Under the pieces are notes generated by a model. The model saw only the letters and a list, made by a program, of their open reading frames with translations. It searched no databases and was not told the DNA's origin. A stretch of 64,000 nucleotides of DNA from Methylocaldum marinum (GTDB lineage: Bacteria > Pseudomonadota > Gammaproteobacteria > Methylococcales > Methylococcaceae), in assembly GCF_003584645.1 (NCBI RefSeq), contig NZ_AP017928.1, positions 2,208,395 through 2,272,394 on the forward strand, written 5' to 3'. Positions 1 to 64,000 of the stretch are shown piece by piece (position 1 is the first letter of the stretch; every line of letters starts with the position of its first letter). The translations under genes and the position numbers were made by a program.

Positions 1-863
1 AAGCTCTGCGGCCGCTGACCTTCGCCGGCCGCGACAAGCTCTGGAGCGCTGAGCGCAGGGCCGACGGATCGGTCGACTTCAAGAGCGACCCGCCCGAGGC
101 GGAACCGGTGGCCGTCATTGGCGCCCGAGCCTGCGATCTGGCCGCGCTATACATTTACGACCGGCACTTCATGCAGGGCGCATATCCCGATCCCTGGTAC
201 ACGGCGCGGCGGCAGAACCTGTTCCTGGTCGCGGTCCATTGCACCCATCCCTCCCTCAACTGCTTTTGCGCCTCCACCGGCGACGGACCGCGGGCGACCT
301 ACGGCTACGATCTGGCACTTTCCGAATTGGACGAGGGCTTCTTGATCGACGCACGAAGTGAAAAGGGTGAACGGATTCTCGCCGCGCTGCCGGTCCGGGA
401 AGCGAGTACCGAACAAATCGAAACCGCCGACCGGGAAATCGAAGACGCCGCCGGAAGCCAGGTCAAGGAGGTACCTTCCCGAAATCTGAAAGACGTCCTG
501 TTCGCCCGTCTCGATCACCCCCGGTGGAACGAAGTGGCGCAGCGCTGCCTTTCCTGCACCAATTGTACCCTGGTCTGCCCCACCTGCTTCTGCCATAGCG
601 AGAACGATGTGCCGAGCCTCGACGGGAGCCGCAGCGAGCACTATCGGGAATGGGATTCCTGCTTCACCCAGAGGCACAGCTACATCCACGGCATCACCAT
701 CCGTCCCGATACCCGCACCCGTTATCGGCAATGGCTGACTCACAAGGTGGGCAGCTGGCACGACCAGTTCGGGCGCTCCGGCTGCGTGGGCTGCGGGCGC
801 TGCATCACCTGGTGTCCGGTGGGGATCGACATTACGGAAGAACTGGCGGCCATCTGCCGCTGA
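1..863 (+). CDS. hyhB: Group 3b [NiFe] hydrogenase beta subunit, iron-sulfur protein (5' end outside window)
   Basis: This is the electron-transfer subunit that passes electrons between the hydrogenase small subunit and the flavin subunit. The reading frame is open from base 3 with no stop, so the gene begins before the window; an internal ATG near 108 is not a credible start because conserved sequence lies upstream of it. Two cysteine clusters of 4Fe-4S type are seen in the C-terminal half: CLSCTNCTLVCPTC around 546-590 and CVGCGRCITWCP around 784-820. The stop is followed after 8 bases by the gamma-subunit gene with a GAGGAG ribosome site, and the five genes to 4422 run head to tail. The family is the sulfhydrogenase beta-subunit type. 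Identity rests on the Fe-S motifs and operon context. Confidence 0.9.
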   Translation, partial: ALRPLTFAGRDKLWSAERRADGSVDFKSDPPEAEPVAVIGARACDLAALYIYDRHFMQGAYPDPWYTARRQNLFLVAVHCTHPSLNCFCASTGDGPRATYGYDLALSELDEGFLIDARSEKGERILAALPVREASTEQIETADREIEDAAGSQVKEVPSRNLKDVLFARLDHPRWNEVAQRCLSCTNCTLVCPTCFCHSENDVPSLDGSRSEHYREWDSCFTQRHSYIHGITIRPDTRTRYRQWLTHKVGSWHDQFGRSGCVGCGRCITWCPVGIDITEELAAICR

Positions 864-871
864 GGAGGCCC

Positions 872-1705
872 ATGCAAAATCCTTATCTGCCGCGCGAAGC
901 CGAAATCGTCGAACGCGTCCAGGAGGCGCCGACCATCTTCACCCTGAAGCTGAGGTTCACCGATCCGGCCGCCCAAGGCGCCTACGGATACGTACCCGGC
1001 CAGTTCAACATGATTTACCTCTACGGCATCGGCGAGGTGGCGATTTCCATCGTCTCCGATCCCGACGAGACCGAAACGCTGGACCACACGATCAGGGCCG
1101 TCGGCCGCGTCACCCGCGCGCTGAGCCGGCTCCAGCCGGGCGACCGGATCGGCGTGCGCGGTCCCTACGGGCGCGGATGGCCTCTGCTCGAGGCTCAGGG
1201 AAAGGATGTCGCGCTCATCACCGGAGGGCTCGGCTGCGCGCCGCTGGTTTCGGTCATCCGCTACATCGTGGCGCGGCGCGAGCGCTTCCGGCGGCTCTTG
1301 ATCATGCAGGGCGTCAAACGCTCCGACGACCTCATCTGGCACGAGCAGTACCAGCGATGGAGGGAATTGCCGGATACGCAGGTGCTTTTGGCGGCGGAAG
1401 TGGCCGAGCCCGGCTGGACCTGGCATCAGGGCCTGGTAACCGCGCTGTTCGACCGGACCCATATCGATCCCGGCCAGACCATCGTATTCCTGTGCGGCCC
1501 CGAGCCGATGATGCGTGCTTCCATCTACGAGCTCGGCCAGCGCGGCGTGGCCGACGGGAACATCTGGCTCAGCATGGAGCGCAACATGCACTGCGGCATC
1601 GGCCATTGCGGACACTGCATGATCGGCGCGCCCTTCGTGTGCCGCAACGGCCCGGTGTTTCCCTATCCCGAATTGAAGGCCCTCCTGGGCAAGAAGGGGT
1701 TCTGA
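872..1705 (+). CDS. hyhG: Group 3b [NiFe] hydrogenase gamma subunit, FAD/NAD(P)-binding
   Basis: A 277-residue ferredoxin-NADP reductase-type protein that links the hydrogenase to NAD(P)(H). It has an N-terminal FAD-binding barrel (PGQFNMIYL, residues about 44-52), a nucleotide-binding domain (GGLGCAPL, about residue 116), a CGPEPMM motif near residue 210, and a C-terminal 2Fe-2S cluster with closely spaced cysteines (MHCGIGHCGHCMIG, about 240-252, plus VCRNGPVF). The ATG at 872 follows GAGGAGG, which decides against longer in-frame starts. The next gene begins one base after its stop. In cells this module normally couples H2 oxidation to NADPH formation or the reverse reaction; the direction cannot be told from sequence. 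Confidence 0.92.
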   Translation: MQNPYLPREAEIVERVQEAPTIFTLKLRFTDPAAQGAYGYVPGQFNMIYLYGIGEVAISIVSDPDETETLDHTIRAVGRVTRALSRLQPGDRIGVRGPYGRGWPLLEAQGKDVALITGGLGCAPLVSVIRYIVARRERFRRLLIMQGVKRSDDLIWHEQYQRWRELPDTQVLLAAEVAEPGWTWHQGLVTALFDRTHIDPGQTIVFLCGPEPMMRASIYELGQRGVADGNIWLSMERNMHCGIGHCGHCMIGAPFVCRNGPVFPYPELKALLGKKGF

Positions 1706-1706
1706 C

Positions 1707-2621
1707 ATGGACAGAAAGCTTCGCGTCGCGGTCCATAAATTTTCGTCCTGCGATGGTTGTCAGCTGGCCTTTCTCAATGCCGGCGAAAAACTGGTGGAAC
1801 TGTTCGAGCTGGCGGACGTGGTGCACTTTGCCGAAGCCGGAATCGTCGACCCCGATGCGCCGGCCGAGCTCGCCTTCATCGAAGGCAGCATCTCCACCCA
1901 CGAAGAGCAGGAGCGCATCCGCCGCATCCGCGAAAACACCCGCTTCCTCGTGCCCATCGGCGCCTGCGCCACCTCGGGCTGCCTGCAGGCGCTGCGCAAC
2001 CAGGCGGACGCCGCGCGCTGGTTCGCCGACGTCTATTCCGACCCTTCGAAGATCGACCACCTGGACACCGCGACGCCCATCGCCGCCAACGTGCCCGTGG
2101 ACCTGGAGCTGTGGGGCTGTCCGGTCAACACCCGGCAGGTCATGGCGACGGTGAGTTCGCTGCTACTCGGCGCCCCGCCGCGGGACGATAACGAAAAGAT
2201 CTGCATGGAATGCAAGCGGAAAAACATCGTCTGCGTCATGGTGACCCAGGGGCAGCACTGCATGGGACCAGTCACCCGCACCGGCTGCGGCGTGCTGTGC
2301 CCCGGCATAGGCCGCGACTGCTACGGCTGCTACGGGCCGGCGGAGAACATCAACGGCGACGCCTGGGGCCGCTGGTTCGAGCAGAAAGGCATGCCCGCGG
2401 AGCGCATCGCCCGCCGCTTCCGCTACATCAACAGCGAGGCCGAAGCCTTCCGCGAAGCCGGCAAGCATTGGAGAGATCGGACGGGCCCGAAGCCAGCAAA
2501 TGATGCCTCGGACCCGTCTGATCTCTCTCCCTCATCCGGCCCTTCGGGCCACCTTCTCCCAAAGGGAGAAGGAAACAAAGCGCGGTCTTCGACCGCCAAT
2601 TCATCGAACGAGAAATCATGA
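1707..2621 (+). CDS. hyhS: Group 3b [NiFe] hydrogenase small (delta) subunit with repeat-encoded tail
   Basis: The small subunit carries Fe-S clusters that wire the NiFe centre to the beta subunit. The proximal-cluster motif CDGC lies at residues 15-18, with GACATSG near 90, a GCPVN motif near 138, and a cysteine-rich C-terminal half (CMECKRKN, QHCMGPVTRTGCG, CPGIGRDCYGC). The conserved protein ends near residue 257. The last 45 or so residues are low-complexity (Ser, Pro, Gly, Lys) and are encoded by a dispersed palindromic DNA repeat at about 2515-2572, so this tail is probably not part of the ancestral fold. Its stop overlaps the large-subunit start (ATGA at 2618-2621), implying translational coupling. 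Confidence 0.92.
   Translation: MDRKLRVAVHKFSSCDGCQLAFLNAGEKLVELFELADVVHFAEAGIVDPDAPAELAFIEGSISTHEEQERIRRIRENTRFLVPIGACATSGCLQALRNQADAARWFADVYSDPSKIDHLDTATPIAANVPVDLELWGCPVNTRQVMATVSSLLLGAPPRDDNEKICMECKRKNIVCVMVTQGQHCMGPVTRTGCGVLCPGIGRDCYGCYGPAENINGDAWGRWFEQKGMPAERIARRFRYINSEAEAFREAGKHWRDRTGPKPANDASDPSDLSPSSGPSGHLLPKGEGNKARSSTANSSNEKS
2515..2572. repeat. Palindromic intergenic-type repeat inside hyhS
   Basis: The sequence contains the hairpin GGCCCTTCGGGCC and the flanking arms TCTCCCT and AGGGAGA typical of dispersed bacterial intergenic repeats of the type CCTTCTCCC...GGGAGAAGG. Here it is translated as the C-terminal tail of the hydrogenase small subunit. That such repeats are normally intergenic is general knowledge; the insertion history is inferred. 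Confidence 0.6.
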
Positions 2622-3913
2622 ACGAGCGCCGGGAAATCAAGATCAACGTGCCCGTCCTGGCGCGGGTCGAGGGCGAAGGCGCCCTCGATCTCCATATCCG
2701 CGACGGCCGCATCGAACACCTGAAGTTCAGCATCGGCGAGCCGCCGCGCCTGTTCGAGAAGTTCCTGGAGGGCCGCGACGCCTTCGAGGTGCCCGATATG
2801 GTGGCACGCATCTGCGGCATCTGTCCGGTGGCTTACCAGATGAGCGCGGTGCAGGCCCTGGAAAGCCTGTTCGGCTGGCGCTCCACGCCCTGGATAGAAG
2901 CCATGCGCCGGGCCATGTACTGCGGCGAATGGATTCAGAGCCATAGCCTGCACATCCACCTGCTGGCGGCGCCCGATTTCTTCGGATACTCCAGCGCTCC
3001 GGAAATGGCGCGGGATTATCCGGACGAGGTCCGCCGCGGGCTGCGCCTTCAAAGTCTCGGCAACGAACTGATCCGGCTGTTCGGCGCGCGCTCGGTGCAT
3101 CCGGTGGGCGCGCGGCTCGGCGGGTTCCATTCCGCGCCGCCCAAGGACCGGGTGATAAGGCTCTTGGACCGGCTGCGAGCCGCCCTGCCGGATGCGGAAA
3201 ACCTGGTCGCCTGGACCGCGAGTGTCGATGTGCCTCAAGACCAACAGGACTTCGTCAGCGTGGCGCTGCGGCACCCGAGCGAATACCCGCTCTATTCCGG
3301 CCGCATCGTTTCGGACACCGGTCTCGACATCCCGGTCGACCGCTACGAGGATCACTTCAGGGAGCACCAGGAAGCCCATTCCACCGCCCTTTATTCCCTG
3401 CTCGACGGACGGTCTTATCTGGTCGGCCCTCTGGCGCGGCTCAACCTGAATTGGGACCGGCTGCCGGAACCGGTGCGCTCCACGCTGGCGAAAACCGGCA
3501 TCCCCTTCCCTTCCCGCAACATGTTCCACAGCATGCTGGCGCGCGCCGTCGAGATTCACTTCGCCATCGTGGAAGCCATACGGCTGCTGGAAAACTACGA
3601 GCCCGACATCCCGTTCGTCTCCGGCGAATGCCGCGCCCGCAGCGGATTCGGCTGCACCGAGGCGCCGCGCGGACTGCTCTGGCACCGCTACGATGTCGGC
3701 GAGAGCGGAAAAATCCTCAAGGCCCGCATCGTCCCCCCGACCAGCCAGAACCAGGCGCGCATCGCCGAGGACCTGCACCGTTCGATCGAAGCCTTCGGGC
3801 TGGACCGCGCCGACGACGAACTACGGCTGCACGGGGAAAAGGTCATCCGCAATTACGATCCGTGCATTTCCTGCGCCACGCATTTCCTGAAACTGAAGGT
3901 AATTCGCGAATGA
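2618..3913 (+). CDS. hyhL: Group 3b [NiFe] hydrogenase large (alpha) subunit, catalytic
   Basis: The 431-residue catalytic subunit binds the NiFe(CN)2CO centre and splits or forms H2. The two nickel-ligand cysteine pairs are both present: RICGICPVAYQ with Cys66 and Cys69, and DPCISCATH with Cys416 and Cys419. Nine residues follow the terminal His, fitting a C-terminal peptide removed by a maturation endopeptidase, and a candidate protease gene overlaps the stop (ATGA at 3910-3913). The domain order and the company of FAD/NAD and Fe-S subunits place it in group 3b (bidirectional, NADP-linked, cytoplasmic) rather than a membrane uptake enzyme. No twin-arginine signal is present on the small subunit, which agrees with a cytoplasmic location. 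Confidence 0.95.
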   Translation: MNERREIKINVPVLARVEGEGALDLHIRDGRIEHLKFSIGEPPRLFEKFLEGRDAFEVPDMVARICGICPVAYQMSAVQALESLFGWRSTPWIEAMRRAMYCGEWIQSHSLHIHLLAAPDFFGYSSAPEMARDYPDEVRRGLRLQSLGNELIRLFGARSVHPVGARLGGFHSAPPKDRVIRLLDRLRAALPDAENLVAWTASVDVPQDQQDFVSVALRHPSEYPLYSGRIVSDTGLDIPVDRYEDHFREHQEAHSTALYSLLDGRSYLVGPLARLNLNWDRLPEPVRSTLAKTGIPFPSRNMFHSMLARAVEIHFAIVEAIRLLENYEPDIPFVSGECRARSGFGCTEAPRGLLWHRYDVGESGKILKARIVPPTSQNQARIAEDLHRSIEAFGLDRADDELRLHGEKVIRNYDPCISCATHFLKLKVIRE

Positions 3914-4422
3914 CGCCGGTTCGCGTTCTGGGGCTGGGTTCGCCGTTCGGAGACGACCGGGCCGGCTGGTTAGCGGTGGAAAACCTGATGCGATCGGACG
4001 GCTTCCGCGCGCTGCCCAAGGGACTCGCGTCGACCCAAATCTGCGACCCGGTCGGCAACAATCTCCTTGACGCCATGCGGGGCGCGAATCTCGCGATCCT
4101 GATCGATGCCGCGCAATCCGGCTCGGCGCCGGGTACGGTCCGGCGCTTCGAGGCGCGGCAAATCGAAGACGGCAACGAGCCCTGCTCCAGCCACGGCTTC
4201 GGGCTTTCCGCGACCCTGGCCATGGGCAGGGCTCTGAACGATCTGCCGGACACAGTCGTGATATTGCTCGTCGAAATTCCGGCCGATGCCGAATTCGGAC
4301 CGGCCGAAGACTTGAGCGCGCCGGTGGCGGTCGCGCTCCCCCATTTGACGCTCGCCGTGCTGAACGAAATCGCGGAGTGGACGGCGCGGGGCATTCGCGA
4401 GCCTGCGCGGAGTAGCGCCTGA
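3910..4422 (+). CDS. Hydrogenase maturation protease
   Basis: A 170-residue HyaD/HycI-type endopeptidase expected to trim the large-subunit C terminus after nickel insertion. It opens with the family motif VLGLGSPFGDDRAGW (residues 5-19) holding the first metal-binding acidic residues, has LIDAAQSG (second conserved Asp, near residue 67) and a SSHGFGL segment carrying the conserved His near residue 94. The start overlaps the stop of the large subunit. It is the last gene of the hydrogenase operon in this window; no hypA-F genes are visible, so the other maturation factors must lie elsewhere or upstream. Confidence 0.9.
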   Translation: MTPVRVLGLGSPFGDDRAGWLAVENLMRSDGFRALPKGLASTQICDPVGNNLLDAMRGANLAILIDAAQSGSAPGTVRRFEARQIEDGNEPCSSHGFGLSATLAMGRALNDLPDTVVILLVEIPADAEFGPAEDLSAPVAVALPHLTLAVLNEIAEWTARGIREPARSSA

Positions 4423-4442
4423 ACCCTTACAGGAGGCCCGAC

Positions 4443-5804
4443 ATGGCATTCCACACAAGCCTGTTCCCTCGATGGCGCGGAATCTTTGCGGTACTGTTGC
4501 TGAGCATCTGCCAGATCGCGTCCGCCAAACGGGTGGAGGAGTCGTCGTACCGCTACCCCTACAAAAACCCTTATCTCGCCACCGCCACCGTCGCCATCCT
4601 CAAAGACCGGGAACAGCGCTATGTCTGGGAGGAAACCCAGCATTTGGACCTGACGCTGATTCCGGGCCGGAACGATGTTCCGCTGCTCGAAGGAAAAGGA
4701 AAACTGCGGGTCCGCTATTCGCCGCATCCGGGACCCGCGCCGCTGGTGTTTCTCCTGCCGGGATTCGGCGGTTCCGCCTATTCGGGCGCCGCCCGTTATC
4801 TCGCGCAGCTGCTCACCGACCATGGATTTCAGGTGCTGTCGCTGCCCTCCCCGTTTCACTGGAACTTCGCGTTGGCGGCCAGCCGCTCAGCCTTGCCGGG
4901 CCTCACCGAAAAAGACAGCGAGGACGTGTACCGCGCCATGCAAGCCGCTCTGAACGCCGTGCGCGAGCGGTTTCATCCGGAAATCACCCGAATCGGCCTG
5001 ATCGGTCTGAGCCACGGCGCATTGACGGCGGCTTTCGTGCGCAAGCTCGACTCCGAAAGAAAGGAAATCGGCCTCGACGCCACGCTGATGATCAACCCTC
5101 CCATCGATCTGCTCGGGGCGATCCGCACGATAGAGCAGTTGGCGGATCTGGAACGGCGCTACACGAAACAGCAAAGATCGAACATCCAGTCCTACGCCAT
5201 CGGCACCGGCAGTGCCGCCCTCGGCCGGGACATCGAGGATCCCGCTTATTTCGCGGATTGGGACCGGCGCCTCGAACTGAGTGACGAACAAATCCGCTAT
5301 CTGATCGGATGGACTTTGCGTCAGCCGGTGGGAAGCTCGCTCTACGTCAGTTCCCTGGTCCACCCGTCGATGGGATTTCTCCGTGCCCCGATAACCCCGG
5401 ATTATCGCAGCGCGCGGCTGGAAGAGGCGAGATCCTATAGCCTCATGGCTTATCTACAACGGGTCCTAGTGCCACAGCTGGAACGTACCGGCAAACGGAA
5501 GCTCCGCTTCGAGGAACTGATCAAAGCGTCCTCCCTGAAAAGCGTCGCGCCGGCCCTGAGCGGCGATCCGACGGTTTATCTCATGCATAACGCGGATGAC
5601 TTCCTGGTGTCCGAAGTGGACCTGGCATTCGCCGAAAGGATTTTCGGAGAGCGCGCCATTATCTATCCCCGCGGCGGCCATCTCGGCAACCTCTGGTATA
5701 CGCAGAACCGTCGGGACATACTGACGATGCTGAAACCGCTGCTGGGCCAGCATACCGACGAGAGACGAACCGCGAAGGGCCCTTCCACCGCCGCCGCGCC
5801 TTAG
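4443..5804 (+). CDS. Secreted alpha/beta hydrolase, function unknown
   Basis: A 453-residue protein with an N-terminal hydrophobic segment (residues 12-28, ending ASA) that looks like a signal peptide, so it is probably periplasmic. The alpha/beta-hydrolase core shows FLLPGFGGSAY (oxyanion-hole strand, around residue 105) and a nucleophile elbow GLSHG near residue 195; a late Asp in HNADDFLV and a His in GGHLGNL complete a plausible triad. The ATG follows AGGAGG (4431-4436). Substrate is not evident. It starts 20 bases after the hydrogenase protease and might be cotranscribed with it, but nothing links the functions. Confidence 0.75.
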   Translation: MAFHTSLFPRWRGIFAVLLLSICQIASAKRVEESSYRYPYKNPYLATATVAILKDREQRYVWEETQHLDLTLIPGRNDVPLLEGKGKLRVRYSPHPGPAPLVFLLPGFGGSAYSGAARYLAQLLTDHGFQVLSLPSPFHWNFALAASRSALPGLTEKDSEDVYRAMQAALNAVRERFHPEITRIGLIGLSHGALTAAFVRKLDSERKEIGLDATLMINPPIDLLGAIRTIEQLADLERRYTKQQRSNIQSYAIGTGSAALGRDIEDPAYFADWDRRLELSDEQIRYLIGWTLRQPVGSSLYVSSLVHPSMGFLRAPITPDYRSARLEEARSYSLMAYLQRVLVPQLERTGKRKLRFEELIKASSLKSVAPALSGDPTVYLMHNADDFLVSEVDLAFAERIFGERAIIYPRGGHLGNLWYTQNRRDILTMLKPLLGQHTDERRTAKGPSTAAAP

Positions 5805-6084
5805 AAGTGTTTTCATCTCGCTCGTATGGCAATACAAGCTTGGCGGAAGTGGTTGCGCCTTCGGTTCGGGTGGATCGATTCAAAGCGTTGTAGATACCGC
5901 TCTGGAAATCAAGACGCAAGCCGTGGGCCGAGCGGAAGCATGTCGCGAAGGGATTCACAACCTACAGCGGCACAGTCGCAGGCCGGTAATCCCGTACCGA
6001 CGTAAGCGGTTGGTCAACCCGCGGCGTCGGAAAGGCGTTCGCGACCTACTCGGGAACGCCGGTACAGTTGGTATGAAAACACTT
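5805..6084. mobile_element. 280-bp MITE-like element with 12-bp terminal inverted repeats
   Basis: The ends AAGTGTTTTCAT (5805-5816) and ATGAAAACACTT (6073-6084) are exact inverted repeats. The element starts immediately after the hydrolase stop codon and contains no plausible gene. A second partial copy of its left end lies at 40796-40880. No flanking target duplication is obvious. It fills most of the gap between the hydrolase and hpnR. Confidence 0.6.
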
Positions 6085-6372
6085 TAGTCCGCATAGCATA
6101 GGCCCGCCGACCGCTTGCCTCTCGTTCGGATACCTACATCGTCACCGCAGTCCCCGGAACCGCCGCCCGTGCCAATGTCATGCGAAACGGCGGAACGCTG
6201 TCCTCTTCGACCGCCGCACCGGAAAAACGGAATGTCACCATTGACATGACTCCCAAATGCCATAGTCTCCCTTTTGACCCGACACCTTTCGGCGTTTACA
6301 GGACAGGGATTTTCCTGAACGAATCCGACAAGCAACGACTAATAATTAATAACCAATAAAGAGAAATCCCTC
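6085..6372. other. Leader region upstream of hpnR
   Basis: Non-coding stretch between the MITE-like element and hpnR. The last 40 bases are AT-rich (ACTAATAATTAATAACC), unlike the GC-rich surroundings, which fits a promoter or ribosome-access region; a GAGAAAT segment precedes the ATG. No recognisable riboswitch or operator was found. Confidence 0.4.
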
Positions 6373-7926
6373 ATGAAAATACTCGCCGTCCATCCCAGCC
6401 CTTTGATGTACACCAAGGTCTTTCTCCGTCTCGAGCCCTTAGGTTTGGAGATGGTGGCGGAATCGGTACGCCGCCTGGGGCACTCGGTCCGTCTGATCGA
6501 TCTTCAGGTGGAGACCCATCGGGACTTCTATCGCATGCTGGAAACCTGGCGGCCGGACGTCGTGGCCTTCGCCCTCAATTATCTGGCCAACGTCCCGGAA
6601 GTGATCGATCTCGCCAAGGACGCCAAGGACCGGCTGCCCGACAGCTTCGTTTGCATCGGCGGGCACAGCGCCTCGTTCACGGCCAAGGATCTGCTCCAGC
6701 ACGGCGAGGGCAAGATCGATTGCGTACTGCGCGGCGAGGGCGAGGCCGGATTTCCGAAGCTCCTGGAGGCGATCGAGCACGACCGCGATTCCGTGCATAA
6801 GGTGCCGGGAGCGGTCACCGCCGACGGCGAAGGTCCGCCGCCGGGCTTCGTCGCCGACCTCGACGAGGTCAGCCCGGCGCGGGATCTGGTCCGGCATCGC
6901 CGAAAATATTTCCTCGGCACGCTCGATCCCTGCGCCTCGATTGAATTCACCCGCGGCTGCCCCTGGGACTGCTCCTTTTGCAGCGCCTGGACCTTCTACG
7001 GCCGCAGCTACCGCGTCATGAGCCCCGAGAAAATCGTCGAGGACCTGAGCCGCGTCCGGGAACCCGGCGTCTTCATCGTCGACGACGTGGCTTTCATCCA
7101 GGACAAGCACGGCTTCGAAATCGGCGAAGCCGTCGCCCGCCGCGGAATCAAGAAGGAGTATTACCTCGAGACCCGGGGCGACGTGCTGCTCCGCAACAAG
7201 GACGTGTTCCGGTTCTGGAAAACATTGGGCATGGAGTACATGTTTCTCGGCGTCGAGGCCATCGACGAGGCCGGTCTCGCTCTTTATCGAAAAAGGGTGA
7301 GCCTGTCCAAGAACTTTGAGGCGCTGGAATTCGCCCGCTCCCTGGGGATCACCGTCGCCATCAACATCATCGCCGACCCCGACTGGGACCGGGACCGCTT
7401 CGAAACCATCCGCCAGTGGTGTCTGGAGATCCCCGAGATCGTCAACATCAGCGTCAACACGCCCTACCCCGGCACCGAAACCTGGCACACCGAATCCCGA
7501 AAGCTGACCACCCGCGACTACCGTTTGTTCGACATTCAGCACGCCGTTCTGCCCACCCGGCTGCCGCTGCCCGAGTTCTACGCGGAACTGGTGAAAACCC
7601 AGCAGGTGCTCAATCTGAAACACATGGGCTGGGAATCCCTCAAAGGCGCGGCCGGCATCGTCTTCCGCCGTCTGCTGCGGGGCCAGACCAACTTCCTGAA
7701 GAGCCTGTGGAAATTCAACAGCGTCTTCAACCCGGAACTGCAACTGGCGGACCACCGGCGTCCGGTCAAATACGAGATGTCCCTGCCGCCCGAGCGCAGC
7801 GAGCAGAAATTCAAGCCGCAAACCCTTTACGTGCACGAGATCCGCGAACGCAAGCCGCGCGCGCTGGACGAAGCGACCGAGCGCTTCGTCGACGAGAGCC
7901 GGACGGGCGCCTTAGCCGAGTCCTGA
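6373..7926 (+). CDS. hpnR: Hopanoid C-3 methylase, B12-binding radical SAM protein
   Basis: A 517-residue class B radical SAM methylase that adds a methyl group at C-3 of the hopanoid A ring, giving 3-methylhopanoids, lipids characteristic of aerobic methanotrophs. The N-terminal 140 residues form a cobalamin-binding Rossmann domain (opening MKILAVHPSPLMYTK; GGHSA near residue 97), followed by the radical SAM core with the CxxxCxxC cluster Cys196, Cys200, Cys203 (CPWDCSFC). The C-terminal 130 residues are the extension seen in HpnR. The enzyme needs cobalamin, whose synthesis genes lie at 22799-32275. A perfect hairpin sits five bases after the stop. HpnJ and other B12 radical SAM enzymes are the alternatives, but the N-terminal sequence fits HpnR best. 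Confidence 0.85.
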   Translation: MKILAVHPSPLMYTKVFLRLEPLGLEMVAESVRRLGHSVRLIDLQVETHRDFYRMLETWRPDVVAFALNYLANVPEVIDLAKDAKDRLPDSFVCIGGHSASFTAKDLLQHGEGKIDCVLRGEGEAGFPKLLEAIEHDRDSVHKVPGAVTADGEGPPPGFVADLDEVSPARDLVRHRRKYFLGTLDPCASIEFTRGCPWDCSFCSAWTFYGRSYRVMSPEKIVEDLSRVREPGVFIVDDVAFIQDKHGFEIGEAVARRGIKKEYYLETRGDVLLRNKDVFRFWKTLGMEYMFLGVEAIDEAGLALYRKRVSLSKNFEALEFARSLGITVAINIIADPDWDRDRFETIRQWCLEIPEIVNISVNTPYPGTETWHTESRKLTTRDYRLFDIQHAVLPTRLPLPEFYAELVKTQQVLNLKHMGWESLKGAAGIVFRRLLRGQTNFLKSLWKFNSVFNPELQLADHRRPVKYEMSLPPERSEQKFKPQTLYVHEIRERKPRALDEATERFVDESRTGALAES

Positions 7927-7930
7927 TGCG

Positions 7931-7958
7931 GTTCGTCGGCAATCCTTTGCCGACGAAC
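7931..7958. repeat. Dispersed palindrome, family A (copy 1), possible terminator
   Basis: A perfect 12-bp inverted repeat, GTTCGTCGGCAA with a TCCT loop, directly after the hpnR stop. Related copies are at 12985-13050, 40879-40906 and 56215-56234. It may act as a transcript-end hairpin although no T-run follows. Confidence 0.7.
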
Positions 7959-8060
7959 CTTTCTACACCAGACCGAAAAATGCTCTTGCAGTCGCCATAG
8001 CCATGGCAGAAGAGATCGGCCAACGGCGAGCATCCGCAAAACCGGAGCCCGCATTAGAGG

Positions 8061-9665
8061 TCACATCGCCCGTCTCAGATGCAATGGTCTCGCATACGAG
8101 AACGAATCCATCACCCGGCCCGGGTTCAACCGGTTGCGCGGGTCCCAGATCGCCTTGAATTCGCAGAATGCTTGAACCAACGCGTCGCCGTACAATTTGG
8201 GCAAAAGGTCCGCTTGTGCCGGTTCGTCGGCCTGTTCGGTGGACAGTGAACCGTTGTAACGTACGACAAGATCCGTCTTTTCGTCGACGAACGCCCTCCA
8301 ACGCCGGATGCGTTCGCGCGCGATGCAGTCGATCCGATAGTGGATACAGCCCTCGCCGAAATGGCCGTACAAAGAACAGCCATAGCCGTATTTATCGAGC
8401 AACGCCCGGTATTCCCTCAAATACGGACCGACATCCTGAGGATGCACGGCCGCATCCTCCCGGATCGGCCGGGCCATCCGCAATCCCGCCCCATGGGTGG
8501 TCGCCGCGAGTCCGGCCTCCCGGAACTTTCGAATCAGGGCTTCGTCGCTGGGATCGTCCAGCAGCTTCATGGACGGAACCCCTGGTTTGCAGCGCAGTTC
8601 GTCCATGAGTTGGCGCGCTCTGCCGGCGGTTTCTTCCCGCGTTTCGCCTCCGAACTCCAGGATCAGCCAACCGCGCCCCGCCGGCGCCAGTTGCAATTCC
8701 TCCGAGCGCATTTGTTCGGCCTTCATGGACCTGACGAGCGAGTCGTCGATGCCTTCGAGGCCGATGGGTTTGAACGCCGTGACTTCGGCAATGTGGTCGG
8801 CAGCCCGGAAAATGTCCGGATAACCCAGTACCAGCAGTGTGCGCACGGGTGGGCTCGGCACTAGGCGTAGTTCCGCGTGCAGAACGATGGCACAGGTCCC
8901 GCCGCTACCGACCAGCGCGCGAGCGACGTTGAAGCCGTTTTCGGGCAGCAGCTGATCGATCGCATAGCCGGAAACCCGCCGGGGAACCTTGGGAATCCGG
9001 GCGCGTATGGTATCGGCGTATTTGTCGCGCAGGGCTTTGAGGGCCGCATAGATTTCCCCGCGCCGGCCGCCGCCGCCGATGATGAGTTCCAAATCCTTTT
9101 CGGAGGTCGGACCGACGGTCATGCGTAAGCCGTCGTATGTGAGGATATCCAGGCTATGCACGTTCTCGGCGGTGCATCCGGCCATGAACGCGTGCCCCCC
9201 GCGTGCGCCGTTGTCGATCATCCCGCCCAGCGTGCCCTGATCGTATCCCGACAGGCCCGAGCCGAAAGTCAAACCGTACGCCTCGGCCCGGCTCCGAAGA
9301 ACATCCGGACTACAGCCCGGCTCCACCAAGGCCCGCTCCCGGTCCGGGTCTATGGAATGAATACCGCGGAGAAATTGGGACATATCGATGATCACGCCGG
9401 ATTCGCAGCAGTGTCCCGTCCAGGCCGGTCCTCCCGGATGCGGCATAATGGGCGCATCGTGCTTGCGGCAGACCGCCACGGCCTCGACCACGTCGCTGAT
9501 ATTCCGCGGAATGACCACACCCATCGGCTCCTGCCGATAAGGGACCGGATCCGCGGCACAAAGCTCCCGGCTGTGCCGATCGATCCGCACTTCGCCGCGG
9601 ATCCGTCTACGAATGGCTACGGCCAGGGCCTCCGCCGGCATAGCGTTTAGAATGGAATGCACCAT
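8061..9665 (-). CDS. FAD-linked D-2-hydroxyacid dehydrogenase, flavin domain only
   Basis: A 534-residue VAO/GlcD-type flavoprotein. The FAD-binding domain shows PHPGGPAWTG near residue 75 and a DNGARGGHAF segment near 150; the C-terminal substrate domain carries GHFGEGCIHYRID, the metal-binding motif of FAD-FMN dehydrogenases such as YdiJ and D-lactate or D-2-hydroxyglutarate dehydrogenases. The chosen ATG at 9665 has GGAGG five bases upstream, so a longer reading frame to 9968 is not used. Most relatives with this motif continue into an Fe-S domain; here the protein stops right after the flavin part (LNPGRVMD...), and no Fe-S gene adjoins. It is either a stand-alone type or a truncated derivative. 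Substrate unknown. Confidence 0.75.
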   Translation of the reverse strand: MVHSILNAMPAEALAVAIRRRIRGEVRIDRHSRELCAADPVPYRQEPMGVVIPRNISDVVEAVAVCRKHDAPIMPHPGGPAWTGHCCESGVIIDMSQFLRGIHSIDPDRERALVEPGCSPDVLRSRAEAYGLTFGSGLSGYDQGTLGGMIDNGARGGHAFMAGCTAENVHSLDILTYDGLRMTVGPTSEKDLELIIGGGGRRGEIYAALKALRDKYADTIRARIPKVPRRVSGYAIDQLLPENGFNVARALVGSGGTCAIVLHAELRLVPSPPVRTLLVLGYPDIFRAADHIAEVTAFKPIGLEGIDDSLVRSMKAEQMRSEELQLAPAGRGWLILEFGGETREETAGRARQLMDELRCKPGVPSMKLLDDPSDEALIRKFREAGLAATTHGAGLRMARPIREDAAVHPQDVGPYLREYRALLDKYGYGCSLYGHFGEGCIHYRIDCIARERIRRWRAFVDEKTDLVVRYNGSLSTEQADEPAQADLLPKLYGDALVQAFCEFKAIWDPRNRLNPGRVMDSFSYARPLHLRRAM

Positions 9666-9918
9666 CGGACCTCCATGTCTGATAGACGTGCAGTGATCTG
9701 TTGACAGAAATCCTCGCAGCGGCTTTCCTTGCCGCTCCCGGTCACAAAAACCCGAACGTGGGCTCGGTTGACCGGTATTTACCCGGTGGTACCGGGACTC
9801 CTTCGTCATCGCCGCGACGGCGAGCGCCGCGACTCGTGGCCCGAAACCGCGCCATTCCCTTTGGTCATCCGGACTGCAGGCCACCGTCGCGAACTCCATC
9901 CCTGGAGTTCTCCCTTCA

Positions 9919-10018
9919 GGAAGCTCTGAATAAGCCCTCTCCCGCTGGGTGAGGGCCTGTTGGATCAATCAGTTGCACAGGTCGCGTCTCCCAATTGGAG
10001 ACTTAATCAGAGCTTCCT
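9919..10018. mobile_element. 100-bp MITE-like element with 12-bp terminal inverted repeats
   Basis: The ends AGGAAGCTCTGA (9919-9930) and TCAGAGCTTCCT (10007-10018) are exact inverted repeats. The interior contains CCCTCTCCC and a CTCCCAATTGGAG palindrome. A diverged copy that has lost the right terminal repeat lies at 60925-61020. The rest of 9666-10311, between the divergent genes, shows no gene. Confidence 0.65.
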
Positions 10019-10311
10019 TTAGGGCCTCCCCACGACGGTTCTAAAGCGAACCGAAGCAAGGCCGGCGCAAAGCGCACCCCGCAGCCGCGGATTCCCGGGC
10101 AAGGCGTTCGACGCGATTTCCTTTCGGCCGGCTCGATTCTAAACCTTTCGCGCGCGAAGACACCATTCGGCAGACTACCGGGAACAATCCGTCGCTGCCC
10201 GAGTCACTTCCGTAAGGCATAGAGGAACGCCCTCCCTTTCGGCAATGCAAATTGTCAAACTGCCGGCGAGGAGGACGGTGGGCAACGCGTTGGGAACGGC
10301 AAGGAGGCGCG

Positions 10312-10839
10312 ATGTTTTTCGATAGTTGGATGAGCCTGGTGAGAACCGGTGTCGTCGGTTTATGCGCCTACGTTCTGCTGGTACTGCTATTACGGATTTC
10401 CGGCAAACGCACTCTGACCAAGCTCAACGCGTTCGACCTGGTGGTAACGGTCGCGCTGGGTTCGACCCTGGCGACCGTGTTGTTGTCCAAGAACGTAACT
10501 CTGGCCGACGGGGTACTCGCATTTGCCCTGCTCATCTTTCTCCAGTGGGCCGTGACCTGGCTGTCGGCCCGCTCGCGCAAAGTAAGCCGGCTGGTCAAAG
10601 CGGAACCGCAGCTGGTGTTCCACCGGGGCCGATTCCTGTCCGCTGCGCTTAAGGCGGAACGCATCACCGAGGGAGAAATCCTGCAGGCTCTGCGTACCCA
10701 GGGAATTGCCTCTACCGAGCAGGTGGGCGCCGTGGTCCTGGAAACCGACGGCAGCTTCAGCGTCCTGCAAAATATCGACGCCGGCGGGATATCGACCCTG
10801 ACGGGGGTCAGCGGCAGCGAAGGCGACACCTCGAGCTAG
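10312..10839 (+). CDS. DUF421 (YetF-like) membrane protein
   Basis: A 175-residue protein with three hydrophobic segments (about residues 7-27, 38-55 and 60-80) followed by a soluble C-terminal domain, the architecture of the YetF/DUF421 family. The family hallmark RISGKRTL is seen near residue 25, and the soluble part contains the GxxxxxAL and Q-GI-S repeats typical of it. The ATG at 10312 follows AAGGAGG, which excludes the longer upstream start. Family function is not established; some relatives affect spore or envelope proteins in Bacillus. Confidence 0.85.
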   Translation: MFFDSWMSLVRTGVVGLCAYVLLVLLLRISGKRTLTKLNAFDLVVTVALGSTLATVLLSKNVTLADGVLAFALLIFLQWAVTWLSARSRKVSRLVKAEPQLVFHRGRFLSAALKAERITEGEILQALRTQGIASTEQVGAVVLETDGSFSVLQNIDAGGISTLTGVSGSEGDTSS

Positions 10840-10985
10840 CCCGAATTTCCCGGCGCATCGCCGCCAGGCGGGATTTGAGCCGATGGTATCCGCGTCGTCC
10901 TGCCGAGCCTTGCCGGGCCGGGCGGCATGGATAAATGCACGCGGCGTTGCTCGATAACCATAAAGGCCAACGGAAAGCAGGCAAA

Positions 10986-11999
10986 ATGGACGAAATAATT
11001 CGCCTGGTAGGTCCAAGCCGGGCCGTGGAAATCTTCGGAATCCGGCTGGTCGGCATCAATGCCGAGAACGGCAAAAAGCTCCTGATGACCGTTCTCCTGA
11101 TCGCCATGATCTTCCTGTTGCGGTGGGCGATCCGGCAGGGCTCGAAATTCCTCTTCCGCCGCCGCCCCGACGAGCAGACCGAGTTCTGGGCGCGCCAAAC
11201 GATCCAGCTCATTACCGCCTTTCTGTTGCTGTTGGGACTCGCCTCCATCTGGTTCAACGACCCGGCCCGGCTCGCAACCGCTTTAGGCCTCGTGACGGCA
11301 GGTCTCGCCTTCGCCCTGCAGCGGGTGGTCACCGCGGCAGCGGGCTATTTCGTGATCCTGCGGGGCAAGACGTTCCACGTGGGCGACCGCATCGTCATGG
11401 GCGGCGTGCGCGGCGATGTGGTAGCCTTGGGCTTCATGCAGACGACGATCATGGAAATGGGCCAGCCGCCCTCGGTGCAAGCCGCCGATCCGGCCATGTG
11501 GGTACGAAGCCGGGAATATACCGGCCGTCTGGTTACGGTCAGCAACGCCAGGATTTTCGACGAGCCGGTCTACAACTACACCCGCGACTTCCCCTATATT
11601 TGGGAAGAACTGAGCCTCCCCATTCCCTACCGGGCCGACCGCGAACGCGCCGAGCGAATCGTCATGGAGGCTGCCCTGCGCCATACGATCACGACCAATA
11701 TGCTGGGGCAGGAGGCCTTGGAAGAGATGCAGCGGCGCTATTTCCTGAAACCGACCGAGATCGGGCCAAGGGTCTATTACCGCCTGACCGACAACTGGCT
11801 GGAACTCACCGTGCGCTTCATCGTTCGCGACCGCGGCATTCGCGAAGCCAAGAACGCCCTGAGCCGGGACATCCTCCAGGGCTTCGAACAGGCCGGCATC
11901 GAACTTGCCTCGGCAACCTTCGAGATCGTGGGAGTTCCGCCGCTTCGGATCGAGAAAGAGTCGCGAATTCAGCCTGCCGGCGCGTCCGATCATACGTAA
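10986..11999 (+). CDS. Small-conductance mechanosensitive channel (MscS family)
   Basis: A 337-residue membrane protein with three predicted helices in the first 125 residues (starting MTVLLIAMIFLL, TIQLITAFLLLLGL and the pore-lining glycine/alanine-rich ALGLVTAGLAFALQ), then the MscS beta domain (FHVGDRIVMGGVRGDV) and a C-terminal alpha/beta domain. The family role is to release osmolytes during hypo-osmotic shock. ATG at 10986 is preferred; an in-frame ATG at 10935 has no ribosome site. It is followed by an 8-bp hairpin at 12036. The window also has a much larger MscS protein at 40976-43489. Confidence 0.85.
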   Translation: MDEIIRLVGPSRAVEIFGIRLVGINAENGKKLLMTVLLIAMIFLLRWAIRQGSKFLFRRRPDEQTEFWARQTIQLITAFLLLLGLASIWFNDPARLATALGLVTAGLAFALQRVVTAAAGYFVILRGKTFHVGDRIVMGGVRGDVVALGFMQTTIMEMGQPPSVQAADPAMWVRSREYTGRLVTVSNARIFDEPVYNYTRDFPYIWEELSLPIPYRADRERAERIVMEAALRHTITTNMLGQEALEEMQRRYFLKPTEIGPRVYYRLTDNWLELTVRFIVRDRGIREAKNALSRDILQGFEQAGIELASATFEIVGVPPLRIEKESRIQPAGASDHT

Positions 12000-12035
12000 T
12001 CTCCGCTAACGACAGACGCGTCGTTTTCGTCTAAT

Positions 12036-12056
12036 TTGAGGCGTAGCCCGCCTCAA
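12036..12056 (+). terminator. Hairpin after MscS gene
   Basis: Perfect 8-bp stem TTGAGGCG / CGCCTCAA with a 5-base loop, 36 bases after the MscS stop and 30 bases before the cytochrome start. No strong T-tract follows, so it may be a weak terminator or a leader hairpin. Confidence 0.4.
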
Positions 12057-12085
12057 TCGTTTATCGGCCGCTTTGGATGGGAAGC

Positions 12086-12601
12086 ATGAAGCGCCTTGCA
12101 TTGTTGAGCTCGGCCGCGGCAGCGGCATCGTCGGCGGTACTTCCCGCATTCGGCCAGGAGTGGGGCGCGAGACCGCTGCATCGCCCCGGAGCCGCGCAAT
12201 TGCTGGAAGTGCCCGTCTCCGGCAATCCGATCGTCCCGCGGCGCGAACCGCCAATCGAGAATCCATACGCAAACGATGCAGGCGCCGTCGTGCAGGGCAG
12301 AAAGCTGTTCGACAGCCTGAATTGCAGCGGTTGCCATGCTCCCTTGGGCGGAGGCGGCATGGGTCCGCCTTTGAGCGATCGCGACTGGATCTATGGTGGA
12401 GAACCCGCTGAGATCTATCTCAGCATCGCGCAAGGCCGTCCCAACGGCATGCCGGCCTGGAGCCGGGCCTTGCCGCCGCAGTCCATTTGGCAACTGGTGA
12501 CCTATATCCGAACGCTCGGCGGAGCGCCCGCAGCGGACGCCGGCTCGACGGAAAAGCCGGCCCATCCCGGTTCGGGTCGTGGACGCGGCTCCCAACGATG
12601 A
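12086..12601 (+). CDS. c-type cytochrome of the XoxF cluster
   Basis: About 171 residues with an N-terminal Ala-rich signal peptide ending near AFGQ, then a single haem-binding CSGCH motif around residue 80 and a Met-containing segment (NGMPAWSRAL) that can supply the sixth ligand. It is expected to be periplasmic and to carry electrons from the methanol dehydrogenase encoded downstream, possibly as a XoxG-type acceptor, though it is shorter than typical XoxG. Two in-frame ATGs exist (12077 and 12086); the second gives the cleaner signal peptide. Its stop overlaps the next cytochrome gene (ATGA at 12598-12601). Confidence 0.8.
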   Translation: MKRLALLSSAAAAASSAVLPAFGQEWGARPLHRPGAAQLLEVPVSGNPIVPRREPPIENPYANDAGAVVQGRKLFDSLNCSGCHAPLGGGGMGPPLSDRDWIYGGEPAEIYLSIAQGRPNGMPAWSRALPPQSIWQLVTYIRTLGGAPAADAGSTEKPAHPGSGRGRGSQR

Positions 12602-12954
12602 AGGCGACGGTACTCAAGCACCTCCTCGCGCTCGCGATCTGCCTGGCCGGCGATGCCGGCGCAGCGCCTTCCGTGGCGCAGCTCGAACGTGAGGGTTACC
12701 AGGTGTTTATCGAGCGTTGCGGCGTCTGTCATGCCGTCCGCGGAACCGATGCCTATGGCATTTTGGGTCCCGACCTGACCCATCTGATGAGCCGGCGCTA
12801 CATCGGCGCGGGGTTGCTCCCGAATACGGTGGGCAATCTCGGGGGCTGGATCGCGGACGCGCAGACCCACAAGCCGGGCTGCTTCATGCCGACCATGGAC
12901 CTCACCGGTCCGGAATTGCAGGCGGTGCTTGCCTACCTTCAAACCCTGCGCTGA
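12598..12954 (+). CDS. Small c-type cytochrome resembling the CoxB cytochrome domain
   Basis: A 118-residue exported monohaem cytochrome with signal peptide (cleavage near GAA) and CGVCH at about residue 40. The rest (GPDLTHLMSRRYIG...LPNTVGNLGGWI...KPGCFMPTM) matches, from memory, the cytochrome c domain fused to subunit II of caa3 oxidases, including the Met ligand in FMPTM. This suggests a soluble shuttle derived from an oxidase domain. It is translationally coupled to the preceding cytochrome gene and lies 151 bases before xoxF. Confidence 0.8.
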   Translation: MKATVLKHLLALAICLAGDAGAAPSVAQLEREGYQVFIERCGVCHAVRGTDAYGILGPDLTHLMSRRYIGAGLLPNTVGNLGGWIADAQTHKPGCFMPTMDLTGPELQAVLAYLQTLR

Positions 12955-12984
12955 AGCGGTGGAAGTACGACCGAATACCCATTC

Positions 12985-13050
12985 GTCGGCAAAGGATTGC
13001 CGACCTACGTTTGATGATGCACCGAGGTAGGTCGGGAATCCTTCCCCGAC
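12985..13050. repeat. Dispersed palindrome, family A (copies 2 and 3, head to head)
   Basis: GTCGGCAAAGGATTGCCGAC at 12985-13004 and a related unit in opposite orientation (GTAGGTCGGGAATCCTTCCC... at 13027-13050) lie between the cytochrome gene and xoxF; a third partial unit (CCGGCAAAGGATGGTTGACC) runs up to the xoxF ribosome site. Such paired units could form a large cruciform or hairpin in the xoxF leader. Confidence 0.65.
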
Positions 13051-13105
13051 ACAGCGCCGGTTTTCCGGCAAAGGATGGTTGACCTACAGCTGGAGGAGAG
13101 ACCGG

Positions 13106-14896
13106 ATGATCCGATCGATGCTGTGTTTGCTGATTTCTGCCGCCTGTTCGGGATGGCTGGCGAATGTCCCGGCTTCGGACGAGGTCGTCCGCCTTTCTCA
13201 AGACGACGGCCAATGGGTGATGGCCGCCAAGAATTACGCCAACACCCGCTTCAGCGGCCTGGATCAGATCAACGCCGGCAACGTCAAACAGCTCCGCGTC
13301 GCCTGGGTGTTTTCGACCGGGGTGCTCAACGGCCACGAGGCGGCGCCGTTGGTCGTGAAGGATACGATGTACCTCGTCACCCCCTGGCCCAATCTTCTCT
13401 ACGCCTTGGACTTGAATCAGGCCGGCGCGATCAAATGGGTGTACAAGCCGAACCCCAGCCGCGCCGCGCGGGGCGTGGCCTGCTGCGACGTCGTGAACCG
13501 CGGGGCGGCCTACGCCGAGGGAAAAATCTTCTTCAACACGCTGGACAATCATACCGTGGCGGTCGATGCGGCCACGGGCAAGGAAGCGTGGAAAACCAAG
13601 CTGGGCGAAATCGCCATGGGCGAAACCATGACCATGGCCCCCATCGTGGTGAAGAACAAGGTTTTGGTCGGCAACAGCGGCGGCGAGATGGGCGTGCGCG
13701 GCTGGATCACCGCGCTCGATACCCGTAACGGCCGGATCCTCTGGCGGGCGTACAGCACGGGGCCGGATAAGGACGTGTTGATCGGACCGGATTTCAAGCC
13801 GCCTTACGTAACCGGCGAGAACCTGGGGGCGACCACCTGGCCCTCCGAGACGGCCTGGCAAATCGGCGGCGGAACGGTCTGGGGCTGGATTTCCTACGAC
13901 CCGGAAGCCGATCTGATCTATTACGGCACCTCCAACGCCGGCCCTTGGAACGCCGTGCAGCGCCCCGGCGACAACAAATGGACATCTTCTGTGTTCGCCC
14001 GCGATCCCGACACCGGCATGGCGCGCTGGGCCTACCAGTGGAATCCGCACGATCTTTATGACTACGACGGCATCAACGAGAACGTGCTGCTCGACCTGAA
14101 TATCGGCGGCCAGGACCGCAAGGTTCTGGTCCATGCCGACCGCAACGGCTACCTGTATGTGATGGACCGTCTGACCGGCGAAATCATTTCCGCCGAGCCG
14201 TTCGTCCATACCAACACGGTCAAGGGTGTCGACCTGAAGACCGGCATCCCGGATCTGGCGACCGGAAAGGAACCGCAACTCGGCAAGTTCGTGAAAGATA
14301 TCTGCCCCGCCCCGCCGGGCGGCAAGGACTGGCAGCCCATGGCTTATTCGCCGCGCACGGGCTTTCTTTACGTGCCCCACAACAACCTCTGTTTCGACAT
14401 GAAAACCATGGAAGTGGGCTATATCGCCGGCACGCCCTATGTCGGAGCCGAAGTCGCGATGAAACCGGGACCGGGAGGCAACCGCGGGCTCTTTACCGCC
14501 TGGGACCCGGTGCAGAACAAGAAAATGTGGGCGATCGAAGAGCCGTTTCCGGCCTGGAGCGGAGCCCTGGCCACGGCGGGCGACGTGGTGTTCTACGGAA
14601 CCATGGACCGCTGGTTCAAGGCGGTGGACGCCAAGACCGGCCGGGAATTATGGAAGTTCCGGACCGGCTCGGGCGTGATCGGCCAGCCCGTGACTTACCG
14701 GGGCCCCGACGGCAAGCAATATGTGGCGGTGCTGGCCGGCGTCGGCGGCTGGGCCGGGGCGGTGGTCTCGGGACACTTGGACCCCGAGATCCCGTACGGC
14801 GCACTGGGCTTCGTCGGGGCGATGCGGGACTTGCCCAAGGTCACCGGCGAAGGCGGCACCTTGTACGTCTTCGCGCTGCCGGAGGAACAGCCATGA
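13106..14896 (+). CDS. xoxF: Lanthanide-dependent PQQ methanol dehydrogenase XoxF
   Basis: A 596-residue periplasmic quinoprotein that oxidises methanol (and often formaldehyde) with PQQ and a rare-earth ion. It has a signal peptide ending near PAS, the vicinal cysteine pair Cys126-Cys127 that packs against PQQ, repeated beta-propeller tryptophan-docking motifs, and DLYDYDG with the catalytic Asp319 and the extra Asp321 that marks lanthanide-type (Xox) enzymes over the calcium-type MxaF. ATG 13106 follows GGAGGAGAG. The stop overlaps xoxJ (ATGA). No mxa genes are in the window, so whether a calcium enzyme also exists is unknown. Lanthanide dependence is inferred from the Asp. Confidence 0.95.
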   Translation: MIRSMLCLLISAACSGWLANVPASDEVVRLSQDDGQWVMAAKNYANTRFSGLDQINAGNVKQLRVAWVFSTGVLNGHEAAPLVVKDTMYLVTPWPNLLYALDLNQAGAIKWVYKPNPSRAARGVACCDVVNRGAAYAEGKIFFNTLDNHTVAVDAATGKEAWKTKLGEIAMGETMTMAPIVVKNKVLVGNSGGEMGVRGWITALDTRNGRILWRAYSTGPDKDVLIGPDFKPPYVTGENLGATTWPSETAWQIGGGTVWGWISYDPEADLIYYGTSNAGPWNAVQRPGDNKWTSSVFARDPDTGMARWAYQWNPHDLYDYDGINENVLLDLNIGGQDRKVLVHADRNGYLYVMDRLTGEIISAEPFVHTNTVKGVDLKTGIPDLATGKEPQLGKFVKDICPAPPGGKDWQPMAYSPRTGFLYVPHNNLCFDMKTMEVGYIAGTPYVGAEVAMKPGPGGNRGLFTAWDPVQNKKMWAIEEPFPAWSGALATAGDVVFYGTMDRWFKAVDAKTGRELWKFRTGSGVIGQPVTYRGPDGKQYVAVLAGVGGWAGAVVSGHLDPEIPYGALGFVGAMRDLPKVTGEGGTLYVFALPEEQP

Positions 14897-15705
14897 TCGG
14901 AGGTTTGCGCCGGATCGCATTGTGTTTGTCGCTGAGCATCGCCGCGAGCGCCTATGCCGCTGAAGGGACGAAAGTCCTGAGGGTTTGCGCCGATCCCAAC
15001 AACCTGCCCTTCTCCAACCGGCATGGCGAAGGCTTCGAAAATCGCCTGGCGGAGATCATGGCCCGCGAGCTCGGCCGCAAGCTGGAGTACACCTGGTGGG
15101 CCCAGCGCCGTGGCTTCTTTCGGAACACGCTGATCGCCGGGCGCTGCGACCTGGTCATGGGCGTGCCTAGCGGATTCGAAATGACCCTGACGACCCGACC
15201 GTACTACCGCTCCAGCTACGCCCTGGTATACCGCAAGAACGCCGGCTACGCGCCGCGTTCGCTCGACGATCCGCGACTTCGGACGCTCAGGATCGGTCTG
15301 CACTTCATCGGCGACGACTACAGCAACCCGCCCCCGGCCGAAGCCCTGGCCCGGCGCGGCATCATCCGGAACGTGGTCGGCTACAGCATTTACGGCGACT
15401 ACCGGAAACCCAATCCGCCGGCACGCCTGATCGAGGCGGTCGCCCGAGGCGACATCGATGTCGCCATCGCCTGGGGACCCTTGGCCGGTTACTTCGCCAA
15501 GCGCCAGCCGGTCAAGCTGGCCGTCGTCCCGCTGCCGACGCCCGACGAAGCGCGAGCGCAGCCCTTCGAATTTTCCATCGCGATGGGCGTGCGGAAAGGC
15601 GACGAACCGCTGCGGGCCGCGCTCGACGAGGCGCTGGCACGGAAGCGCGGCCAGATCGACAGGTTATTGAAGCAATACGGCGTGCCGCTCGTCGAACCGC
15701 AGTAG
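14893..15705 (+). CDS. xoxJ: XoxJ periplasmic substrate-binding-like protein
   Basis: A 270-residue exported protein of the periplasmic solute-binding fold (SBP_bac_3 type). The signal peptide ends at AYAAEG, and LRVCADPNNLPFSN (about residues 29-42) is the standard opening of XoxJ/MoxJ proteins. XoxJ is needed for XoxF activity and may help activate the enzyme or load its cofactor. The start overlaps the xoxF stop by four bases, so the two are translationally coupled. It ends the cluster; the following 130 bases have no gene. Confidence 0.9.
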   Translation: MIGGLRRIALCLSLSIAASAYAAEGTKVLRVCADPNNLPFSNRHGEGFENRLAEIMARELGRKLEYTWWAQRRGFFRNTLIAGRCDLVMGVPSGFEMTLTTRPYYRSSYALVYRKNAGYAPRSLDDPRLRTLRIGLHFIGDDYSNPPPAEALARRGIIRNVVGYSIYGDYRKPNPPARLIEAVARGDIDVAIAWGPLAGYFAKRQPVKLAVVPLPTPDEARAQPFEFSIAMGVRKGDEPLRAALDEALARKRGQIDRLLKQYGVPLVEPQ

Positions 15706-15836
15706 CCGCCGTGTCGAAGACTGAAATCGATTGGAGTTCTTCTCGTTACGGAACTCGTCGTCGCAGATTTCCATGCGCTGCCTGGCCAACAAGGGACCGG
15801 TGTCCTCGATTCGAGAGGGAACCCCTTCGGCGTCGG

Positions 15837-16463
15837 TCACAATACCTTGTCCTCCTTCATCTTGGCGATCAGCGCTTCAGCCAACTCCCGCGTCACTTTG
15901 GTGACATCCTTCGGGTCGATCGACTCGCTGATTCCCGACCACACCGCTTGTTCGCGCTTGATGTCCCAGAGCGTCGACTCGATGGTCATAACATCATACG
16001 CGTGGATTTCCGGCGCGGCCGCCCAGGTCGCCCCGTACCAGCCGTAAAATCCCGGACCGGGTCCGACGTAGCCGGGGCTGACGTCCACCTTGCGTTGCAC
16101 CCGGAGAACCCGGGTGACCAACACCGAATCGGCGCCGGTTTTTGCAACCGCCTGCTTGATTCTCTCTTTCGGCAGCGGGCCTTCTTCCGGCAACAGCGAA
16201 TAACTCGCCGAGGCTTCGGTTCCGGATACGCGCAGCGCCTGTACGAAACCGTCCTCGAACAGGCGTCGGTTCGCATCGCTGCGGCTGACCCCGATGACCA
16301 GGACCTTGCGAAACGGTGCACCGCTAAACCGCGGGTCCTTCCAGGAATCCTTGAGGTGTGTCGTCGCGCAGGCGGCCACCAGCGCCGCTACAAGCCACAG
16401 CAGACTCAAACCTAGCCTTGGATTCAGACGATTTCTTGCCGGTCTCGTTCCTATTTCGACCAT
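15837..16463 (-). CDS. Predicted lipoprotein, function unknown
   Basis: A 208-residue protein with an N-terminal hydrophobic segment and a lipobox-like LVAAC, after which the mature chain starts CATTHLKDSWKDP. This opening and the RKVLVIGVS strand resemble small outer-membrane lipoproteins of the DUF4136 type. A Gly/Tyr/Trp/Pro-rich stretch (about residues 130-150) is probably a surface loop. It lies on the opposite strand from xoxJ and is separated from it by 131 bases. No operon partner is evident. Confidence 0.65.
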   Translation of the reverse strand: MVEIGTRPARNRLNPRLGLSLLWLVAALVAACATTHLKDSWKDPRFSGAPFRKVLVIGVSRSDANRRLFEDGFVQALRVSGTEASASYSLLPEEGPLPKERIKQAVAKTGADSVLVTRVLRVQRKVDVSPGYVGPGPGFYGWYGATWAAAPEIHAYDVMTIESTLWDIKREQAVWSGISESIDPKDVTKVTRELAEALIAKMKEDKVL

Positions 16464-16596
16464 CCCTGTACTCCTTAATTCCTTGAAATCCTTGAAGCCG
16501 AATCGCGGCCGGCACCGAAACGGGCCGCATTCGGCTCGGTGAGATTCAAAACCCGGTTCAGCATCATTTCAAGTCATCTGCGCGGACCGCCGGCAT

Positions 16597-16950
16597 TCAT
16601 GGCCGGCCGAATTCGACTTCATGGATCTTGGCCTCCCCGTTCTCCAGTGCGACAACTACGGTAACGGCCTCGCTATACACGCTGCCCCCGATGCTCACGT
16701 AGGCCCAACCAAGATCGGAAGCTTGTTTTCCGGGCCAGCTCGTCATGGTCTGGTCTACGCTTATCGAGCTTATATCGCCCCAGTCACTCGGGACTATCGC
16801 TTCGAATCCAGCCTGAAGCTGAGACACCGACTTCTTCTGCCGGAATCCTTGCGATGTCATTTCATAAGCTCTCGGGTATTCGCGCGCTGCCAGCGCTTCA
16901 GCGAACTCTAGGGCAATTTGTCGGTAGTCGGACACGTTTCCGGACGGCAT
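16597..16950 (-). CDS. Small NTF2-like-fold protein, function unknown
   Basis: A 117-residue protein; the ATG at 16950 has AAGGAG eight bases upstream, supporting a real gene. The pattern of an N-terminal helix (ALEFAEALAAREYPRAYEMTS) followed by alternating strands resembles NTF2-like or DUF4019-type domains, which often act as small-ligand or accessory proteins. No signal peptide is seen. It is 133 bases downstream of no known partner; the lipoprotein gene follows on the same strand. Confidence 0.55.
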   Translation of the reverse strand: MPSGNVSDYRQIALEFAEALAAREYPRAYEMTSQGFRQKKSVSQLQAGFEAIVPSDWGDISSISVDQTMTSWPGKQASDLGWAYVSIGGSVYSEAVTVVVALENGEAKIHEVEFGRP

Positions 16951-17315
16951 TTTTGACTTCTCCTTTGAACAGCCCGTAAAGGCGATGGAGTTTTTTCGGC
17001 GTTGTTTTCATTTGTCTTGATCGATATAAGCATAGCCACGAGATCGTTTCGTGTAAGCGTGTTCATACATTCGGTCTATACTTGTAGACCGGGTTGATAA
17101 CGGCGAAGGGCGTCAGCAACGGCATCTTTGCGGTCGCACTATGCACATAACGTTTGCACGATATGTGGAACCCGATCATATGCGGCTGCCGGAGTGAGCG
17201 CCGATACTGGGACATACTGTGATATGTAGTTCCAGCCTTTTCTCACCCGCTTTCTTAAACACTCACGGAGCACGAAACGCTCCCTGAGCCATAGCCATTA
17301 CAAAAGGAAGATACA
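16951..17315. other. Intergenic region between divergent genes, with a small palindrome
   Basis: No gene is visible. The palindrome GGTCTATACTTGTAGACC at 17073-17090 could be an operator or hairpin. The region should hold the promoters of the minus-strand small gene and of the PEP-CTERM gene. Confidence 0.4.
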
Positions 17316-17987
17316 ATGTCGAAAGCAGGTTTTTTCAGTAGCGTTCTGAAAATTGGGACCTTGGGGTCGCTGGCCCTGGGCTCGCTGGTAGCGAATGCGG
17401 TGCCGATTTCATCAGCGGATGCGTTCGAGGGAGCGACGATCCTATCGACGACGAACGTCAGTCCGATTTCGGCCGCAAGATCATTCGACGGTTCCAAGGC
17501 GGATCCGGGCAACGTCACGTTCTTTCAAGACACTTACGCCGGCGATGTGGGCTCCGTCACGTTCTCCACCGGCAGCGCGGTTACTTTGGACGGTATCCGG
17601 CTATATGCGGGGAGCGATGGTGCGGCATTGGGATATCAGCGTTCGATGAGCGCATTTCGATTTTATGCGGACTCGGATGACGACGGCGTATTCGAGGAAC
17701 TGGTCAACCTGATCATCAACCCGAACTATACGACCGGCGTTGTCGGCGATGCCAACCCTTCGCCAAACGAAATCGAATTGACCTTTCTTTTCAACGGCCC
17801 GATCACATCGAGCATATGGAAATACGAGGTGAACCAAGGGGTATCCCGATGGATTTACGACGGCGTTCGCCTGCAGGAGATCGATGCGATTGCAACCTCG
17901 GCGGTTCCGGAGCCGTCGTCTCTCGCCTTGCTGACCCTGGGATTGGCCGGATTCGGCTTCAACCGGCGTAGAAATAACAGGGATTGA
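17316..17987 (+). CDS. PEP-CTERM sorting-domain exported protein
   Basis: A 223-residue secreted protein. The N terminus is a signal peptide (ending near ANAVP), and the C terminus has the complete PEP-CTERM tripartite signal: VPEPSSLALL, a hydrophobic helix (LTLGLAGFGF) and a short RRR-type basic tail. Proteins with this tail are processed by exosortase EpsH/XrtA systems tied to exopolysaccharide export. The middle contains short acidic repeats (ADSDDDGVFE) suggestive of a calcium-binding beta-sandwich. AAGGAAG precedes the ATG. No exosortase or exopolysaccharide genes are nearby, so it is an orphan substrate here. Confidence 0.85.
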   Translation: MSKAGFFSSVLKIGTLGSLALGSLVANAVPISSADAFEGATILSTTNVSPISAARSFDGSKADPGNVTFFQDTYAGDVGSVTFSTGSAVTLDGIRLYAGSDGAALGYQRSMSAFRFYADSDDDGVFEELVNLIINPNYTTGVVGDANPSPNEIELTFLFNGPITSSIWKYEVNQGVSRWIYDGVRLQEIDAIATSAVPEPSSLALLTLGLAGFGFNRRRNNRD

Positions 17988-17996
17988 ACAGGATAG

Positions 17997-18506
17997 CCAG
18001 CGCGAGCGGGGCTACGCCTCACCGGGACAGGCGCCGGTGGTGCGAAAGCCGGCGAAGAAGTGCCGCTTGAACCTGATGTCCAGCATCACGAATAAGGGGT
18101 GATGCGGTTTATGATTTACGAGCAGACGTTGACGGCGAAGGTCTTGATCGAGTTCATGAGCCGCTTGATTCAGGGCCAGCCGAAAAAGATTTTCTTGATC
18201 CTGGATAACCTGAAGGCACACCGGAGCCAAGCGGTGCGGGCCGGGTTGGAGGCTCGGCGTGAGCGGATCGAGGTCTTTGACTTGCCCGCCTATTCGCCCG
18301 AGTTGAATCCGGATGAGCTGTTGAACAGCGACTTGAAAGGCGTTCTACACGGCGGACTGCCGGCGAAAACGAAGGCGGAGCTGAAACGGAAAGCGCGCTC
18401 CCATCTGTACCGGTTGCAGAAACGCCCCGACCGCATCCGGCGCTATTTCAAACAGCCCAAGATACAGCGTTTTTATGGCCATGAAAATACAGGTAAAATT
18501 CTATAA
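17997..18506 (+). pseudogene. IS630-family transposase remnant (5'-truncated, frameshifted)
   Basis: The second half of an IS630/Tc1-type DDE transposase. The first frame reads YASPGQAPVVRKPAKK...LNLMSSITNKG and then stops at about 18101; a one-base shift brings in MRFMIYEQTLTAK..., followed by the catalytic strands FLILDNLKAH and the third acidic-residue region YSPELNPDEL. Neither a start nor the N-terminal helix-turn-helix exists. It marks the left border of the AT-rich foreign segment. Confidence 0.8.
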
Positions 18507-18567
18507 GTTATTGATTTTTAATAATCATTTTGTTTTGTTAGTGTATTTTTTTGAAGTTGAAAACGCT

Positions 18568-18667
18568 GTAACCTATGCGGCAGCGACCGGATGATTCTGA
18601 TTTAACCGCAGGGACAATAACCTATACGGCAGCGACCGCATAACTCTATTTAACTGCCGTGACAATA
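18568..18667. repeat. Two tandem units of about 49 bp upstream of the muramidase gene
   Basis: Two head-to-tail copies begin with AACCTATGCGGCAGCGACCG (18570) and AACCTATACGGCAGCGACCG (18619) and end with a GACAAT block. The copies are about 80 percent alike over their full length. They lie directly upstream of the muramidase gene in AT-rich DNA. They could be transcription-factor sites or a remnant of a larger repeat. Confidence 0.6.
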
Positions 18668-18711
18668 ATCAGAGCATTGAAAGCAATAACTGAAAATTAA
18701 TGGAATGTAAT

Positions 18712-19569
18712 ATGGATAAAATTCAAAAATCAGTCGGGCGTGGATGTATAAACAGATCAGAAGATGTCAAGTTAATTCAACAAATGTTGAACAGCGCTAT
18801 TTGTAGTATCAAATTGGAAGAAAATGGAAAATTAAACCAAAACACCATTGCCGCCATTGACTACTTCCAAAGACTCTATCTGGGTATAAAGCCAGATGGA
18901 CGTATTAGCCCAACTGGACCAACCTTTACAGCTTTGGAATTAAAGTATCAGAAACCATATTGTGAGACATATTCAATCGCACTTCCTGCTTCAAATAATG
19001 GGAGTAAACTTACGGCTGGTGATTTCGATATGGCAGCTAAAAAGTTGGGTTGCGAGGAAGCCTGCATACGTGCCGTTACTGATGTGGAATCTAAAGGTGG
19101 TGGATTTTTTCCATGTGGTAAACCTAAAATACTTTTTGAAGCTCACATTTTTTCCAAAAAAACTTTCCATCTTTTCGATAAAGGATATCCAGATATTTCT
19201 TCATTAAAATGGAACAAGGCTCTATACGTGGGTGGGGAAGCAGAGTATCGCCGCCTAGAGAAAGCGATGACTATAAATCGGCAAGCTGCTCTTGAATCAA
19301 CTTCTTGGGGACTCTTTCAGATAATGGGATTTAATTACTCAGCCTCCGGTTTCTCGTCAGTTGAAGATTATATCCAAGCCATGTTCGAATCGGAAGGCAA
19401 GCAACTTTTGGCTTTTGTCACCTATATCAGTAGGACAGGATTAGTTGCATACCTTAAATCCAAAGACTGGAAGAGTTTCGCTCGTGCATATAACGGATCT
19501 AAATATGCAGAAAACAAATATGATACCAAGCTTGAGGTGGCCTATAAAAAGTATAATATTAAAAAATAG
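18712..19569 (+). CDS. Peptidoglycan-binding muramidase (DUF3380-type), possible lytic effector or endolysin
   Basis: About 285 residues. The first 70 residues form a peptidoglycan-binding_1 domain (VKLIQQMLN, LNQNTIAAIDYFQRL, PDGRISPTGPT). Residues about 105-280 match the N-acetylmuramidase domain with the probable catalytic Glu in TDVESKGGGF and the conserved KILFEAHIFSK, WGLFQIMGFNY and FARAYNGS blocks. It has no signal peptide. The gene is strikingly AT-rich against GC-rich surroundings and lies between transposase remnants, so it is recently acquired, perhaps from a phage. An exported partner gene follows 11 bases downstream. ATG 18712 has GGAA nine bases upstream; ATG 18700 is also possible. 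Confidence 0.85.
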   Translation: MDKIQKSVGRGCINRSEDVKLIQQMLNSAICSIKLEENGKLNQNTIAAIDYFQRLYLGIKPDGRISPTGPTFTALELKYQKPYCETYSIALPASNNGSKLTAGDFDMAAKKLGCEEACIRAVTDVESKGGGFFPCGKPKILFEAHIFSKKTFHLFDKGYPDISSLKWNKALYVGGEAEYRRLEKAMTINRQAALESTSWGLFQIMGFNYSASGFSSVEDYIQAMFESEGKQLLAFVTYISRTGLVAYLKSKDWKSFARAYNGSKYAENKYDTKLEVAYKKYNIKK

Positions 19570-19580
19570 GATTTTTAAAA

Positions 19581-20147
19581 ATGGGTAAAACCAATATTAA
19601 CTACCGAAACAAAAAATATGTATTCATTAACACTTTTTTGATATTTATGTTATTTCCATTATTTACATGGAGTGCAGAGTTTGTTCAAAGAAAATCTGGC
19701 GAATCAATCCAAACTTTCGCACAATCGGTCTTACCGAGAGATGCTGAATTAGTTCATCCAACGGTAGAAGTTACTATACAAGGATCATCACGTGCAGTTG
19801 TAGCAATTTATCGTGATAAAAAACAATCGACGAACTTTAGTGGGCTCGTTCTTTTACCCGAAGAAAAATCTCAAAAATATCAAGTAACTCATCTTGCAGC
19901 CATAAAAGAAGCAGATGGATTATTTGATATTGAAGTTAAATCCGTATTTACTGCAAAAACTAAGCACCATGACAACAATGGCCTAGTTGTTTTATATAGT
20001 TATTATAGGTTAGGTTCTGGTGAAGAAAACGGAGATGCTGCTTATTTTTATTATCTGGATGACGGCTCTTGGAAAATAGATGAGGAATTATCTGATAGAT
20101 TGGTGGGTGTGAAAAATGCAAAACAGGCTAAAACAAGATTAAAATAA
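19581..20147 (+). CDS. AT-rich exported protein paired with the muramidase, unknown (candidate immunity protein)
   Basis: A 188-residue protein not recognised as a known family. It has a basic N terminus and one hydrophobic segment (about residues 16-30, ending WSAEF) fitting a signal peptide, so it should be periplasmic. The mature part is beta-rich (EVTIQGSSRAVVAIYRDK, YYRLGSGEENGDAAYFYYLDDGSWKID) and ends with a basic tail. It starts 11 bases after the muramidase and shares its AT-rich composition, so the two were likely acquired together. A periplasmic partner for a muramidase suggests an inhibitor or immunity role; that is inference only. Confidence 0.6.
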   Translation: MGKTNINYRNKKYVFINTFLIFMLFPLFTWSAEFVQRKSGESIQTFAQSVLPRDAELVHPTVEVTIQGSSRAVVAIYRDKKQSTNFSGLVLLPEEKSQKYQVTHLAAIKEADGLFDIEVKSVFTAKTKHHDNNGLVVLYSYYRLGSGEENGDAAYFYYLDDGSWKIDEELSDRLVGVKNAKQAKTRLK

Positions 20148-20320
20148 CAAAAAGTTAACCTTATGGACGCACAAAGGGGTCACACAAAGGGGGCAAGTCT
20201 TGCAAACCTGCATCTTGTCCTACACGGTCCCTCATGGCTAGACCATTTGCCATCGAATTGGGGTGGTGGGTTTAGGTAGGTTATATACTAGAGTTGTTTC
20301 TGATGCCAAACAATTGTAAA
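20148..20320. other. Non-coding stretch with a vestige of a REP-associated transposase start
   Basis: At 20234-20275 a 13-residue frame starting MARPFAIEL resembles the conserved first residues of REP-associated tyrosine (Y1) transposases (usually MARPLRIEF) and then stops. Just upstream is a GGGGGCAAGTCTTGCA motif often seen near such elements. Only a scar remains. Confidence 0.3.
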
Positions 20321-20600
20321 TCAACAGACTTTATAGTTCCAAAGACCGGCGGAAAGTGAGAAAAAATAATCCACGAAGTGACCCAGATGATTTCTAATCC
20401 GATGCATCAAGCAGTGGAAGAACTTCATGCCACCGATGGCATGCTCAACGATGACCCGCGTGGCGGCTTGTTTTCTGTTCTGTTTCTTCTGCTCAGGCGT
20501 CAATGTCGGATTAGGGTTTTTCTTGGATTTTCTGGGTTTTTTGTGGGGTAGATGTATTTGGGTACTTTGATAATCTTTGTCAGCGCCCAGAAATCCTACT
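20321..20600 (-). pseudogene. IS5-type transposase C-terminal fragment
   Basis: The last 90 or so residues of an IS5/IS1182-like DDE_Tnp_4 transposase, read on the minus strand: an ADKDYQ strand with the catalytic Asp, a basic KKPRKSKKNPN linker, then TPEQKKQNRKQA, the VIVEHAIGGMK motif with the catalytic Glu, and RNHLGHFVDYF. The upstream two-thirds is missing. It is the right-hand neighbour of the AT-rich pair. Confidence 0.75.
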
Positions 20601-21095
20601 CCCTTCTCACATCAATAAGGGCTACTCTTAGAGGAGAGAAGTTGACCAATTTGTGTAAGGGAGGCGGTCATGAACCGAAGAATCCGTATCCAACGGTTAG
20701 CCCCTCAAGACCGGGAGGAGAGTCGTAGGATGCGGTGAACGAAGGGAACCGCATCGATCGCCGACTCGAACGATGCGCCCCCAATCGCAAACGGTGTCGC
20801 CGGAAACGCCAAGGCGACCCTTTCCAGCCGGACGTCGACGAATATCGATGTCTTTCGTTCAGAGTATCAATACAGTATCCCCGCTTGATGAGTTCCCGAA
20901 TCAATCGCCTTGGGCGGTCACCATGCTGCAAGGCTGTTTGTTTATCAAATTACGGCCTGCGAAAAGCCGCACCACGGTTTCGTTTTCTTACTGAGCCTTC
21001 AATTTACGCAACGGCTGCCGACGCCGTTATTCGAAGACAAGCTGGCCGTGCTGCTACGTCAGAACATCGATGTCGATCTGCTGACGAGCGGTGTT
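20601..21095. other. Gene-free junction region between transposase remnants and the IS3 element
   Basis: About 500 bases of mixed composition with no convincing gene. A family C hairpin repeat lies at 20725-20757. A short ATG frame at 20670 has GGAGG upstream but codes for only 22 residues. The plus-strand stretch before 21095 has an open frame (about 20950-21134) of unknown origin that the IS3 end interrupts. Confidence 0.4.
20725..20757. repeat. Dispersed hairpin repeat, family C (copy 1)
   Basis: GTAGGATGCGGT...ACCGCATCG with perfect arms GATGCGGT (20729-20736) and ACCGCATC (20748-20755). A second member with compensating arms is at 60811-60844. Confidence 0.6.
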
Positions 21096-21119
21096 TGTCA
21101 ACATAGTTGTCGCATTTCC

Positions 21120-22187
21120 TTATGTGGTTTTTAACAATAGATCGGTACCGCTGGGTGGTTCCTTCACCGGATTAAGCCACACCGCACCGATAGGTTCCCA
21201 GTTGCGGGTGGCGCCCGTCCAACGCTCCGGATGGCGTTCTTTGGCCGCCCGATAAACCTGGTCTCGGGCGGCTAGGATCGTCCTGTCGTTGCCGGCGTGG
21301 CGCTCCGCTGGAGTCACGTAACGGAGGCTGCTATGGCGGTGCTCATCGTTGTACCAGCGTACAAACGCCAAGACCCAGTCACGGGCCGCCTCCAGGCTTT
21401 CGAAGCCGGCGTGCGGATAGCCCGGCCGGTACTTGCAGGTGCGAAACAGCGCCTCGGAGTAGGGGTTGTCGTCGCTCACTCGTGGGCGGCTGTAGGAAGG
21501 TTCAATCCCCAAAGCCTCCAGCGTCGCCCGCAAGGTGCTGCCCTTTTGTGGGCTGCCGTTATCAGCATGCAGTACGAGCGGCTTGCCGACACAGCCTTCC
21601 GCCAGCACCGCGCGGCGGACGACGGTGGCGCCGTACTCGGCCGATTCCCGTTCGTACACTTCGAAGCCCACGACCTTGCGGCTATAGAGGTCGAGAATCA
21701 GGTACAGGTAGAAAAATAGACCTCGCACCGGTCCTGGCAGCCAGGTAATGTCCCAGCTCCACACCTCACAAGGCCCTCGGGCACACCGGCTCGGCGGTGG
21801 CGTCGGATGTCGCGGTGTGCGCGCACGCCCGCGGTGGTGCTGCTCATCGGCTTCCCGCAGAATCCGATAGAAGCTCGATTCCGACCCGAGATACACGCCC
21901 TGGTCGGCCAGCCGAGGCACGATTTGGCTCGGCGGGAGACTGGCAAACTCCGGCGCATGACAGACCTCCAGCACGCGCGCCCGCTCCTCGGCGCTGAGCT
22001 TGTTCGAAGGCTCAGGCCGCTCCGCCAAAGGTCGGCCGTCAGCTTTCACTTCGCCATCTTGGCGCCAGCGCTGATCAGTCCGCTCGCTGAGGTTTAACGC
22101 TGCACAGGCCTTGGCACGGCGGGCGCCCGATTGGACCGCTTCCTGGATCAGCTCCACGGCTTGGCGGCGACTTGGGGTGCTGATCAT
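21120..22187 (-). CDS. IS3-family transposase OrfB
   Basis: A 355-residue integrase-type transposase with the DDE triad: the first Asp in WSWDITWLPG, the second in LHADNGSPQKG and the Glu in NPYSEALFRTCKY. An N-terminal HTH-like segment precedes the rve core. Its ATG at 22187 overlaps the OrfA stop (ATGA), as usual for IS3 elements where OrfAB forms by frameshift or reinitiation; a G-run (TTTGGGGGGA) just upstream is a plausible slip site. OrfB looks intact. Confidence 0.9.
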   Translation of the reverse strand: MISTPSRRQAVELIQEAVQSGARRAKACAALNLSERTDQRWRQDGEVKADGRPLAERPEPSNKLSAEERARVLEVCHAPEFASLPPSQIVPRLADQGVYLGSESSFYRILREADEQHHRGRARTPRHPTPPPSRCARGPCEVWSWDITWLPGPVRGLFFYLYLILDLYSRKVVGFEVYERESAEYGATVVRRAVLAEGCVGKPLVLHADNGSPQKGSTLRATLEALGIEPSYSRPRVSDDNPYSEALFRTCKYRPGYPHAGFESLEAARDWVLAFVRWYNDEHRHSSLRYVTPAERHAGNDRTILAARDQVYRAAKERHPERWTGATRNWEPIGAVWLNPVKEPPSGTDLLLKTT

Positions 22188-22678
22188 TCGTCCTCGCGGT
22201 CCCCCCAAATCGCCTCGGCTTTTTTTCGCAGCACCAGCAAGGCCGCCGCCTCCGCCAAGGCTTTCTCCTTGCGCTGGAGCTCACGCTCCAGTTCCCGCAG
22301 CCGCTTCTGGTCTGCCTGTTGCGATTCCTTCAAACGCCGCTGCTGTGACCGATCCCAATCATTGGCCTACTCACAGGCTAAGCGCCAGGCCCGAATCTGT
22401 TCCGGATACAAGCCCCGCCGGCGGCAATACTCTCCCAGTTCCGCTTCACTCAGCGAAGCCGTCTCCACCACCGCCGCGAACTTGTCCCGCGACGTCCACC
22501 CTTCCGGACTCTGATCGCCATCCGGCAACAAACGTCCTTGGCGACGGGCTTCCTTCCGCCAGAGATACAGCGTCGCTTCCGAAATCCCTTCCTCTCGGGC
22601 CAACTCCGATAGCGCTCGGTTATGTGGCGGTAACATCTTCTTCAAGACCGCTTCTTTTCGTTCCGACGAATATTTCAT
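22184..22678 (-). pseudogene. IS3-family OrfA, interrupted by an internal TAG
   Basis: The frame opens MKYSSERKEAVLKKM with an HTH (SELAREEGISEATLYLWRKEAR), runs to RRGLYPEQIRAWRLACE and meets TAG at 22364-22366. The same frame then continues ANDWDRSQQ..., a leucine-zipper-like coiled coil (RLRELERELQRKEKALAEAAALL), and ends EAIWGDREDE. Full length would be 164 residues. The stop separates the DNA-binding part from the coiled coil. Confidence 0.8.
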
Positions 22679-22798
22679 CTCTCGCTCACTTCCGTCCCCT
22701 CAACTCTTTAAGAGACCAATCTATCTGATGCGACATCTATCCTGACAGAGGGGGCGAGCATCGTGGATAAGGTTCTGACCCTGCTGGAACCGGGGACT

Positions 22799-24424
22799 TC
22801 ATTCATCGGGTTCGGCCACTGTTTCGGGGATTTCTCCGAGGGGAACATGGCGCTGTCCGAAGCGTTCGCGGGCTTGCCGGTAAGACCTCAGGGCCGTTTC
22901 ATCGAAACGCCCGTTGCGCTTGACCAGCGACAGGGAAACCAGCGCGGCGCCGTGCCGGTCGAGAAAATGAATGCCGTGTTGCTGATCGCCCCGGCTCAGA
23001 AACCAGGCGTGGGCGATTCGGCTGCCGTCGACATGCAAATGAAAGTGTCGATCAACCAGATTGAGCCAATGACCGCGCCAGACCGAGCTTCCGCCGTCCA
23101 GCAACAGCTCGGCGGTCGCGCCGCCCTCGCTGCGCGCTACGGCGCGCAAGCGACCCCAGTCACGGCTTGCTTCGATCACCTCGGCGGTGGCCTCCGGCGC
23201 GAAACGCAAGGCGCTGTATGCGCCGGCCTCATCGTCCGCGTGCTGTGCACCGATAGCGGAGAAAATTTCTCCGAGAGGCGCATCGAAAACGGTAGCGGCG
23301 TCGCGCAGCGAGAGCTCCGGCTGCTCGCGCAGCCGTTTTCGCACGCAGGCGTGCCAGTCCGCCAAGCCCATGCCGAGCGGGCGCCCCGCCCGTTCGCCGT
23401 CTTTCGCCTCGCCGGTCAGCCCCTCGTATTTGTGGGCATAGCCGCGCGGGGTGATCATCAGGCCCTCGCGGACGAAGGTGGCGCTATTCCCGATCAGGAC
23501 CGTGCATAACATGCCGATCTCGCAGTCGGCCATACGGGCCAGAGAAGTCATCTGGATCGACTGGCGGCGGTAGCCGGACTTGACAACGGCCACCGGCGTT
23601 TCCGGGCTGCGATGCCTTAGCAGAATGGCTTGCGCCTCGACGATCTGGCGCGTGCGACGACCGCCTTTCGGATTGTATAGAGTCACCACGAAATCTCCCC
23701 GGGCCGCCGCTTCCAGGCGTCTGGCAATGACCGGCCAGGGTGTGAGCAGGTCCGACAGCGAGATGGCACAGAAATCATGGGTGAGCGGCGCACCGACCAG
23801 GGCCGCGCAGGCGTTCAGCGCCGTGGCGCCGGGAATGACCTCCACCGCGACGCCGCCACTCGGCATCCAGCCGGCTTGCAGCAAGACTTCGAAGGTCGGT
23901 CCGGCCATGCCGTAGATCCCGATGTCGCCCGAGGCGATCAGCGCCACGGTCTTGCCCAGCGAAGCCTGTTCATAAGCTTCGACGCAGCGGTCAATCTCTT
24001 CGGTCATGCCTTTGCGGATCACCTCCTTGCCGTCGAGCAGGTCCTGCACCAAATTGACCGGGTGCGCGACAAGCCCCGCCGTTCAGGGCGGGGAAGGATA
24101 GCGCGGACGGCGGAGCCGTCCTATAATGGCGTTGCTGCCGACAACCAAGGCAGCCTACGGCAGGGCATGCCGGAAGTAACGCCTGTGGAGATACGAGCAG
24201 CGGTTGCGCACTCGGCCCAGGAACCCACCGAAGCGACTCAGGGGCGGCTCAATGCCGCCCCTGAGCGCCGTAGGAATCTCCGGCCTTCAGGCCGAGGAGG
24301 ATGTCAAATAAGTGGAATAGCCGATCACCACGTCGGCCTCGGCGATCGCCTCGCGGGCACGGTAGCTCATGTGCTCGGGCGCGCCGGGTCCGAATCCCAC
24401 CAGGAGAATCCTGCCCTTAGCCAT
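22799..24424 (-). pseudogene. cobJ: Precorrin-3B C17-methyltransferase CobJ with HemS/HutX-like C-terminal domain, split by an insertion
   Basis: CobJ contracts the corrin ring. The first 39 residues (24424-24308; MAKGRILLVG, GPGAPEH, IGYSTY) are followed by a 249-bp insertion that introduces a stop. The frame resumes at 24058 with VNLVQDLLDGKEVI and runs 419 residues to 22799. Removing 24059-24307 gives a 458-residue protein with a seamless GYSTY-VNLVQD join. The methyltransferase core has ASGDIGIYGMA and EVIPGATALNA; residues after about 280 resemble a HemS/HutX haem-binding half (LSLRDAATVF, HFHLHVDG, GIHFLDRHG). A start at TTG 24052 would lack the SAM-binding loop and is unlikely to be active. 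The ATG overlaps the cobE stop by 8 bases. Confidence 0.85.
24059..24307 (+). mobile_element. Non-autonomous IS200/IS605-type element with omega-RNA-like 3' end, inserted in cobJ
   Basis: A 249-bp insertion lying directly 3' of TTGAC (24054-24058), a target/TAM pentamer of the type used by IS605-group elements. The left end has the hairpin CCCCGCC-gttca-GGCGGGG (24074-24093) and a TATAAT box at 24122. The right part has a perfect 12-bp hairpin CTCAGGGGCGGC/GCCGCCCCTGAG (24237-24265) and the end GGAATCTCCGGCC-TTCA-GGCCGAGGAGG then ATGTCAA, which I recognise as the 3' end common downstream of tnpB, where the omega RNA scaffold lies. No tnpA or tnpB is present, so it depends on proteins supplied in trans. 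The sequence right of 24307 would be the guide segment. Confidence 0.8.
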
Positions 24425-24614
24425 CGTTCAGCCTCGCAATGGAGACCGTGGCGTTCTTGCCGTCCGGGCCCCGGTATTTGTGTTTCTCCACGACCAGTTC
24501 GCCGCGCGAAGCCAGCAATGCCGCCGCCTCGGCCACCGCCGGCGTGCCCATGTACTTGCGCACCGTTTCGAGAGAAGTGCCCCGGTCACAGCCCAGCCCC
24601 AGGACGACCCGCAT
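24417..24614 (-). CDS. cobE: CobE / CbiG C-terminal domain, apparently internally deleted
   Basis: A 65-residue protein that begins like CobE (MRVVLGLGCDRGTSLET) and then passes at once to the family's C-terminal part (VRKYMGTPAVAEAAALL ... NATVSIARL). CobE/CbiG-C domains are usually about 120-130 residues, so some 60 residues of the middle seem to be missing in frame, consistent with a deletion between two ET-coding sites. The start overlaps the cbiG stop (TGATG at 24614) and the stop overlaps the cobJ start. Activity is doubtful. CobE/CbiG-C assists the ring-opening of cobalt-precorrin-5. Confidence 0.7.
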   Translation of the reverse strand: MRVVLGLGCDRGTSLETVRKYMGTPAVAEAAALLASRGELVVEKHKYRGPDGKNATVSIARLNDG

Positions 24615-25357
24615 CACGCCGGCTCCGCGGGTGGACGGTAAACGACCAGACGTTCTTCCAGGCGCGTCCACAGGCCGGGATCGATGTCGCGCAGGGTGAC
24701 CCACAGCACCGCCCGGTAACGATCCAGATCCACGTCTTCCAGGCGCCGGAACAGCCGGATATTGGCCGGCAGCGGTGTGGGCCGGGTCCACCAGTTCCCG
24801 GCGCCGGCTTCCTGCACGAAAGCGATCGGCTCTTCGTTGACGACATGGGCGGAGACCCGGGTGATGTTGATTTTCGGGGCTTCCACCCGCCAACCCAGTT
24901 CACGGCCCAGGATGTCGACGGGAATGGTCTTGCCCACGTCCGAAGCCGTGGTCAGCACCGCTTCGGCCCCGAGCAGAACCGCCAGGCGTTCGGCATGGGC
25001 ATTGGCACCGCCGACGTGGCCGGACAGTACCGGAATGACATAGCGGGCGGCATCGTCCACCGCCGGCACGCCGGGGTCTTCCTCTTTCGATCTGAGGTAC
25101 GGCGCGATCAAACGTACCACGGCGCCCAGCGACACGAAAAAGACGATCTGATCGTAATCCGAGAACAAAGCGCCGATATGGGCGCTCAGTGCACCGGGCA
25201 GAGAGCGCACGGTATGGGCCGGAACCGGCAGGCCGGCGGCGAATTTTTCCGGCACCGCCAGATGCGCCTCGGGAAGTTGTGCGGCCAGTTTCGAAGCGTG
25301 GGCGACGCCGTGTTTGGTGATGGCCACCAGGGCTATGCGTACTTGGGGTCGATTCAT
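24614..25357 (-). CDS. cbiG: Cobalt-precorrin-5A hydrolase (CbiG N-terminal and core domains)
   Basis: A 247-residue protein that opens the delta-lactone of cobalt-precorrin-5A and releases acetaldehyde in the anaerobic-type cobalamin pathway. The N-terminal domain shows LVAITKHGVAHA, the core has FFVSLGAVVRLIAPYL and the family signature VLSGHVGGANAHAERLA (about residues 110-126). The C-terminal domain is encoded separately by the next gene, as in other proteobacteria. It overlaps cobI by four bases (ATGA at 25354-25357) and cobE by one. Confidence 0.9.
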   Translation of the reverse strand: MNRPQVRIALVAITKHGVAHASKLAAQLPEAHLAVPEKFAAGLPVPAHTVRSLPGALSAHIGALFSDYDQIVFFVSLGAVVRLIAPYLRSKEEDPGVPAVDDAARYVIPVLSGHVGGANAHAERLAVLLGAEAVLTTASDVGKTIPVDILGRELGWRVEAPKINITRVSAHVVNEEPIAFVQEAGAGNWWTRPTPLPANIRLFRRLEDVDLDRYRAVLWVTLRDIDPGLWTRLEERLVVYRPPAEPA

Positions 25358-26160
25358 GACGATTCCTTTTGAGATTTACTGCGGCATCCGCGCTGCACGG
25401 TGCCGCGTTCCCGGTACGGATTTTTCACCAGCAGCAGCGACAGGTAGTTCACTTTCTCGCCGCGCAGGCGGATGACGTCGCGCTCGATTCGCTCGTCCTC
25501 GGTTCCGGCCCTTTCGATGAAGGCCGCATGGGGCAGCAGGCCGCGCCGCTCGAGCAGATCCAGCACCTCGTCCAGCAGTGGCTTGATCTTGAGCAGCGCC
25601 AGCGTGTCGAAATCCTCCAACAGGCGCTCGATCACGGCAATGCCGTAACCGGCCGGGACGATCGCCACGGTCTGATCGGTATCCGCCAGCGGCATCCCGA
25701 GCCGCGCCGCAGCGGCATTAAAGGACGGCACGCCGGGAATAGTCTCGACCGCGACCGCCGGGTCCAGTGCCCGGACGGTGGGGACCAGATGGCCGAAAGT
25801 CGAATAAGTGGAGGCGTCGCCCTCCACCAGAAACAACACGTCGCGGCCGGTCCGCAAACGCGCCAGCACGGCCTCGGCGGCCCGCAGCCGGTAGCCTGCC
25901 AGGCTTAGCTCGTCGTGGGTCATGGGAAAGACCAGCGGCGCGTGCGCCCGCGGCAGCTGCAAGCCCGACGCCAGGGCGGTTTGCAGGGCATGGCTTGCGG
26001 AGCCCTTGCGCCGCACCGGGTAAGTCCAATGGGCATCACGGCGTTGCAGCAGTTCGAAGGCGCGGCGGGTAATCAGCCCGGGATCGCCGGGGCCGAGCGA
26101 GACCCCGAACAGGCGTCCCAGAACGCCGCCTCCCGCCAACAACGGGCTATGATCATTCAT
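25354..26160 (-). CDS. cobI: Precorrin-2 C20-methyltransferase
   Basis: A 268-residue tetrapyrrole SAM-methyltransferase (CobI/CbiL). It has the GVSLGPGDPGLIT nucleotide-binding loop (residues 19-31), TYPVRRKGSASHA, the central VEGDASTYSTFGHL and ETIPGVPSFNAAAA. It methylates C-20 of precorrin-2 or its cobalt form. The start overlaps the cobL stop by eight bases, so the operon is tightly packed. Confidence 0.92.
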   Translation of the reverse strand: MNDHSPLLAGGGVLGRLFGVSLGPGDPGLITRRAFELLQRRDAHWTYPVRRKGSASHALQTALASGLQLPRAHAPLVFPMTHDELSLAGYRLRAAEAVLARLRTGRDVLFLVEGDASTYSTFGHLVPTVRALDPAVAVETIPGVPSFNAAAARLGMPLADTDQTVAIVPAGYGIAVIERLLEDFDTLALLKIKPLLDEVLDLLERRGLLPHAAFIERAGTEDERIERDVIRLRGEKVNYLSLLLVKNPYRERGTVQRGCRSKSQKESS

Positions 26161-27439
26161 CCGCCGCTCTCCATGCAGAAACGCCCCAAACCGGGTTTTC
26201 CGCCTGCATGCGATGCATGTCCAGGATGGGACGGCTCCGGGATACTTGCAGCTGGGTGACGTCCCAGCATGCGCCGGCCGCCTTCAGGGTTTCCACCGCA
26301 AGGCCCAGGTTTTCGAAAGTCACGAAGTTCATCACCAGGTTACCGCCCGTACGCAGCCGCTGCAGGCAAACCGCGATCAGTTCACGCAACTCGCCGCCGG
26401 AACCGCCGATGAATACGGCATCGGGATCGGGCCATTGCGCCAGACCTGCCGGCGCGCGGCCGTGAACCAGACTGTAATTGGTGAGGCGCAGGCCGGCACG
26501 ATTGCTCGCGGCGATGGCGAAGTCCGCCTCGTTCTTTTCGATGGCGTAGACATGGCCGTGCGGACACAGCCGCGCGGCTTCCAGGCCGACCGCGCCGGAG
26601 CCTGCCCCGATGTCCCACACGATGCTGCCCGGATGCAGTCCCAAGCGGGCCAGGGATACAGCGCGAACCTCGCGTTTGGTGATGAGCCCTTTGTCCGGCG
26701 CCCGCTGCCGGAAACTTTCGTCGGGCAGACCGAATAGCCGCTCTCGCCCGGACGCTCGCCGGCGCCGAAGCACGACGACATTGGGATCGGCGAAGCTCTG
26801 CCGGGCCGCCTCGGCGACCGCCAGCCAGCCCGATACCCGTTCCCCGGGCTGCAGCAGGCATTCCGCCACGGCCATCTCGTATTCTTCATCGAGGCCCTCG
26901 GCACACAGCATCCGGGCAATGCGGTCAGGCCCATTCGCCGGGCTGGTGAACAGCGCGAGGAGATCGGCCTGCCGCAGCTGTTGCAGCAAGCCGTAGAGCC
27001 CGTGTTCCGGACCGGCGCCGATACGCCATTCACCGGCGTCTTGACCGTGTGCCGACGCGATGCGGGCTTCCTGCCAGGCGACTCCCAAGCGTGCAAAAGC
27101 CCATTGCAGGGTGGAAACATTGGGAATCACCTCGACCGCCTCGCGGCCCAGCCTGCCGGTCAGATGGGAAGCAATGCCATGGCAGAGAGGATCGCCGGTG
27201 GCGAGTATCACCACCTTGCGCCCCTGCGCTTGAGCCTGTTCCAGCCAATCCGGCACCTGTGCGAGAACTCCGCTCAGATCGCGCCGTTCGGCGTTTGTGC
27301 CCAGAGTTTCGGCGAACAGGGCGAGCGTGCGGCTCGCGCCGATGACCAACTCGGCTTGCGCGATGCTGCGCAAGGTTCCGGCGGTCACGCTATCCGGCCC
27401 GGTATCCAGTACGCCGATGATGCGGCAGGGTTCAGGCAT
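26153..27439 (-). CDS. cobL: Precorrin-6Y C5,15-methyltransferase (decarboxylating), CbiE-CbiT fusion
   Basis: A 428-residue bifunctional enzyme that methylates C-5 and C-15 and decarboxylates the C-12 acetate. The N-terminal half is a tetrapyrrole methylase (IIGVLDTG, VILATGDPLCHGIA, EVIPNVSTLQWAFARLG). The C-terminal half is a class I methyltransferase of the CbiT type (DKGLITKREVRAVSLARL, VWDIGAGSGAVGLEAARL, DAVFIGGSGG). ATG 27439 is chosen because GGAGA lies nine bases upstream; an ATG at 27448 sits on top of that site. It overlaps the cbiD stop. Confidence 0.93.
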   Translation of the reverse strand: MPEPCRIIGVLDTGPDSVTAGTLRSIAQAELVIGASRTLALFAETLGTNAERRDLSGVLAQVPDWLEQAQAQGRKVVILATGDPLCHGIASHLTGRLGREAVEVIPNVSTLQWAFARLGVAWQEARIASAHGQDAGEWRIGAGPEHGLYGLLQQLRQADLLALFTSPANGPDRIARMLCAEGLDEEYEMAVAECLLQPGERVSGWLAVAEAARQSFADPNVVVLRRRRASGRERLFGLPDESFRQRAPDKGLITKREVRAVSLARLGLHPGSIVWDIGAGSGAVGLEAARLCPHGHVYAIEKNEADFAIAASNRAGLRLTNYSLVHGRAPAGLAQWPDPDAVFIGGSGGELRELIAVCLQRLRTGGNLVMNFVTFENLGLAVETLKAAGACWDVTQLQVSRSRPILDMHRMQAENPVWGVSAWRAADE

Positions 27440-28541
27440 GAAAATCATCTCCAGAGACTTCGGCCAGTTTGCGGCCCTCGAAATCGCACATCAGGATACG
27501 CAGGCCGAAGCGGCCCGGATAGCGTTCCGCCAGCGTTCGAATGGCGTGCCGGCCCAGCGCTTCGTAAAACGCCGTGACAAGCCCCAGTTCCTCCATGCGT
27601 TCGCTGGCGTAGCGGGCCGTTTCGGAACGGCGAATGTCCTCGCAGACCTCGGCCGGCGCACCGGCGCCGGCGGCAAGCTCGGCCAGCAGGCCGGTATCCA
27701 CGGCATTGCGGTTGGCATGGGTAACGGTTTCGCCTTGCGCGATCTTGGTCAGCTTGCCCACCATCCCGCCGATTACCACCCGGCGCAGGCCGCACCGGAC
27801 CGCAGCGTCCAGGGCATACTTGAGAAAATCGCCCATCTGCACGAAGCAGGCCGGCGCCAGTTCCGGCAGTTCACGCATGGCGAATTTTTCCGTGCGGCCG
27901 CCGGTGGTGAGCACCACGGTATGCTGGCCCTGGGCGGCCGCCGCCTCGATGGCCTGGATCACGCTGGCCCGGAAGGCGGCGGTGGAATATGGATGGACGA
28001 TGCCGGTGGTGCCGAGAATGGAAATGCCGCCAACGATGCCGAGTCGGTCATTCAGCGTCTTTTTCGCGATGGTCTCGCCGCCGGGCACGGAGATGGTGAC
28101 TTCGAGACCCGCCCGCTCCAGCAACTCGTGCCCGGCGGCGCGCACGTTCGCCTCGATGTTGCGGCGCGGCACCGGGTTGATGGCCGGTCCGCCGACCTCC
28201 AGCCCGAGACCCGGCCGGGTGACGGTGCCGACGCCCTCCCCTCCCTTCAACCGCACGATGCCGGGACTTGCAGGCAGCAGCCGGACATCGGCGGTCAGGC
28301 GGGGCTTGTCGGTTACGTCGGGATCGTCGCCGGCATCCTTGATGACGACGGCGCGAGCGCGTTCACCGATTCGGTAGCCTTCACTGACCGCGAACCACAC
28401 TCTCTGACCGTTCGGCAAGTCGCATTCGATCTCCTCGGGCACCTCGCCGAGCGCCAGCCCGAGGGTCGCCGCCCGTGCCGCGGCGGCCGAGCAGGCGCCG
28501 GTGGTAAACCCCGTGCGGGTGCCCTTGGGAGTTTTCTCCAT
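27432..28541 (-). CDS. cbiD: Cobalt-precorrin-5B C1-methyltransferase
   Basis: A 369-residue CbiD protein, which methylates C-1 of cobalt-precorrin-5B. The opening RTGFTTGACSAAAARAA (residues 8-24) is the family signature; GLGLEVGGPAINPVPR and GTTGIVHPYSTAAFRASV are further conserved blocks. CbiD, CbiG and CbiX together indicate the cobalt-early (anaerobic-type) corrin pathway. It starts seven bases after the cobH stop. Confidence 0.95.
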   Translation of the reverse strand: MEKTPKGTRTGFTTGACSAAAARAATLGLALGEVPEEIECDLPNGQRVWFAVSEGYRIGERARAVVIKDAGDDPDVTDKPRLTADVRLLPASPGIVRLKGGEGVGTVTRPGLGLEVGGPAINPVPRRNIEANVRAAGHELLERAGLEVTISVPGGETIAKKTLNDRLGIVGGISILGTTGIVHPYSTAAFRASVIQAIEAAAAQGQHTVVLTTGGRTEKFAMRELPELAPACFVQMGDFLKYALDAAVRCGLRRVVIGGMVGKLTKIAQGETVTHANRNAVDTGLLAELAAGAGAPAEVCEDIRRSETARYASERMEELGLVTAFYEALGRHAIRTLAERYPGRFGLRILMCDFEGRKLAEVSGDDFHA

Positions 28542-28547
28542 GGCGGC

Positions 28548-29204
28548 TTAAGTCTGCGCCTCGGCCAAGGCCAGCAGGGCATGGATGGCCGCCACCACCA
28601 GCGTGGAACCGCCCTTGCGGCCATGGGTGACGATCCAGGGCGTCTGTTCGAGTGCGCTCACCGCAGCCTTCGATTCCGCTGCGGAAACGAATCCCACCGG
28701 CATGCCGATCACCAGGGCGGGCTTCAGGTTTTCGTCCCGGATCAGGCGCACGACTTCCAGCAAGGCGGTGGGGGCATTGCCCACCGCGACGATACCCCCT
28801 GCCAGCAGCCCGAGCGAAGCGGCCTTGCGCATGGCCTGTACCGCACGGGTACTGTTGTGCTGCTCGGCCCGGGCAATGACGTCCGGGTCGGCGATGAAGT
28901 GATGGACCGTGATACCGAAATGAGCGAGACGGGGACTGGACAGACCCACGCAAATCATTTCCACATCCGCGACCAGGGGCGCGCCGGAACGAATGGCTTT
29001 CACCCCCGCATCGATGGCGCCGGGGTGGAAGCCGGTCAGGCCGTTGAAGTCGAAATCGGCGGTGGCGTGGATCATCCGGCGCACCACCTGCCACTGGTCT
29101 CCGGAATAGGCATGGTCCCCGGCTTCGGCATCGACGATGGCGAACGAATCATGCTCGATGCGACGGCCGGCGTCGGTGAGCTGGTCGGTGACAAGGCGGC
29201 TCAT
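28548..29204 (-). CDS. cobH: Precorrin-8X methylmutase
   Basis: A 218-residue CobH/CbiC enzyme that moves the C-11 methyl to C-12 to make (cobalt-)hydrogenobyrinate. Conserved blocks are RRMIHATADFDF (with the catalytic His, about residue 45), HNSTRAVQAMRKA, AVGNAPTALLEV and GMPVGFVSAAESKAA. The start at 29204 is chosen over a longer frame because the family begins just before the first helix; it lies 14 bases past the cbiX stop, overlapping its reading frame end. Confidence 0.93.
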   Translation of the reverse strand: MSRLVTDQLTDAGRRIEHDSFAIVDAEAGDHAYSGDQWQVVRRMIHATADFDFNGLTGFHPGAIDAGVKAIRSGAPLVADVEMICVGLSSPRLAHFGITVHHFIADPDVIARAEQHNSTRAVQAMRKAASLGLLAGGIVAVGNAPTALLEVVRLIRDENLKPALVIGMPVGFVSAAESKAAVSALEQTPWIVTHGRKGGSTLVVAAIHALLALAEAQT

Positions 29205-29218
29205 GGCTCGATCCCCGC

Positions 29219-30061
29219 TTAGTGGTGGTGATGGCTGGCGCCGTGTTCGGCGGCTATTTCGCGGTATTTGCAGCCGTCGCACTCCATCATCGCCAAGGCC
29301 TCGGCTGCGCCGGTGACTTCGCGGATACGCCGCTCCAGCAGCGCGTAGATTTCCTTTTCGAAGCCGAAATAGTCGCCCAATGCGAAATGAACCCGCGGGT
29401 ACTGCGTCCGCAGGCGCTCCACCTGGCGTTTGATGCGTTCGATCAGGATGCCGGTAAAAAGGTAGTACGGCAGCACGGCGATTTGCGCCATATCCAGCCG
29501 GACCTGCCGCTGTACGGTGGATTCCAGGCGAGGATGGGTGATGCCGGTGAAAGCGACGTCCACCAGGGGGTGGTCGGCCTCTTCGTATAGCCAGCGAGCC
29601 ATTTTCGCCACTTCGCCGTTGGCGACCCGATCGGAGGAACCGCGTCCCAGCAGCACGACGCCGGTGTTGCGCGGGTCCGGATGGTCGAGCTGGTCCATCG
29701 CCTTACGCAGCCTGCGTTTCAGAATGGCGAGAATCTCTTCGCAGGCCCCGAGATGGCGGGTATAGACGAACTCCGTCTCGGGATGGCGTCGGCGTGCGTG
29801 TTCGATGGCCTCGGGAATTTCCATCTTGACGTGCCCGGCGGCGTTGAGGATCAAGGGTGTCACGATGACCCGCCCGCCATTCCGCGCAGCCAGATCGAGC
29901 CCCGCTTCCAGCAGCACTTCGGCGAACTCGATGAAGCAGACCTCGATGCGCCGGTCGGGACGGCTCTCCCGCCAGCGCGCGGCGAATTGCTCGATCTCCG
30001 TGTTGCCCGCGCTTTCCCGGGAACCATGGCCTACCAGCAGGATCGTGTCGGAGCCGTTCAT
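29219..30061 (-). CDS. cbiX: Sirohydrochlorin cobaltochelatase
   Basis: A 280-residue two-domain CbiX that inserts Co2+ into sirohydrochlorin. The first half opens LLVGHGSRESAGN with the metal-binding His and has VTPLILNAAGHVKMEIPEAI; the second half repeats the fold (VVLLGRGSSDRVAN, AVLPYYLFTGILIERI), an internally duplicated long form. The C terminus holds CDGCKYR and ends in four histidines, which may help collect metal. It leads the second block of the operon, 234 bases after cobM. Confidence 0.92.
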   Translation of the reverse strand: MNGSDTILLVGHGSRESAGNTEIEQFAARWRESRPDRRIEVCFIEFAEVLLEAGLDLAARNGGRVIVTPLILNAAGHVKMEIPEAIEHARRRHPETEFVYTRHLGACEEILAILKRRLRKAMDQLDHPDPRNTGVVLLGRGSSDRVANGEVAKMARWLYEEADHPLVDVAFTGITHPRLESTVQRQVRLDMAQIAVLPYYLFTGILIERIKRQVERLRTQYPRVHFALGDYFGFEKEIYALLERRIREVTGAAEALAMMECDGCKYREIAAEHGASHHHH

Positions 30062-30295
30062 GAATCTAGAAACGGCAGTTGGACACGTCCGGGTATGCGG
30101 CCGGCAGGCCGGATGGCTAGACGCGACGACGGCATGGGGCCGCCCCCCACAAGAAGGAGCAACGCCGCCAGGCGGCTTGGCGGCCGTGCAATCGGGTGCG
30201 TAGGCGCCTCACCCAAACGGTGAAATCGGTAGCCGGTAGGACGGTCAGAGTTCATACGACTTTTCTACTCCTTACTAAGCGATCAACTGCCGTTT
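30062..30295. other. Intergenic spacer between cobM and cbiX
   Basis: The spacer contains GC-rich palindromes (CCGGCAGGCCGG; CGCCGCCAGGCGGCTTGGCGGCC). It was checked for a second cobalamin riboswitch, but the core elements are absent. It could hold an internal promoter or a processing site. Confidence 0.4.
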
Positions 30296-31090
30296 CTATG
30301 ATGATGAGTGATCCGTCTTGCGAAAACGATGGGAGAAAGCCGGGTCGTAGAGCCTGGAGCGCTTGATGTCCGGCCAGTGGCGCGCGCCCAGGGCGGGACT
30401 GGCGATGATCATGGCCTGGCTGTTTATGCGTTCGGCGACGCAGCGTTCGCGAATGTCCGCCAGGGTGCCGCGCAGGATTTTTTCCCGGCCGGGCCAACTG
30501 GCCTTTTGCACTACCAATACCGGAGAGTCCTCGCGCCAGCCGGCGTCCAGCAGAGCCCGGGTGACTTCCCGCAATAGGGTGATGGACAGGAACAGGCACA
30601 GGGTGCACCGGTGGGCGGCCAGTTCTTTCAGGGATTCACGCTCCGGCATCGGGGTTCGGCCCTCGACCCGGGTCAGGATGACGGTCTGGGTGATTTCCGG
30701 CAGGGTCAGGGTTTCCACCGCTGCCGCCGCGGAAGCCATCGCCGAAGACACGCCGGGCACGACGCCCACTTCGATGCCCGCTTCATCCAGCGGTCGAACC
30801 ATTTCGACCAGCGCGCCATACAGACTCGGATCGCCGGTTTGCAGGCGCACCACCACCGGATGCCGGCGCGCCTGCCCGATCAGCCAGGCGCTGATCTGCT
30901 CCAGGCTCATGCCCTTGGAATCTTCGATGACACAGCCGGATTTGGCCCAATTCAGGGCGGTTTCGGACACCAGCGAGCCGGCATAGAGAATGGCGTCGGC
31001 GCTTTCGATCAGGGCGCGTCCCCTGACGGTGATCAGCTCCGGATCGCCCGGGCCGGCGCCGATGAACCAGACCTTGCCGGGCGGAGTCAC
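30296..31090 (-). CDS. cobM: Precorrin-4 C11-methyltransferase
   Basis: A 264-residue CobM/CbiF enzyme that methylates C-11. Conserved blocks: VWFIGAGPGDPELITVRG (about residues 7-24), ILYAGSLV, VRLQTGDPSLYGAL, VVPGVSSAMASAAA and LTRVEGRTPMPERE. The GTG at 31090 overlaps the cbtA stop (GTGA) and has GGGAGGAG upstream, which decides the start. It is the third gene after the riboswitch. Confidence 0.94.
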   Translation of the reverse strand: MTPPGKVWFIGAGPGDPELITVRGRALIESADAILYAGSLVSETALNWAKSGCVIEDSKGMSLEQISAWLIGQARRHPVVVRLQTGDPSLYGALVEMVRPLDEAGIEVGVVPGVSSAMASAAAAVETLTLPEITQTVILTRVEGRTPMPERESLKELAAHRCTLCLFLSITLLREVTRALLDAGWREDSPVLVVQKASWPGREKILRGTLADIRERCVAERINSQAMIIASPALGARHWPDIKRSRLYDPAFSHRFRKTDHSSS

Positions 31091-31752
31091 CGAGTCTCCT
31101 CCCTGATCATCCTTTGGAACATCGCGGCGGACAAGCCGCCGAGAAGCAGCCAGAACAGCGCGTTGGCCGCGAGCGTCGCCAAACGGAATTGCGTCAGCAA
31201 GGCATCCGGCGCCACGCTGCCGGAAATCGCCGGGTGGGGCGCGCCGTACAGGTGCGGGATGGCGAACGCGAGCAGGCCGATCGCACGTAGCGTCGGCCGT
31301 GTCTGCAAGAGCAGCAAGCCCAGCCCGGCGGCGGTAGCCAGGGCGGTGCCGAGCCACCAGTGCTGGCGCAGACTCAGCTCGGCGACGGCGCTGCCGGGAA
31401 GTTCGGGCGGCAGGCCCAGGCCGGGTGAGGCGAAAAACACCGCAAAACCGGCCAGTCCCCAGGCGAGGCCTTGTACCGCGTTTACCGGCGGGCGCAGGGC
31501 GTACAGGCCCGTCAGAATCAGGCCATAGCCCAAGCCCAGCGCGGTATTGGCAAGGGCGGTGGCGAGCGTGCGGGGCCAACCGTTCTCCGGCTGCCAAGCC
31601 GGGTGCTCAGGCTGATCGGGCGTTGCGGCGGCTTCCTCGTAAGTTTCCGCCTCCAGGATCAGCGGACTTATCCAAAGGACTTGCGCCAGCGTCAGAACCA
31701 AGGCGGCCGCCGAGCCGGCCACGGTGGCGGTCAGCAAGATACTTCTGAACAC
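31087..31752 (-). CDS. cbtA: Cobalt transporter subunit CbtA
   Basis: A 221-residue membrane protein of the CbtA family, a predicted B12-regulated cobalt importer. About five hydrophobic segments are seen, including the N-terminal LTATVAGSAAALVLTLAQV. Conserved histidines occur in QHWWLG and PHLYGAPHP. It is preceded directly by cbtB and followed, with overlap, by cobM. The CbtAB pairing and B12 riboswitch control are known from comparative genomics of the family. Confidence 0.9.
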   Translation of the reverse strand: MFRSILLTATVAGSAAALVLTLAQVLWISPLILEAETYEEAAATPDQPEHPAWQPENGWPRTLATALANTALGLGYGLILTGLYALRPPVNAVQGLAWGLAGFAVFFASPGLGLPPELPGSAVAELSLRQHWWLGTALATAAGLGLLLLQTRPTLRAIGLLAFAIPHLYGAPHPAISGSVAPDALLTQFRLATLAANALFWLLLGGLSAAMFQRMIREETR

Positions 31753-31760
31753 GGCCCTGT

Positions 31761-31940
31761 TCAGTGGCAGGGAAAATCGGCGGAATGGCGGGTGTCGTGG
31801 GCAGCATTATGCACCGCATCGACCGGTGCGAAACCCACGATGAGTATCAGCAGGCTGCCCAGCAACACGGCGGAAAACGAAGCAATGATGCGGTGAAGCC
31901 GGCTGGCTTCGGTGAGATCGGAAAACGGTTGCGCTACCAT
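31761..31940 (-). CDS. cbtB: Cobalt transporter subunit CbtB
   Basis: A 59-residue protein with one membrane helix (AVLLGSLLILIVGFAPV) and a His-rich C terminus (HNAAHDTRHSADFPCH), the hallmark of CbtB, thought to bind cobalt. GGGAG upstream of ATG 31940 decides the start. First gene after the riboswitch; cbtA begins eight bases after its stop. Confidence 0.9.
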   Translation of the reverse strand: MVAQPFSDLTEASRLHRIIASFSAVLLGSLLILIVGFAPVDAVHNAAHDTRHSADFPCH

Positions 31941-32065
31941 CGATATCTCCCTTTCGTTGGACTTGGCGTCGAGAACCCGAAGGGAGCGAACCCGTGCACG
32001 AATACACACTCGCCGAAATGCAAGTGTGAGGTGCCGGCGCCCGCCCATCGCGGGTTAAAGCTACT

Positions 32066-32275
32066 CCTTCCGGGCCGGTCTCCGGGCTTGCGAGGGATGC
32101 CGAAAGACATCTGCGCATCGCCTTCCCGCGTGACTCCAGTCAGGCAGTGACATCATGATGCGCATTGGCTCGCTTACCGTTGCGTGGGCAGCGCCGGCAT
32201 TGCCGAATGAAGACCCATTCGGCGCACCGGCTTCCCGTTTAACTCGAGTCCGTCGAATGCGGTTCGAGCACCCGG
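32066..32275 (-). promoter_or_regulatory. Cobalamin (B12) riboswitch
   Basis: On the minus strand the leader of cbtB contains the conserved blocks of the B12 aptamer in order: AAACGGGAAGCCGGTG (P3-P4 entry), a P5-P6 hairpin region, GCTGCCCACGCAACGGTAAG (the B12 box, about 32175-32195), CACTGCC, and AGCCCGGAGACCGGCC (about 32072-32090). A GC-rich hairpin (CCCGCGATGGGCGGG) follows before the gene. High B12 would be expected to shut off cobalt uptake and corrin synthesis. Exact ends are approximate. Confidence 0.9.
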
Positions 32276-32439
32276 AAGTCGATCAGGGGCGTACTCTAAA
32301 AGATTTGTCCGGGCGCGTCAAAACCTGCTTGCGGCCCATGCACCCTCCCGATAGCCTCGGTGATCGGCCTTCGATGTAATTGAGATCCCGCAACCACATA
32401 AGACATTGATGCCTTTTTGAAAGCGATTTTGAAACGACC

Positions 32440-33804
32440 CTATGACGACGCAAACGCGCTTTCCCGATAGATCCGGTCCAGTTCTTCCTCGAAGAAGAAC
32501 TTCTGCTGCCCGAACGCGGGTTTGAGCTCGTCCAGCCAGGTTGCCTTGTCGTCGTACTCGGCGAAGAACGGCCGATGGATCCAGTCAGGGTTTCTGCCTT
32601 GAAGAAACCGCATCGTAATAACCTTCTCGCCCGCCGCTTCGGCCACGCCGAGCACCTGGACCTTGCCGGGGCAGGCCGAGAGACTGGGACCCCGCACGGT
32701 ACGGCCGAGACCGCTCACGCGCTGATAGGCTTCCCGGAAAATCTCCCAGCCACGTACCAGGGGAACGGCGAAATAATGCTGCGCCCCGGTATCCCGCGCC
32801 AAAAACATGTAATAGGGAACACAGCCGAGATCGACCTGTGCGTTCCACATGCGTGCCCAGAGTGCCGGGTCGTCATTGATGTGGCGGAGCACCGGCGACT
32901 GGGTGCGAATCACCGCGCCGGTGGAACGGAGCCGCTGGATCGCGTGCCGTACCGCCGCGGGTTCCAGCTCCCGCGGATGGTTGAAATGCGCCATGATCGC
33001 CAGATGCTTGCCGCTGGCGGCCACTTTCCGCAACAACGCGATCAGGTGGTCGGAATCGGCATCGGCGAGGAAACGATAGGGCCAATAGGACAGTGCCTTG
33101 GTACCGATCCGGATATGCCGCAGATTGGGAAGATCCGCCGCGATCAGGGGTTCGATGTAATCGGCCAGCCGCCGCGCCGACATGATCAAGGGATCGCCGC
33201 CGGTGAAAAGCACGTCGGTCACTTCCGGATGCGCCTTGAGATAAGCGACCAGATGCTCCGCTTCGCGGCTTGCGAACTTCAAGCCGGACAATCCGACGAA
33301 CTGGGGCCAGCGGAAACAGAACGAGCAATAGGCATGACAGGTTTGCCCGGGACTCGGGAAAAACAGAACCGTTTCGCGGTATTTGTGCTGCATGCCGTGC
33401 ATAGGCTCGCCGTTCAAATGAGGAACATTCAGCTCCCGCTGGCCCGCCGGATGAGGGTTGAGTTCCAGGCGAATACGGTCGGCTGCCTCCCGGATCAGGG
33501 TCGGGCTCGCACCGCCTTTTACCAGCGCCGCCATTTCCTCGAAATGATGCGGCAGCAACATTTCGCGCTGCGGGAAGGTCAGCACGAACATCGGATCGTT
33601 TGGCACGTTTTCCCAGTCGATCAGCTCGTCGACCACGAAGTTGTTGGTTTTGAAGGGCAATACCCGCCCTACGACCTCGATCTCGAACAATTGCTCCTCG
33701 TCGAGCCGTGCCATTTGCGGGATTTCGCGAAAATTGCCGAGATTGTACGCCGTGTAGCGCGTCGAATCGAATCCCGTAAAAATTTTCTTGGGAGAGATAC
33801 TCAT
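32440..33804 (-). CDS. KamA-family radical SAM protein (lysine 2,3-aminomutase-like)
   Basis: A 454-residue radical SAM enzyme with the cluster motif C156-HAY-C160-SF-C163 and the KamA-type context VLFTGGDPLIMS and HIRIGTKALSYWPYRF. It differs from EpmB and true lysine 2,3-aminomutase in length and in its C-terminal region, so the substrate is unsure. The likely reaction is a PLP-assisted 1,2-amino shift, but the PLP lysine could not be placed with confidence. The gene stands alone, 160 bases from the riboswitch region on its downstream side. Confidence 0.8.
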   Translation of the reverse strand: MSISPKKIFTGFDSTRYTAYNLGNFREIPQMARLDEEQLFEIEVVGRVLPFKTNNFVVDELIDWENVPNDPMFVLTFPQREMLLPHHFEEMAALVKGGASPTLIREAADRIRLELNPHPAGQRELNVPHLNGEPMHGMQHKYRETVLFFPSPGQTCHAYCSFCFRWPQFVGLSGLKFASREAEHLVAYLKAHPEVTDVLFTGGDPLIMSARRLADYIEPLIAADLPNLRHIRIGTKALSYWPYRFLADADSDHLIALLRKVAASGKHLAIMAHFNHPRELEPAAVRHAIQRLRSTGAVIRTQSPVLRHINDDPALWARMWNAQVDLGCVPYYMFLARDTGAQHYFAVPLVRGWEIFREAYQRVSGLGRTVRGPSLSACPGKVQVLGVAEAAGEKVITMRFLQGRNPDWIHRPFFAEYDDKATWLDELKPAFGQQKFFFEEELDRIYRESAFASS

Positions 33805-34309
33805 AAAATATTTCCGCCGAGAATTAGGTATAGTTGGAAGGAGCAGGAGCAGAAACGTGTAACGGCCCGGAGCGATTCCGTCTCGCCAGGGGTTACGGAT
33901 TCCGACCCGCCGGCGGACGATGTCATCGGGTAACGCGGCATCCGGGCTGTCAAATCGGGTGTCCCCCCCTTAATCCGACCATCCGTTTAAAGACGACTCT
34001 TATTTTAGCAAGCGGGTGAGAAACCACGGGGTCCCGACGTCTCCGTGAGTCAGAGGGCAAAGAACTGTCACATCATCGTCAGCACATATCGAAGTTTCTC
34101 ACCGGTGGCTAAGTATATTTGCACAAAAATGGTTTGCGCAAATATACATCGTGTTAAACATCGAATACGGAACCCCTCGGTTGTCTTCAATTTCAGGACT
34201 CACCTCCATCCCCCGAGCCCCTGCAGGCGAGGACGGTGTCCTGCGCGCGAGGCCTCGAGCGGCGACGGTGCGAACGCTACAACAAATAGAAGAATTGGAT
34301 TACGAGTAT
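33805..34309. other. Divergent intergenic region with leader of the MarR gene
   Basis: No gene is seen. It must carry the promoter of the KamA-like gene (minus) and that of the MarR gene (plus). The palindromic cluster at 34114-34146 is described separately; a longer in-frame start at 34151 exists but lacks a ribosome site. Confidence 0.4.
34114..34146. promoter_or_regulatory. Palindromic operator candidate for the MarR regulator
   Basis: TATATTTGC (34114-34122) and GCAAATATA (34138-34146) are perfect inverted arms. Inside are two decamers, TTTGCACAAA (34118-34127) and the perfect palindrome TTTGCGCAAA (34133-34142), 15 bases apart. This is a typical layout for two MarR dimers and lies 165 bases before the regulator gene. 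Confidence 0.55.
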
Positions 34310-34888
34310 ATGAACACGAGCGAATACGAGCCGCGGGAAAATTCCCTGGAGAACTCCGATCCGGCGGCCTGGCCCCATGAAGCGTTGAAACGCTTCCGCC
34401 TGATTTTCCGCGCCGTGCAGCAGCATTCACAGTGGGTGGAATCGTGCTGCGGCGTCAGCTATGCTCAGCTTTGGGCGATGTCGGAATTGTCGAACAATGC
34501 CGGGATGAAAGTGTCCGAACTCGCGCGGGCAATGTCCCTGCATCAATCCACCGCAAGTAATTTGCTGGTCAAGCTGGAAAAAAAGGGACTGATCCGGCGG
34601 GAGCGAACCCACGCCGATCAACGCGTGGTTCGCCTATATCTGACCGATGCGGGACAAGCCCTCGTGGACCAGGCCCCGGAACCCCGCCAAGGTCTTTTGC
34701 TGCAAGCTCTGCTGGAATTGCCGACCCCGGTCCTGGTTGCGCTGACACGGAACCTGGACCTATTGGTGGAGGCCATGCACATCAGCGACGAGCAGGCGGC
34801 CATGCAGCCTTTGAACGTGAGCGTACAAGAACCGGATTCGAAAACGACAAAACCCCGCCGCAAGCCACGAAGCACGGAAAATGCATGA
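34310..34888 (+). CDS. MarR-family transcriptional regulator
   Basis: A 192-residue winged-helix regulator. The DNA-binding core runs from about residue 55 to 125: QLWAMSELSNNAGMKVSELARAMSLHQSTASNLLVKLEKKGLIRR with the wing in RTHADQRVVRLYLTDAGQAL. The N terminus and the basic C terminus (KTTKPRRKPRS) are extensions. ATG 34310 is chosen as the start nearest the family core. A palindromic site upstream suggests autoregulation. No ligand can be inferred. Confidence 0.85.
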   Translation: MNTSEYEPRENSLENSDPAAWPHEALKRFRLIFRAVQQHSQWVESCCGVSYAQLWAMSELSNNAGMKVSELARAMSLHQSTASNLLVKLEKKGLIRRERTHADQRVVRLYLTDAGQALVDQAPEPRQGLLLQALLELPTPVLVALTRNLDLLVEAMHISDEQAAMQPLNVSVQEPDSKTTKPRRKPRSTENA

Positions 34889-34975
34889 CAAGCCCTTGTC
34901 GGGAGGGGCTCGAACTTTCCCGCCACGATCCGAACTAAATTTGTATAAGTCTCAAGAAACAACGAGGTCTTGGGC

Positions 34976-35716
34976 ATGGCAATTCCGGGCCGGCATTCGG
35001 CGACCGCTGCGATAGCGGTGTTCCTGATCTCGTTCCCGCTGACATCGTGCCGGTATGCGGCGGATGGCACACCCGGACTCGAATATACAGAGCTTAGCCC
35101 GGTCGAGAAAAAAGCGGCGACTTCCATCTCGCCGGTGCGGATCCTGGCGCGGCCGGAAACCTGGCCCGGGGGCGAAGCCGTCAAGTTCAGTGCCACGCCG
35201 GTCTATTTGAAACTCGAAAACCGCGGCGACGCCCCCCTGCTCATTCGTTACAGCGACTTCAAGGTGCTCACGCCTACCGGCAGCAAGTTCTCCGCCTTGC
35301 CGGTTTGTCTCATCGATACGAAAGTTCGCGGACCGATCGTTCCCGGAATGCCGCCCATGCTTACCGCCGAAGCCTATCCGCCGATCGAAGAGCCGCTCTT
35401 CGAATTTCGGGATTTCCGCGTGGCACCCTATCTGAAATCGCTCTATCCCACCGTCCCCGCTCATGAGGGCGCATTTCCTTACGATCTGGCCTATAACCAA
35501 AGTCAAGCAAACTACTGGCAGCATACCGACCTGCCCAATCGCGAAATGATCATGAGAGCCGTGCCCGAGGGCGTACTGCATCCGGGCGGGTGGATCGCCG
35601 GCTGGCTTTATTTTCAAAAATTCGAGCCCATGCCCGCCGGAACGCTGGTAACCACCCTCACCAAACTTTCCGGGCAAACGCTGCCAGCGATCCGGGTTCC
35701 AATCCGGACGCAATGA
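34976..35716 (+). CDS. Predicted lipoprotein, function unknown
   Basis: About 246 residues with a signal peptide and lipobox-like FPLTSC (Cys near residue 25). The mature protein has a beta-sandwich look (VYLKLENRGDAPLLIRYSDFKV, GWIAGWLYFQKFEPMP). No known catalytic motif is seen. It stands 87 bases after the MarR gene and could be cotranscribed with it. Confidence 0.6.
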   Translation: MAIPGRHSATAAIAVFLISFPLTSCRYAADGTPGLEYTELSPVEKKAATSISPVRILARPETWPGGEAVKFSATPVYLKLENRGDAPLLIRYSDFKVLTPTGSKFSALPVCLIDTKVRGPIVPGMPPMLTAEAYPPIEEPLFEFRDFRVAPYLKSLYPTVPAHEGAFPYDLAYNQSQANYWQHTDLPNREMIMRAVPEGVLHPGGWIAGWLYFQKFEPMPAGTLVTTLTKLSGQTLPAIRVPIRTQ

Positions 35717-35854
35717 GACTGTTACATTTCCGGTAACAAATGACTACGCGCTCATACAGATAGCATTCGCGGCCGACATCAACAAGAATGAGAATCTGAA
35801 CAACCGAGACTTTCCGACGCAGGAAGCGAAACCACGGACAGTAAGGAGTGAGCC

Positions 35855-36454
35855 ATGGCCTATCACATCTTCGACCCGACCAGGGACTGGCGCGCGGACG
35901 CCATGCACGAACTGAGGCGGCATTCCGCATGGTATCTGGGCTTGGGCATTGCATTGATCATCTTGGGTTTGATCACCGCCGGCTATGCCCTGGTCGCGAC
36001 ATTCGTATCCGTTCTCTACATCGGCGTTCTACTCCTCGTCGGCGGTATCGTGCAACTGGGACACGCCTTCGGCACTCGGACCTGGAGCGGATTTTTCCTG
36101 CACCTTTTGGGCGCGATCCTGTATTTGGCCGCGGGTTGGGTCATGGTCACCAACGTGGAGGCCAGCGCCGTGTCGCTGACCCTTCTGCTGGCGGTGTTCC
36201 TGATCGCGGGCGGCGTGTTCCGTATCGTCGGCGCATTGCTCATGCGTTTTCCCAGCTGGAACTGGGCCCTGCTCAACGGGGCTGTCACCCTGCTGCTGGG
36301 CATCCTGATCGCGGAGCAATGGCCAACCTCGGGGCTTTGGGTCATCGGCGCCTTCGTCGGCATCGACATGCTGTTCACGGGGCTCTCGTTCATCATGCTG
36401 TCCTTGGCGGCACGCGGCATCGGAGGGGACGAATTCACGCGGCGGGCGACCTGA
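35855..36454 (+). CDS. HdeD-family (DUF308) membrane protein
   Basis: A 199-residue protein with six hydrophobic segments arranged in the HdeD pattern of short helices (WYLGLGIALIILGLITAGYA, LLVGGIVQLGHAF, GAILYLAAGWVM, LLAVFLIAGGVFRIVGAL, GAVTLLLGILIAEQWP). The GGAG of AAGGAGTGAG decides the ATG at 35855. In enteric bacteria HdeD supports acid resistance; in this organism the role is unknown. Confidence 0.88.
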   Translation: MAYHIFDPTRDWRADAMHELRRHSAWYLGLGIALIILGLITAGYALVATFVSVLYIGVLLLVGGIVQLGHAFGTRTWSGFFLHLLGAILYLAAGWVMVTNVEASAVSLTLLLAVFLIAGGVFRIVGALLMRFPSWNWALLNGAVTLLLGILIAEQWPTSGLWVIGAFVGIDMLFTGLSFIMLSLAARGIGGDEFTRRAT

Positions 36455-36635
36455 AAGGACACGTCCGACGGAAATTTCCCGGCTTCGCGCGCTGCCGTTG
36501 TTCCGGCCGATTCGTGAACCGACGGAGCCGACGCCCGGTCCGAAACAGCATAGGCACCCGTGGTTCGGCCAGCGGCTTTCAAATTCCGCGATCCTATGAA
36601 CTCGGGAAAATCCCGCGCGGCTTTGCCGTGACGGT

Positions 36636-36916
36636 TCAGAACGCTGCCAAACGGATCGACTTGCGGGCACGGGCGGCCGCGACATAAAAAATGTTGATTT
36701 CCTCGCGCAGCTTCGAGAGCTGGAACTCTTCGCCGCCTTTTCCACCGCTTTTCGCAGATCGCCACGGGTGATCAAATCATCGCCCAGCATTTCGACATGA
36801 TCGTATTCCCGGCCCTTGGCCTTGTGCGTCGTCGTAAAGGTGAAATCTGCGCTTTCCTTGTCGGTCCGGTCAGGCGCGCCTTGTTCCTTCAGCCAGGATA
36901 AAGCGCTCTTTAGCAA
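36636..36916 (-). pseudogene. UvrD/Rep-type helicase C-terminal remnant
   Basis: Minus-strand fragment with helicase motif V-like FTTTHKAKGREYDHVEMLGDD, then, after a frameshift near 36735, EEFQLSKLREEINIFYVAAARARKS (motif VI, normally LLYVALTRA). It lacks the whole N-terminal part with the Walker A motif. The 36455-37029 stretch holds nothing else recognisable. Confidence 0.7.
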
Positions 36917-37029
36917 TGCAACTCACCATTTTTACGGTCCGCATCCATCGGCATTGGTTTTTCCTTGTCTCCTCCCCCACTCCGGAGGTAACCACCGCCG
37001 CCCTCAGTCCGGGCGCGAGCGTAATCTCT

Positions 37030-37503
37030 TTAAGGTTTCGTCCCGCCGTAACCTTTGAAAAGCCGTTCATCGAAGGGGTACCGATCCACGGCCAAAATCC
37101 GGAGTCGAGTGCTATCCGAATGGAGGGGGTTAATAAGGGCATTAACGGTATAAGGGACAATGGCGCTCGGCACAAACAGGACAGCACTGCTCATATTCTT
37201 CAACCAGGTATCGCCCAGTGATCGGGTCAGTTCCGAGCGCCCCCGCCAGTCATCGGGTAACAATGCCCGGTCGAGTTCTTGTCGGGTCACGGCATCCGGT
37301 AGATCGATCGATAGCAACTGATAACTATCCGGCACATCCTCAGGATCATCGATCTCCAGATGCACCAGCACTTCGAGGAGAGCGGTTCCCGGATTCTCGG
37401 CGCAATAGACAATGGGGCTGCCACGGCTGTGCCAGCGTCCGCCGGCCCGAATGCCGCCGCTGCCACGAAGATCCGCATAGTTGCTGATGCGCCAGATGCG
37501 CAT
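37030..37503 (-). CDS. RES-domain toxin
   Basis: A 157-residue RES-domain protein of the type II toxin-antitoxin class whose members degrade NAD+. The fold's hallmark residues are present: the Arg and Trp of GGRWHSRGSPIVYCAE (about residues 21-36) and the Glu of ALLEVLVHLE. The middle IDLPD and the C-terminal DSTRLRILAVDRYPFDERLF match the family. The ATG at 37503 overlaps the antitoxin stop (TGATG), as typical for RES-Xre operons where the antitoxin comes first. Confidence 0.88.
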   Translation of the reverse strand: MRIWRISNYADLRGSGGIRAGGRWHSRGSPIVYCAENPGTALLEVLVHLEIDDPEDVPDSYQLLSIDLPDAVTRQELDRALLPDDWRGRSELTRSLGDTWLKNMSSAVLFVPSAIVPYTVNALINPLHSDSTRLRILAVDRYPFDERLFKGYGGTKP

Positions 37504-37970
37504 CAGGCCGCAAAGCCCTCATCGATTTGAATCAGGTATTCTTCAATGATCCGCCCGCCCAGTTCGGTGGACAGGATCTCCATTGGCGTTCGGTAGTCGA
37601 GCTTTTTGAGGGGTTTGCGTAGCCAGCGAAGGGCTTTGTCCCGATTGCCGAAGACGGTTTCCGCCAAGGCCACGAGCCGAGCCACGCGGAGTGCCCGGTC
37701 GGACTCATCAGGCGACAAGGGTTGCTGCTGGGCGCGCCGATGGGAAAGGGTGCGGGGCGGAAGCACCAAGGCCAGCTCTTTCGCCGTCAAGCCCTCCTCG
37801 GCGAGCTTATCGAGGACCGACGGCTGCATCCGGAGCGGTACCTCGCGGATCAATTCCTCTTCCGAGGTCAAGCGTCCGGGAAAGTCGAGCAGGATACCTA
37901 AACGTGCCAGAAAATGACCGTAGCGGGATCCACTGGATTCGGCAGCGGTGTTGTTGGAGCGGGATACCAT
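37503..37970 (-). CDS. Xre/MbcA/ParS-family antitoxin (DUF2384)
   Basis: A 155-residue antitoxin. The N-terminal part is an Xre-like HTH region (EEGLTAKELALVLPPRTLSHRRAQ) and the C-terminal part is the toxin-binding DUF2384 domain (VARLVALAETVFGNRDKALRWLRKPLKKLDYRTPMEIL). ATG 37970 follows GGAGG by 11 bases. It should neutralise the RES toxin and repress the operon. Confidence 0.88.
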   Translation of the reverse strand: MVSRSNNTAAESSGSRYGHFLARLGILLDFPGRLTSEEELIREVPLRMQPSVLDKLAEEGLTAKELALVLPPRTLSHRRAQQQPLSPDESDRALRVARLVALAETVFGNRDKALRWLRKPLKKLDYRTPMEILSTELGGRIIEEYLIQIDEGFAA

Positions 37971-38192
37971 CGTCTGTTGCCCTCCTTTCAGCAATATGCC
38001 GCTATCTTAAAGGCATTTTGCCAAACCTTCAAGCACGGGCCTACACCATGAACTTTCCGCTCTTCGTCTGGTTCAACACCGCCCATATTCACTTCCCTGC
38101 GCATGGCAAACAAGTAGGTTAATAACCGTATTCCTGCTTTTTCATCGGGCACCCAATATTTTCGAATTCGAAATCGATCGTAGTTGAAAACC

Positions 38193-39389
38193 ATGAATGC
38201 CGGAAGCTGTTTCAAATACCTGCTGTTCGTCCTGGCAGTCCTGACCTCGGGCTGCGGCCCGGTGTTGCGTCCGTCGCTTTCGCAGCAGGAACTGCTCAGC
38301 GCGCGGGCGACGAGCGACCGTCTGGTCGAGGCGGAAATCAAAGAATTCATGCCGCGACTCGTCATGCGGGCCAAACAGGAGTATGACGACTATGTCCTGG
38401 GTCTCAACTCCGAACCGTCGGTAATCGATGTACTCGTGATCTCCGGCGGCGGCGACTGGGGAGCGTTCGGCGCGGGCTTTCTCAAGGGCTGGGGACGCGT
38501 ACCGAAGGGACCCATGGCACGCCCCGAATTTGACGTCGTGACCGGCGTCAGCACCGGAGCCTTGATCGCGCCGTTCGCGTTCCTCGGCACCGAACGGACC
38601 ATCGACCAGGTGCTGAAGATATACCGCGAACCGCGTCCGGATATCATGAAACTTCGAGGATTTCTCTTCTTCCTGCCACGCTACGCATCGTTCACCCGCA
38701 TTCCCGGGCTGGAGAAGGATATAGCCGAGACGATCAATACTGGCTTTCTGAACCGCATCGTCCGGGAAGGCGAGCGCCACCGCATGCTGGTAGTCAACAC
38801 CACGGACCTCGATGACGGGGAGATGCACGCCTTCGACGTGGTCAAGGAAGCGAGTGGCGCTGTCCGGACCGGCGATGTGGATCGCGTGCATCGCATCCTC
38901 CTCGCTTCCGCCGCGATACCCGGCGTCTTTCCGCCACGCGATATCGATGGAAGGCTATATGTCGATGGAGGCATAACCGGAAATATTTTGTACGGGGCAA
39001 GAATGCATGAGGAAGACAGCTTTCCGGCGGTCTGGAAAACGACTTACCCGGACCAGCCGATTCCCAAGCTGCGTTACTGGATCGTCTTCAACAACCAGTT
39101 CCGTTTTCCGCCGCAGATCACCCGGCCGACCTGGGCCGCCATCATGCGGCGCAGCATCAACCTGGCGACCCAGTCGTCGACCGTCAACGCGATGCGCCAC
39201 CTTTATGCATCGGCCGAGATTTCGAAGCTGAAAAGGGGCGCCGATATCGAGATTCGGGTCATCTCGGTTCCCGCCGATTGGACGCCGCCGAAACCGGGCG
39301 TGTTCGTAAAGGAAACGATGAACGCCCTGGCCGACCTCGGGGAACGCCTGGGTGCGAACCCTTCGAGTTGGCGCACGGAACCGCCCTGA
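38193..39389 (+). CDS. Patatin-like phospholipase, lipoprotein
   Basis: A 398-residue serine hydrolase with signal peptide and lipobox LTSGC (Cys about residue 21), so it is probably anchored in an envelope membrane. The patatin core has the glycine-rich oxyanion loop ISGGGDWGAFGAG, the nucleophile elbow GVSTG and the catalytic-dyad Asp in DGGITGN. The likely activity is lipid acyl hydrolysis. ATG 38193 is favoured over a TTG nine bases earlier. Neighbour 39477 is another lipoprotein but without a shared operon signal. Confidence 0.88.
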   Translation: MNAGSCFKYLLFVLAVLTSGCGPVLRPSLSQQELLSARATSDRLVEAEIKEFMPRLVMRAKQEYDDYVLGLNSEPSVIDVLVISGGGDWGAFGAGFLKGWGRVPKGPMARPEFDVVTGVSTGALIAPFAFLGTERTIDQVLKIYREPRPDIMKLRGFLFFLPRYASFTRIPGLEKDIAETINTGFLNRIVREGERHRMLVVNTTDLDDGEMHAFDVVKEASGAVRTGDVDRVHRILLASAAIPGVFPPRDIDGRLYVDGGITGNILYGARMHEEDSFPAVWKTTYPDQPIPKLRYWIVFNNQFRFPPQITRPTWAAIMRRSINLATQSSTVNAMRHLYASAEISKLKRGADIEIRVISVPADWTPPKPGVFVKETMNALADLGERLGANPSSWRTEPP

Positions 39390-39476
39390 GCGCGAAAGCT
39401 GGAGGCTCGCGGCGAATTCGCCTTGCGCATGCGGCGCACGGATGATCGGATTTGATCCTGAAGAAAGGAGAACGAC

Positions 39477-40028
39477 ATGGACGTACGAACCCGCGCATGC
39501 GGTATCCGCTCGATTCTTCCCGTAGTTGCGGTACTTGCCGCCTCCTGTGCGAGCCAGACCGGCGGACGGGAACCCACAACCGAAGGGAACGCCTGTTCCA
39601 GGCTGCAAGCGGTCATATCCGAAGCCGATGCCCACTTCGAAAACATCAAACGCCAGAGAGTACCCCACCGGCTCGGCGATCGGTGGGAAGCGCGAGGCAT
39701 CTTTCCCGATACGACCTGCGAGGTCTGGAAGTGGGGCGGCAACGAGCATTATTACTGCCTCTGGAACGAAACCGGCGAGGTGGCCGCCCGGCAGAGTTTC
39801 GAAGAAGGCAAGAAAGCCGTCCGGGCATGCCTGACCAATGAATGGACGCTCACCGAAAAGCAGGCCAAGACCGGAAGAGTCGCAGTGTTTTCGAGAGAAA
39901 ACGAGGATACCCGCGTGGCGCTTCGATATTTGGCCGATACGCGGCGATACCGTCCGACCTGGTACACCAGCCTGATCGTCGGCAACGCCCTGCGCGATCC
40001 AGGCGAGCTCTATCATCCGGCTCCTTAG
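39477..40028 (+). CDS. Predicted lipoprotein, function unknown
   Basis: A 183-residue protein with a clear AAAGGAG ribosome site before ATG 39477, a signal peptide and the lipobox VLAASC (Cys near residue 24). The mature part has a CEVWKWGGNEHYYCLWN segment with two cysteines that could pair. No family is recognised. Confidence 0.65.
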   Translation: MDVRTRACGIRSILPVVAVLAASCASQTGGREPTTEGNACSRLQAVISEADAHFENIKRQRVPHRLGDRWEARGIFPDTTCEVWKWGGNEHYYCLWNETGEVAARQSFEEGKKAVRACLTNEWTLTEKQAKTGRVAVFSRENEDTRVALRYLADTRRYRPTWYTSLIVGNALRDPGELYHPAP

Positions 40029-40228
40029 ACCACACTGCGGGCACGCGCGGCGCGGAGGCAGTCGTACCGATCGCGTTCAGCTTTTGCCGCGGCCGCGCAC
40101 TTGTTTCCTGGTGTGGAGATGGCGCCTGCCGGCAACCTGGTCATATTGGGTCCGGATACGCACCTGTCCAATAGCAGAACCGCGGCGGATGCAAGGCCGG
40201 CTCCTACAACGTTCCGTGTCGGTTTCAT
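40025..40228 (-). CDS. Small exported protein, unknown
   Basis: A 67-residue protein convergent with the previous gene and overlapping its stop by four bases. ATG 40228 has GGAG six bases upstream. A hydrophobic N-terminal segment ends in LLLDRC, a weak lipobox, and two more cysteines lie in the mature part. A real gene is likely but not certain. Confidence 0.45.
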   Translation of the reverse strand: MKPTRNVVGAGLASAAVLLLDRCVSGPNMTRLPAGAISTPGNKCAAAAKAERDRYDCLRAARARSVV

Positions 40229-40574
40229 AGTCTTCTCCGTCGTGAGTGTGGGGCTGCTCGGAGACAGCCCAGGTCGAGGCGAAACGTCCGGGCGCCATGA
40301 AATCCACTGCCGAAGCAGTCGGCTCAGTTACTCAGCCAGCCAGCGGACACGGCATAGGCGGATAAGGACAAGTCCGTAACGGCGGAAAGGGACAGCCCTT
40401 TTTCGGTCAAAGCCGATATCGGGAAGATTTCCGGTAACGTTACCGATCACGGATTTACCGCCGGCGTCGTTCGAGCCGCCGGAAAATAAATGACGCCGAT
40501 CCGCAATCGTCGCCACTACCGGCTGCCGTCGACCGCGACTGCGAACCCTTCACTCCTCAGCGCGAGGTTCCATC
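40229..40574. other. Gene-free region
   Basis: The stretch between the small exported protein and the Pmp3 gene has no supported gene. It contains GTAACGTTACCGATC (a small palindrome GTAACGTTAC near 40435) that could belong to a regulatory site. Confidence 0.35.
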
Positions 40575-40748
40575 ATGACGCTCACCTTCTCGGATATTTT
40601 CAAGGTCATTTTCGCCATCCTTCTTCCGCCTCTGGGCGTATTCCTGGAGGTCGGCTTTGCCGGTGCGTTCTGGCTGAACATTCTGCTAACCCTGCTGGGC
40701 TTCGTCCCGGGCATCATCCATGCGCTTTACATCATTTTCACCCGCTGA
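40575..40748 (+). CDS. Pmp3/YqaE-family small membrane protein
   Basis: A 57-residue protein with two membrane helices. It matches the family pattern: FAILLPPLGVFLEVG in the first helix and FWLNILLTLLGFVPGIIHALYII in the second. These proteolipids are stress-responsive and influence membrane potential in yeast and plants; the bacterial role is unclear. GAGG lies ten bases before the ATG. Confidence 0.88.
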   Translation: MTLTFSDIFKVIFAILLPPLGVFLEVGFAGAFWLNILLTLLGFVPGIIHALYIIFTR

Positions 40749-40795
40749 CCGGCAGCGACAGCCGAGCGGCGGTTCGTCACGCCCGGGAACCACGT

Positions 40796-40906
40796 AGAGT
40801 GTTTTCATCTCGCTCATACGGCATGGCAACCCTGGCGCATATAGTCGGCGCCGTCGACTGGGGTAGACCGAGTCAAATATTCGTCGGCAATCCTTTGCCG
40901 ACGAAT
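40796..40906. repeat. Partial copy of the 280-bp element plus family A palindrome (copy 4)
   Basis: AGAGTGTTTTCATCTCGCTC (40796 onward) resembles the left end of the element at 5805 and stays similar for about 80 bases. It then meets a family A palindrome, ATTCGTCGGCAA-TCCT-TTGCCGACGAAT, at 40879-40906 (12-bp perfect arms). Confidence 0.6.
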
Positions 40907-40975
40907 CCGCTGGCCCAACGGCGGCATCGGGAAGAGACATCTCGGAACTCCCCGTACGGCCGCTAGGAAACTGCT

Positions 40976-43489
40976 CTAGCGGGCTCGAAACTGGGCTGGG
41001 ACTTTTTCTTCTCCGGGTTCGATGGACGGCAGCGTCGCTTCTCCGGCTTGGGGCATGCCTTGTAGGTACAAGGACCGGACGGGAAGCGCGAATTGCAGCC
41101 CCTCTTTCTGAAACGATTCGTAGATCATCAGATTGATGGCCTGCTGCGCGTTCATGTAATCGTTGTAATCGGCGCTCAGCACGTAGTAAACGACTTCGAA
41201 CTCCAGCGAGAACTCACCGTAAGCCTTGAAGTGGGCGCGATCGAAACGCACGTCGGCCTGACCCTCGACGGCGCTGCGCAAGAGCGCCGGAACTTTGACC
41301 AGTTTTTCGTAAGGGGTGTGGTAAACGATTCTGATATCGAACGCCACGCGCCGTTCCCTCATGCGCTTGAAATTGCGAATCCTCGCATTCAGAAGATCGC
41401 TGTTTCCGCAGATGATTTGCTCGCCGTGAAGACTGCGGATGCGAGTCGTTTTGATTCCGATGTGCTCCACCGTCCCAAGAAGATCGTCGAAGATGATGAA
41501 ATCGCCGGCCACAAAGGGCTTGTCGAAAGCAATGGACAACGAGGAGAAGAGGTCCCCGAGTATCCGTTGCAGCGCCAGAGCGACCGCGACGCCGCCGATT
41601 CCGAGACCGGCCGCCAGCGCCGTGACGTTGATGCCGAAGCTTTGAAGCGCGAGAAGCAGCGCCAGTGACCAGACCGCCAGCTGGCTCAGCGAATGAAAAA
41701 TCGATAGCACGCCCAGGCTGGTCTGGTCGCGCTTGGTCTTTCGGCCCAGATAATCGAAAACCCAGACTCTGAGAAAATAGCTCACCCAGGTAGAAACCTG
41801 GAAGAGCAGCGCCACGATGGTCAACCGCCGGATAACGCTGCTGAGCGTCGAATCCAGATGCAGCAAGAGCGTCGATGCGAACACCGAGACCATGAACAGG
41901 AAGACAGTGCGGGTGCGCCCAACGCCGGCAAAGAACTCCCCGACCAGCGCATTGCGCCGCCGTTCGAGGTAACGCTGCAAGGCTCCGATGAGAAAGTTCC
42001 GAACGATCACCAGCAGGCTGAACAGCCCGGACACCGATATGACCGCCAATACCCAGTCGCGCACCCGGTTGCCGTTGAATTCCGTGTCCAGGACGAGTTC
42101 CGCCAGTTCGCGCCAACTCTGATGTTCGGTGCGGTTGTTGACCGACTCGACCAGCTTCTGGAGCAGACGGCGAGTTTTTTCGACATATGCGTCCTGCTCG
42201 CGCAAGTGATCGAGCAACGATTGCGCCGACTGACGCTGCTGATCGAGCCAGCGCCCGGAATTTCCACTGTCGTGCTCCGAATCGGAAAGCTTGTTCTCGA
42301 TCGAGATCAGTTGCTGCTTCCAGTGCTGGAGCAGAAGAATCACGGCGCGGCCCTCCTTTTGGAGTGTCGCCAGAGCATCGACCGCCTCTTCCTTCCACTG
42401 TATCCATTCGGCGGGTCTGCCTATCCCGTTGATAACGGCATGCCGCCGCTGCCAAACCGTTTTCCACATCTTGAGCAGTTCGCCCCGCCTATTCAGGCCG
42501 GAGATCTTGGCTTCCATCGATTCCTTGGCCAGCCGCCTTGCCTCGACCTCCTCGGTCAGTTCCGCGAGTTTCTCCAAAGACGCATTGGCCATGCGCTGCC
42601 GCGCCTCGTGCAATCGACTTTCGTTCGCGATCTGCTGACCGTCCGTTCTTCTCAATTCGCGAGCCAGTTCGAGTTCTTCCTTCTCGATTTGCTGCAACCG
42701 CTCACCAAGCTCTTCCTCGGTAAACCGCACGCGATCGGTCAACAGGCTCAGCCGCCGCTCGAGCATTTCCACGGACGATTCCGCCGCGGACAGCTTGCGT
42801 TTCTCCCGCTCCAGGCTCAGCTCGCGGAGCCGTAGCATCTCCTCGGTCAGTCTCGATTCCCACCGGGACAATTGCACGCGTGCGTCATCGCTGAACGAAT
42901 TCCGGGCAGCGTCACTCTCGTCCCCGAAAGCGCCCGGCGCATTTTGCTTCTCGGCCCATTCCGTCCGTGCCTGTTTGAGCTGGACACCGGCCTGATCGAC
43001 GGCAGCTTCAAGTCCGGGCAGGCGAGCCTTCTGCGCGCCCAGTTCGGCTGCTGCCGTATCCAATTCACTCAGCGGAACCGGACCATCGCCGGTCTCCAGC
43101 GTTTTCGCCGCTTCCCGGTATTTCCGCTCCTCAACCGCGAGCGCATCGATTTCCTGCTGCACCGCGAACTGGCGCTCGAATACGACATCGAGCTGCTTAA
43201 GGACTTCCAACCGCCGGTTGAGCGCCGTCTTCCCGTCCGTGTCCGGTGCCTCGCCCAGAACCCTTTGCACCGCCGCGATGGCAGTCGCTGTCTCGCGCTT
43301 GCCGGCCTTGATACGATCGGCGCGGCTCAAGGCCTGTTCCGCCGAAACCTGCGGCTTAACCGTCTCGGGCTCGCCCGCTGACCGCGGATTCGTTTCCACG
43401 GCCGCAGCCGATGACATGGCCCAAAAAATCAGCATTCTCAGAAAAACTGCGATTACCGATCGATGCAGGTTTCTTTTCGAACAACCCAT
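40976..43489 (-). CDS. Large MscS-family mechanosensitive channel (MscK/KefA-like)
   Basis: An 837-residue protein. It has a signal peptide (ending SAAAVE), a long periplasmic domain of about 430 residues that is mostly coiled coil (repeated Glu/Arg/Leu heptads such as EKEELELARELRR), then several membrane helices from about residue 470 (VLAVISVSGLFSLLVIV, FLFMVSVFASTLLL) and the MscS pore and beta domain (ALAAGLGIGGVAVALALQ, FVAGDFIIFDDLLGTVEHIG, RSLHGEQIICGNSDLL). ATG 43489 with GGGGGG upstream is preferred to a TTG at 43504. Gates under membrane tension; may release osmolytes such as the sucrose made by the cluster that follows. Confidence 0.88.
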   Translation of the reverse strand: MGCSKRNLHRSVIAVFLRMLIFWAMSSAAAVETNPRSAGEPETVKPQVSAEQALSRADRIKAGKRETATAIAAVQRVLGEAPDTDGKTALNRRLEVLKQLDVVFERQFAVQQEIDALAVEERKYREAAKTLETGDGPVPLSELDTAAAELGAQKARLPGLEAAVDQAGVQLKQARTEWAEKQNAPGAFGDESDAARNSFSDDARVQLSRWESRLTEEMLRLRELSLEREKRKLSAAESSVEMLERRLSLLTDRVRFTEEELGERLQQIEKEELELARELRRTDGQQIANESRLHEARQRMANASLEKLAELTEEVEARRLAKESMEAKISGLNRRGELLKMWKTVWQRRHAVINGIGRPAEWIQWKEEAVDALATLQKEGRAVILLLQHWKQQLISIENKLSDSEHDSGNSGRWLDQQRQSAQSLLDHLREQDAYVEKTRRLLQKLVESVNNRTEHQSWRELAELVLDTEFNGNRVRDWVLAVISVSGLFSLLVIVRNFLIGALQRYLERRRNALVGEFFAGVGRTRTVFLFMVSVFASTLLLHLDSTLSSVIRRLTIVALLFQVSTWVSYFLRVWVFDYLGRKTKRDQTSLGVLSIFHSLSQLAVWSLALLLALQSFGINVTALAAGLGIGGVAVALALQRILGDLFSSLSIAFDKPFVAGDFIIFDDLLGTVEHIGIKTTRIRSLHGEQIICGNSDLLNARIRNFKRMRERRVAFDIRIVYHTPYEKLVKVPALLRSAVEGQADVRFDRAHFKAYGEFSLEFEVVYYVLSADYNDYMNAQQAINLMIYESFQKEGLQFALPVRSLYLQGMPQAGEATLPSIEPGEEKVPAQFRAR

Positions 43490-43766
43490 CAAATAACCCC
43501 CCAATTTTCAGAGTATCTTCTAGTTCGGATGTTAGAGCATTCTTTATCCGATGCAGCCGCTGGATCGCCCCGGCCGCACGTCTTGAAGAGTCTCCGATCG
43601 CAATACCTCGCTGTAGATGAAATGAATCATCGCTCAGCCGCACAGCACGGATGAAACGAAGCGGAATTTCCGTATTTCTATGCCGAATACGGACTACGGC
43701 AGCGTTTGTATCGCCCCCGCGCGGGCCGGATCGAGCCGGCCGAAATCCGTCCGCGATTCCCGCCGA

Positions 43767-44354
43767 TCAACATCCCGCGTCCGCGCCGTCGTCCGCGAAC
43801 AAACGCAAGCCCGCGTCGACGCGTTCGGGATCGTCGACCGGCTTGGCTTTGTCGCGGCGCATATCCATCATGCCGGCGACCCGCTGTAGGCTGGAGAGAA
43901 TCTGGGTTTGCTCCCAGTCCTTGAGTTGCCGGAACGCCTCCAGGAAGTTGACGTGCAACAGCGAGGGGGCGTGCTCCAGGGCATCGCGGCCGGCCTCGGT
44001 GAGGCTGATGGTGAGGCGGCGCTTGTCCTCGGCATTGCGCTCGCGCCGGATCAGGGTCTTGAGTTCGAGATGGTCCAGCACGGTCGTGATGGTGCCCTGG
44101 CTCAGATTGACCGCCCGGCTGAGTTGGTTGGCCGTCTGCGGGCCCTGGCTGGTCAAGGCGCGCAGCACCATCAACTGCGAGCCGGTCAGACCCACCTTCT
44201 GCAATTGTTTGGATTGGAGGTCGAGGGCACGTACGATGCGCCGCAACTCGACCAATACCTGTTCGTTAATTTCCATACACTCTGGCAAATTCTTGGGTTG
44301 GGTGTAACGCGCGGAGGTCGGCGGGATATTGCCGACCTCCAGTCGTTCATTCAT
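43767..44354 (-). CDS. MarR-family regulator next to the sucrose genes
   Basis: A 195-residue winged-helix protein (HTH: PQTANQLSRAVNLSQGTITTVLDHLELKTLIRRERN with wing AEDKRRLTISLT). It resembles the EctR-type MarR regulators that control osmolyte genes in methanotrophs. An internal ATG at 44276 would give a 169-residue protein and is also plausible, since the first 26 residues are not typical. It is encoded 31 bases after the sucrose synthase stop. A common palindrome in sucrose-gene promoters (see regulatory entries) is a natural target. Ligand unknown. Confidence 0.82.
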   Translation of the reverse strand: MNERLEVGNIPPTSARYTQPKNLPECMEINEQVLVELRRIVRALDLQSKQLQKVGLTGSQLMVLRALTSQGPQTANQLSRAVNLSQGTITTVLDHLELKTLIRRERNAEDKRRLTISLTEAGRDALEHAPSLLHVNFLEAFRQLKDWEQTQILSSLQRVAGMMDMRRDKAKPVDDPERVDAGLRLFADDGADAGC

Positions 44355-44385
44355 GTCGATAGCCGAAACAGGGTCGAAATCAAAA

Positions 44386-46821
44386 TCACGCCATGGCCCG
44401 GGCCAGTGGGCGGAATTGCAGACTGTACAGCGCCTGGAGATAGCGCTGCGTCTCCCGCCGTTCCAGGTCGGTCACGTGCCGCCAGAACCCGTAGACGCGG
44501 GACAAGGTCATCATCCGCTCGGCATAGTGCTGCCAGGTATAGCGTTCGGCGACCCGCTTGAGGGCGCCCTCCGAAATCCGTGCCCAGTACCCCGGCTCGT
44601 TCCGCACTCTCGCGTAAAACCGCGCGATGCGCTCCGCCGCCGCATTGCCGTGATTCGGATCGATATGAAAGCCCGATACCCCGTCTTCGATGATTTCCGA
44701 CGGCCCGCCGAAACAGGTGGCGAAACAGGGCAGGCCCGACGCCATCGCCTCGATCACGGTGAGTCCGAAAGCCTCGAACAGGGCCGGCTGCACGAAAGCC
44801 CCGCCGCCGTCCGCCACATAGCGGTAGAGTTCGCCCGCCAGATTCTTGGGCAGCCTGAGCCCTAGCCAGCGCACCCCGGTGTCCAGATCATACTGGTCGA
44901 ACAAGGCGTGCACCCGCTGGATCTGTTCAATTTCCTCGGCATCGGACGAGAGTTCCGGATTCACGAAACCGGAGATCACCAGAAGATTGGCCTCGCGGCG
45001 CAGCTTTTCGGAAGCGCCGAACCATTCCACCAATCCGGCGATGTTTTTGATGCGGTCCAGCCGCGCCATGGTAAACAGCAGTGGCTTGTCCCGTTCGACC
45101 AGCATCCCGCGCGCGTCGCCCCCGTCGCTTTGAGCGTAGATCAGCTGCTCGATTTCGGCATGCAGATGCGGCAGGCGTCGTTCCGGCTCGCTATAGGGAA
45201 AATAAGCCGCTGCATCGGCGCCCGGAGAAACGATGTTGAACTTGGGGTCGTACACGTCTATGCCGTTCGCGACCCGAAACAGCCTGGGCATGGTGAACGC
45301 CACGTGACTCTCGTATTGTCCCACGCTGTCGCGGGTTCCCGCGATTTCCTGATAGCTGCTGGCGATGATGAAATCGGCCGCGTTCATCGCGATCAGATCG
45401 GCGGTGAACTGGCAGGAAAAATGGTACTGATCTTCGTTGTCCTGCCAGAACAGGTCGGAATGGCGATACTTGGTCTTTTCCAGGGCATGGGCGATGTTGC
45501 ACTGGGTCACGCCGAGACGTTGAGACAGAAGGGTCGCCACCAGGTTGCCGTCCGAGTAATTGCCGACGATCAGGTCGGGGCGCCCGCCCAGTTCGGCAAG
45601 CAGCTCGCGCTCGGCATCCAGGGTATAGCGCTCCAGATAAGGCCAGACTTCGAAGCGGGAGATCCAGTGCGTCAGGACCTCGCCGGAGGCGTTGCGGAAC
45701 GGCACCCTGAGTATCCGGGCGTTGCGCGTTCCGGAAATGGGTTCGAGACGTTGGTCGCAGCTGGTCCCTTCCGCCAGCGGTATCAGCCGGGTCAGCACCA
45801 CGATTTGCGGCTCGATGTCGAGGCCTTGTTCGAACAGGCGAGAGCGCATTTCGGTCTCGAGGGCGCGCACCTGATCGAGGATGTAGACCACCTGCCCGCC
45901 GGTATCGGGACGGCCGAGCACGTTGGCCTGGCCGAAATAGCCGTGCGCCGAAATGATGGCCAGCGAGAACACCATGGGCAGCCGCGCGAGAAACGCTTCC
46001 AGGCCGCGCGGATCGGGCGCTTCCAGGAGATCCTGAAGGAGGCTCATGGTGTCGCGGATACGCGAGACCTCGCGGCCCCAGCCGGCCTCGAATCCCAAGG
46101 CGCGCAGGGGTGCCGCCACGTCCTCCCAGGTCGCGGCGGCCTCGCGCCCGGCGAGCGCGTCATCGGCCCGGCGCAGCGCCCTGCGCAAGTCGCGCACGCT
46201 CCTGATCTGCTCGTTGAGCATCAGGGTCTGGCCGCGGTACGAGTGAATACTCAGAAAGTTCAAAATGCGCTCGCCGCCCCCCCCCAGTTCGTCGAACATC
46301 TGCCGCGACAAATGCTTGTTCAGGAACTCCACGCCCCGGCCTATCGATCTCGCCTCCTGTAGCTTGGGGAATTCGCGGGAAAACGGGCCGAAGTCGATTT
46401 CCAGCAGCCATTCGTCTATGTCGTGCTGTCCGGTCGCCAAGCCTTCCTTGAACCGCAGGAAATCCCGCACCGTCACCTCCTCCACCGTCAGTCCTTCGAG
46501 CGCGATGCGCACATAGCGCCAGGTGGCGATGCGCAGCCGGACGGCCAGGTACACCCAGGCGTCGTTGACCGCAGCTTCCTGGGAAAAGCGGATGGTTTTG
46601 CCCAAAGGCGTCTGCTTGAGCCCTTCCGGCGCATCATCCGCGGTGCAGACGTCGGCGAACGCATCACAGACATCCGGACGCTGCAGAAAAGCGCGCTCCA
46701 GCTTTCGGATTTGATGCAGCACGCGGTGGCCCACCGAGGGATTGGCGTCCAGAAACCCTCGCAATTGCACGATCAAGTCGTCGCCCGGTGTTTTTTCGGT
46801 CATGTAGAAGTCTCTGCTCAT
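44386..46821 (-). CDS. Sucrose synthase
   Basis: An 811-residue GT4-type sucrose synthase: sucrose + NDP to NDP-glucose + fructose, reversible. The N-terminal 260 residues are the regulatory domain; the glycosyltransferase core starts near residue 275 ([32 protein letters not shown] carries the family's PDTGGQ motif) and shows [34 protein letters not shown], and the E-x7-E motif in [10 protein letters not shown]. Length matches the plant and cyanobacterial enzymes. The likely role is breakdown of sucrose to NDP-glucose for glycogen or recovery of energy. Divergent from the sucrose-synthesis operon across a 207-bp promoter region. Confidence 0.92.
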
Positions 46822-46834
46822 CCGGCCTCATTTA

Positions 46835-46848
46835 TTTTGATGTCAAAT
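46835..46848. promoter_or_regulatory. TTTTGAnnTCAAAA operator, sucrose synthase side
   Basis: TTTTGATGTCAAAT, 13 bases upstream of the sucrose synthase start codon on its 5' side. One of four matches to the same palindrome near sucrose-related genes. Confidence 0.6.
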
Positions 46849-46963
46849 AATTAATCAGCGAAAAAGCGCTGTCAAATCCCACACCACGGTTCACGTAAGT
46901 CGCTACTAACATATGGTTATCTCAAATGCCGTAATCATCCAGGTTGACAAAACCCAATAAACA

Positions 46964-46977
46964 TTTTGAAATCAAAA
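46964..46977. promoter_or_regulatory. TTTTGAnnTCAAAA operator, sucrose-synthesis operon side
   Basis: TTTTGAAATCAAAA, a perfect palindrome 52 bases upstream of the first gene of the synthesis operon. The surrounding DNA is AT-rich. Confidence 0.65.
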
Positions 46978-47028
46978 TATGCGGCATCCGATGAACTCGA
47001 CCCGAAGCAGTTCGGAGGGAGATTACTC

Positions 47029-49491
47029 ATGAAAGCAGTCATTCTTGCCGGTGGTCAGGGCGTGCGGCTGAGACCCATTACCGAGAACATACCGAAGCCC
47101 ATGGTGACGGTACTGGGAAAGCCGATCATGGAACACATCATAATGCACCTCGCCACCTACGGTTTTACCGATCTGCTGGCGACGCTGCATTACCGGCCCC
47201 GGGCAATCCGCGACCATTTCGGGGACGGTGGCGATTTCGGCGTCAACCTGCACTACACATTGGAGCACAAACCGCTGGGAACGGCCGGCTCGATCAAGCT
47301 GGGCGAGGCTTTTCTCGACGACACGTTCCTGATCATCGCCGGCGATGCCCTGACCGACTTCGACCTCGAGGCTTTTTGGGCTTTTCACAAGGCTCAAGGC
47401 GTGAAAGTCAGCCTGTGCCTCAAACGCGTTTCCGACCCCGGCGAATTCGGGGTCGTCGTGACCGACGAGAACGACCGCGTGGTCCGTTTCATGGAAAAGC
47501 CCGGCCTCAGCGAGCTGTGCAGCGACACGGTCAACACCGGCATCTATCTCATCGAGCCGGAAATCCTGGCAGCGATACCTACCGACATCCCGTACGACTT
47601 CGCCGGCGACCTTTTCCCCAAACTGCTGGACGAAGGGATTGCCCTGGCCGCCTATGTCGCGGAAGGCTACTGGAGCGATATCGGCACCCTGGATCAGCTC
47701 AAGCAGTCGCATTGGGATCTGCTCGACGGAAAGGTCCGACTTCCTCTCGGCGGAAATCTCATTGGTGAAAGAATATGGGTGGGTGACGGCGCGCGGATCG
47801 CGAAGGATGCCGAGCTGGGTTCGCCTTGCTGGATAGGCGACAACGTCCGCATCCGATCCGGCGTCAAGATCGGTTCTTATTCCGTCATTGCGCCCGATGT
47901 CGAAATCGACACCAGGGCCACCGTGAACCGCAGTATCGTCATGAAAAACTCGTTCGTCGGCGAGTCCAGCGATCTGCGCAACTGTATCGTCGGAGGCAGC
48001 AACGTGATCGAGGCGCGTTGCGAGATCGGCGACGATGCCATCATCGGCTCGCGCTGCCACCTGGGACGCCAGGTCGTGATCATGCCGGGAGTTTCGGTCT
48101 GGCCGGACAAGGAAATCAACAGCAATACCACGATACGCGAAAACCTGGTCTGGGAATCTCTGCTGCGGCCCTCGATTTTCGGATCGCGCGGCGTCAGCGG
48201 ACTGGCCAATCTGCACATCACGCCCGAATACGCAGCGGCTCTGGGCAAGGCTTTCGGCAGTTGGATACAGCGCGGCGCCCGCGTCGCGGTCGCCCGCGAT
48301 GCGCATCCGTTTTCGCGCCTGATCAAGCGGGCTTTCATTTCCGGCCTTTTGGCGGTGGGCGTGAATATCGACGATCTGGAAGAAGCCAGCCTGCCGGAAA
48401 CCCGCTTCATCACCTGTTTCGGCCGCCATTTGAACGGCGGCGTCCATATCCGCATCTCGGACGAGCACCCCAGCGTCGCCGTCATCGAGCTGTTCGATTC
48501 CGAGGGCTTGCCGCTGCTGCGCAGCGCGCGACGCAAGATCGAAGCGGTGTTCCACCGGGCCGAGTTTCCCAAGGTATCGGTCGAAAACGTCGGCAATCTG
48601 AACTATCCGGGCCGCGTCGACGAACGCTACGCGGACCATCTTCGGCAGCATCTGAGCCGGGCCGCGACCCAACCCTGGATCGACCGCGTCCTCCATTATT
48701 GCCGCGAAGGCAATCTGGCGCGGATACTCGCCGACCTGCTCGGCAGCAACGGCCTGCATCATCTCGAATCCGAGGGCCGGGAGAATTGCGATGCCCACCT
48801 CGTACCCTACGAGGGAATCGCGGAAATCGCCCGGCTCAACCGAAAGATCGCCCTAATCATCGAGCGCAGCGGCGAGCGCCTGACCCTGGTCGACGAATTG
48901 GGAACCATTCACCGGGCGGAACGGACCCAGGAACTACTGACCGCCGCCTTCATCATCGGCGCCCCGCCCGAGGAACCGGTGTTCCTGCCGCCCGATCACC
49001 CGAAATTTCTGGCCGAACTGGCGGACGCCAGGGTACGGCGCGTAGTCATCACTCACAAGGAGCCGGCGGCGCAATTGAATGCGGTGAAGAAAGCCATGCA
49101 GACCGAAGACGTGTGGCTGCATCTCGTCCATTTTTATCTCGGCTACGGCGCGGTCGCGGCGTCTCTTCGACTGCTCGAATTCCTCGGCAGGGAACGCCTG
49201 ACCCTGCACGACTTCGAACGCCAGATTCCCATCAGCCATTGCCGACGCCTGGTTCTGCATTGCCCCTGGGATCACATCGGCCGGGTGATGCGCGAACTGA
49301 GCCAGCGTCCGGAAGCACGCCTGAACGGAGCCCCTGAAGGCGTGCGTCTCGACCTGGACGGCGACTGGGTTTATGTCCTGCCGAGCGCCGATGCCCCACA
49401 GCTCGAGATCAGCATGGAAGCAGCCAACACCTCGCGGCTGGCGCAACTCGAACAAGAAGTCGGCCAGCGCGTGCGGAGCCTGATTCCATGA
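47029..49491 (+). CDS. NDP-sugar pyrophosphorylase with degenerate phosphomannomutase domain
   Basis: An 820-residue fusion. The N-terminal nucleotidyltransferase has MKAVILAGGQGVRLRP, ENIPKPMV and DALTDFDL (metal Asp). Residues about 240-370 form hexapeptide-repeat helices (IGDNVRIRSGVKIG, CEIGDDAIIGSRCHLG). The last 430 residues resemble a phosphoglucomutase/phosphomannomutase but lack the TASHNP phosphoserine loop (here ISDEHP) and a DGDGDR metal loop, so they are probably not mutase-active. Cyanobacteria have similar long proteins. It should supply NDP-glucose for sucrose-phosphate synthesis. ATG 47029 has GGAGGGAG upstream; a longer frame from 46966 is not used. The stop overlaps the phosphatase gene (ATGA). 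Confidence 0.85.
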   Translation: MKAVILAGGQGVRLRPITENIPKPMVTVLGKPIMEHIIMHLATYGFTDLLATLHYRPRAIRDHFGDGGDFGVNLHYTLEHKPLGTAGSIKLGEAFLDDTFLIIAGDALTDFDLEAFWAFHKAQGVKVSLCLKRVSDPGEFGVVVTDENDRVVRFMEKPGLSELCSDTVNTGIYLIEPEILAAIPTDIPYDFAGDLFPKLLDEGIALAAYVAEGYWSDIGTLDQLKQSHWDLLDGKVRLPLGGNLIGERIWVGDGARIAKDAELGSPCWIGDNVRIRSGVKIGSYSVIAPDVEIDTRATVNRSIVMKNSFVGESSDLRNCIVGGSNVIEARCEIGDDAIIGSRCHLGRQVVIMPGVSVWPDKEINSNTTIRENLVWESLLRPSIFGSRGVSGLANLHITPEYAAALGKAFGSWIQRGARVAVARDAHPFSRLIKRAFISGLLAVGVNIDDLEEASLPETRFITCFGRHLNGGVHIRISDEHPSVAVIELFDSEGLPLLRSARRKIEAVFHRAEFPKVSVENVGNLNYPGRVDERYADHLRQHLSRAATQPWIDRVLHYCREGNLARILADLLGSNGLHHLESEGRENCDAHLVPYEGIAEIARLNRKIALIIERSGERLTLVDELGTIHRAERTQELLTAAFIIGAPPEEPVFLPPDHPKFLAELADARVRRVVITHKEPAAQLNAVKKAMQTEDVWLHLVHFYLGYGAVAASLRLLEFLGRERLTLHDFERQIPISHCRRLVLHCPWDHIGRVMRELSQRPEARLNGAPEGVRLDLDGDWVYVLPSADAPQLEISMEAANTSRLAQLEQEVGQRVRSLIP

Positions 49492-50324
49492 CCGACGGCG
49501 TACCTTTTCTATTCGCGTCCGATTTGGACGGCACGCTCCTGCCCAACACCGGCAAGGTCCCGGAGGCCGGCTGCCTGGAGCGGACCCAGGCTCTACTGCG
49601 CGAACTTCTAGAGGCCGAGTGCCCGGTCTGCGTGGTCAGCGGACGCTATCTGGCTCTCGCGAGACAGGGGCAGGCGGTGTTTCGACTGCCGCAACCGACC
49701 TGGTGGATCTGCAACGTGGGCACCGAGGTTTACGACCACACCGGCAACCACGACCGCGAATGGCAAAAGCGGCTCGGGCCGCCCCTGGACCGCGAAGCCT
49801 TGCGCAGGTCGCTCAACAACATCGCGCGTCTGGCGCCGCAGGAGTCTCAAAAACAGGGACCGCACAAGTTCAGCTTTTATTATCCGGAGCCCCTCAGCCG
49901 GGAGCTGCGGGCGGAGATTTTGTATCGGGTCCGGGAGGTGCGAAAGAATTTACAGATGATCGTCAGCATGGAGGAATCCTCGCGACGGATGCTGCTCGAC
50001 ATCATCCCCGCGAACGCCGGGAAATCCCAGGCCTTGTGGTACGTCGCCGAGCGTTACGGCCTGGCCGGCGACCGTATCTTCTTCTCCGGCGACTCCGGAA
50101 ACGATCTCGACGCGGTGCTCTCGGGGGTTTGCGGCGTGCTGGTCGGCAATACTCCTCACGAAGTCCGGAGCGAGGCCGCGGAACGGCAAAAGCGCCACGA
50201 GGACGCCAGAGTGTTCGTTGCCACTGCGTATTACGGCGACGGCATCATCGAAGGACTTTCCCACTACGGTCTGTGGCCGAGCCCTGCGGCCGTTTCCCGA
50301 ACCAGACTTGACACCCCTCGGTGA
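49488..50324 (+). CDS. Sucrose-phosphate phosphatase-like HAD hydrolase
   Basis: A 278-residue HAD-superfamily protein of the sucrose-6-phosphate phosphatase type. Motif I is ASDLDGTLLPN (residues 10-20, nucleophile Asp), motif II is VVSGRYLAL, and motifs III-IV are GKSQAL and FSGDSGNDLDAVL. It would remove phosphate from sucrose-6-phosphate to release sucrose. It overlaps its neighbours at both ends, fitting translation-coupled synthesis with the pyrophosphorylase before it and the glycosyltransferase after it. Confidence 0.88.
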   Translation: MTDGVPFLFASDLDGTLLPNTGKVPEAGCLERTQALLRELLEAECPVCVVSGRYLALARQGQAVFRLPQPTWWICNVGTEVYDHTGNHDREWQKRLGPPLDREALRRSLNNIARLAPQESQKQGPHKFSFYYPEPLSRELRAEILYRVREVRKNLQMIVSMEESSRRMLLDIIPANAGKSQALWYVAERYGLAGDRIFFSGDSGNDLDAVLSGVCGVLVGNTPHEVRSEAAERQKRHEDARVFVATAYYGDGIIEGLSHYGLWPSPAAVSRTRLDTPR

Positions 50325-51595
50325 CCAGAATGCGAATCGCCTTCTTCTGCCCCCATAGCGATCCCCTGGCGGCCGCCGGCGAGCCGGATGCCGGCGGGCA
50401 ATGCATCTACGAGGCCCGTGTCGCGGAACAACTCGCCCGGCTCGGAAATGAAGTCCGAGTCTTCACCCGGCGCTGGGGCGGAAAGCCGGCGCACGAGGAC
50501 ATCTGCGACGGCGCCGCGGTGTTCCGCTATCCGATGGGACCGGAAGGCTTTCTCCGCAAGGAAGACATGGGGCCTTATCTCGCGGAATTCGTCGATCGCA
50601 CTTTACTCGGACAATCCGCCTGGCTGAGCCGGGCCGACGTCATCCACGGACACTACTGGGACGGCGGCGCAAGCTCGCTGTTCGCCAGCCTTTCGGTCGG
50701 CAAGCCGCTGCTGTTTACCAGCCACTCGTTGGGGCTCCTGAAGCGGGACCGGGTTGTCGATCCCACGGCGGACGGGACGAAGTTCCGCTACGATCTCCGC
50801 ATACGCGCGGAAAAAAAGATCCTGGACGCGGCCGATGCCGTCATCGCGCTCAGTCGGACCGAACGTGACGCATTGACCGGGCGTTACGGCGTGAATGCCG
50901 AAAAAATCAAGATCATTCCCGGGGGCGTGGACACGGAGACCTTCCTGCTCAGACTGGAAAAGACCGGACTCCAGCGCGAGCTCGGTTTTACCACCGATTT
51001 TCTGCTGTTCACGGTCGGGAGGCTTGATCCCCGCAAGGGCTTTCTGGAGCTGCTCGAAGCCATACCACTCGTCGTCGAGCGCTTGGGTGCAGCCGGTAAA
51101 ACCGTGACGTTCCTGATTCCGATCGGCCCGGAACGTCCGTCGCCCGAGGAGGCCGCCTACCGCGACGCGCTGCTCGAACGGGCCAAGCAACTGCGCATCA
51201 ACTCCGCCATCCATTGGTTCAATCGCCTGAGCGACCAGGAACTGTTTCAGTATTACGCGGCCGCCGACCTGTTCCTGTGTCCATCCCCATACGAACCGTT
51301 CGGCCTGGTGCTGGTCGAGGCTTTCGCCTCGGGTACGCCGGTCGTCGCCACCTCCCACGGCGGCCCCACCGACATCGTTACCCCGGGGGTCAACGGCTAT
51401 CTGGCCGATCCGTCGGACCCCCGCGCATTCGCCGGTCGAATTCTCGATGCACTTCTCGCTTCCGAAAACGAACGCCGCCGCATGCGGGCAGCCGCCGCGG
51501 AAAGAGCCAGGACCCGCTATGCCTGGCCGTCCGTGACCTCTTCCATCGCGGACGTTTATCGAACGGTACGGGGTGGAGGCTTTGCCGTACACTGA
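50321..51595 (+). CDS. Sucrose-phosphate synthase-like GT4 glycosyltransferase
   Basis: A 424-residue family 4 glycosyltransferase that would join NDP-glucose and fructose-6-phosphate. Seen: FFCPHSDPLAAAGEPDAGGQCIYEARVA (GGQ motif), GHYWDGGASS, TSHSLGLLKRDR, VGRLDPRKGFLELLEA and the E-x7-E motif EPFGLVLVEAF. The start is GTG at 50321 overlapping the previous stop (GTGA) or ATG at 50330, which begins the conserved MRIAFFCPH. Closely linked spp, sps and pyrophosphorylase suggest one sucrose-synthesis operon. Confidence 0.88.
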   Translation: MTRMRIAFFCPHSDPLAAAGEPDAGGQCIYEARVAEQLARLGNEVRVFTRRWGGKPAHEDICDGAAVFRYPMGPEGFLRKEDMGPYLAEFVDRTLLGQSAWLSRADVIHGHYWDGGASSLFASLSVGKPLLFTSHSLGLLKRDRVVDPTADGTKFRYDLRIRAEKKILDAADAVIALSRTERDALTGRYGVNAEKIKIIPGGVDTETFLLRLEKTGLQRELGFTTDFLLFTVGRLDPRKGFLELLEAIPLVVERLGAAGKTVTFLIPIGPERPSPEEAAYRDALLERAKQLRINSAIHWFNRLSDQELFQYYAAADLFLCPSPYEPFGLVLVEAFASGTPVVATSHGGPTDIVTPGVNGYLADPSDPRAFAGRILDALLASENERRRMRAAAAERARTRYAWPSVTSSIADVYRTVRGGGFAVH

Positions 51596-52334
51596 CAGCC
51601 ACGGCATCCGCATCCACTACCAAGTGGAAGGCAACGGGCCGCCACTGGTCATGCAGCACGGCTTTACCAGCAGTTCGAATGCATGGAGCCAGTTCGGATA
51701 CGTCCAGGGGTTGTGCCGCGATTACCGGTGCATCCTGCTCGACGCCCGCGGCCACGGCGCCAGCGACAAGCCTCACGACCCGGCTGCCTATGCGCTGACC
51801 AATCGGGTCGCGGACGTCGTGGCGGTACTCGACGCCTTGCGGATTCAGCAAGCGAACTTCCTCGGCTTTTCCATGGGCGGCTGGATCGGCTTCGGCATGG
51901 CGAAATATGCGCCCGAGCGCATCAACGCTTTACTCATCGTCGGAGCGCATCCGTATGCGGACCCTAGCTGGGACGCCTTCCGAAACGTCGACGGCACCGA
52001 TCCCGGAGCTTTTCTGGCCGCGCTCGAATCGGTTCTGGAACAGCGTATCCCGACGGAACTCCGTCCCCTCGTGCTGACCAACGACTTGCGGGCGCTCGCG
52101 GCAGCCGCACAGGAGCGGCCGGCGCTGGACGATGTTCTCCCGACCCTGGCCATGCCCTGCCTGCTCATCGTCGGAGAAGACGATGCGAGATGTCCGGCGG
52201 TACGGGAATGCGCAAGGCATCTTTCCGATGCCACCGTGGTCGCGCTGCCGGGTCTCAAGCACACGGAAAGTTTCATTCGCAGCGATCTCGTTCTTCCGCA
52301 CGTCAAACGATTCCTGGCGGGCATACAGTCCTGA
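51573..52334 (+). CDS. Alpha/beta hydrolase, function unknown
   Basis: A 253-residue alpha/beta hydrolase with VMQHGFTSSS (oxyanion region), the nucleophile elbow GFSMGG (Ser near residue 100), an acid in IVGEDDARCP and a His in PGLKHTESF. The GTG at 51573 overlaps the end of the glycosyltransferase by 23 bases, so it is probably the last gene of the sucrose operon, but its substrate is unknown; an alternative start is TTG 51582 after GGAGGC. It may be a passenger. Confidence 0.75.
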   Translation: MEALPYTDSHGIRIHYQVEGNGPPLVMQHGFTSSSNAWSQFGYVQGLCRDYRCILLDARGHGASDKPHDPAAYALTNRVADVVAVLDALRIQQANFLGFSMGGWIGFGMAKYAPERINALLIVGAHPYADPSWDAFRNVDGTDPGAFLAALESVLEQRIPTELRPLVLTNDLRALAAAAQERPALDDVLPTLAMPCLLIVGEDDARCPAVRECARHLSDATVVALPGLKHTESFIRSDLVLPHVKRFLAGIQS

Positions 52335-52558
52335 TTCTCCGAGAGGAAACCATCAAGGCCAATCGTGTGCCGCGAATCGATCTGCCACGGCAGCCGGCGA
52401 GCAGTCCTCGGCCCATGGCCAAGACTGCGCCGCCCGAGACTGCCGGACCGATTCCGATGTCTGTCCGACATTCGGACGTGCCTTGCATCCTATTTCCAGG
52501 ACGGTATCTGCGAAAACTCGAGTCGGTTTACCCTGGCCGAGTTCGCTGCAGCGCAATG

Positions 52559-52990
52559 CTATGTTTCATTAACCAATCCCCCCTCAAACGCCTGTTCCTG
52601 GTCTTCAAAAATAGCCATGGCCGTGGACATGCGCTTGAAACCGAATTGCCGGTAGAAGGATTCCTTGCCAGGGGCGGAGTACAAGAGAATTTTCTTATGG
52701 CCTTTTGAAAGTTCGACGAGCCTGGAAACAATCGATTTGCCGATGCCGCGGTGCTGATGCGTGGGGAGAACAGCCACGTCACAAATGTATGAGCAATCAA
52801 CGCCATCCGCCAACGCCCGGCCAGCGCCTATCAGCTTTCCCGAATCGAACGCAAAACACTTGTATCGGCTATTCGAGAATGCAATTTTCAAGTCACCGGG
52901 TCTCTTGTCTCCAAGCGGGGCCACCCGATAAAGCCGGGATAGCTCATCCCAGTCGACGCTATCAAGCGAATCATAAAACTCAAAATCCAA
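52559..52990 (-). CDS. GNAT-family N-acetyltransferase
   Basis: A 143-residue GNAT protein. Motif A is VAVLPTHQHRGIGKSIVSRL (acetyl-CoA pyrophosphate loop Q-R-G-I-G), with IGAGRALADG before it and FYRQFGFKRM after it. TTG 52990 is chosen as the start because GGGAGG lies five bases upstream; ATG 53011 lacks this. Slightly lower GC than neighbours. Substrate unknown. Confidence 0.82.
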   Translation of the reverse strand: MDFEFYDSLDSVDWDELSRLYRVAPLGDKRPGDLKIAFSNSRYKCFAFDSGKLIGAGRALADGVDCSYICDVAVLPTHQHRGIGKSIVSRLVELSKGHKKILLYSAPGKESFYRQFGFKRMSTAMAIFEDQEQAFEGGLVNET

Positions 52991-53525
52991 GATAACCTCC
53001 CGAGAAAACATAACGACCAATCTCAGGCGCAGCCCGAACGGCACGCAGACGATTCGAAGCCGCCGTTGTCAACGAATGGCGGACTTCGGGGCAAAGCCTA
53101 CGTCGGCACTTCCGTCGACGGCTTCGTTAATGACGTCAGCCGTATGCATTACACCGGCCGTATTTCGCTTCGCCGAGAATTAATCAAATGCGCCGAATAA
53201 TGAGAGACTCATTGGCATTAAAAACGAAAAATTCCGAGCCATCATCCTTGCGATCATAAGAAACCGTTCTAGAACGCCTCCGGCGAGATCGGCGACGACC
53301 GCGCCAAGCATAACTCCGGGAACGGCATTAAGCACTGCGCCAAATCGGAAAAGCGCCTGGGAGCCGAAACCCGACTGACGGGGCTTCGGAGGTATTCCGG
53401 ATGGCACCGGCACCTGATATGCGACTTGTCCATCATACTTTGCTAATATGGCAGCGATTGTGCGTGACTAGTGCTGAGCGCCCTTCATTTATTGTTCTTC
53501 TCGTCTCGTATTCCGGAGTGTTGCA
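52991..53525. other. Gene-poor region upstream of the methyltransferase
   Basis: No well-supported gene. A 77-residue minus-strand frame (53180-53413) has a hydrophobic stretch but no ribosome site. The final 60 bases are AT-rich and probably contain the promoter of the gene at 53526. Confidence 0.35.
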
Positions 53526-54320
53526 ATGGCAAATTATGCCGGCGATGTCACCATCCCTTACGACCACGATCTCGGCCCCGTGCTTTTCGAGCACTATGGG
53601 GCAGACACCGCGCGACGCGTGGCCGAAAGATCCGTCCGCCACGTGCTCGAAATCGCCGCAGGGACGGGAATCGTCACTCGTCACCTGCGTGACGTGCTCG
53701 CCAAGGATGCGCGACTGACCGCAATCGATATCAGCGATTCCATGCTGGAGGTTGCCCGCAGGAAGTTTCTTCCGCATGAAAAGGTTACTTTCCAGATCGC
53801 GGACGCTACGGCGCTGCCGTTCGATAACGAGGCGTTCGATACGGTAGTCTGCCAGTTTGGGGTCATGTTCTTCGATAAGGAGACGGCGTTTCGCGAGGTG
53901 CACCGGACACTGAGGCACGGAGGACGATACTTGTTCCGCGTCTGGGATTCGGAGCACTACAACCCCTATGCCGGCTTGAGCTTCGAGGTGCTGAAGCAAT
54001 TCTTTCCGTCGGACACGCCCCGATTCCTCCTCGATACCGTTGCCTGCCATCAAATCGATCCGATCAAGGAAAAGCTAATTCGCGCCGGTTTTGATCGAAT
54101 CGTCGTCTCTGTCCACCACAAGGAATACGACATCGTGGACGTAGCGACCTTCGCGCGGGCGCTTGTGTTCACTCCGCTCATCTTTGAAATTCGAGAACGC
54201 GGCGGCGTCGATCCAGAGGCGATCGCCCAGGCGCTAACGGAGGCTCTGATGAAAAAGTACGGCTCAAATCCCACCCGCTACCCGATGCAAGCCATTCTGT
54301 TCGAAGCGGAAAAGCCTTGA
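53526..54320 (+). CDS. Class I SAM-dependent methyltransferase
   Basis: A 264-residue Methyltransf_11-type enzyme. Motif I is VLEIAAGTGIVTRHL (about residue 40), the acidic strand is LTAIDISDSML, and IADATALPFDNEAFD with FDTVVCQFGVMF mark motifs II-III. This set is common in methylases acting on quinones, lipids or small molecules, so the substrate is open. A short leader begins after a gene-poor zone. Confidence 0.85.
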   Translation: MANYAGDVTIPYDHDLGPVLFEHYGADTARRVAERSVRHVLEIAAGTGIVTRHLRDVLAKDARLTAIDISDSMLEVARRKFLPHEKVTFQIADATALPFDNEAFDTVVCQFGVMFFDKETAFREVHRTLRHGGRYLFRVWDSEHYNPYAGLSFEVLKQFFPSDTPRFLLDTVACHQIDPIKEKLIRAGFDRIVVSVHHKEYDIVDVATFARALVFTPLIFEIRERGGVDPEAIAQALTEALMKKYGSNPTRYPMQAILFEAEKP

Positions 54321-54783
54321 GTGCGGAGCAGACTTCGCCGGTTTGCCCGCTCAGCCTCTCGCAATCAACCGCGGCGTCTTCCTAGGCAACGCAAAGGCAT
54401 CGAGCAGCCGGAGCGCTCGCGCCGCACTGATCGCCCGCGGGGAACTCGCCGCCCGGAACGTAGATCGTGGGAGAGGGCTTTTTCACAGCTTCCTTTGCGA
54501 TCGAACGGGCCGGTTTCTGATTCCCCGGATGAATCCGATCATTTGTTCTAAATCCGGAAAAAGCCACGTAAACTAGACCGAAGTTTCCGGCCGTGCGCAT
54601 GGACTTGTCTGTCTTATCTATTCAGACATCAAGCCTCGGATATTCCATGGTAGGTAAATAGGATGAGGCCAATTTACCGAACAGGCTCTGGTTTGCAACC
54701 AGTCCTCAGGCCGGGTTGAAGCTTTGCTGAAACCCGGCCGCTGCGCTTCTTGATAACTTCAACAGGTAAAAAGAAGGTCAATC
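54321..54783. other. Gene-free region with a hairpin before the oxidase gene
   Basis: No gene was recognised. A 9-bp hairpin GGCCGGGTT...AACCCGGCC lies at 54709-54739, 44 bases before the next gene, and could be a terminator for the methyltransferase or a leader structure. Confidence 0.4.
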
Positions 54784-56163
54784 ATGGAAACCGTTTCGAG
54801 AACAAGCAAGAGCGATCTTTTCCAGGCTAGCCAGGTCGTGACCGACTGGGGACGAATAAAGCGCGCCAAGGTTCATCACATCGCCAAGCCCAAATCCGAG
54901 GAAGACCTGCGCGCCATCCTTGCGTACGCACGAGAAAACAAGCTGAAAATATCCATTCGCGGCATCGGTCATAACGCGGTAGGCCAGTCGTTTCTCGAAA
55001 ACGGCATTATGGTCGACATGACCGGGCTGAACCAGGTTATCGAACTGGATGAAACCGGGAAAACCCTGCGCGTCCAGTGCGGAGCCACCTGGGAACGGGT
55101 AACCCAAGTATTGGAACCGAAGCGGCTCGGCGTTTCCACCAAGCAAGAGTTCGATATCTTTTCCATAGGCGGTTCTCTGGCGGCCAATGTCCATGGCAAG
55201 TCCATCGACTATCCCGCCATGATTTCCCACGTCCTATCCTTCCGCATACTCACCGCCGACGGGGAGATTCTCCATATCAGCCGCGATGAGCATCCCGATC
55301 TTTTCCGGGCGGCAATAGGCGGCTGGGGCTTGCTGGGCATCATCGTGGACGTAACCCTGCAACTGGTGGACGACCGCGTGGTGGAAAAATCGGAAGTGGT
55401 GTACATGAAAGGCGATCAGCTGGTCGCCGCCTATACCGAGCGCGTCAAACGCGACCCCGAAGCAACGCCGCTTTGTTACGGTTTTCTGGATACTCGCTTT
55501 ACCAATGGTTTTTATGTCACCTATCGTTACCTGGACGATGGAAAAACCTATTCGCTGGATCAGCTCAAGCGGGACGAGGCCAACCCCATTTTTTTCGATA
55601 TCTTCGTGTGGCTGCAAAGACATTGCAGCTTCATCAGGAGCAAAGCCTTCGGCTTGACCTGGGCGACCAGCGCAAAACCGGAAATCACATTGCGCAGTCG
55701 ACGCTTGTTGCTATGGGATCGTGCACCCAAGTCATTCAACGACATGCTGCTGCAAAAATATTTTATTCCGGTCAAAAATTTTCCGGCCTTTTTGCCGAAG
55801 GCAAAAGCCATCCTGGAAGGCTATCAAAAAGACATCAAACTCTTGCTGCTCCATTTCCGTTATCAGCCTTTCAATGATGAGGCCATGTTGGCTTCCTTGC
55901 AGGATGAAGCCATGTGTTTTCTGCCGGTTTACCTGGCGGAAAAGGATAATCCCAAATGGGTTGCCGTCTACGAACAGGTCACCAATGATCTGTTAAACGA
56001 AGTTCTGTCCCATGAGGGCAGCTTTTATCTCACCTTTATTCCGGCGACCTTGGACCAGGTCCGTCGGGCTTATCCCCACTGGGACCGGTTCGTCGAAGTG
56101 AAGAATAAATACGATCCGGAAAATCGGTTTACCAGTCTGTTCTACGAGCGAATTCGTTCGTAA
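54784..56163 (+). CDS. FAD-dependent oxidoreductase of the VAO/aldonolactone oxidase type
   Basis: A 459-residue flavoprotein with an N-terminal PCMH FAD domain: ISIRGIGHNAVGQSF, DIFSIGGSLAANVHGKSI and AIGGWGLLGIIVDVTLQL. The C-terminal part ends YDPENRFTSLFYE, as in aldonolactone and DprE1-like oxidases. Candidate reactions are oxidation of sugar lactones, alditols or decaprenyl-phosphoribose-like substrates; none can be chosen. The His of GHNAV at about residue 62 is in the position of the covalent FAD His of some members. Confidence 0.8.
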   Translation: METVSRTSKSDLFQASQVVTDWGRIKRAKVHHIAKPKSEEDLRAILAYARENKLKISIRGIGHNAVGQSFLENGIMVDMTGLNQVIELDETGKTLRVQCGATWERVTQVLEPKRLGVSTKQEFDIFSIGGSLAANVHGKSIDYPAMISHVLSFRILTADGEILHISRDEHPDLFRAAIGGWGLLGIIVDVTLQLVDDRVVEKSEVVYMKGDQLVAAYTERVKRDPEATPLCYGFLDTRFTNGFYVTYRYLDDGKTYSLDQLKRDEANPIFFDIFVWLQRHCSFIRSKAFGLTWATSAKPEITLRSRRLLLWDRAPKSFNDMLLQKYFIPVKNFPAFLPKAKAILEGYQKDIKLLLLHFRYQPFNDEAMLASLQDEAMCFLPVYLAEKDNPKWVAVYEQVTNDLLNEVLSHEGSFYLTFIPATLDQVRRAYPHWDRFVEVKNKYDPENRFTSLFYERIRS

Positions 56164-56214
56164 CGGGTTGGGTTTCAAGCCTGCCGAAGATGTGTGGGAA
56201 GCTGCGCGGTCGTC

Positions 56215-56234
56215 GTCGGCAAAGCATCGCCGAC
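56215..56234. repeat. Dispersed palindrome, family A (copy 5, degenerate)
   Basis: GTCGGCAAAGCATCGCCGAC, followed by CTGCG, lies in the gap between the oxidase and the convergent amidase. It matches the other copies apart from the loop. Confidence 0.5.
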
Positions 56235-56334
56235 CTGCGCCTCGATCCGTTGACCTTGCCGGCCCCATGAGCCGTCGGGAAACCTCTCACGACATTGTGT
56301 TCCGAGCGCCTCGCGGCACTTCCCACACAGCGTC

Positions 56335-57543
56335 TCAAAGCTTCCTCATCGGAGCCGCAGTCGAGAAAAACTGACGAATCCCGTAAAAAATCGCGCGGCA
56401 GAGCTTCGTTTGATGAGCGGCGTCCGCGAGCTTGCGCTCGCCCTCGGGGTTGGTGATGAATCCGGTTTCCACCAGAATGGACGGAATGTCGGGTGATTTC
56501 AGCACGGCAAATGCCGCCCGCTGAACTTCCGGGTGGTGCATGGGGAAGCTCTTCTTCAATTCCCATAACACGGCGGATGCGGCCCGCGCACTCGCTTCGG
56601 CGGTGGCGGCCTGGGACAGATCGATCAGCACTTTCGCCAGGGTTCCGTCCTTGTCGCGCAAGCTGACGCCGCCCACCAGATCAGCCGCATTCTCGCGCTG
56701 CGCCAGCCAGCGGGCCGCCGTGCTGCTGGCACCGCGCTCCGATAGCGTGAATACCGACATGCCCCTCGCACCGTCATGCACGTAAGCGTCGGCGTGCAAG
56801 GATACGAACAGGTCGGCCTGTGCCTTCCGAGCTCTTACCAGACGTTCTCGCAAGCTCAGAAAAGTGTCGCCCTTTCGTATCATGACCGGTTTCATTCCGG
56901 GCTCCACGTAAATCATGTCGTTCAGCTTGCGGGCGATGGACAGCACCACGTCCTTTTCCCGATGACCACCGGGACCGATGGCGCCGGTATCCTTGCCGCC
57001 ATGCCCCGCGTCGATGGCCACCACGTGAACTTTGCGCTTACCGGAACGGCGTCGGATCGGTGCTTTTGCCGGCTTCGAGGATTCAAGCCGGCTAACGGTT
57101 TCCGAGCGGCCGGGCTCGATCAGTTCGACGATCAGCCGAACTCCCTTCCCGACCCGGTTGGTAAACGCTCTGTGCACCAGGGAACGCTTCAGGTCGACCG
57201 ACAGTCGAATTCCTTTGCGTATCTTCGTATTTCGAATCTTGCCCAAAAAGGGGTGTGACGGCGGCGGCTGCTTCACGCCGGCTGAGAGTGTGGCATCCTC
57301 GATCTCGACCAGCAGCCGTTTCGGTTCGGCCCAGCGGATTACCCGGTATTCGGGTTTAGCGGTAAATTCGAACACCAAGCGAGCGCGATCCGACTTGTCT
57401 GCGGCCTGTATTGCCGTAAGCCTTACCGGTTCGGCCGATGCCGGCACCGTGATAAACGCCAGCAAGAGAACGAGGCCCAACGCGTCCACGAGTCGCGCCA
57501 TAACTTCGGGAACAGATTGTTTCGACGGGCTGAGCGGAAGCAA
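56335..57543 (-). CDS. N-acetylmuramoyl-L-alanine amidase (AmiC-like)
   Basis: A 402-residue periplasmic amidase that cleaves the peptide from muramic acid during cell separation. After a signal peptide (ending PASAEP) comes an AMIN domain (about 40-140; KSDRARLVFEF, RLLVEIEDA) and a basic linker (RRRSGKRK). The Amidase_3 domain has VAIDAGHGGKDTGAIG with zinc His, a conserved Glu in GHREKDVV, SLHADAY and the catalytic Glu in ILVETGFITN. Start may be 57543 or ATG 57501. Its upstream region carries the sucrose-type palindrome. Confidence 0.9.
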   Translation of the reverse strand: MLPLSPSKQSVPEVMARLVDALGLVLLLAFITVPASAEPVRLTAIQAADKSDRARLVFEFTAKPEYRVIRWAEPKRLLVEIEDATLSAGVKQPPPSHPFLGKIRNTKIRKGIRLSVDLKRSLVHRAFTNRVGKGVRLIVELIEPGRSETVSRLESSKPAKAPIRRRSGKRKVHVVAIDAGHGGKDTGAIGPGGHREKDVVLSIARKLNDMIYVEPGMKPVMIRKGDTFLSLRERLVRARKAQADLFVSLHADAYVHDGARGMSVFTLSERGASSTAARWLAQRENAADLVGGVSLRDKDGTLAKVLIDLSQAATAEASARAASAVLWELKKSFPMHHPEVQRAAFAVLKSPDIPSILVETGFITNPEGERKLADAAHQTKLCRAIFYGIRQFFSTAAPMRKL

Positions 57544-57645
57544 TTCGTTTTTCGTAACGGAATCAAGGAATCAAGGCGCCGGCTGTCATGACACTGGCTG
57601 CTGGCGCGCTTCGAACGCGGGATTCACGTGCTGCACGCCCGGCTT

Positions 57646-57659
57646 TTTTGATTTCAAAA
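57646..57659. promoter_or_regulatory. TTTTGAnnTCAAAA operator, amidase/fructokinase gap (distal)
   Basis: TTTTGATTTCAAAA, perfect palindrome, 103 bases upstream of the amidase start and 134 bases upstream of fructokinase. Confidence 0.55.
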
Positions 57660-57773
57660 TGTTTGCACGAATGTGTCAACCCGATTTATCGTACTCTCAT
57701 AAGTAAAACTGCTGATTGAAGCACCTCTACCGGTAGCCTCTACGCCCGGAACAGGCTGCTCGGCTTTATTTTG

Positions 57774-57787
57774 TTTTGACATCAAAG
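57774..57787. promoter_or_regulatory. TTTTGAnnTCAAAA operator at the fructokinase start
   Basis: TTTTGACATCAAAG, six bases before the fructokinase ATG, a position where bound protein would block transcription or the ribosome site region is absent of a clear Shine-Dalgarno. Confidence 0.6.
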
Positions 57788-57792
57788 TAGAC

Positions 57793-58704
57793 ATGACCGA
57801 ATTCACTGTATCACTGAGACCGGTCCTCTTCGGCGAACTCCTGCTGGATCATTTTCCCGATGGCTCGGTTGTTTTGGGAGGGGCTCCGTTGAACGTGGCC
57901 TGCCATCTCCGGGGGTTGGGCATTCAGCCCTTGCTGATAAGCCGCATCGGCGAAGATGAAGGCGGAACCATGGTGCGCGAGGCATTCAGGGACTGGGATC
58001 TGGACGACCGGGGCGTGCAGATCGATCCCGAACGCAAGACGGGAGCGGTGCAAGTGCGCATCGAGCACGGGGAGCCGGTATTCTGCATAGAACCCGAACG
58101 CGCTTACGACTTCATCGAAGCCCACGATGTCCCGCCATTTCCCATAGGTGGCGCCATCCTGTACCACGGTAGCTTGGCCGTTAGAAACGCCGTTTCGCGT
58201 CAAGCACTGGATTATCTGGTCAAACGCCATCGTCCTCCGATCTTCCTCGACGTCAATCTCCGTTCTCCCTGGTGGAATGCCGAGGATCTGCGGCCACTGC
58301 TGGAGCGGGCGAACTGGATCAAGTTGAACGCGGGAGAATTGGATGCCGTCACCGAGATCTACCGTTTGCCCGGAAAAACTCCGGAAGAACGGGCGGAAGG
58401 CTTGCGAGCCCTCTGCGGAGCGGAATACGTGGTGGTAACCCTGGGCGCAGCCGGCGCGTTTGCCGTCTGCGCCGATGGAAATACGTCCCGGGTGCGGCCC
58501 GATACATCAATAAGCGTGGTGGATACCGTCGGGGCGGGAGACGCCTTCAGTGCCACGCTGCTGGTCGGCCTGATTTGGCGTTGGCCCTTGCAGGACACCT
58601 TGGAGCGAGCGCAGGAGCTGGCCGGATTCATATGCAGCGTGCGCGGCGCCGTCAGCCGCGATCTGGCTTTTTATCGAAAACTGCGTGAATCCTGGAAAAT
58701 TTGA
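57793..58704 (+). CDS. fruK: PfkB-family sugar kinase, probable fructokinase
   Basis: A 303-residue ribokinase-fold kinase that would phosphorylate fructose released by sucrose breakdown. The N-terminal VVLGGAPLNVACHLRGLG and the C-terminal signature DTVGAGDAFSATLL (catalytic Asp, about residues 246-259) are present. Short start with weak ribosome site; an operator-like palindrome sits just before it. Assignment to fructose rests on the family resemblance and the sucrose context. Other PfkB sugars are possible. Confidence 0.82.
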   Translation: MTEFTVSLRPVLFGELLLDHFPDGSVVLGGAPLNVACHLRGLGIQPLLISRIGEDEGGTMVREAFRDWDLDDRGVQIDPERKTGAVQVRIEHGEPVFCIEPERAYDFIEAHDVPPFPIGGAILYHGSLAVRNAVSRQALDYLVKRHRPPIFLDVNLRSPWWNAEDLRPLLERANWIKLNAGELDAVTEIYRLPGKTPEERAEGLRALCGAEYVVVTLGAAGAFAVCADGNTSRVRPDTSISVVDTVGAGDAFSATLLVGLIWRWPLQDTLERAQELAGFICSVRGAVSRDLAFYRKLRESWKI

Positions 58705-58796
58705 CCCCGGACCGGAACCGGACGCACCCCATCCTTTTCCGGTCCAGGCCTGCCCAAGGAATCACGAGCGCCAAGCACAGGTGTTTTGAACACGTC

Positions 58797-59864
58797 CTAT
58801 TTGGGCAAATCCACCGTTTGCCCCAGCACGTCTCTCATGTACAGCATCTGCACCAGCACCATGGCAATGACCATCAGCGCCGGGGCGAGCAGCAGCCCGA
58901 GGATGCCGAAACCCGCCCCCATTACGAGCTGCGCGATCAGCAGCATGGCCGGCGGGAGAGAGACGACTCGTTGCTGGATGTAAGGCGTGATCAGATAGCC
59001 TTCCAGGGCTTGTATCACGAGATACAGAATCGCCACATACAACGCGGTCCAGCCGCTTTTCGAAAGACCCACCATGATGGCCGGCACGGCGGCGATAAGC
59101 GGCCCGATATTGGGGATGAAATCCAGAATAGCCGCCACCAGTCCCAGGATGAAGGCGAAAGGCACGCCCATTACCGCCAGGCCGACGCCGGTCATCACTC
59201 CCACCGCGAGCATGGCGGCGAGGCGCCCGATCAACCACCAGCGAAGAGCTTGCGCCAGCCGGTTGAACGCCTCCCAGACGCGTCCCCTGCGCTCTTCCGG
59301 AAACAGGTGTGCGGTACCGTCGATGTAAGTCCTGGGGTCGGCCGCGAAATAAAGCCCCAGCACGAATACAATGAAAAGACTGCCCACGGCGCCGATGGCG
59401 GTCGAAAAGACCCCGGCGATTTTCGATAACTGGTCAGGATCGGTCAGCGCCCCGCTGACTCGGGCCAGCGAGTCCAGAACCGCGGGCCCCCAGGCATACT
59501 GTCCGAGATCATTCCGCAGTCGGTCCAGGGCACCCGGCAACTCCCGGTATAACTGATAGAAACCGTCGGCGATCGAGGGACCGTACAGTACGAGAATCAG
59601 CACGCCGGCACCGAGCAACGCCAGCGTAACCACCATCAGAGACCAGCCCATCGGCAAAGGCGTATTCCGAGTGACGAATCCGGAAAGCCAGCGCAGGAAG
59701 AGTGCGAAAAGAATGCTCGCGAACACCAGCAAGATGATTTGCACGACCTGCCACATGGCCAAAATCAGCGCAACCACCGCGACGGCAACGACCGCGACGA
59801 TCAGCGTACGCTTCGTTAGCGGTCCCTCGCCGTTCCGTGTTCCGTCGGTTTCCTCATCCATCAT
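58797..59864 (-). CDS. AI-2E-family transporter (PerM-like)
   Basis: A 355-residue membrane protein with about eight hydrophobic segments and the family signature DFIPNIGPLIAAVPAI (about residue 240), plus LEGYLITPYIQQRVVSLPP. AI-2E/UPF0118 proteins export autoinducer-2 in some bacteria, and others act as Na+/H+ antiporters. ATG 59864 follows AAGGGATGCC. An in-frame longer start (59975) is less likely since it adds a Pro-rich tail. Confidence 0.85.
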   Translation of the reverse strand: MMDEETDGTRNGEGPLTKRTLIVAVVAVAVVALILAMWQVVQIILLVFASILFALFLRWLSGFVTRNTPLPMGWSLMVVTLALLGAGVLILVLYGPSIADGFYQLYRELPGALDRLRNDLGQYAWGPAVLDSLARVSGALTDPDQLSKIAGVFSTAIGAVGSLFIVFVLGLYFAADPRTYIDGTAHLFPEERRGRVWEAFNRLAQALRWWLIGRLAAMLAVGVMTGVGLAVMGVPFAFILGLVAAILDFIPNIGPLIAAVPAIMVGLSKSGWTALYVAILYLVIQALEGYLITPYIQQRVVSLPPAMLLIAQLVMGAGFGILGLLLAPALMVIAMVLVQMLYMRDVLGQTVDLPK

Positions 59865-59995
59865 GGCATCCCTTTTCGGAAAAGGGGGTTGTCGCGGGCA
59901 CTCAGACAATAAAGACCCGCCCGGAAACGGATTTATCCCGGCCTGTCCTGCCGCGTGGCCTTTGAATCGGTCCAAGAAATGATGAGGGAAAAGAG

Positions 59996-60751
59996 ATGCA
60001 AGCCCTGGGCAAACTTATGAATCATCGATTCGCTGCCGCACTCCGGCCGCTCCTCGGTGCTGCCGGGTCCGCCGTAGCCCGCGAGTTTCGAACGCTCCTG
60101 CTGATGCTTTTGGCGACCGGCGGACTTTGGGGCTTCATCGAACTCGCCGACGAGGTCGCCGAGGGCCAGACCCATGACATCGACACCGCGATTCTTCTGG
60201 CCTTGCGGAATCCCGCGGATCCGACCGACCCGCTCGGCCCGAGGTGGGTCGAGGAACTGTTCCGCGATTTTACCGCCCTGGGCGGCGTCGGCGTGATCGT
60301 GTTCATCACCCTGGCTAGCGCCGGTTATCTCGCCCTACAGCGAAAATATCGAGCTCTGCTCCTGCTGACCATCGCCGTCTCCGGCAGCTTGCTCATCAAC
60401 ACGGCGCTCAAGCTCGGCTTCGACCGCCCCCGCCCTGATCTCGTGCCTCACGGCGCCTACGTCTACACCGCGAGCTTTCCCAGCGGCCACGCGATGCTGG
60501 CCACCGCCACGTATCTGACCCTGGGTGCCCTGCTCGCGCGAGTGCTGCCCGATCGGCGCACCAAGCTCTTCGTGCTGACCATGGCCGTCGTGCTCTGCCT
60601 GCTGGTCGGCTTCAGCCGTGTGTACCTGGGGGTGCATTGGCCGTCGGACGTCGCCGCAGGCTGGATGGTCGGAACCGCCTGGGCCTTGCTCTGGTGGCTG
60701 GTGGCCCGCTGGCTGCAAAGGGAGCGGATCGTAGAGGAAACGGAGACCTAA
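59996..60751 (+). CDS. PAP2-family phosphatase, membrane
   Basis: A 251-residue membrane phosphatase. The three PAP2 motifs are all present: KLGFDRPRP, SFPSGHA (phosphate-binding His) and SRVYLGVHWPSDV (nucleophile His). Several membrane helices flank them. Members dephosphorylate phosphatidate, undecaprenyl-diphosphate or related lipids. GAGGGAAAAGAG precedes the ATG. Divergent from the AI-2E gene. Confidence 0.88.
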   Translation: MQALGKLMNHRFAAALRPLLGAAGSAVAREFRTLLLMLLATGGLWGFIELADEVAEGQTHDIDTAILLALRNPADPTDPLGPRWVEELFRDFTALGGVGVIVFITLASAGYLALQRKYRALLLLTIAVSGSLLINTALKLGFDRPRPDLVPHGAYVYTASFPSGHAMLATATYLTLGALLARVLPDRRTKLFVLTMAVVLCLLVGFSRVYLGVHWPSDVAAGWMVGTAWALLWWLVARWLQRERIVEETET

Positions 60752-60810
60752 GCATAAGCCTCCGGCTGTCGAAGGACTTAATCCATTCGGCATTCGAATG
60801 AACATTGATC

Positions 60811-60844
60811 GTAGGATGGGTAGAGCGAAGCGAAACCCATCGAC
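60811..60844. repeat. Dispersed hairpin repeat, family C (copy 2)
   Basis: Arms GATGGGT (60815-60821) and ACCCATC (60835-60841) are perfect and differ from copy 1 by compensating changes. Confidence 0.55.
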
Positions 60845-60924
60845 AGCGGGTTCGCCCCTCGTCTCCGCTCGGAACAGGCCGTTCGACTCGGCTCAGGGGG
60901 AACGGCCGACCGGCCCCAATCGGA

Positions 60925-61020
60925 GCTTCCTTAAGAAAGCTCCGAATAAGCCCTCTCCCTCTGGGAGAGGGTCCGTTAAATCAATCAGTTGCACAGGTCG
61001 CTTCTCCGAATTGGAAACTT
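60925..61020. repeat. Diverged copy of the 100-bp element (right terminal repeat lost)
   Basis: Shared blocks with 9919-10018 include GAATAAGCCCTCTCCC, TCAATCAGTTGCACAGGTCG and AATTGGA. The left end has a near-palindrome GGAGCTTCC...GGAAGC-like segment. Confidence 0.6.
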
Positions 61021-61289
61021 ACCGTACGTAAAGAAAGTAAAGCCCTATTCGAATCGCCCTCATCCCACCCCAATCACTCCGCACATTCCCTGTGCGGAGC
61101 CGCAAGCGGCGCTCACGTGTGCCAATCGGCCTCGCCACGCGACGCCGTCCCGCTTCGCTCGCGAGTCCGGGGCAGCCCATCCCCGGCCTGCCTGCTCGTC
61201 GCGTTGCGCCTCGCCCTGCCGATTTGTCCCAGAGGGAAAGGGATTCTTATCGCTTTACTTTCTTGACCATTAGTAATCTCGGAACTCCC

Positions 61290-64000
61290 TTAACCGCGCT
61301 CTCCCGAGCCGACCCGCTCGCTGGCAATGACGGTGTAATAAGCCGGCACCACGAACAGCGTGAACAACGTGCCGATCGCCATGCCGGCGCCCAGCACGAA
61401 ACCGATGGCGAAGCGGCTTTCGGCGCCGGGCCCCGAGGCGAACCAGAGCGGGATCATGCCGACCAGGGTCGCGATCGTGGTCATCAGGATCGGGCGAAGC
61501 CGGATCGCCGCCGCGGTTTCCATCGCCCGGCGGCGGTCCAGCCCCTCGCGCCTCTGGACTTCGTTGGCGAATTCCACCAGGAGAATGCCATGGCGGATGA
61601 TGGAACCGATCAGGGTCAAAAGGCCCACCTGGGTGTAGATGTTGACGGTGACTACTCCCAGCGCCATGAACAGCAGCGCCCCGGCCAGCGACATGGGCAC
61701 GCTCACCAGCATGATGGCGGGATCGCGGAAACTTTCGAACTGCGCGCCCAGGACCAGATAGATCAGGATCACCGACAGAAAAAACGCGGTGACCAGTTCC
61801 GCGCTTTCCTGCACGTACTGGCGCGATTGTCCTTTCCAGTCGGTGACGTATTCGCCGGGCAAGATTTCGGCTGCGGCCGTCCTCAGAAAATCCACCGCCT
61901 CGCCGAGCGTCACCCCCGGCGCCGGAACCCCGGACAAGGTCGCCGCATTGAGCTGGTTGAACCGAACCAACTCTCGGGGCTGGACCGTTTGCGTCAGGTG
62001 GACAATGGTCGAAGCGGGAATCAGGGTGCCGTTCCGGGCGCGGAGATAATAGTTTTCGAGCTGTTCGGGGCGAAGCCGATGGACGCGCTCTACCTGGGGA
62101 ATGACCCGATAGCTGCGGTCGCGGACGCTGAAATAATTGACATAGCCTTCGCTCAGCAAGGAGGAAAGGTCGCCGCCCAATTGCTGCATGTCGATGCCGA
62201 GATCGGCCGCTTTGCCGCGATCGATCTCCACTTGCACCTGGAGCCGGTCGTAATGGAGATCGGTTTCGATGAAGTCGAATTTGCCGCTTTGGCGCGCCCG
62301 ATCCAGCAGCCGCTGCACCGCATCGGAAAGCGCCTCGGTTTCCTCGGTGGTGCCGATGACCCACTGCAGCGGGGTTCCGCCGCCCGCGCCCGGCAGCGCG
62401 GGCGGCGGGAACACCGCGCTCTGCAGGCCGGCGACGCCGTTCACCCGATCCTGCAATTCGGGCATGATGTCGAACTGGCTCTGCTCCCGCGCGTCCCAGT
62501 CCTTCATCGACATGCCGGCGAAGGCCTGATAGGCGCTGCCCACGCCGCCTCCGCCCGGCGCCACGCCGTTGATGACGAACGAATGGTCGGTGGCGTCGAA
62601 ACCTTGAATGATCTCGCCGACCCGGCCGGTCCAGCGTTCCAGGTAATCAATGGAAACGTTGGGATCGGCGGTGGCCTGCACGATGAGAAAGCCTTGGTCT
62701 TCCGTCGGCGCGAGCTCGTCCTCGGCGGCGGTATAGAGAAAAAAGCAGGCGACCAGCACGACGCCTCCGAACAGCAGCACCAGCCCGCGCTGCTCCAGGG
62801 TGGCGTGGAGGAGACGGCCATAACGCTCGGCCACCCATCCGAAGCCTGCGTCCACCCGGCGGCTGAGCCCGCGTTTCCCGGTTTCCCGCCTGAGCAGCTT
62901 GGAGCACAGCATGAACGACAGGGTCAGGCCGACGACGCCCGAGATCAGCGTCGCCCCGACCACCGTGAAGGCGAACTCGGTGAAGAGATTTCCGGTGAGC
63001 CCCGTCATGAAGCCGATGGGCGCATACACCGCCACCACCACGATGTTCATGGCGACGATGGGCGCCGCAAGTTCGCGCCCGCTTTCGAGGGTGGCCTCGA
63101 ACCTGCTCTTGCCCTCCTCCATGTGGCGGTGGACGTTCTCCACGATGACGATGCCGTCGTCGACCACCATGCCGATGGCGAGGATCAGCGCCAAGAGGGT
63201 CAGGAGATTGAGGGTGAATCCCATGACCAGGATCAGGAACAGCGAGCCCACCAGCGACAGCGGCATGGCCACGGCGGGCACCAGCGCGGCGCGGGCCGAC
63301 CCCAGGAACAGATAGATGACGCCGGTCACGATGGTCAGCGCCTCGGCCAGTGAAACCAGCACCTCACGCATCGAGTCGCGGATGAAGTCGGTGCTGTCGT
63401 AAACGATGACGCCCCGGATGCCCGCGGGCAATTGCCGCTGAATATCGGGAAAGACTTCCCGCACGCTCGCCGCGACATCCAGGGTATTGGCCGTGGGCGC
63501 GGCCTCCACGGCGATGAACACCCCCGGAACGCCGTCGAAATACACCGAGGTGTTGTAGGACTCCGCGCCCAGGGACACGTCCGCCACGTCCCGCAACCGA
63601 ATCAGCGCGCCGTTGTCCTCCCGCACCACCAGCCGCTCGAACTCCTCCACCGAGTGCAGATTGGTCGCGGCATCCAGCGAGATGGAGAGCATCGGTCCCT
63701 TGGTCGACCCCACCGCGGCGATGAAGTTGTTGGCCTCGAGCGCCGCGCGGACGTCGGTCGACGTGACCCGGAACGCCGCCATGCGCTTCGGGTCCAGCCA
63801 CACGCGCATGGCCACCGTCTGCCCGCCCAGGACCGGCGCCTCCTGCACGCCGATCAGGGTTTCCAGGCGCGGCCGAACGGCGCGGTTGAGATAATCGGTT
63901 ACCTGGTTGCGCTCCAGCACCTCGCTGTAAAAGGCGATGTACATGGCGGCGGTCGGCTCGCCCGGAGTGACGGTAACGATCGGATCCTCGCTGCCCGGCG
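61290..64000 (-). CDS. RND-family efflux pump inner-membrane transporter (5' end outside window)
   Basis: At least 903 residues of an AcrB/MdtC-type proton-driven drug or metal exporter, with the N-terminal part beyond the window edge. The visible portion has the RND hallmark of two transmembrane clusters (ALILAIGMVVDDGIVIVENVHR carries the proton-relay DD pair), GQFN-like porter-domain segments and a C-terminal LIGSIIRHGILLVEFANE block. The gene reads toward 61290. It probably sits in an operon with an adaptor gene upstream, outside this window. Substrate cannot be inferred. Confidence 0.9.
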   Translation of the reverse strand, partial: PGSEDPIVTVTPGEPTAAMYIAFYSEVLERNQVTDYLNRAVRPRLETLIGVQEAPVLGGQTVAMRVWLDPKRMAAFRVTSTDVRAALEANNFIAAVGSTKGPMLSISLDAATNLHSVEEFERLVVREDNGALIRLRDVADVSLGAESYNTSVYFDGVPGVFIAVEAAPTANTLDVAASVREVFPDIQRQLPAGIRGVIVYDSTDFIRDSMREVLVSLAEALTIVTGVIYLFLGSARAALVPAVAMPLSLVGSLFLILVMGFTLNLLTLLALILAIGMVVDDGIVIVENVHRHMEEGKSRFEATLESGRELAAPIVAMNIVVVAVYAPIGFMTGLTGNLFTEFAFTVVGATLISGVVGLTLSFMLCSKLLRRETGKRGLSRRVDAGFGWVAERYGRLLHATLEQRGLVLLFGGVVLVACFFLYTAAEDELAPTEDQGFLIVQATADPNVSIDYLERWTGRVGEIIQGFDATDHSFVINGVAPGGGGVGSAYQAFAGMSMKDWDAREQSQFDIMPELQDRVNGVAGLQSAVFPPPALPGAGGGTPLQWVIGTTEETEALSDAVQRLLDRARQSGKFDFIETDLHYDRLQVQVEIDRGKAADLGIDMQQLGGDLSSLLSEGYVNYFSVRDRSYRVIPQVERVHRLRPEQLENYYLRARNGTLIPASTIVHLTQTVQPRELVRFNQLNAATLSGVPAPGVTLGEAVDFLRTAAAEILPGEYVTDWKGQSRQYVQESAELVTAFFLSVILIYLVLGAQFESFRDPAIMLVSVPMSLAGALLFMALGVVTVNIYTQVGLLTLIGSIIRHGILLVEFANEVQRREGLDRRRAMETAAAIRLRPILMTTIATLVGMIPLWFASGPGAESRFAIGFVLGAGMAIGTLFTLFVVPAYYTVIASERVGSGERG

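Follow-up and report, generated by a model that had tools for sequence, protein, structure and literature searches.

The minus-strand cobJ gene of Methylocaldum marinum (24424-22799) is interrupted by exactly 249 bp (24059-24307), which raises the question of what this insert is, how it reached a B12 gene and what may keep it there. Unless another sequence is named, positions are those of the window, the whole 64,000-nucleotide stretch of DNA that was analysed. The reading frame of cobJ extends without a stop from 24424 to 24308, is closed by three stops within 24059-24307 even though the size of the insert, 249, is divisible by three, and resumes at 24058:

24308-24424, minus strand: first 39 codons of cobJ, seen as an open frame
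22799-24058, minus strand: 3' part of cobJ with a C-terminal ChuX/HutX-like domain, from the frame and a domain match

When the two flanks were joined by script, they formed a single 458-aa frame that aligned to the CobJ proteins of three relatives with no gap at the junction (308/456, 279/439 and 326/460 identical columns), and the split that the original prediction had read from the sequence thus holds to the base. A TTG at 24052 is a possible restart for translation; because its product would be devoid of the first 39 residues, the GFGPG stretch among them, we take cobJ to be off while the insert is present. A search of the genome for a second cobJ found none; besides the two halves, it gave related methylases with lower scores. 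We note that the C-terminal domain of CobJ is of the ChuX/HutX-like type associated with haem utilisation (PF06228; window 22799-24052), and that a transposase pair with HTH_Tnp_1 and integrase-core (rve) domains, which we read as IS3-like, lies directly behind cobJ at 21120-22678.

The genome is a single contig of 6,088,916 bp and contains a second copy of the insert, 100% identical over 249/249 positions, which splits a histidine-kinase gene between VLT and NLMDNA, so that HisKA (67.7 bits) and HATPase_c (85.1 bits) come to lie on opposite sides of it. With the insert taken out, either frame closes up with no extra base, and there is no target duplication. Since the two copies have different flanks within one contig, and the same element is present in other records (see below), the chance that the interruption is an assembly error or a chance repeat is practically negligible.

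The same genome carries five full-length relatives of the insert (F1-F5; 1,775-1,776 bp, 98.9-99.8% mutual identity), the tnpA- and tnpB-bearing copies with matching ends for which the original prediction had proposed a search. They match element positions 3-64 at 95-98% and positions 160-249 at 89/90 or 90/90. A domain scan, performed on F1, identified tnpA (Y1, 156 bits) and a divergent tnpB (HTH, OrfB_IS605, TNB), and the resident TnpA aligned over its full length to the IS608 TnpA 2a6m, including the HUH and tyrosine regions (E 3e-24, 88.5 bits). The insert itself carries no protein genes. It is therefore a TnpB-less element of the IS605 type, as had been supposed, with hairpins that are subterminal and take the place of terminal inverted repeats. 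Its plan consists of a left end, a -10-like box, a 5' hairpin, the scaffold of a TnpB omega RNA and a right end, without tnpB:

24055-24058, plus strand: target TGAC in the left flank (TTGAC at cobJ), abutting 7/7 own copies with a left end
24059-24307, plus strand: miniature IS200/IS605 (PATE-type) element of 249 bp; two identical copies, relatives match element positions 3-249
24059-24121, plus strand: left end with hairpins at 24074-24093 and 24105-24121; element positions 3-64 are 95-98% identical to full-length left ends, and fold
24070-24073, plus strand: left guide CAAG at the 5' foot of the first left-end hairpin, from the sequence and the IS608 pairing rule as excerpted from PMC5934647
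24122-24127, plus strand: -10-like box TATAAT, directly 3' of the left end; TAnnnT in 20/22 miniature elements
24134-24154, plus strand: covarying 5' hairpin P0; 5/6 pairs changed on both sides
24155-24217, plus strand: omega-RNA scaffold core, the P1 hairpin (24158-24172) and then GGAAGTNACGCCTGTGGAG; model R1 (see below) matches tnpB 3' ends
24218-24307, plus strand: right end and omega RNA 3' part, 90/90 identical to F5 and 89/90 to F1-F4; GAAT at 24274-24277, terminal hairpin at 24277-24298, TCAA at 24304-24307
24308-24323, plus strand: predicted 16-nt guide from cobJ, antisense to its mRNA, by analogy with the ISDra2 reRNA as outlined in the available part of PMC8612924

A sixth relative (L020) consists of a tnpB 3' part and a right end only; at about 2250-2553 of this locus, the tnpB fragment and right end abut a NuoF-like frame (NADH_4Fe-4S, 81.4 bits) whose start seems to be missing. 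A distinct TnpB element is located at 757 kb. The third RuvC acid of the own TnpBs is D in F3 and F4 (NADVV) and E in F1, F2 and F5 (NAEVV), the NAE residue of F1 facing the D of DRDEN in an alignment to a solved TnpB-like nuclease, and by the RuvC-III motif these TnpBs are closest to the Derived clade. The five near-identical tnpB copies (L015-L019; NAEVVG in three, NADVVG in two) thus make up a natural set for a comparison of activity. Another, lower-scoring Y1 transposase gene is found at most 300 bp from F1 and from F3 (C1:147509-147865 and C1:4936840-4937196).

An insert with the ends of a resident IS could have arisen by deletion of the core of that IS, and we looked at the middle of the element (positions 65-159, 95 bp) with this in mind. 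It has no match in F1-F5 beyond 12-bp words, and among 38 genomes of the family it occurs in the own genome only. A whole-element query matched 8/61 genomes, own included, and the matches outside the own genome cover one end each. Of 889 plasmid records with a match, however, two hold most of the element, with positions 3-249 at 96.0% identity in Paenalcaligenes faecalis and 91.1% in Allochromatium tepidum. Local core deletion was thus rejected, because the middle is absent from the five full-length copies and yet conserved on these plasmids.

A 31-base pattern from the middle was found at 11 loci (12 sites) in the genome collection and on one viral contig, three viral-contig pattern scans returning the same single contig. 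The hosts are Tepidimonas charontis, T. aquatica, T. fonticaldi, Yanghanlia caeni (three sites), two Alcaligenaceae MAGs, one of whose copies is cut by a contig end, Calidithermus roseus, a Thiomonas, a Thermosynechococcus MAG and an Aquaspirillum. As the pattern fixes 29 letters, conservation inside it was selected for, and the box, P0 and the rest of the element lie outside it. All 13 sites show left-end sequence, whole or damaged, in place of a tnpB frame ahead of the box, so that every exact-pattern site is a miniature element and a TnpB gene with the exact scaffold was not found among them. Model searches added five miniature elements: two in the Thermosynechococcus MAG, of which one has a decayed right end, and one in each of T. 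charontis, Yanghanlia and a further genome. Counting the own pair and the plasmid pair, the total comes to 22 sites, a few being damaged or cut. By host name they span three phyla, with Beta- and Gammaproteobacteria, Deinococcota and Thermosynechococcus, the cyanobacterial case being a MAG. Among 50,697 phage records there were 13 partial matches, and 65 of 5,426 E. coli genomes had partial matches; at no place did a match extend over 80% of the element. The original prediction was right in kind and too local, the element belonging to a family that crosses phyla and has a conserved middle of its own. As a separate observation, 12 Pseudomonas phage records (within MK511001-MK511015) carry, at an annotated tRNA-Gly, 42 bp that are 97.6% identical to the left end.

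The ends follow a rule close to that of IS608. The insertion site had been read as TTGAC, which precedes only 4/7 own copies with a left end; TGAC precedes 7/7, and the target is hence the tetranucleotide TGAC. For IS608, the portion of PMC5934647 at hand describes how AAAG, at the base of the left hairpin on its 5' side, recognises the target TTAC, its first and second A pairing with T-3 and T-4, and how GAAT recognises the right-end TCAA. The right-end code of the miniature element is identical, its left guide likewise lies beside the hairpin, and the difference lies in target and guide, TGAC with CAAG as against TTAC with AAAG. The change from A to C in the guide would answer the change from T to G in the target, as expected from the IS608 rule, and guide and cleavage site can thus be paired at both ends (GAAT/TCAA and CAAG/TGAC), judging from the letters. 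The C that IS608 prefers directly after its target is present in only 3/7 own copies. Within the family, TGAC precedes CAAG by 15-17 nt (start to start) in 18/22 miniature elements; the exceptions are three with a changed or lost left end (L082, L087, L089) and one with CAAG and no TGAC (L088). In the host genomes of two of these four, T. aquatica and Thiomonas, searches for a TnpB domain and for a Y1 transposase both came back empty. GAAT stands before the right hairpin in 19/21 miniature elements listed, and TCAA at the right border in 21/21, partly by construction, as most borders were located by TCAA. TGAC would also double as the TAM of the empty site.

We then asked what the middle encodes. 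In one plus-strand frame it reads LRQGMPEVTPVEIRAAVAHSAQEPTEA, which resembles the tail of a Deferribacter TnpB (LPQGLREVTPVEYAREY...KQEP). An alignment of 13 miniature elements gave a consensus fold of 46 pairs, 10 of which are changed on both sides, and from these 13 sequences, with no tnpB-linked sequence among them, we built the covariance model R1. It matched the right ends of the five own full-length elements with 102.2-108.9 bits, a score that comes partly from the shared right end, and also a Deferribacter tnpB (51.8 bits) and a different own tnpB (32.9 bits). All of these tnpB matches stop at the right-border TCAA, a position that fits the flank as guide. In the 12 host records, 24/38 R1 matches of 75-130 bits adjoin a TnpB domain on the same strand, versus 0/16 of those with at least 130 bits, a count that covers matches of at least 75 bits and in which two miniature elements (G466:C94, and G460:C110, which is cut by a contig end) fall into the lower class. 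The sequence and structure common to miniature elements and tnpB 3' ends are those expected of an omega RNA, so that the omega-RNA-like character proposed for the right part of the insert is supported by a model that never saw a tnpB. In wider scans with strict filters and six candidates scored per genome, R1 matched 16/398 genomes of the phylum and 49/399 of the order of Yanghanlia at E <= 0.001, and only 1/398 and 3/399 with at least 150 bits. Gathering-threshold Rfam searches of the window returned the cobalamin riboswitch alone; the element matched no family, and no group I intron of the kind expected in an IStron was seen.

Covariation was examined in 18 distinct miniature elements, a set without the cut copy L081, duplicate copies from Yanghanlia and the second of the own copies. 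Over 37 pairs, 96.5% of the cells are paired. Nine pairs are changed on both sides, versus a mean of 5.1 in shuffles that ignore the relatedness of the sequences (reached by 2/500), and the covariation score was 0.206, versus 0.123 for the shuffles (reached by 0/500) and at most 0.066 for slid versions, over which the tested structure is favoured by having been named from the fold of 13 of the same sequences. Further pair types were not in excess over the shuffles, 112/500 of which reached the count. The changes on both sides lie mostly in P0 (5/6 pairs). P0 is mostly or wholly missing in three of the four tnpB-linked R1 alignments (F1, F5, L021), and in the fourth, the Deferribacter tnpB match, 3/6 of its pairs are non-standard.

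The middle could also be conserved as DNA, by folding or by binding TnpA or a host factor during transposition. IS605 elements do act as single strands, and this element folds well in both forms (z = -5.1 as ssDNA, z = -4.6 as RNA). The same unit of sequence and structure is nevertheless found at tnpB 3' ends, in the place of the omega RNA, which makes a purely DNA-level role improbable.

Ahead of the scaffold, the TAnnnT box is present in 20/22 miniature elements and in 0/18 other R1 matches with coordinates, a set in which linkage to tnpB is proven for part only and in two members of which TTTAAT is found. A consensus scan of 24000-24450 for sigma-70 sites returned no promoter-like match, and a promoter at 24122-24127 is only suggested. 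Together, the box and the hairpin ahead of the scaffold would supply what a stand-alone omega-RNA gene needs. As reported in the consulted part of PMC10278001, TnpB can process its own mRNA and so produce the omega-RNA 5' end, with clear sites in 30/59 orthologs, and Derived TnpBs (RuvC-III NADXN) have two 5' stem-loops and one 3' stem-loop in common.

Starting from this anatomy, from the resident TnpA and TnpB genes with matching ends, from the target rule and from covariation of the RNA type, we consider it likely that the insert is a non-autonomous IS200/IS605 element of the PATE type that acts as a stand-alone, mobile gene for an omega RNA and depends in trans on TnpA for its movement and on TnpB for its retention. 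The Y1 TnpA of the five resident elements would recognise the common hairpin ends and insert the miniature element as a single strand 3' of TGAC. The plus strand, the structure of which is described above, would then give rise to a transcript of about 170-190 nt, for which the box at 24122-24127 may serve as promoter; this RNA would start with the extra 5' hairpin and end with the right end and about 16 nt of flank, antisense to cobJ. In a last step, a TnpB would bind this RNA in trans and, once the element has been excised, cut the TGAC-cobJ site that it left empty; the sister copy would then serve as the repair template that brings the insert back. Given that no TnpB with the exact scaffold was found, a resident TnpB would have to accept a related one. 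Other points that weigh against this reading are the E at the third RuvC acid of three of the five own TnpBs, the absence of P0 from the R1 matches of F1 and F5, the 4/12 host records in which no TnpB domain was found, the negative promoter scan, the C after the target in only 3/7 own copies and the count of further pair types, which shuffles often reach. The outcome would be a small element that is moved and kept by the proteins of others, with cobJ off while the insert stays.

A simpler reading is that of a passive PATE, in which the ends alone matter and the omega-RNA stretch is an unused remnant of a tnpB 3' end that hitchhikes with them. PATEs without a described RNA role are known, both as core-deleted relics and as multiplied kinds, in the sections of PMC3119063 and PMC7290912 available to us, and no TnpB domain was found in 4/12 host records (three draft genomes and one plasmid). 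When the cobJ insert was compared with ten other miniature elements, the middle was better conserved than the right end in 7/10 cases (96/98 as against 73/88 with the second T. charontis copy); the right end was the better conserved in the remaining 3/10, namely Yanghanlia copy 4, Allochromatium and Calidithermus. The better conservation of the middle in most comparisons, the compensatory changes in its hairpin and the absence of the box from the 18 other R1 matches speak against a remnant without function, and we regard the passive reading as unlikely, if the least so of the alternatives that deny the RNA a role in trans.

A comparison that used, for each host, a single full-length element or right end (two for the own genome) suggests that the histories of middle and right end differ in part. 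The cobJ insert has the right end of the resident F5 (88/88), both T. charontis miniature elements have the right end of a resident tnpB element (86/86), and that of T. fonticaldi agrees at 85/86 positions with a right end located at the end of a contig, with no TnpB domain detected beside it. The Yanghanlia copies match resident right ends at 82/88 and 77/90, the first being closer to the own F1 (85/88), and the Aquaspirillum copy at 61/88. Because the right end follows the resident one there while the middle is common between genera, the sequences point to an exchange of ends in two or three of the five hosts. This would fit a further idea, that of a guide-RNA-only transposon lineage of about 240-250 bp with its own promoter-like box and 5' hairpin, which crosses phyla, takes over the ends of resident IS605 elements by recombination or conversion, and borrows both TnpA and TnpB. 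We put it forward tentatively, at somewhat less than even chances, since the exchange is limited to two or three of the five hosts and the right end is in some comparisons better conserved than the middle. If true, such elements would be parasites of TnpA and TnpB, and their omega RNA would evolve apart from the nuclease gene.

Returning to the reading of an omega-RNA gene served in trans, the closest known systems are the PATEs. Those of Haloquadratum include kinds that have multiplied (homogeneous PATEs; PMC3119063, in part), and a PATE-like sequence of Halanaerobium hydrogeniformans joins a left end, the last 58 nt of tnpB and a right end in 271 nt (PMC7290912, in part). They resemble the insert in their near-terminal palindromes of the IS605 type and in the lack of target duplication and transposase, and the Halanaerobium sequence also in its joining of left end, tnpB tail and right end. 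As far as the descriptions at hand extend, PATEs are reported within one species and without an RNA role, whereas the present plan, with its common middle, spans phyla. The insert further differs from them in a middle unlike that of the resident IS and in the -10-like box and covarying hairpin. HEARO RNA and the trans-encoded omega RNAs of IscB are also guide-RNA units without an adjacent nuclease gene; they belong to IscB and carry the guide at the other end of the RNA. Like the insert, the reRNA of ISDra2 runs through the tnpB 3' end and the right end and takes its guide from the flank; it is about 150 nt long, the last 16 nt or so being flank, according to the part of PMC8612924 consulted. 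The insert can also be set beside the Derived-clade omega RNAs, with their two 5' stem-loops and one 3' stem-loop, in the accessible portion of PMC10278001. It differs from TnpB omega RNAs in that no tnpB frame surrounds it, P0 lies upstream of P1 and no TnpB with the same scaffold was found. A conserved TnpB-less omega-RNA family is not described in the literature searched, mostly outside of which lie subscription papers and preprints. Thus, PATE-type elements are not new as a kind, and the cross-phylum TnpB-less omega-RNA family would be a new variant, as judged by sequence comparison.

The role generally ascribed to TnpB is the retention of its own transposon. That a conserved family has kept the guide RNA and not the nuclease suggests that such retention can also work in trans, which would be worth keeping for an element that carries nothing else, and a 249-bp element makes a natural test object for this function of TnpB. 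In this family, omega RNA would moreover evolve separately from tnpB, a step that would be needed on any path to the separately encoded guide RNAs of CRISPR. A split omega RNA has been proposed as the source of the tracrRNA-crRNA pair in the part of PMC10097598 available.

The position of the insert in a B12 gene raises the alternative that it is a regulatory device, its guide RNA silencing or gating B12 synthesis. The guide would be antisense to cobJ, the other cluster genes scanned (parts of cbiG, cobI/cbiL, cbiET, cbiD, cbiC, cbiX and cobM/cbiF) have family matches and no visible break, with several scoring under the NCBI cut-offs, and the cluster has its own riboswitch. The window also encodes HpnR, to which the original prediction had linked the state of the pathway:

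32056-32290, minus strand: cobalamin riboswitch ahead of the cob cluster (RF00174, 97.6 bits)
6373-7926, plus strand: hpnR, hopanoid C-3 methylase, a B12 radical SAM protein (TIGR04367, 929 bits, cut-off 650)

The second own copy nevertheless lies in an unrelated histidine-kinase gene, and the flanks of the other insertions are unrelated save for one site common to two Tepidimonas species, which makes a dedicated device highly improbable next to a chance insertion. At the common site, the second T. charontis copy (L149) and the T. fonticaldi copy (L086) have identical flanks and are probably one old insertion kept in two species.

By analogy with its relatives, the insert that breaks this B12 gene would be of a kind able to leave without a scar. 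A pattern search of the genome for the empty cobJ site, allowing at most 3 mismatches, returned the filled site only, and no other site for the predicted cobJ guide came up in it. A cobJ above the family cut-off is present in 3/20 relatives (G008, G012, G043) and was not found in the three other genomes of the genus; an empty site could therefore not be demonstrated in a close relative.

Finally, the tnpB 3' ends and miniature elements from 5/9 sources matched the Rfam family HgcC with 24.6-34.1 bits, below its threshold of 50 (L015 2249-2328, L079 2251-2379, L078 3123-3199, L084 5153-5232 and L089 4874-5035). HgcC RNAs are archaeal, and may themselves be omega RNAs.
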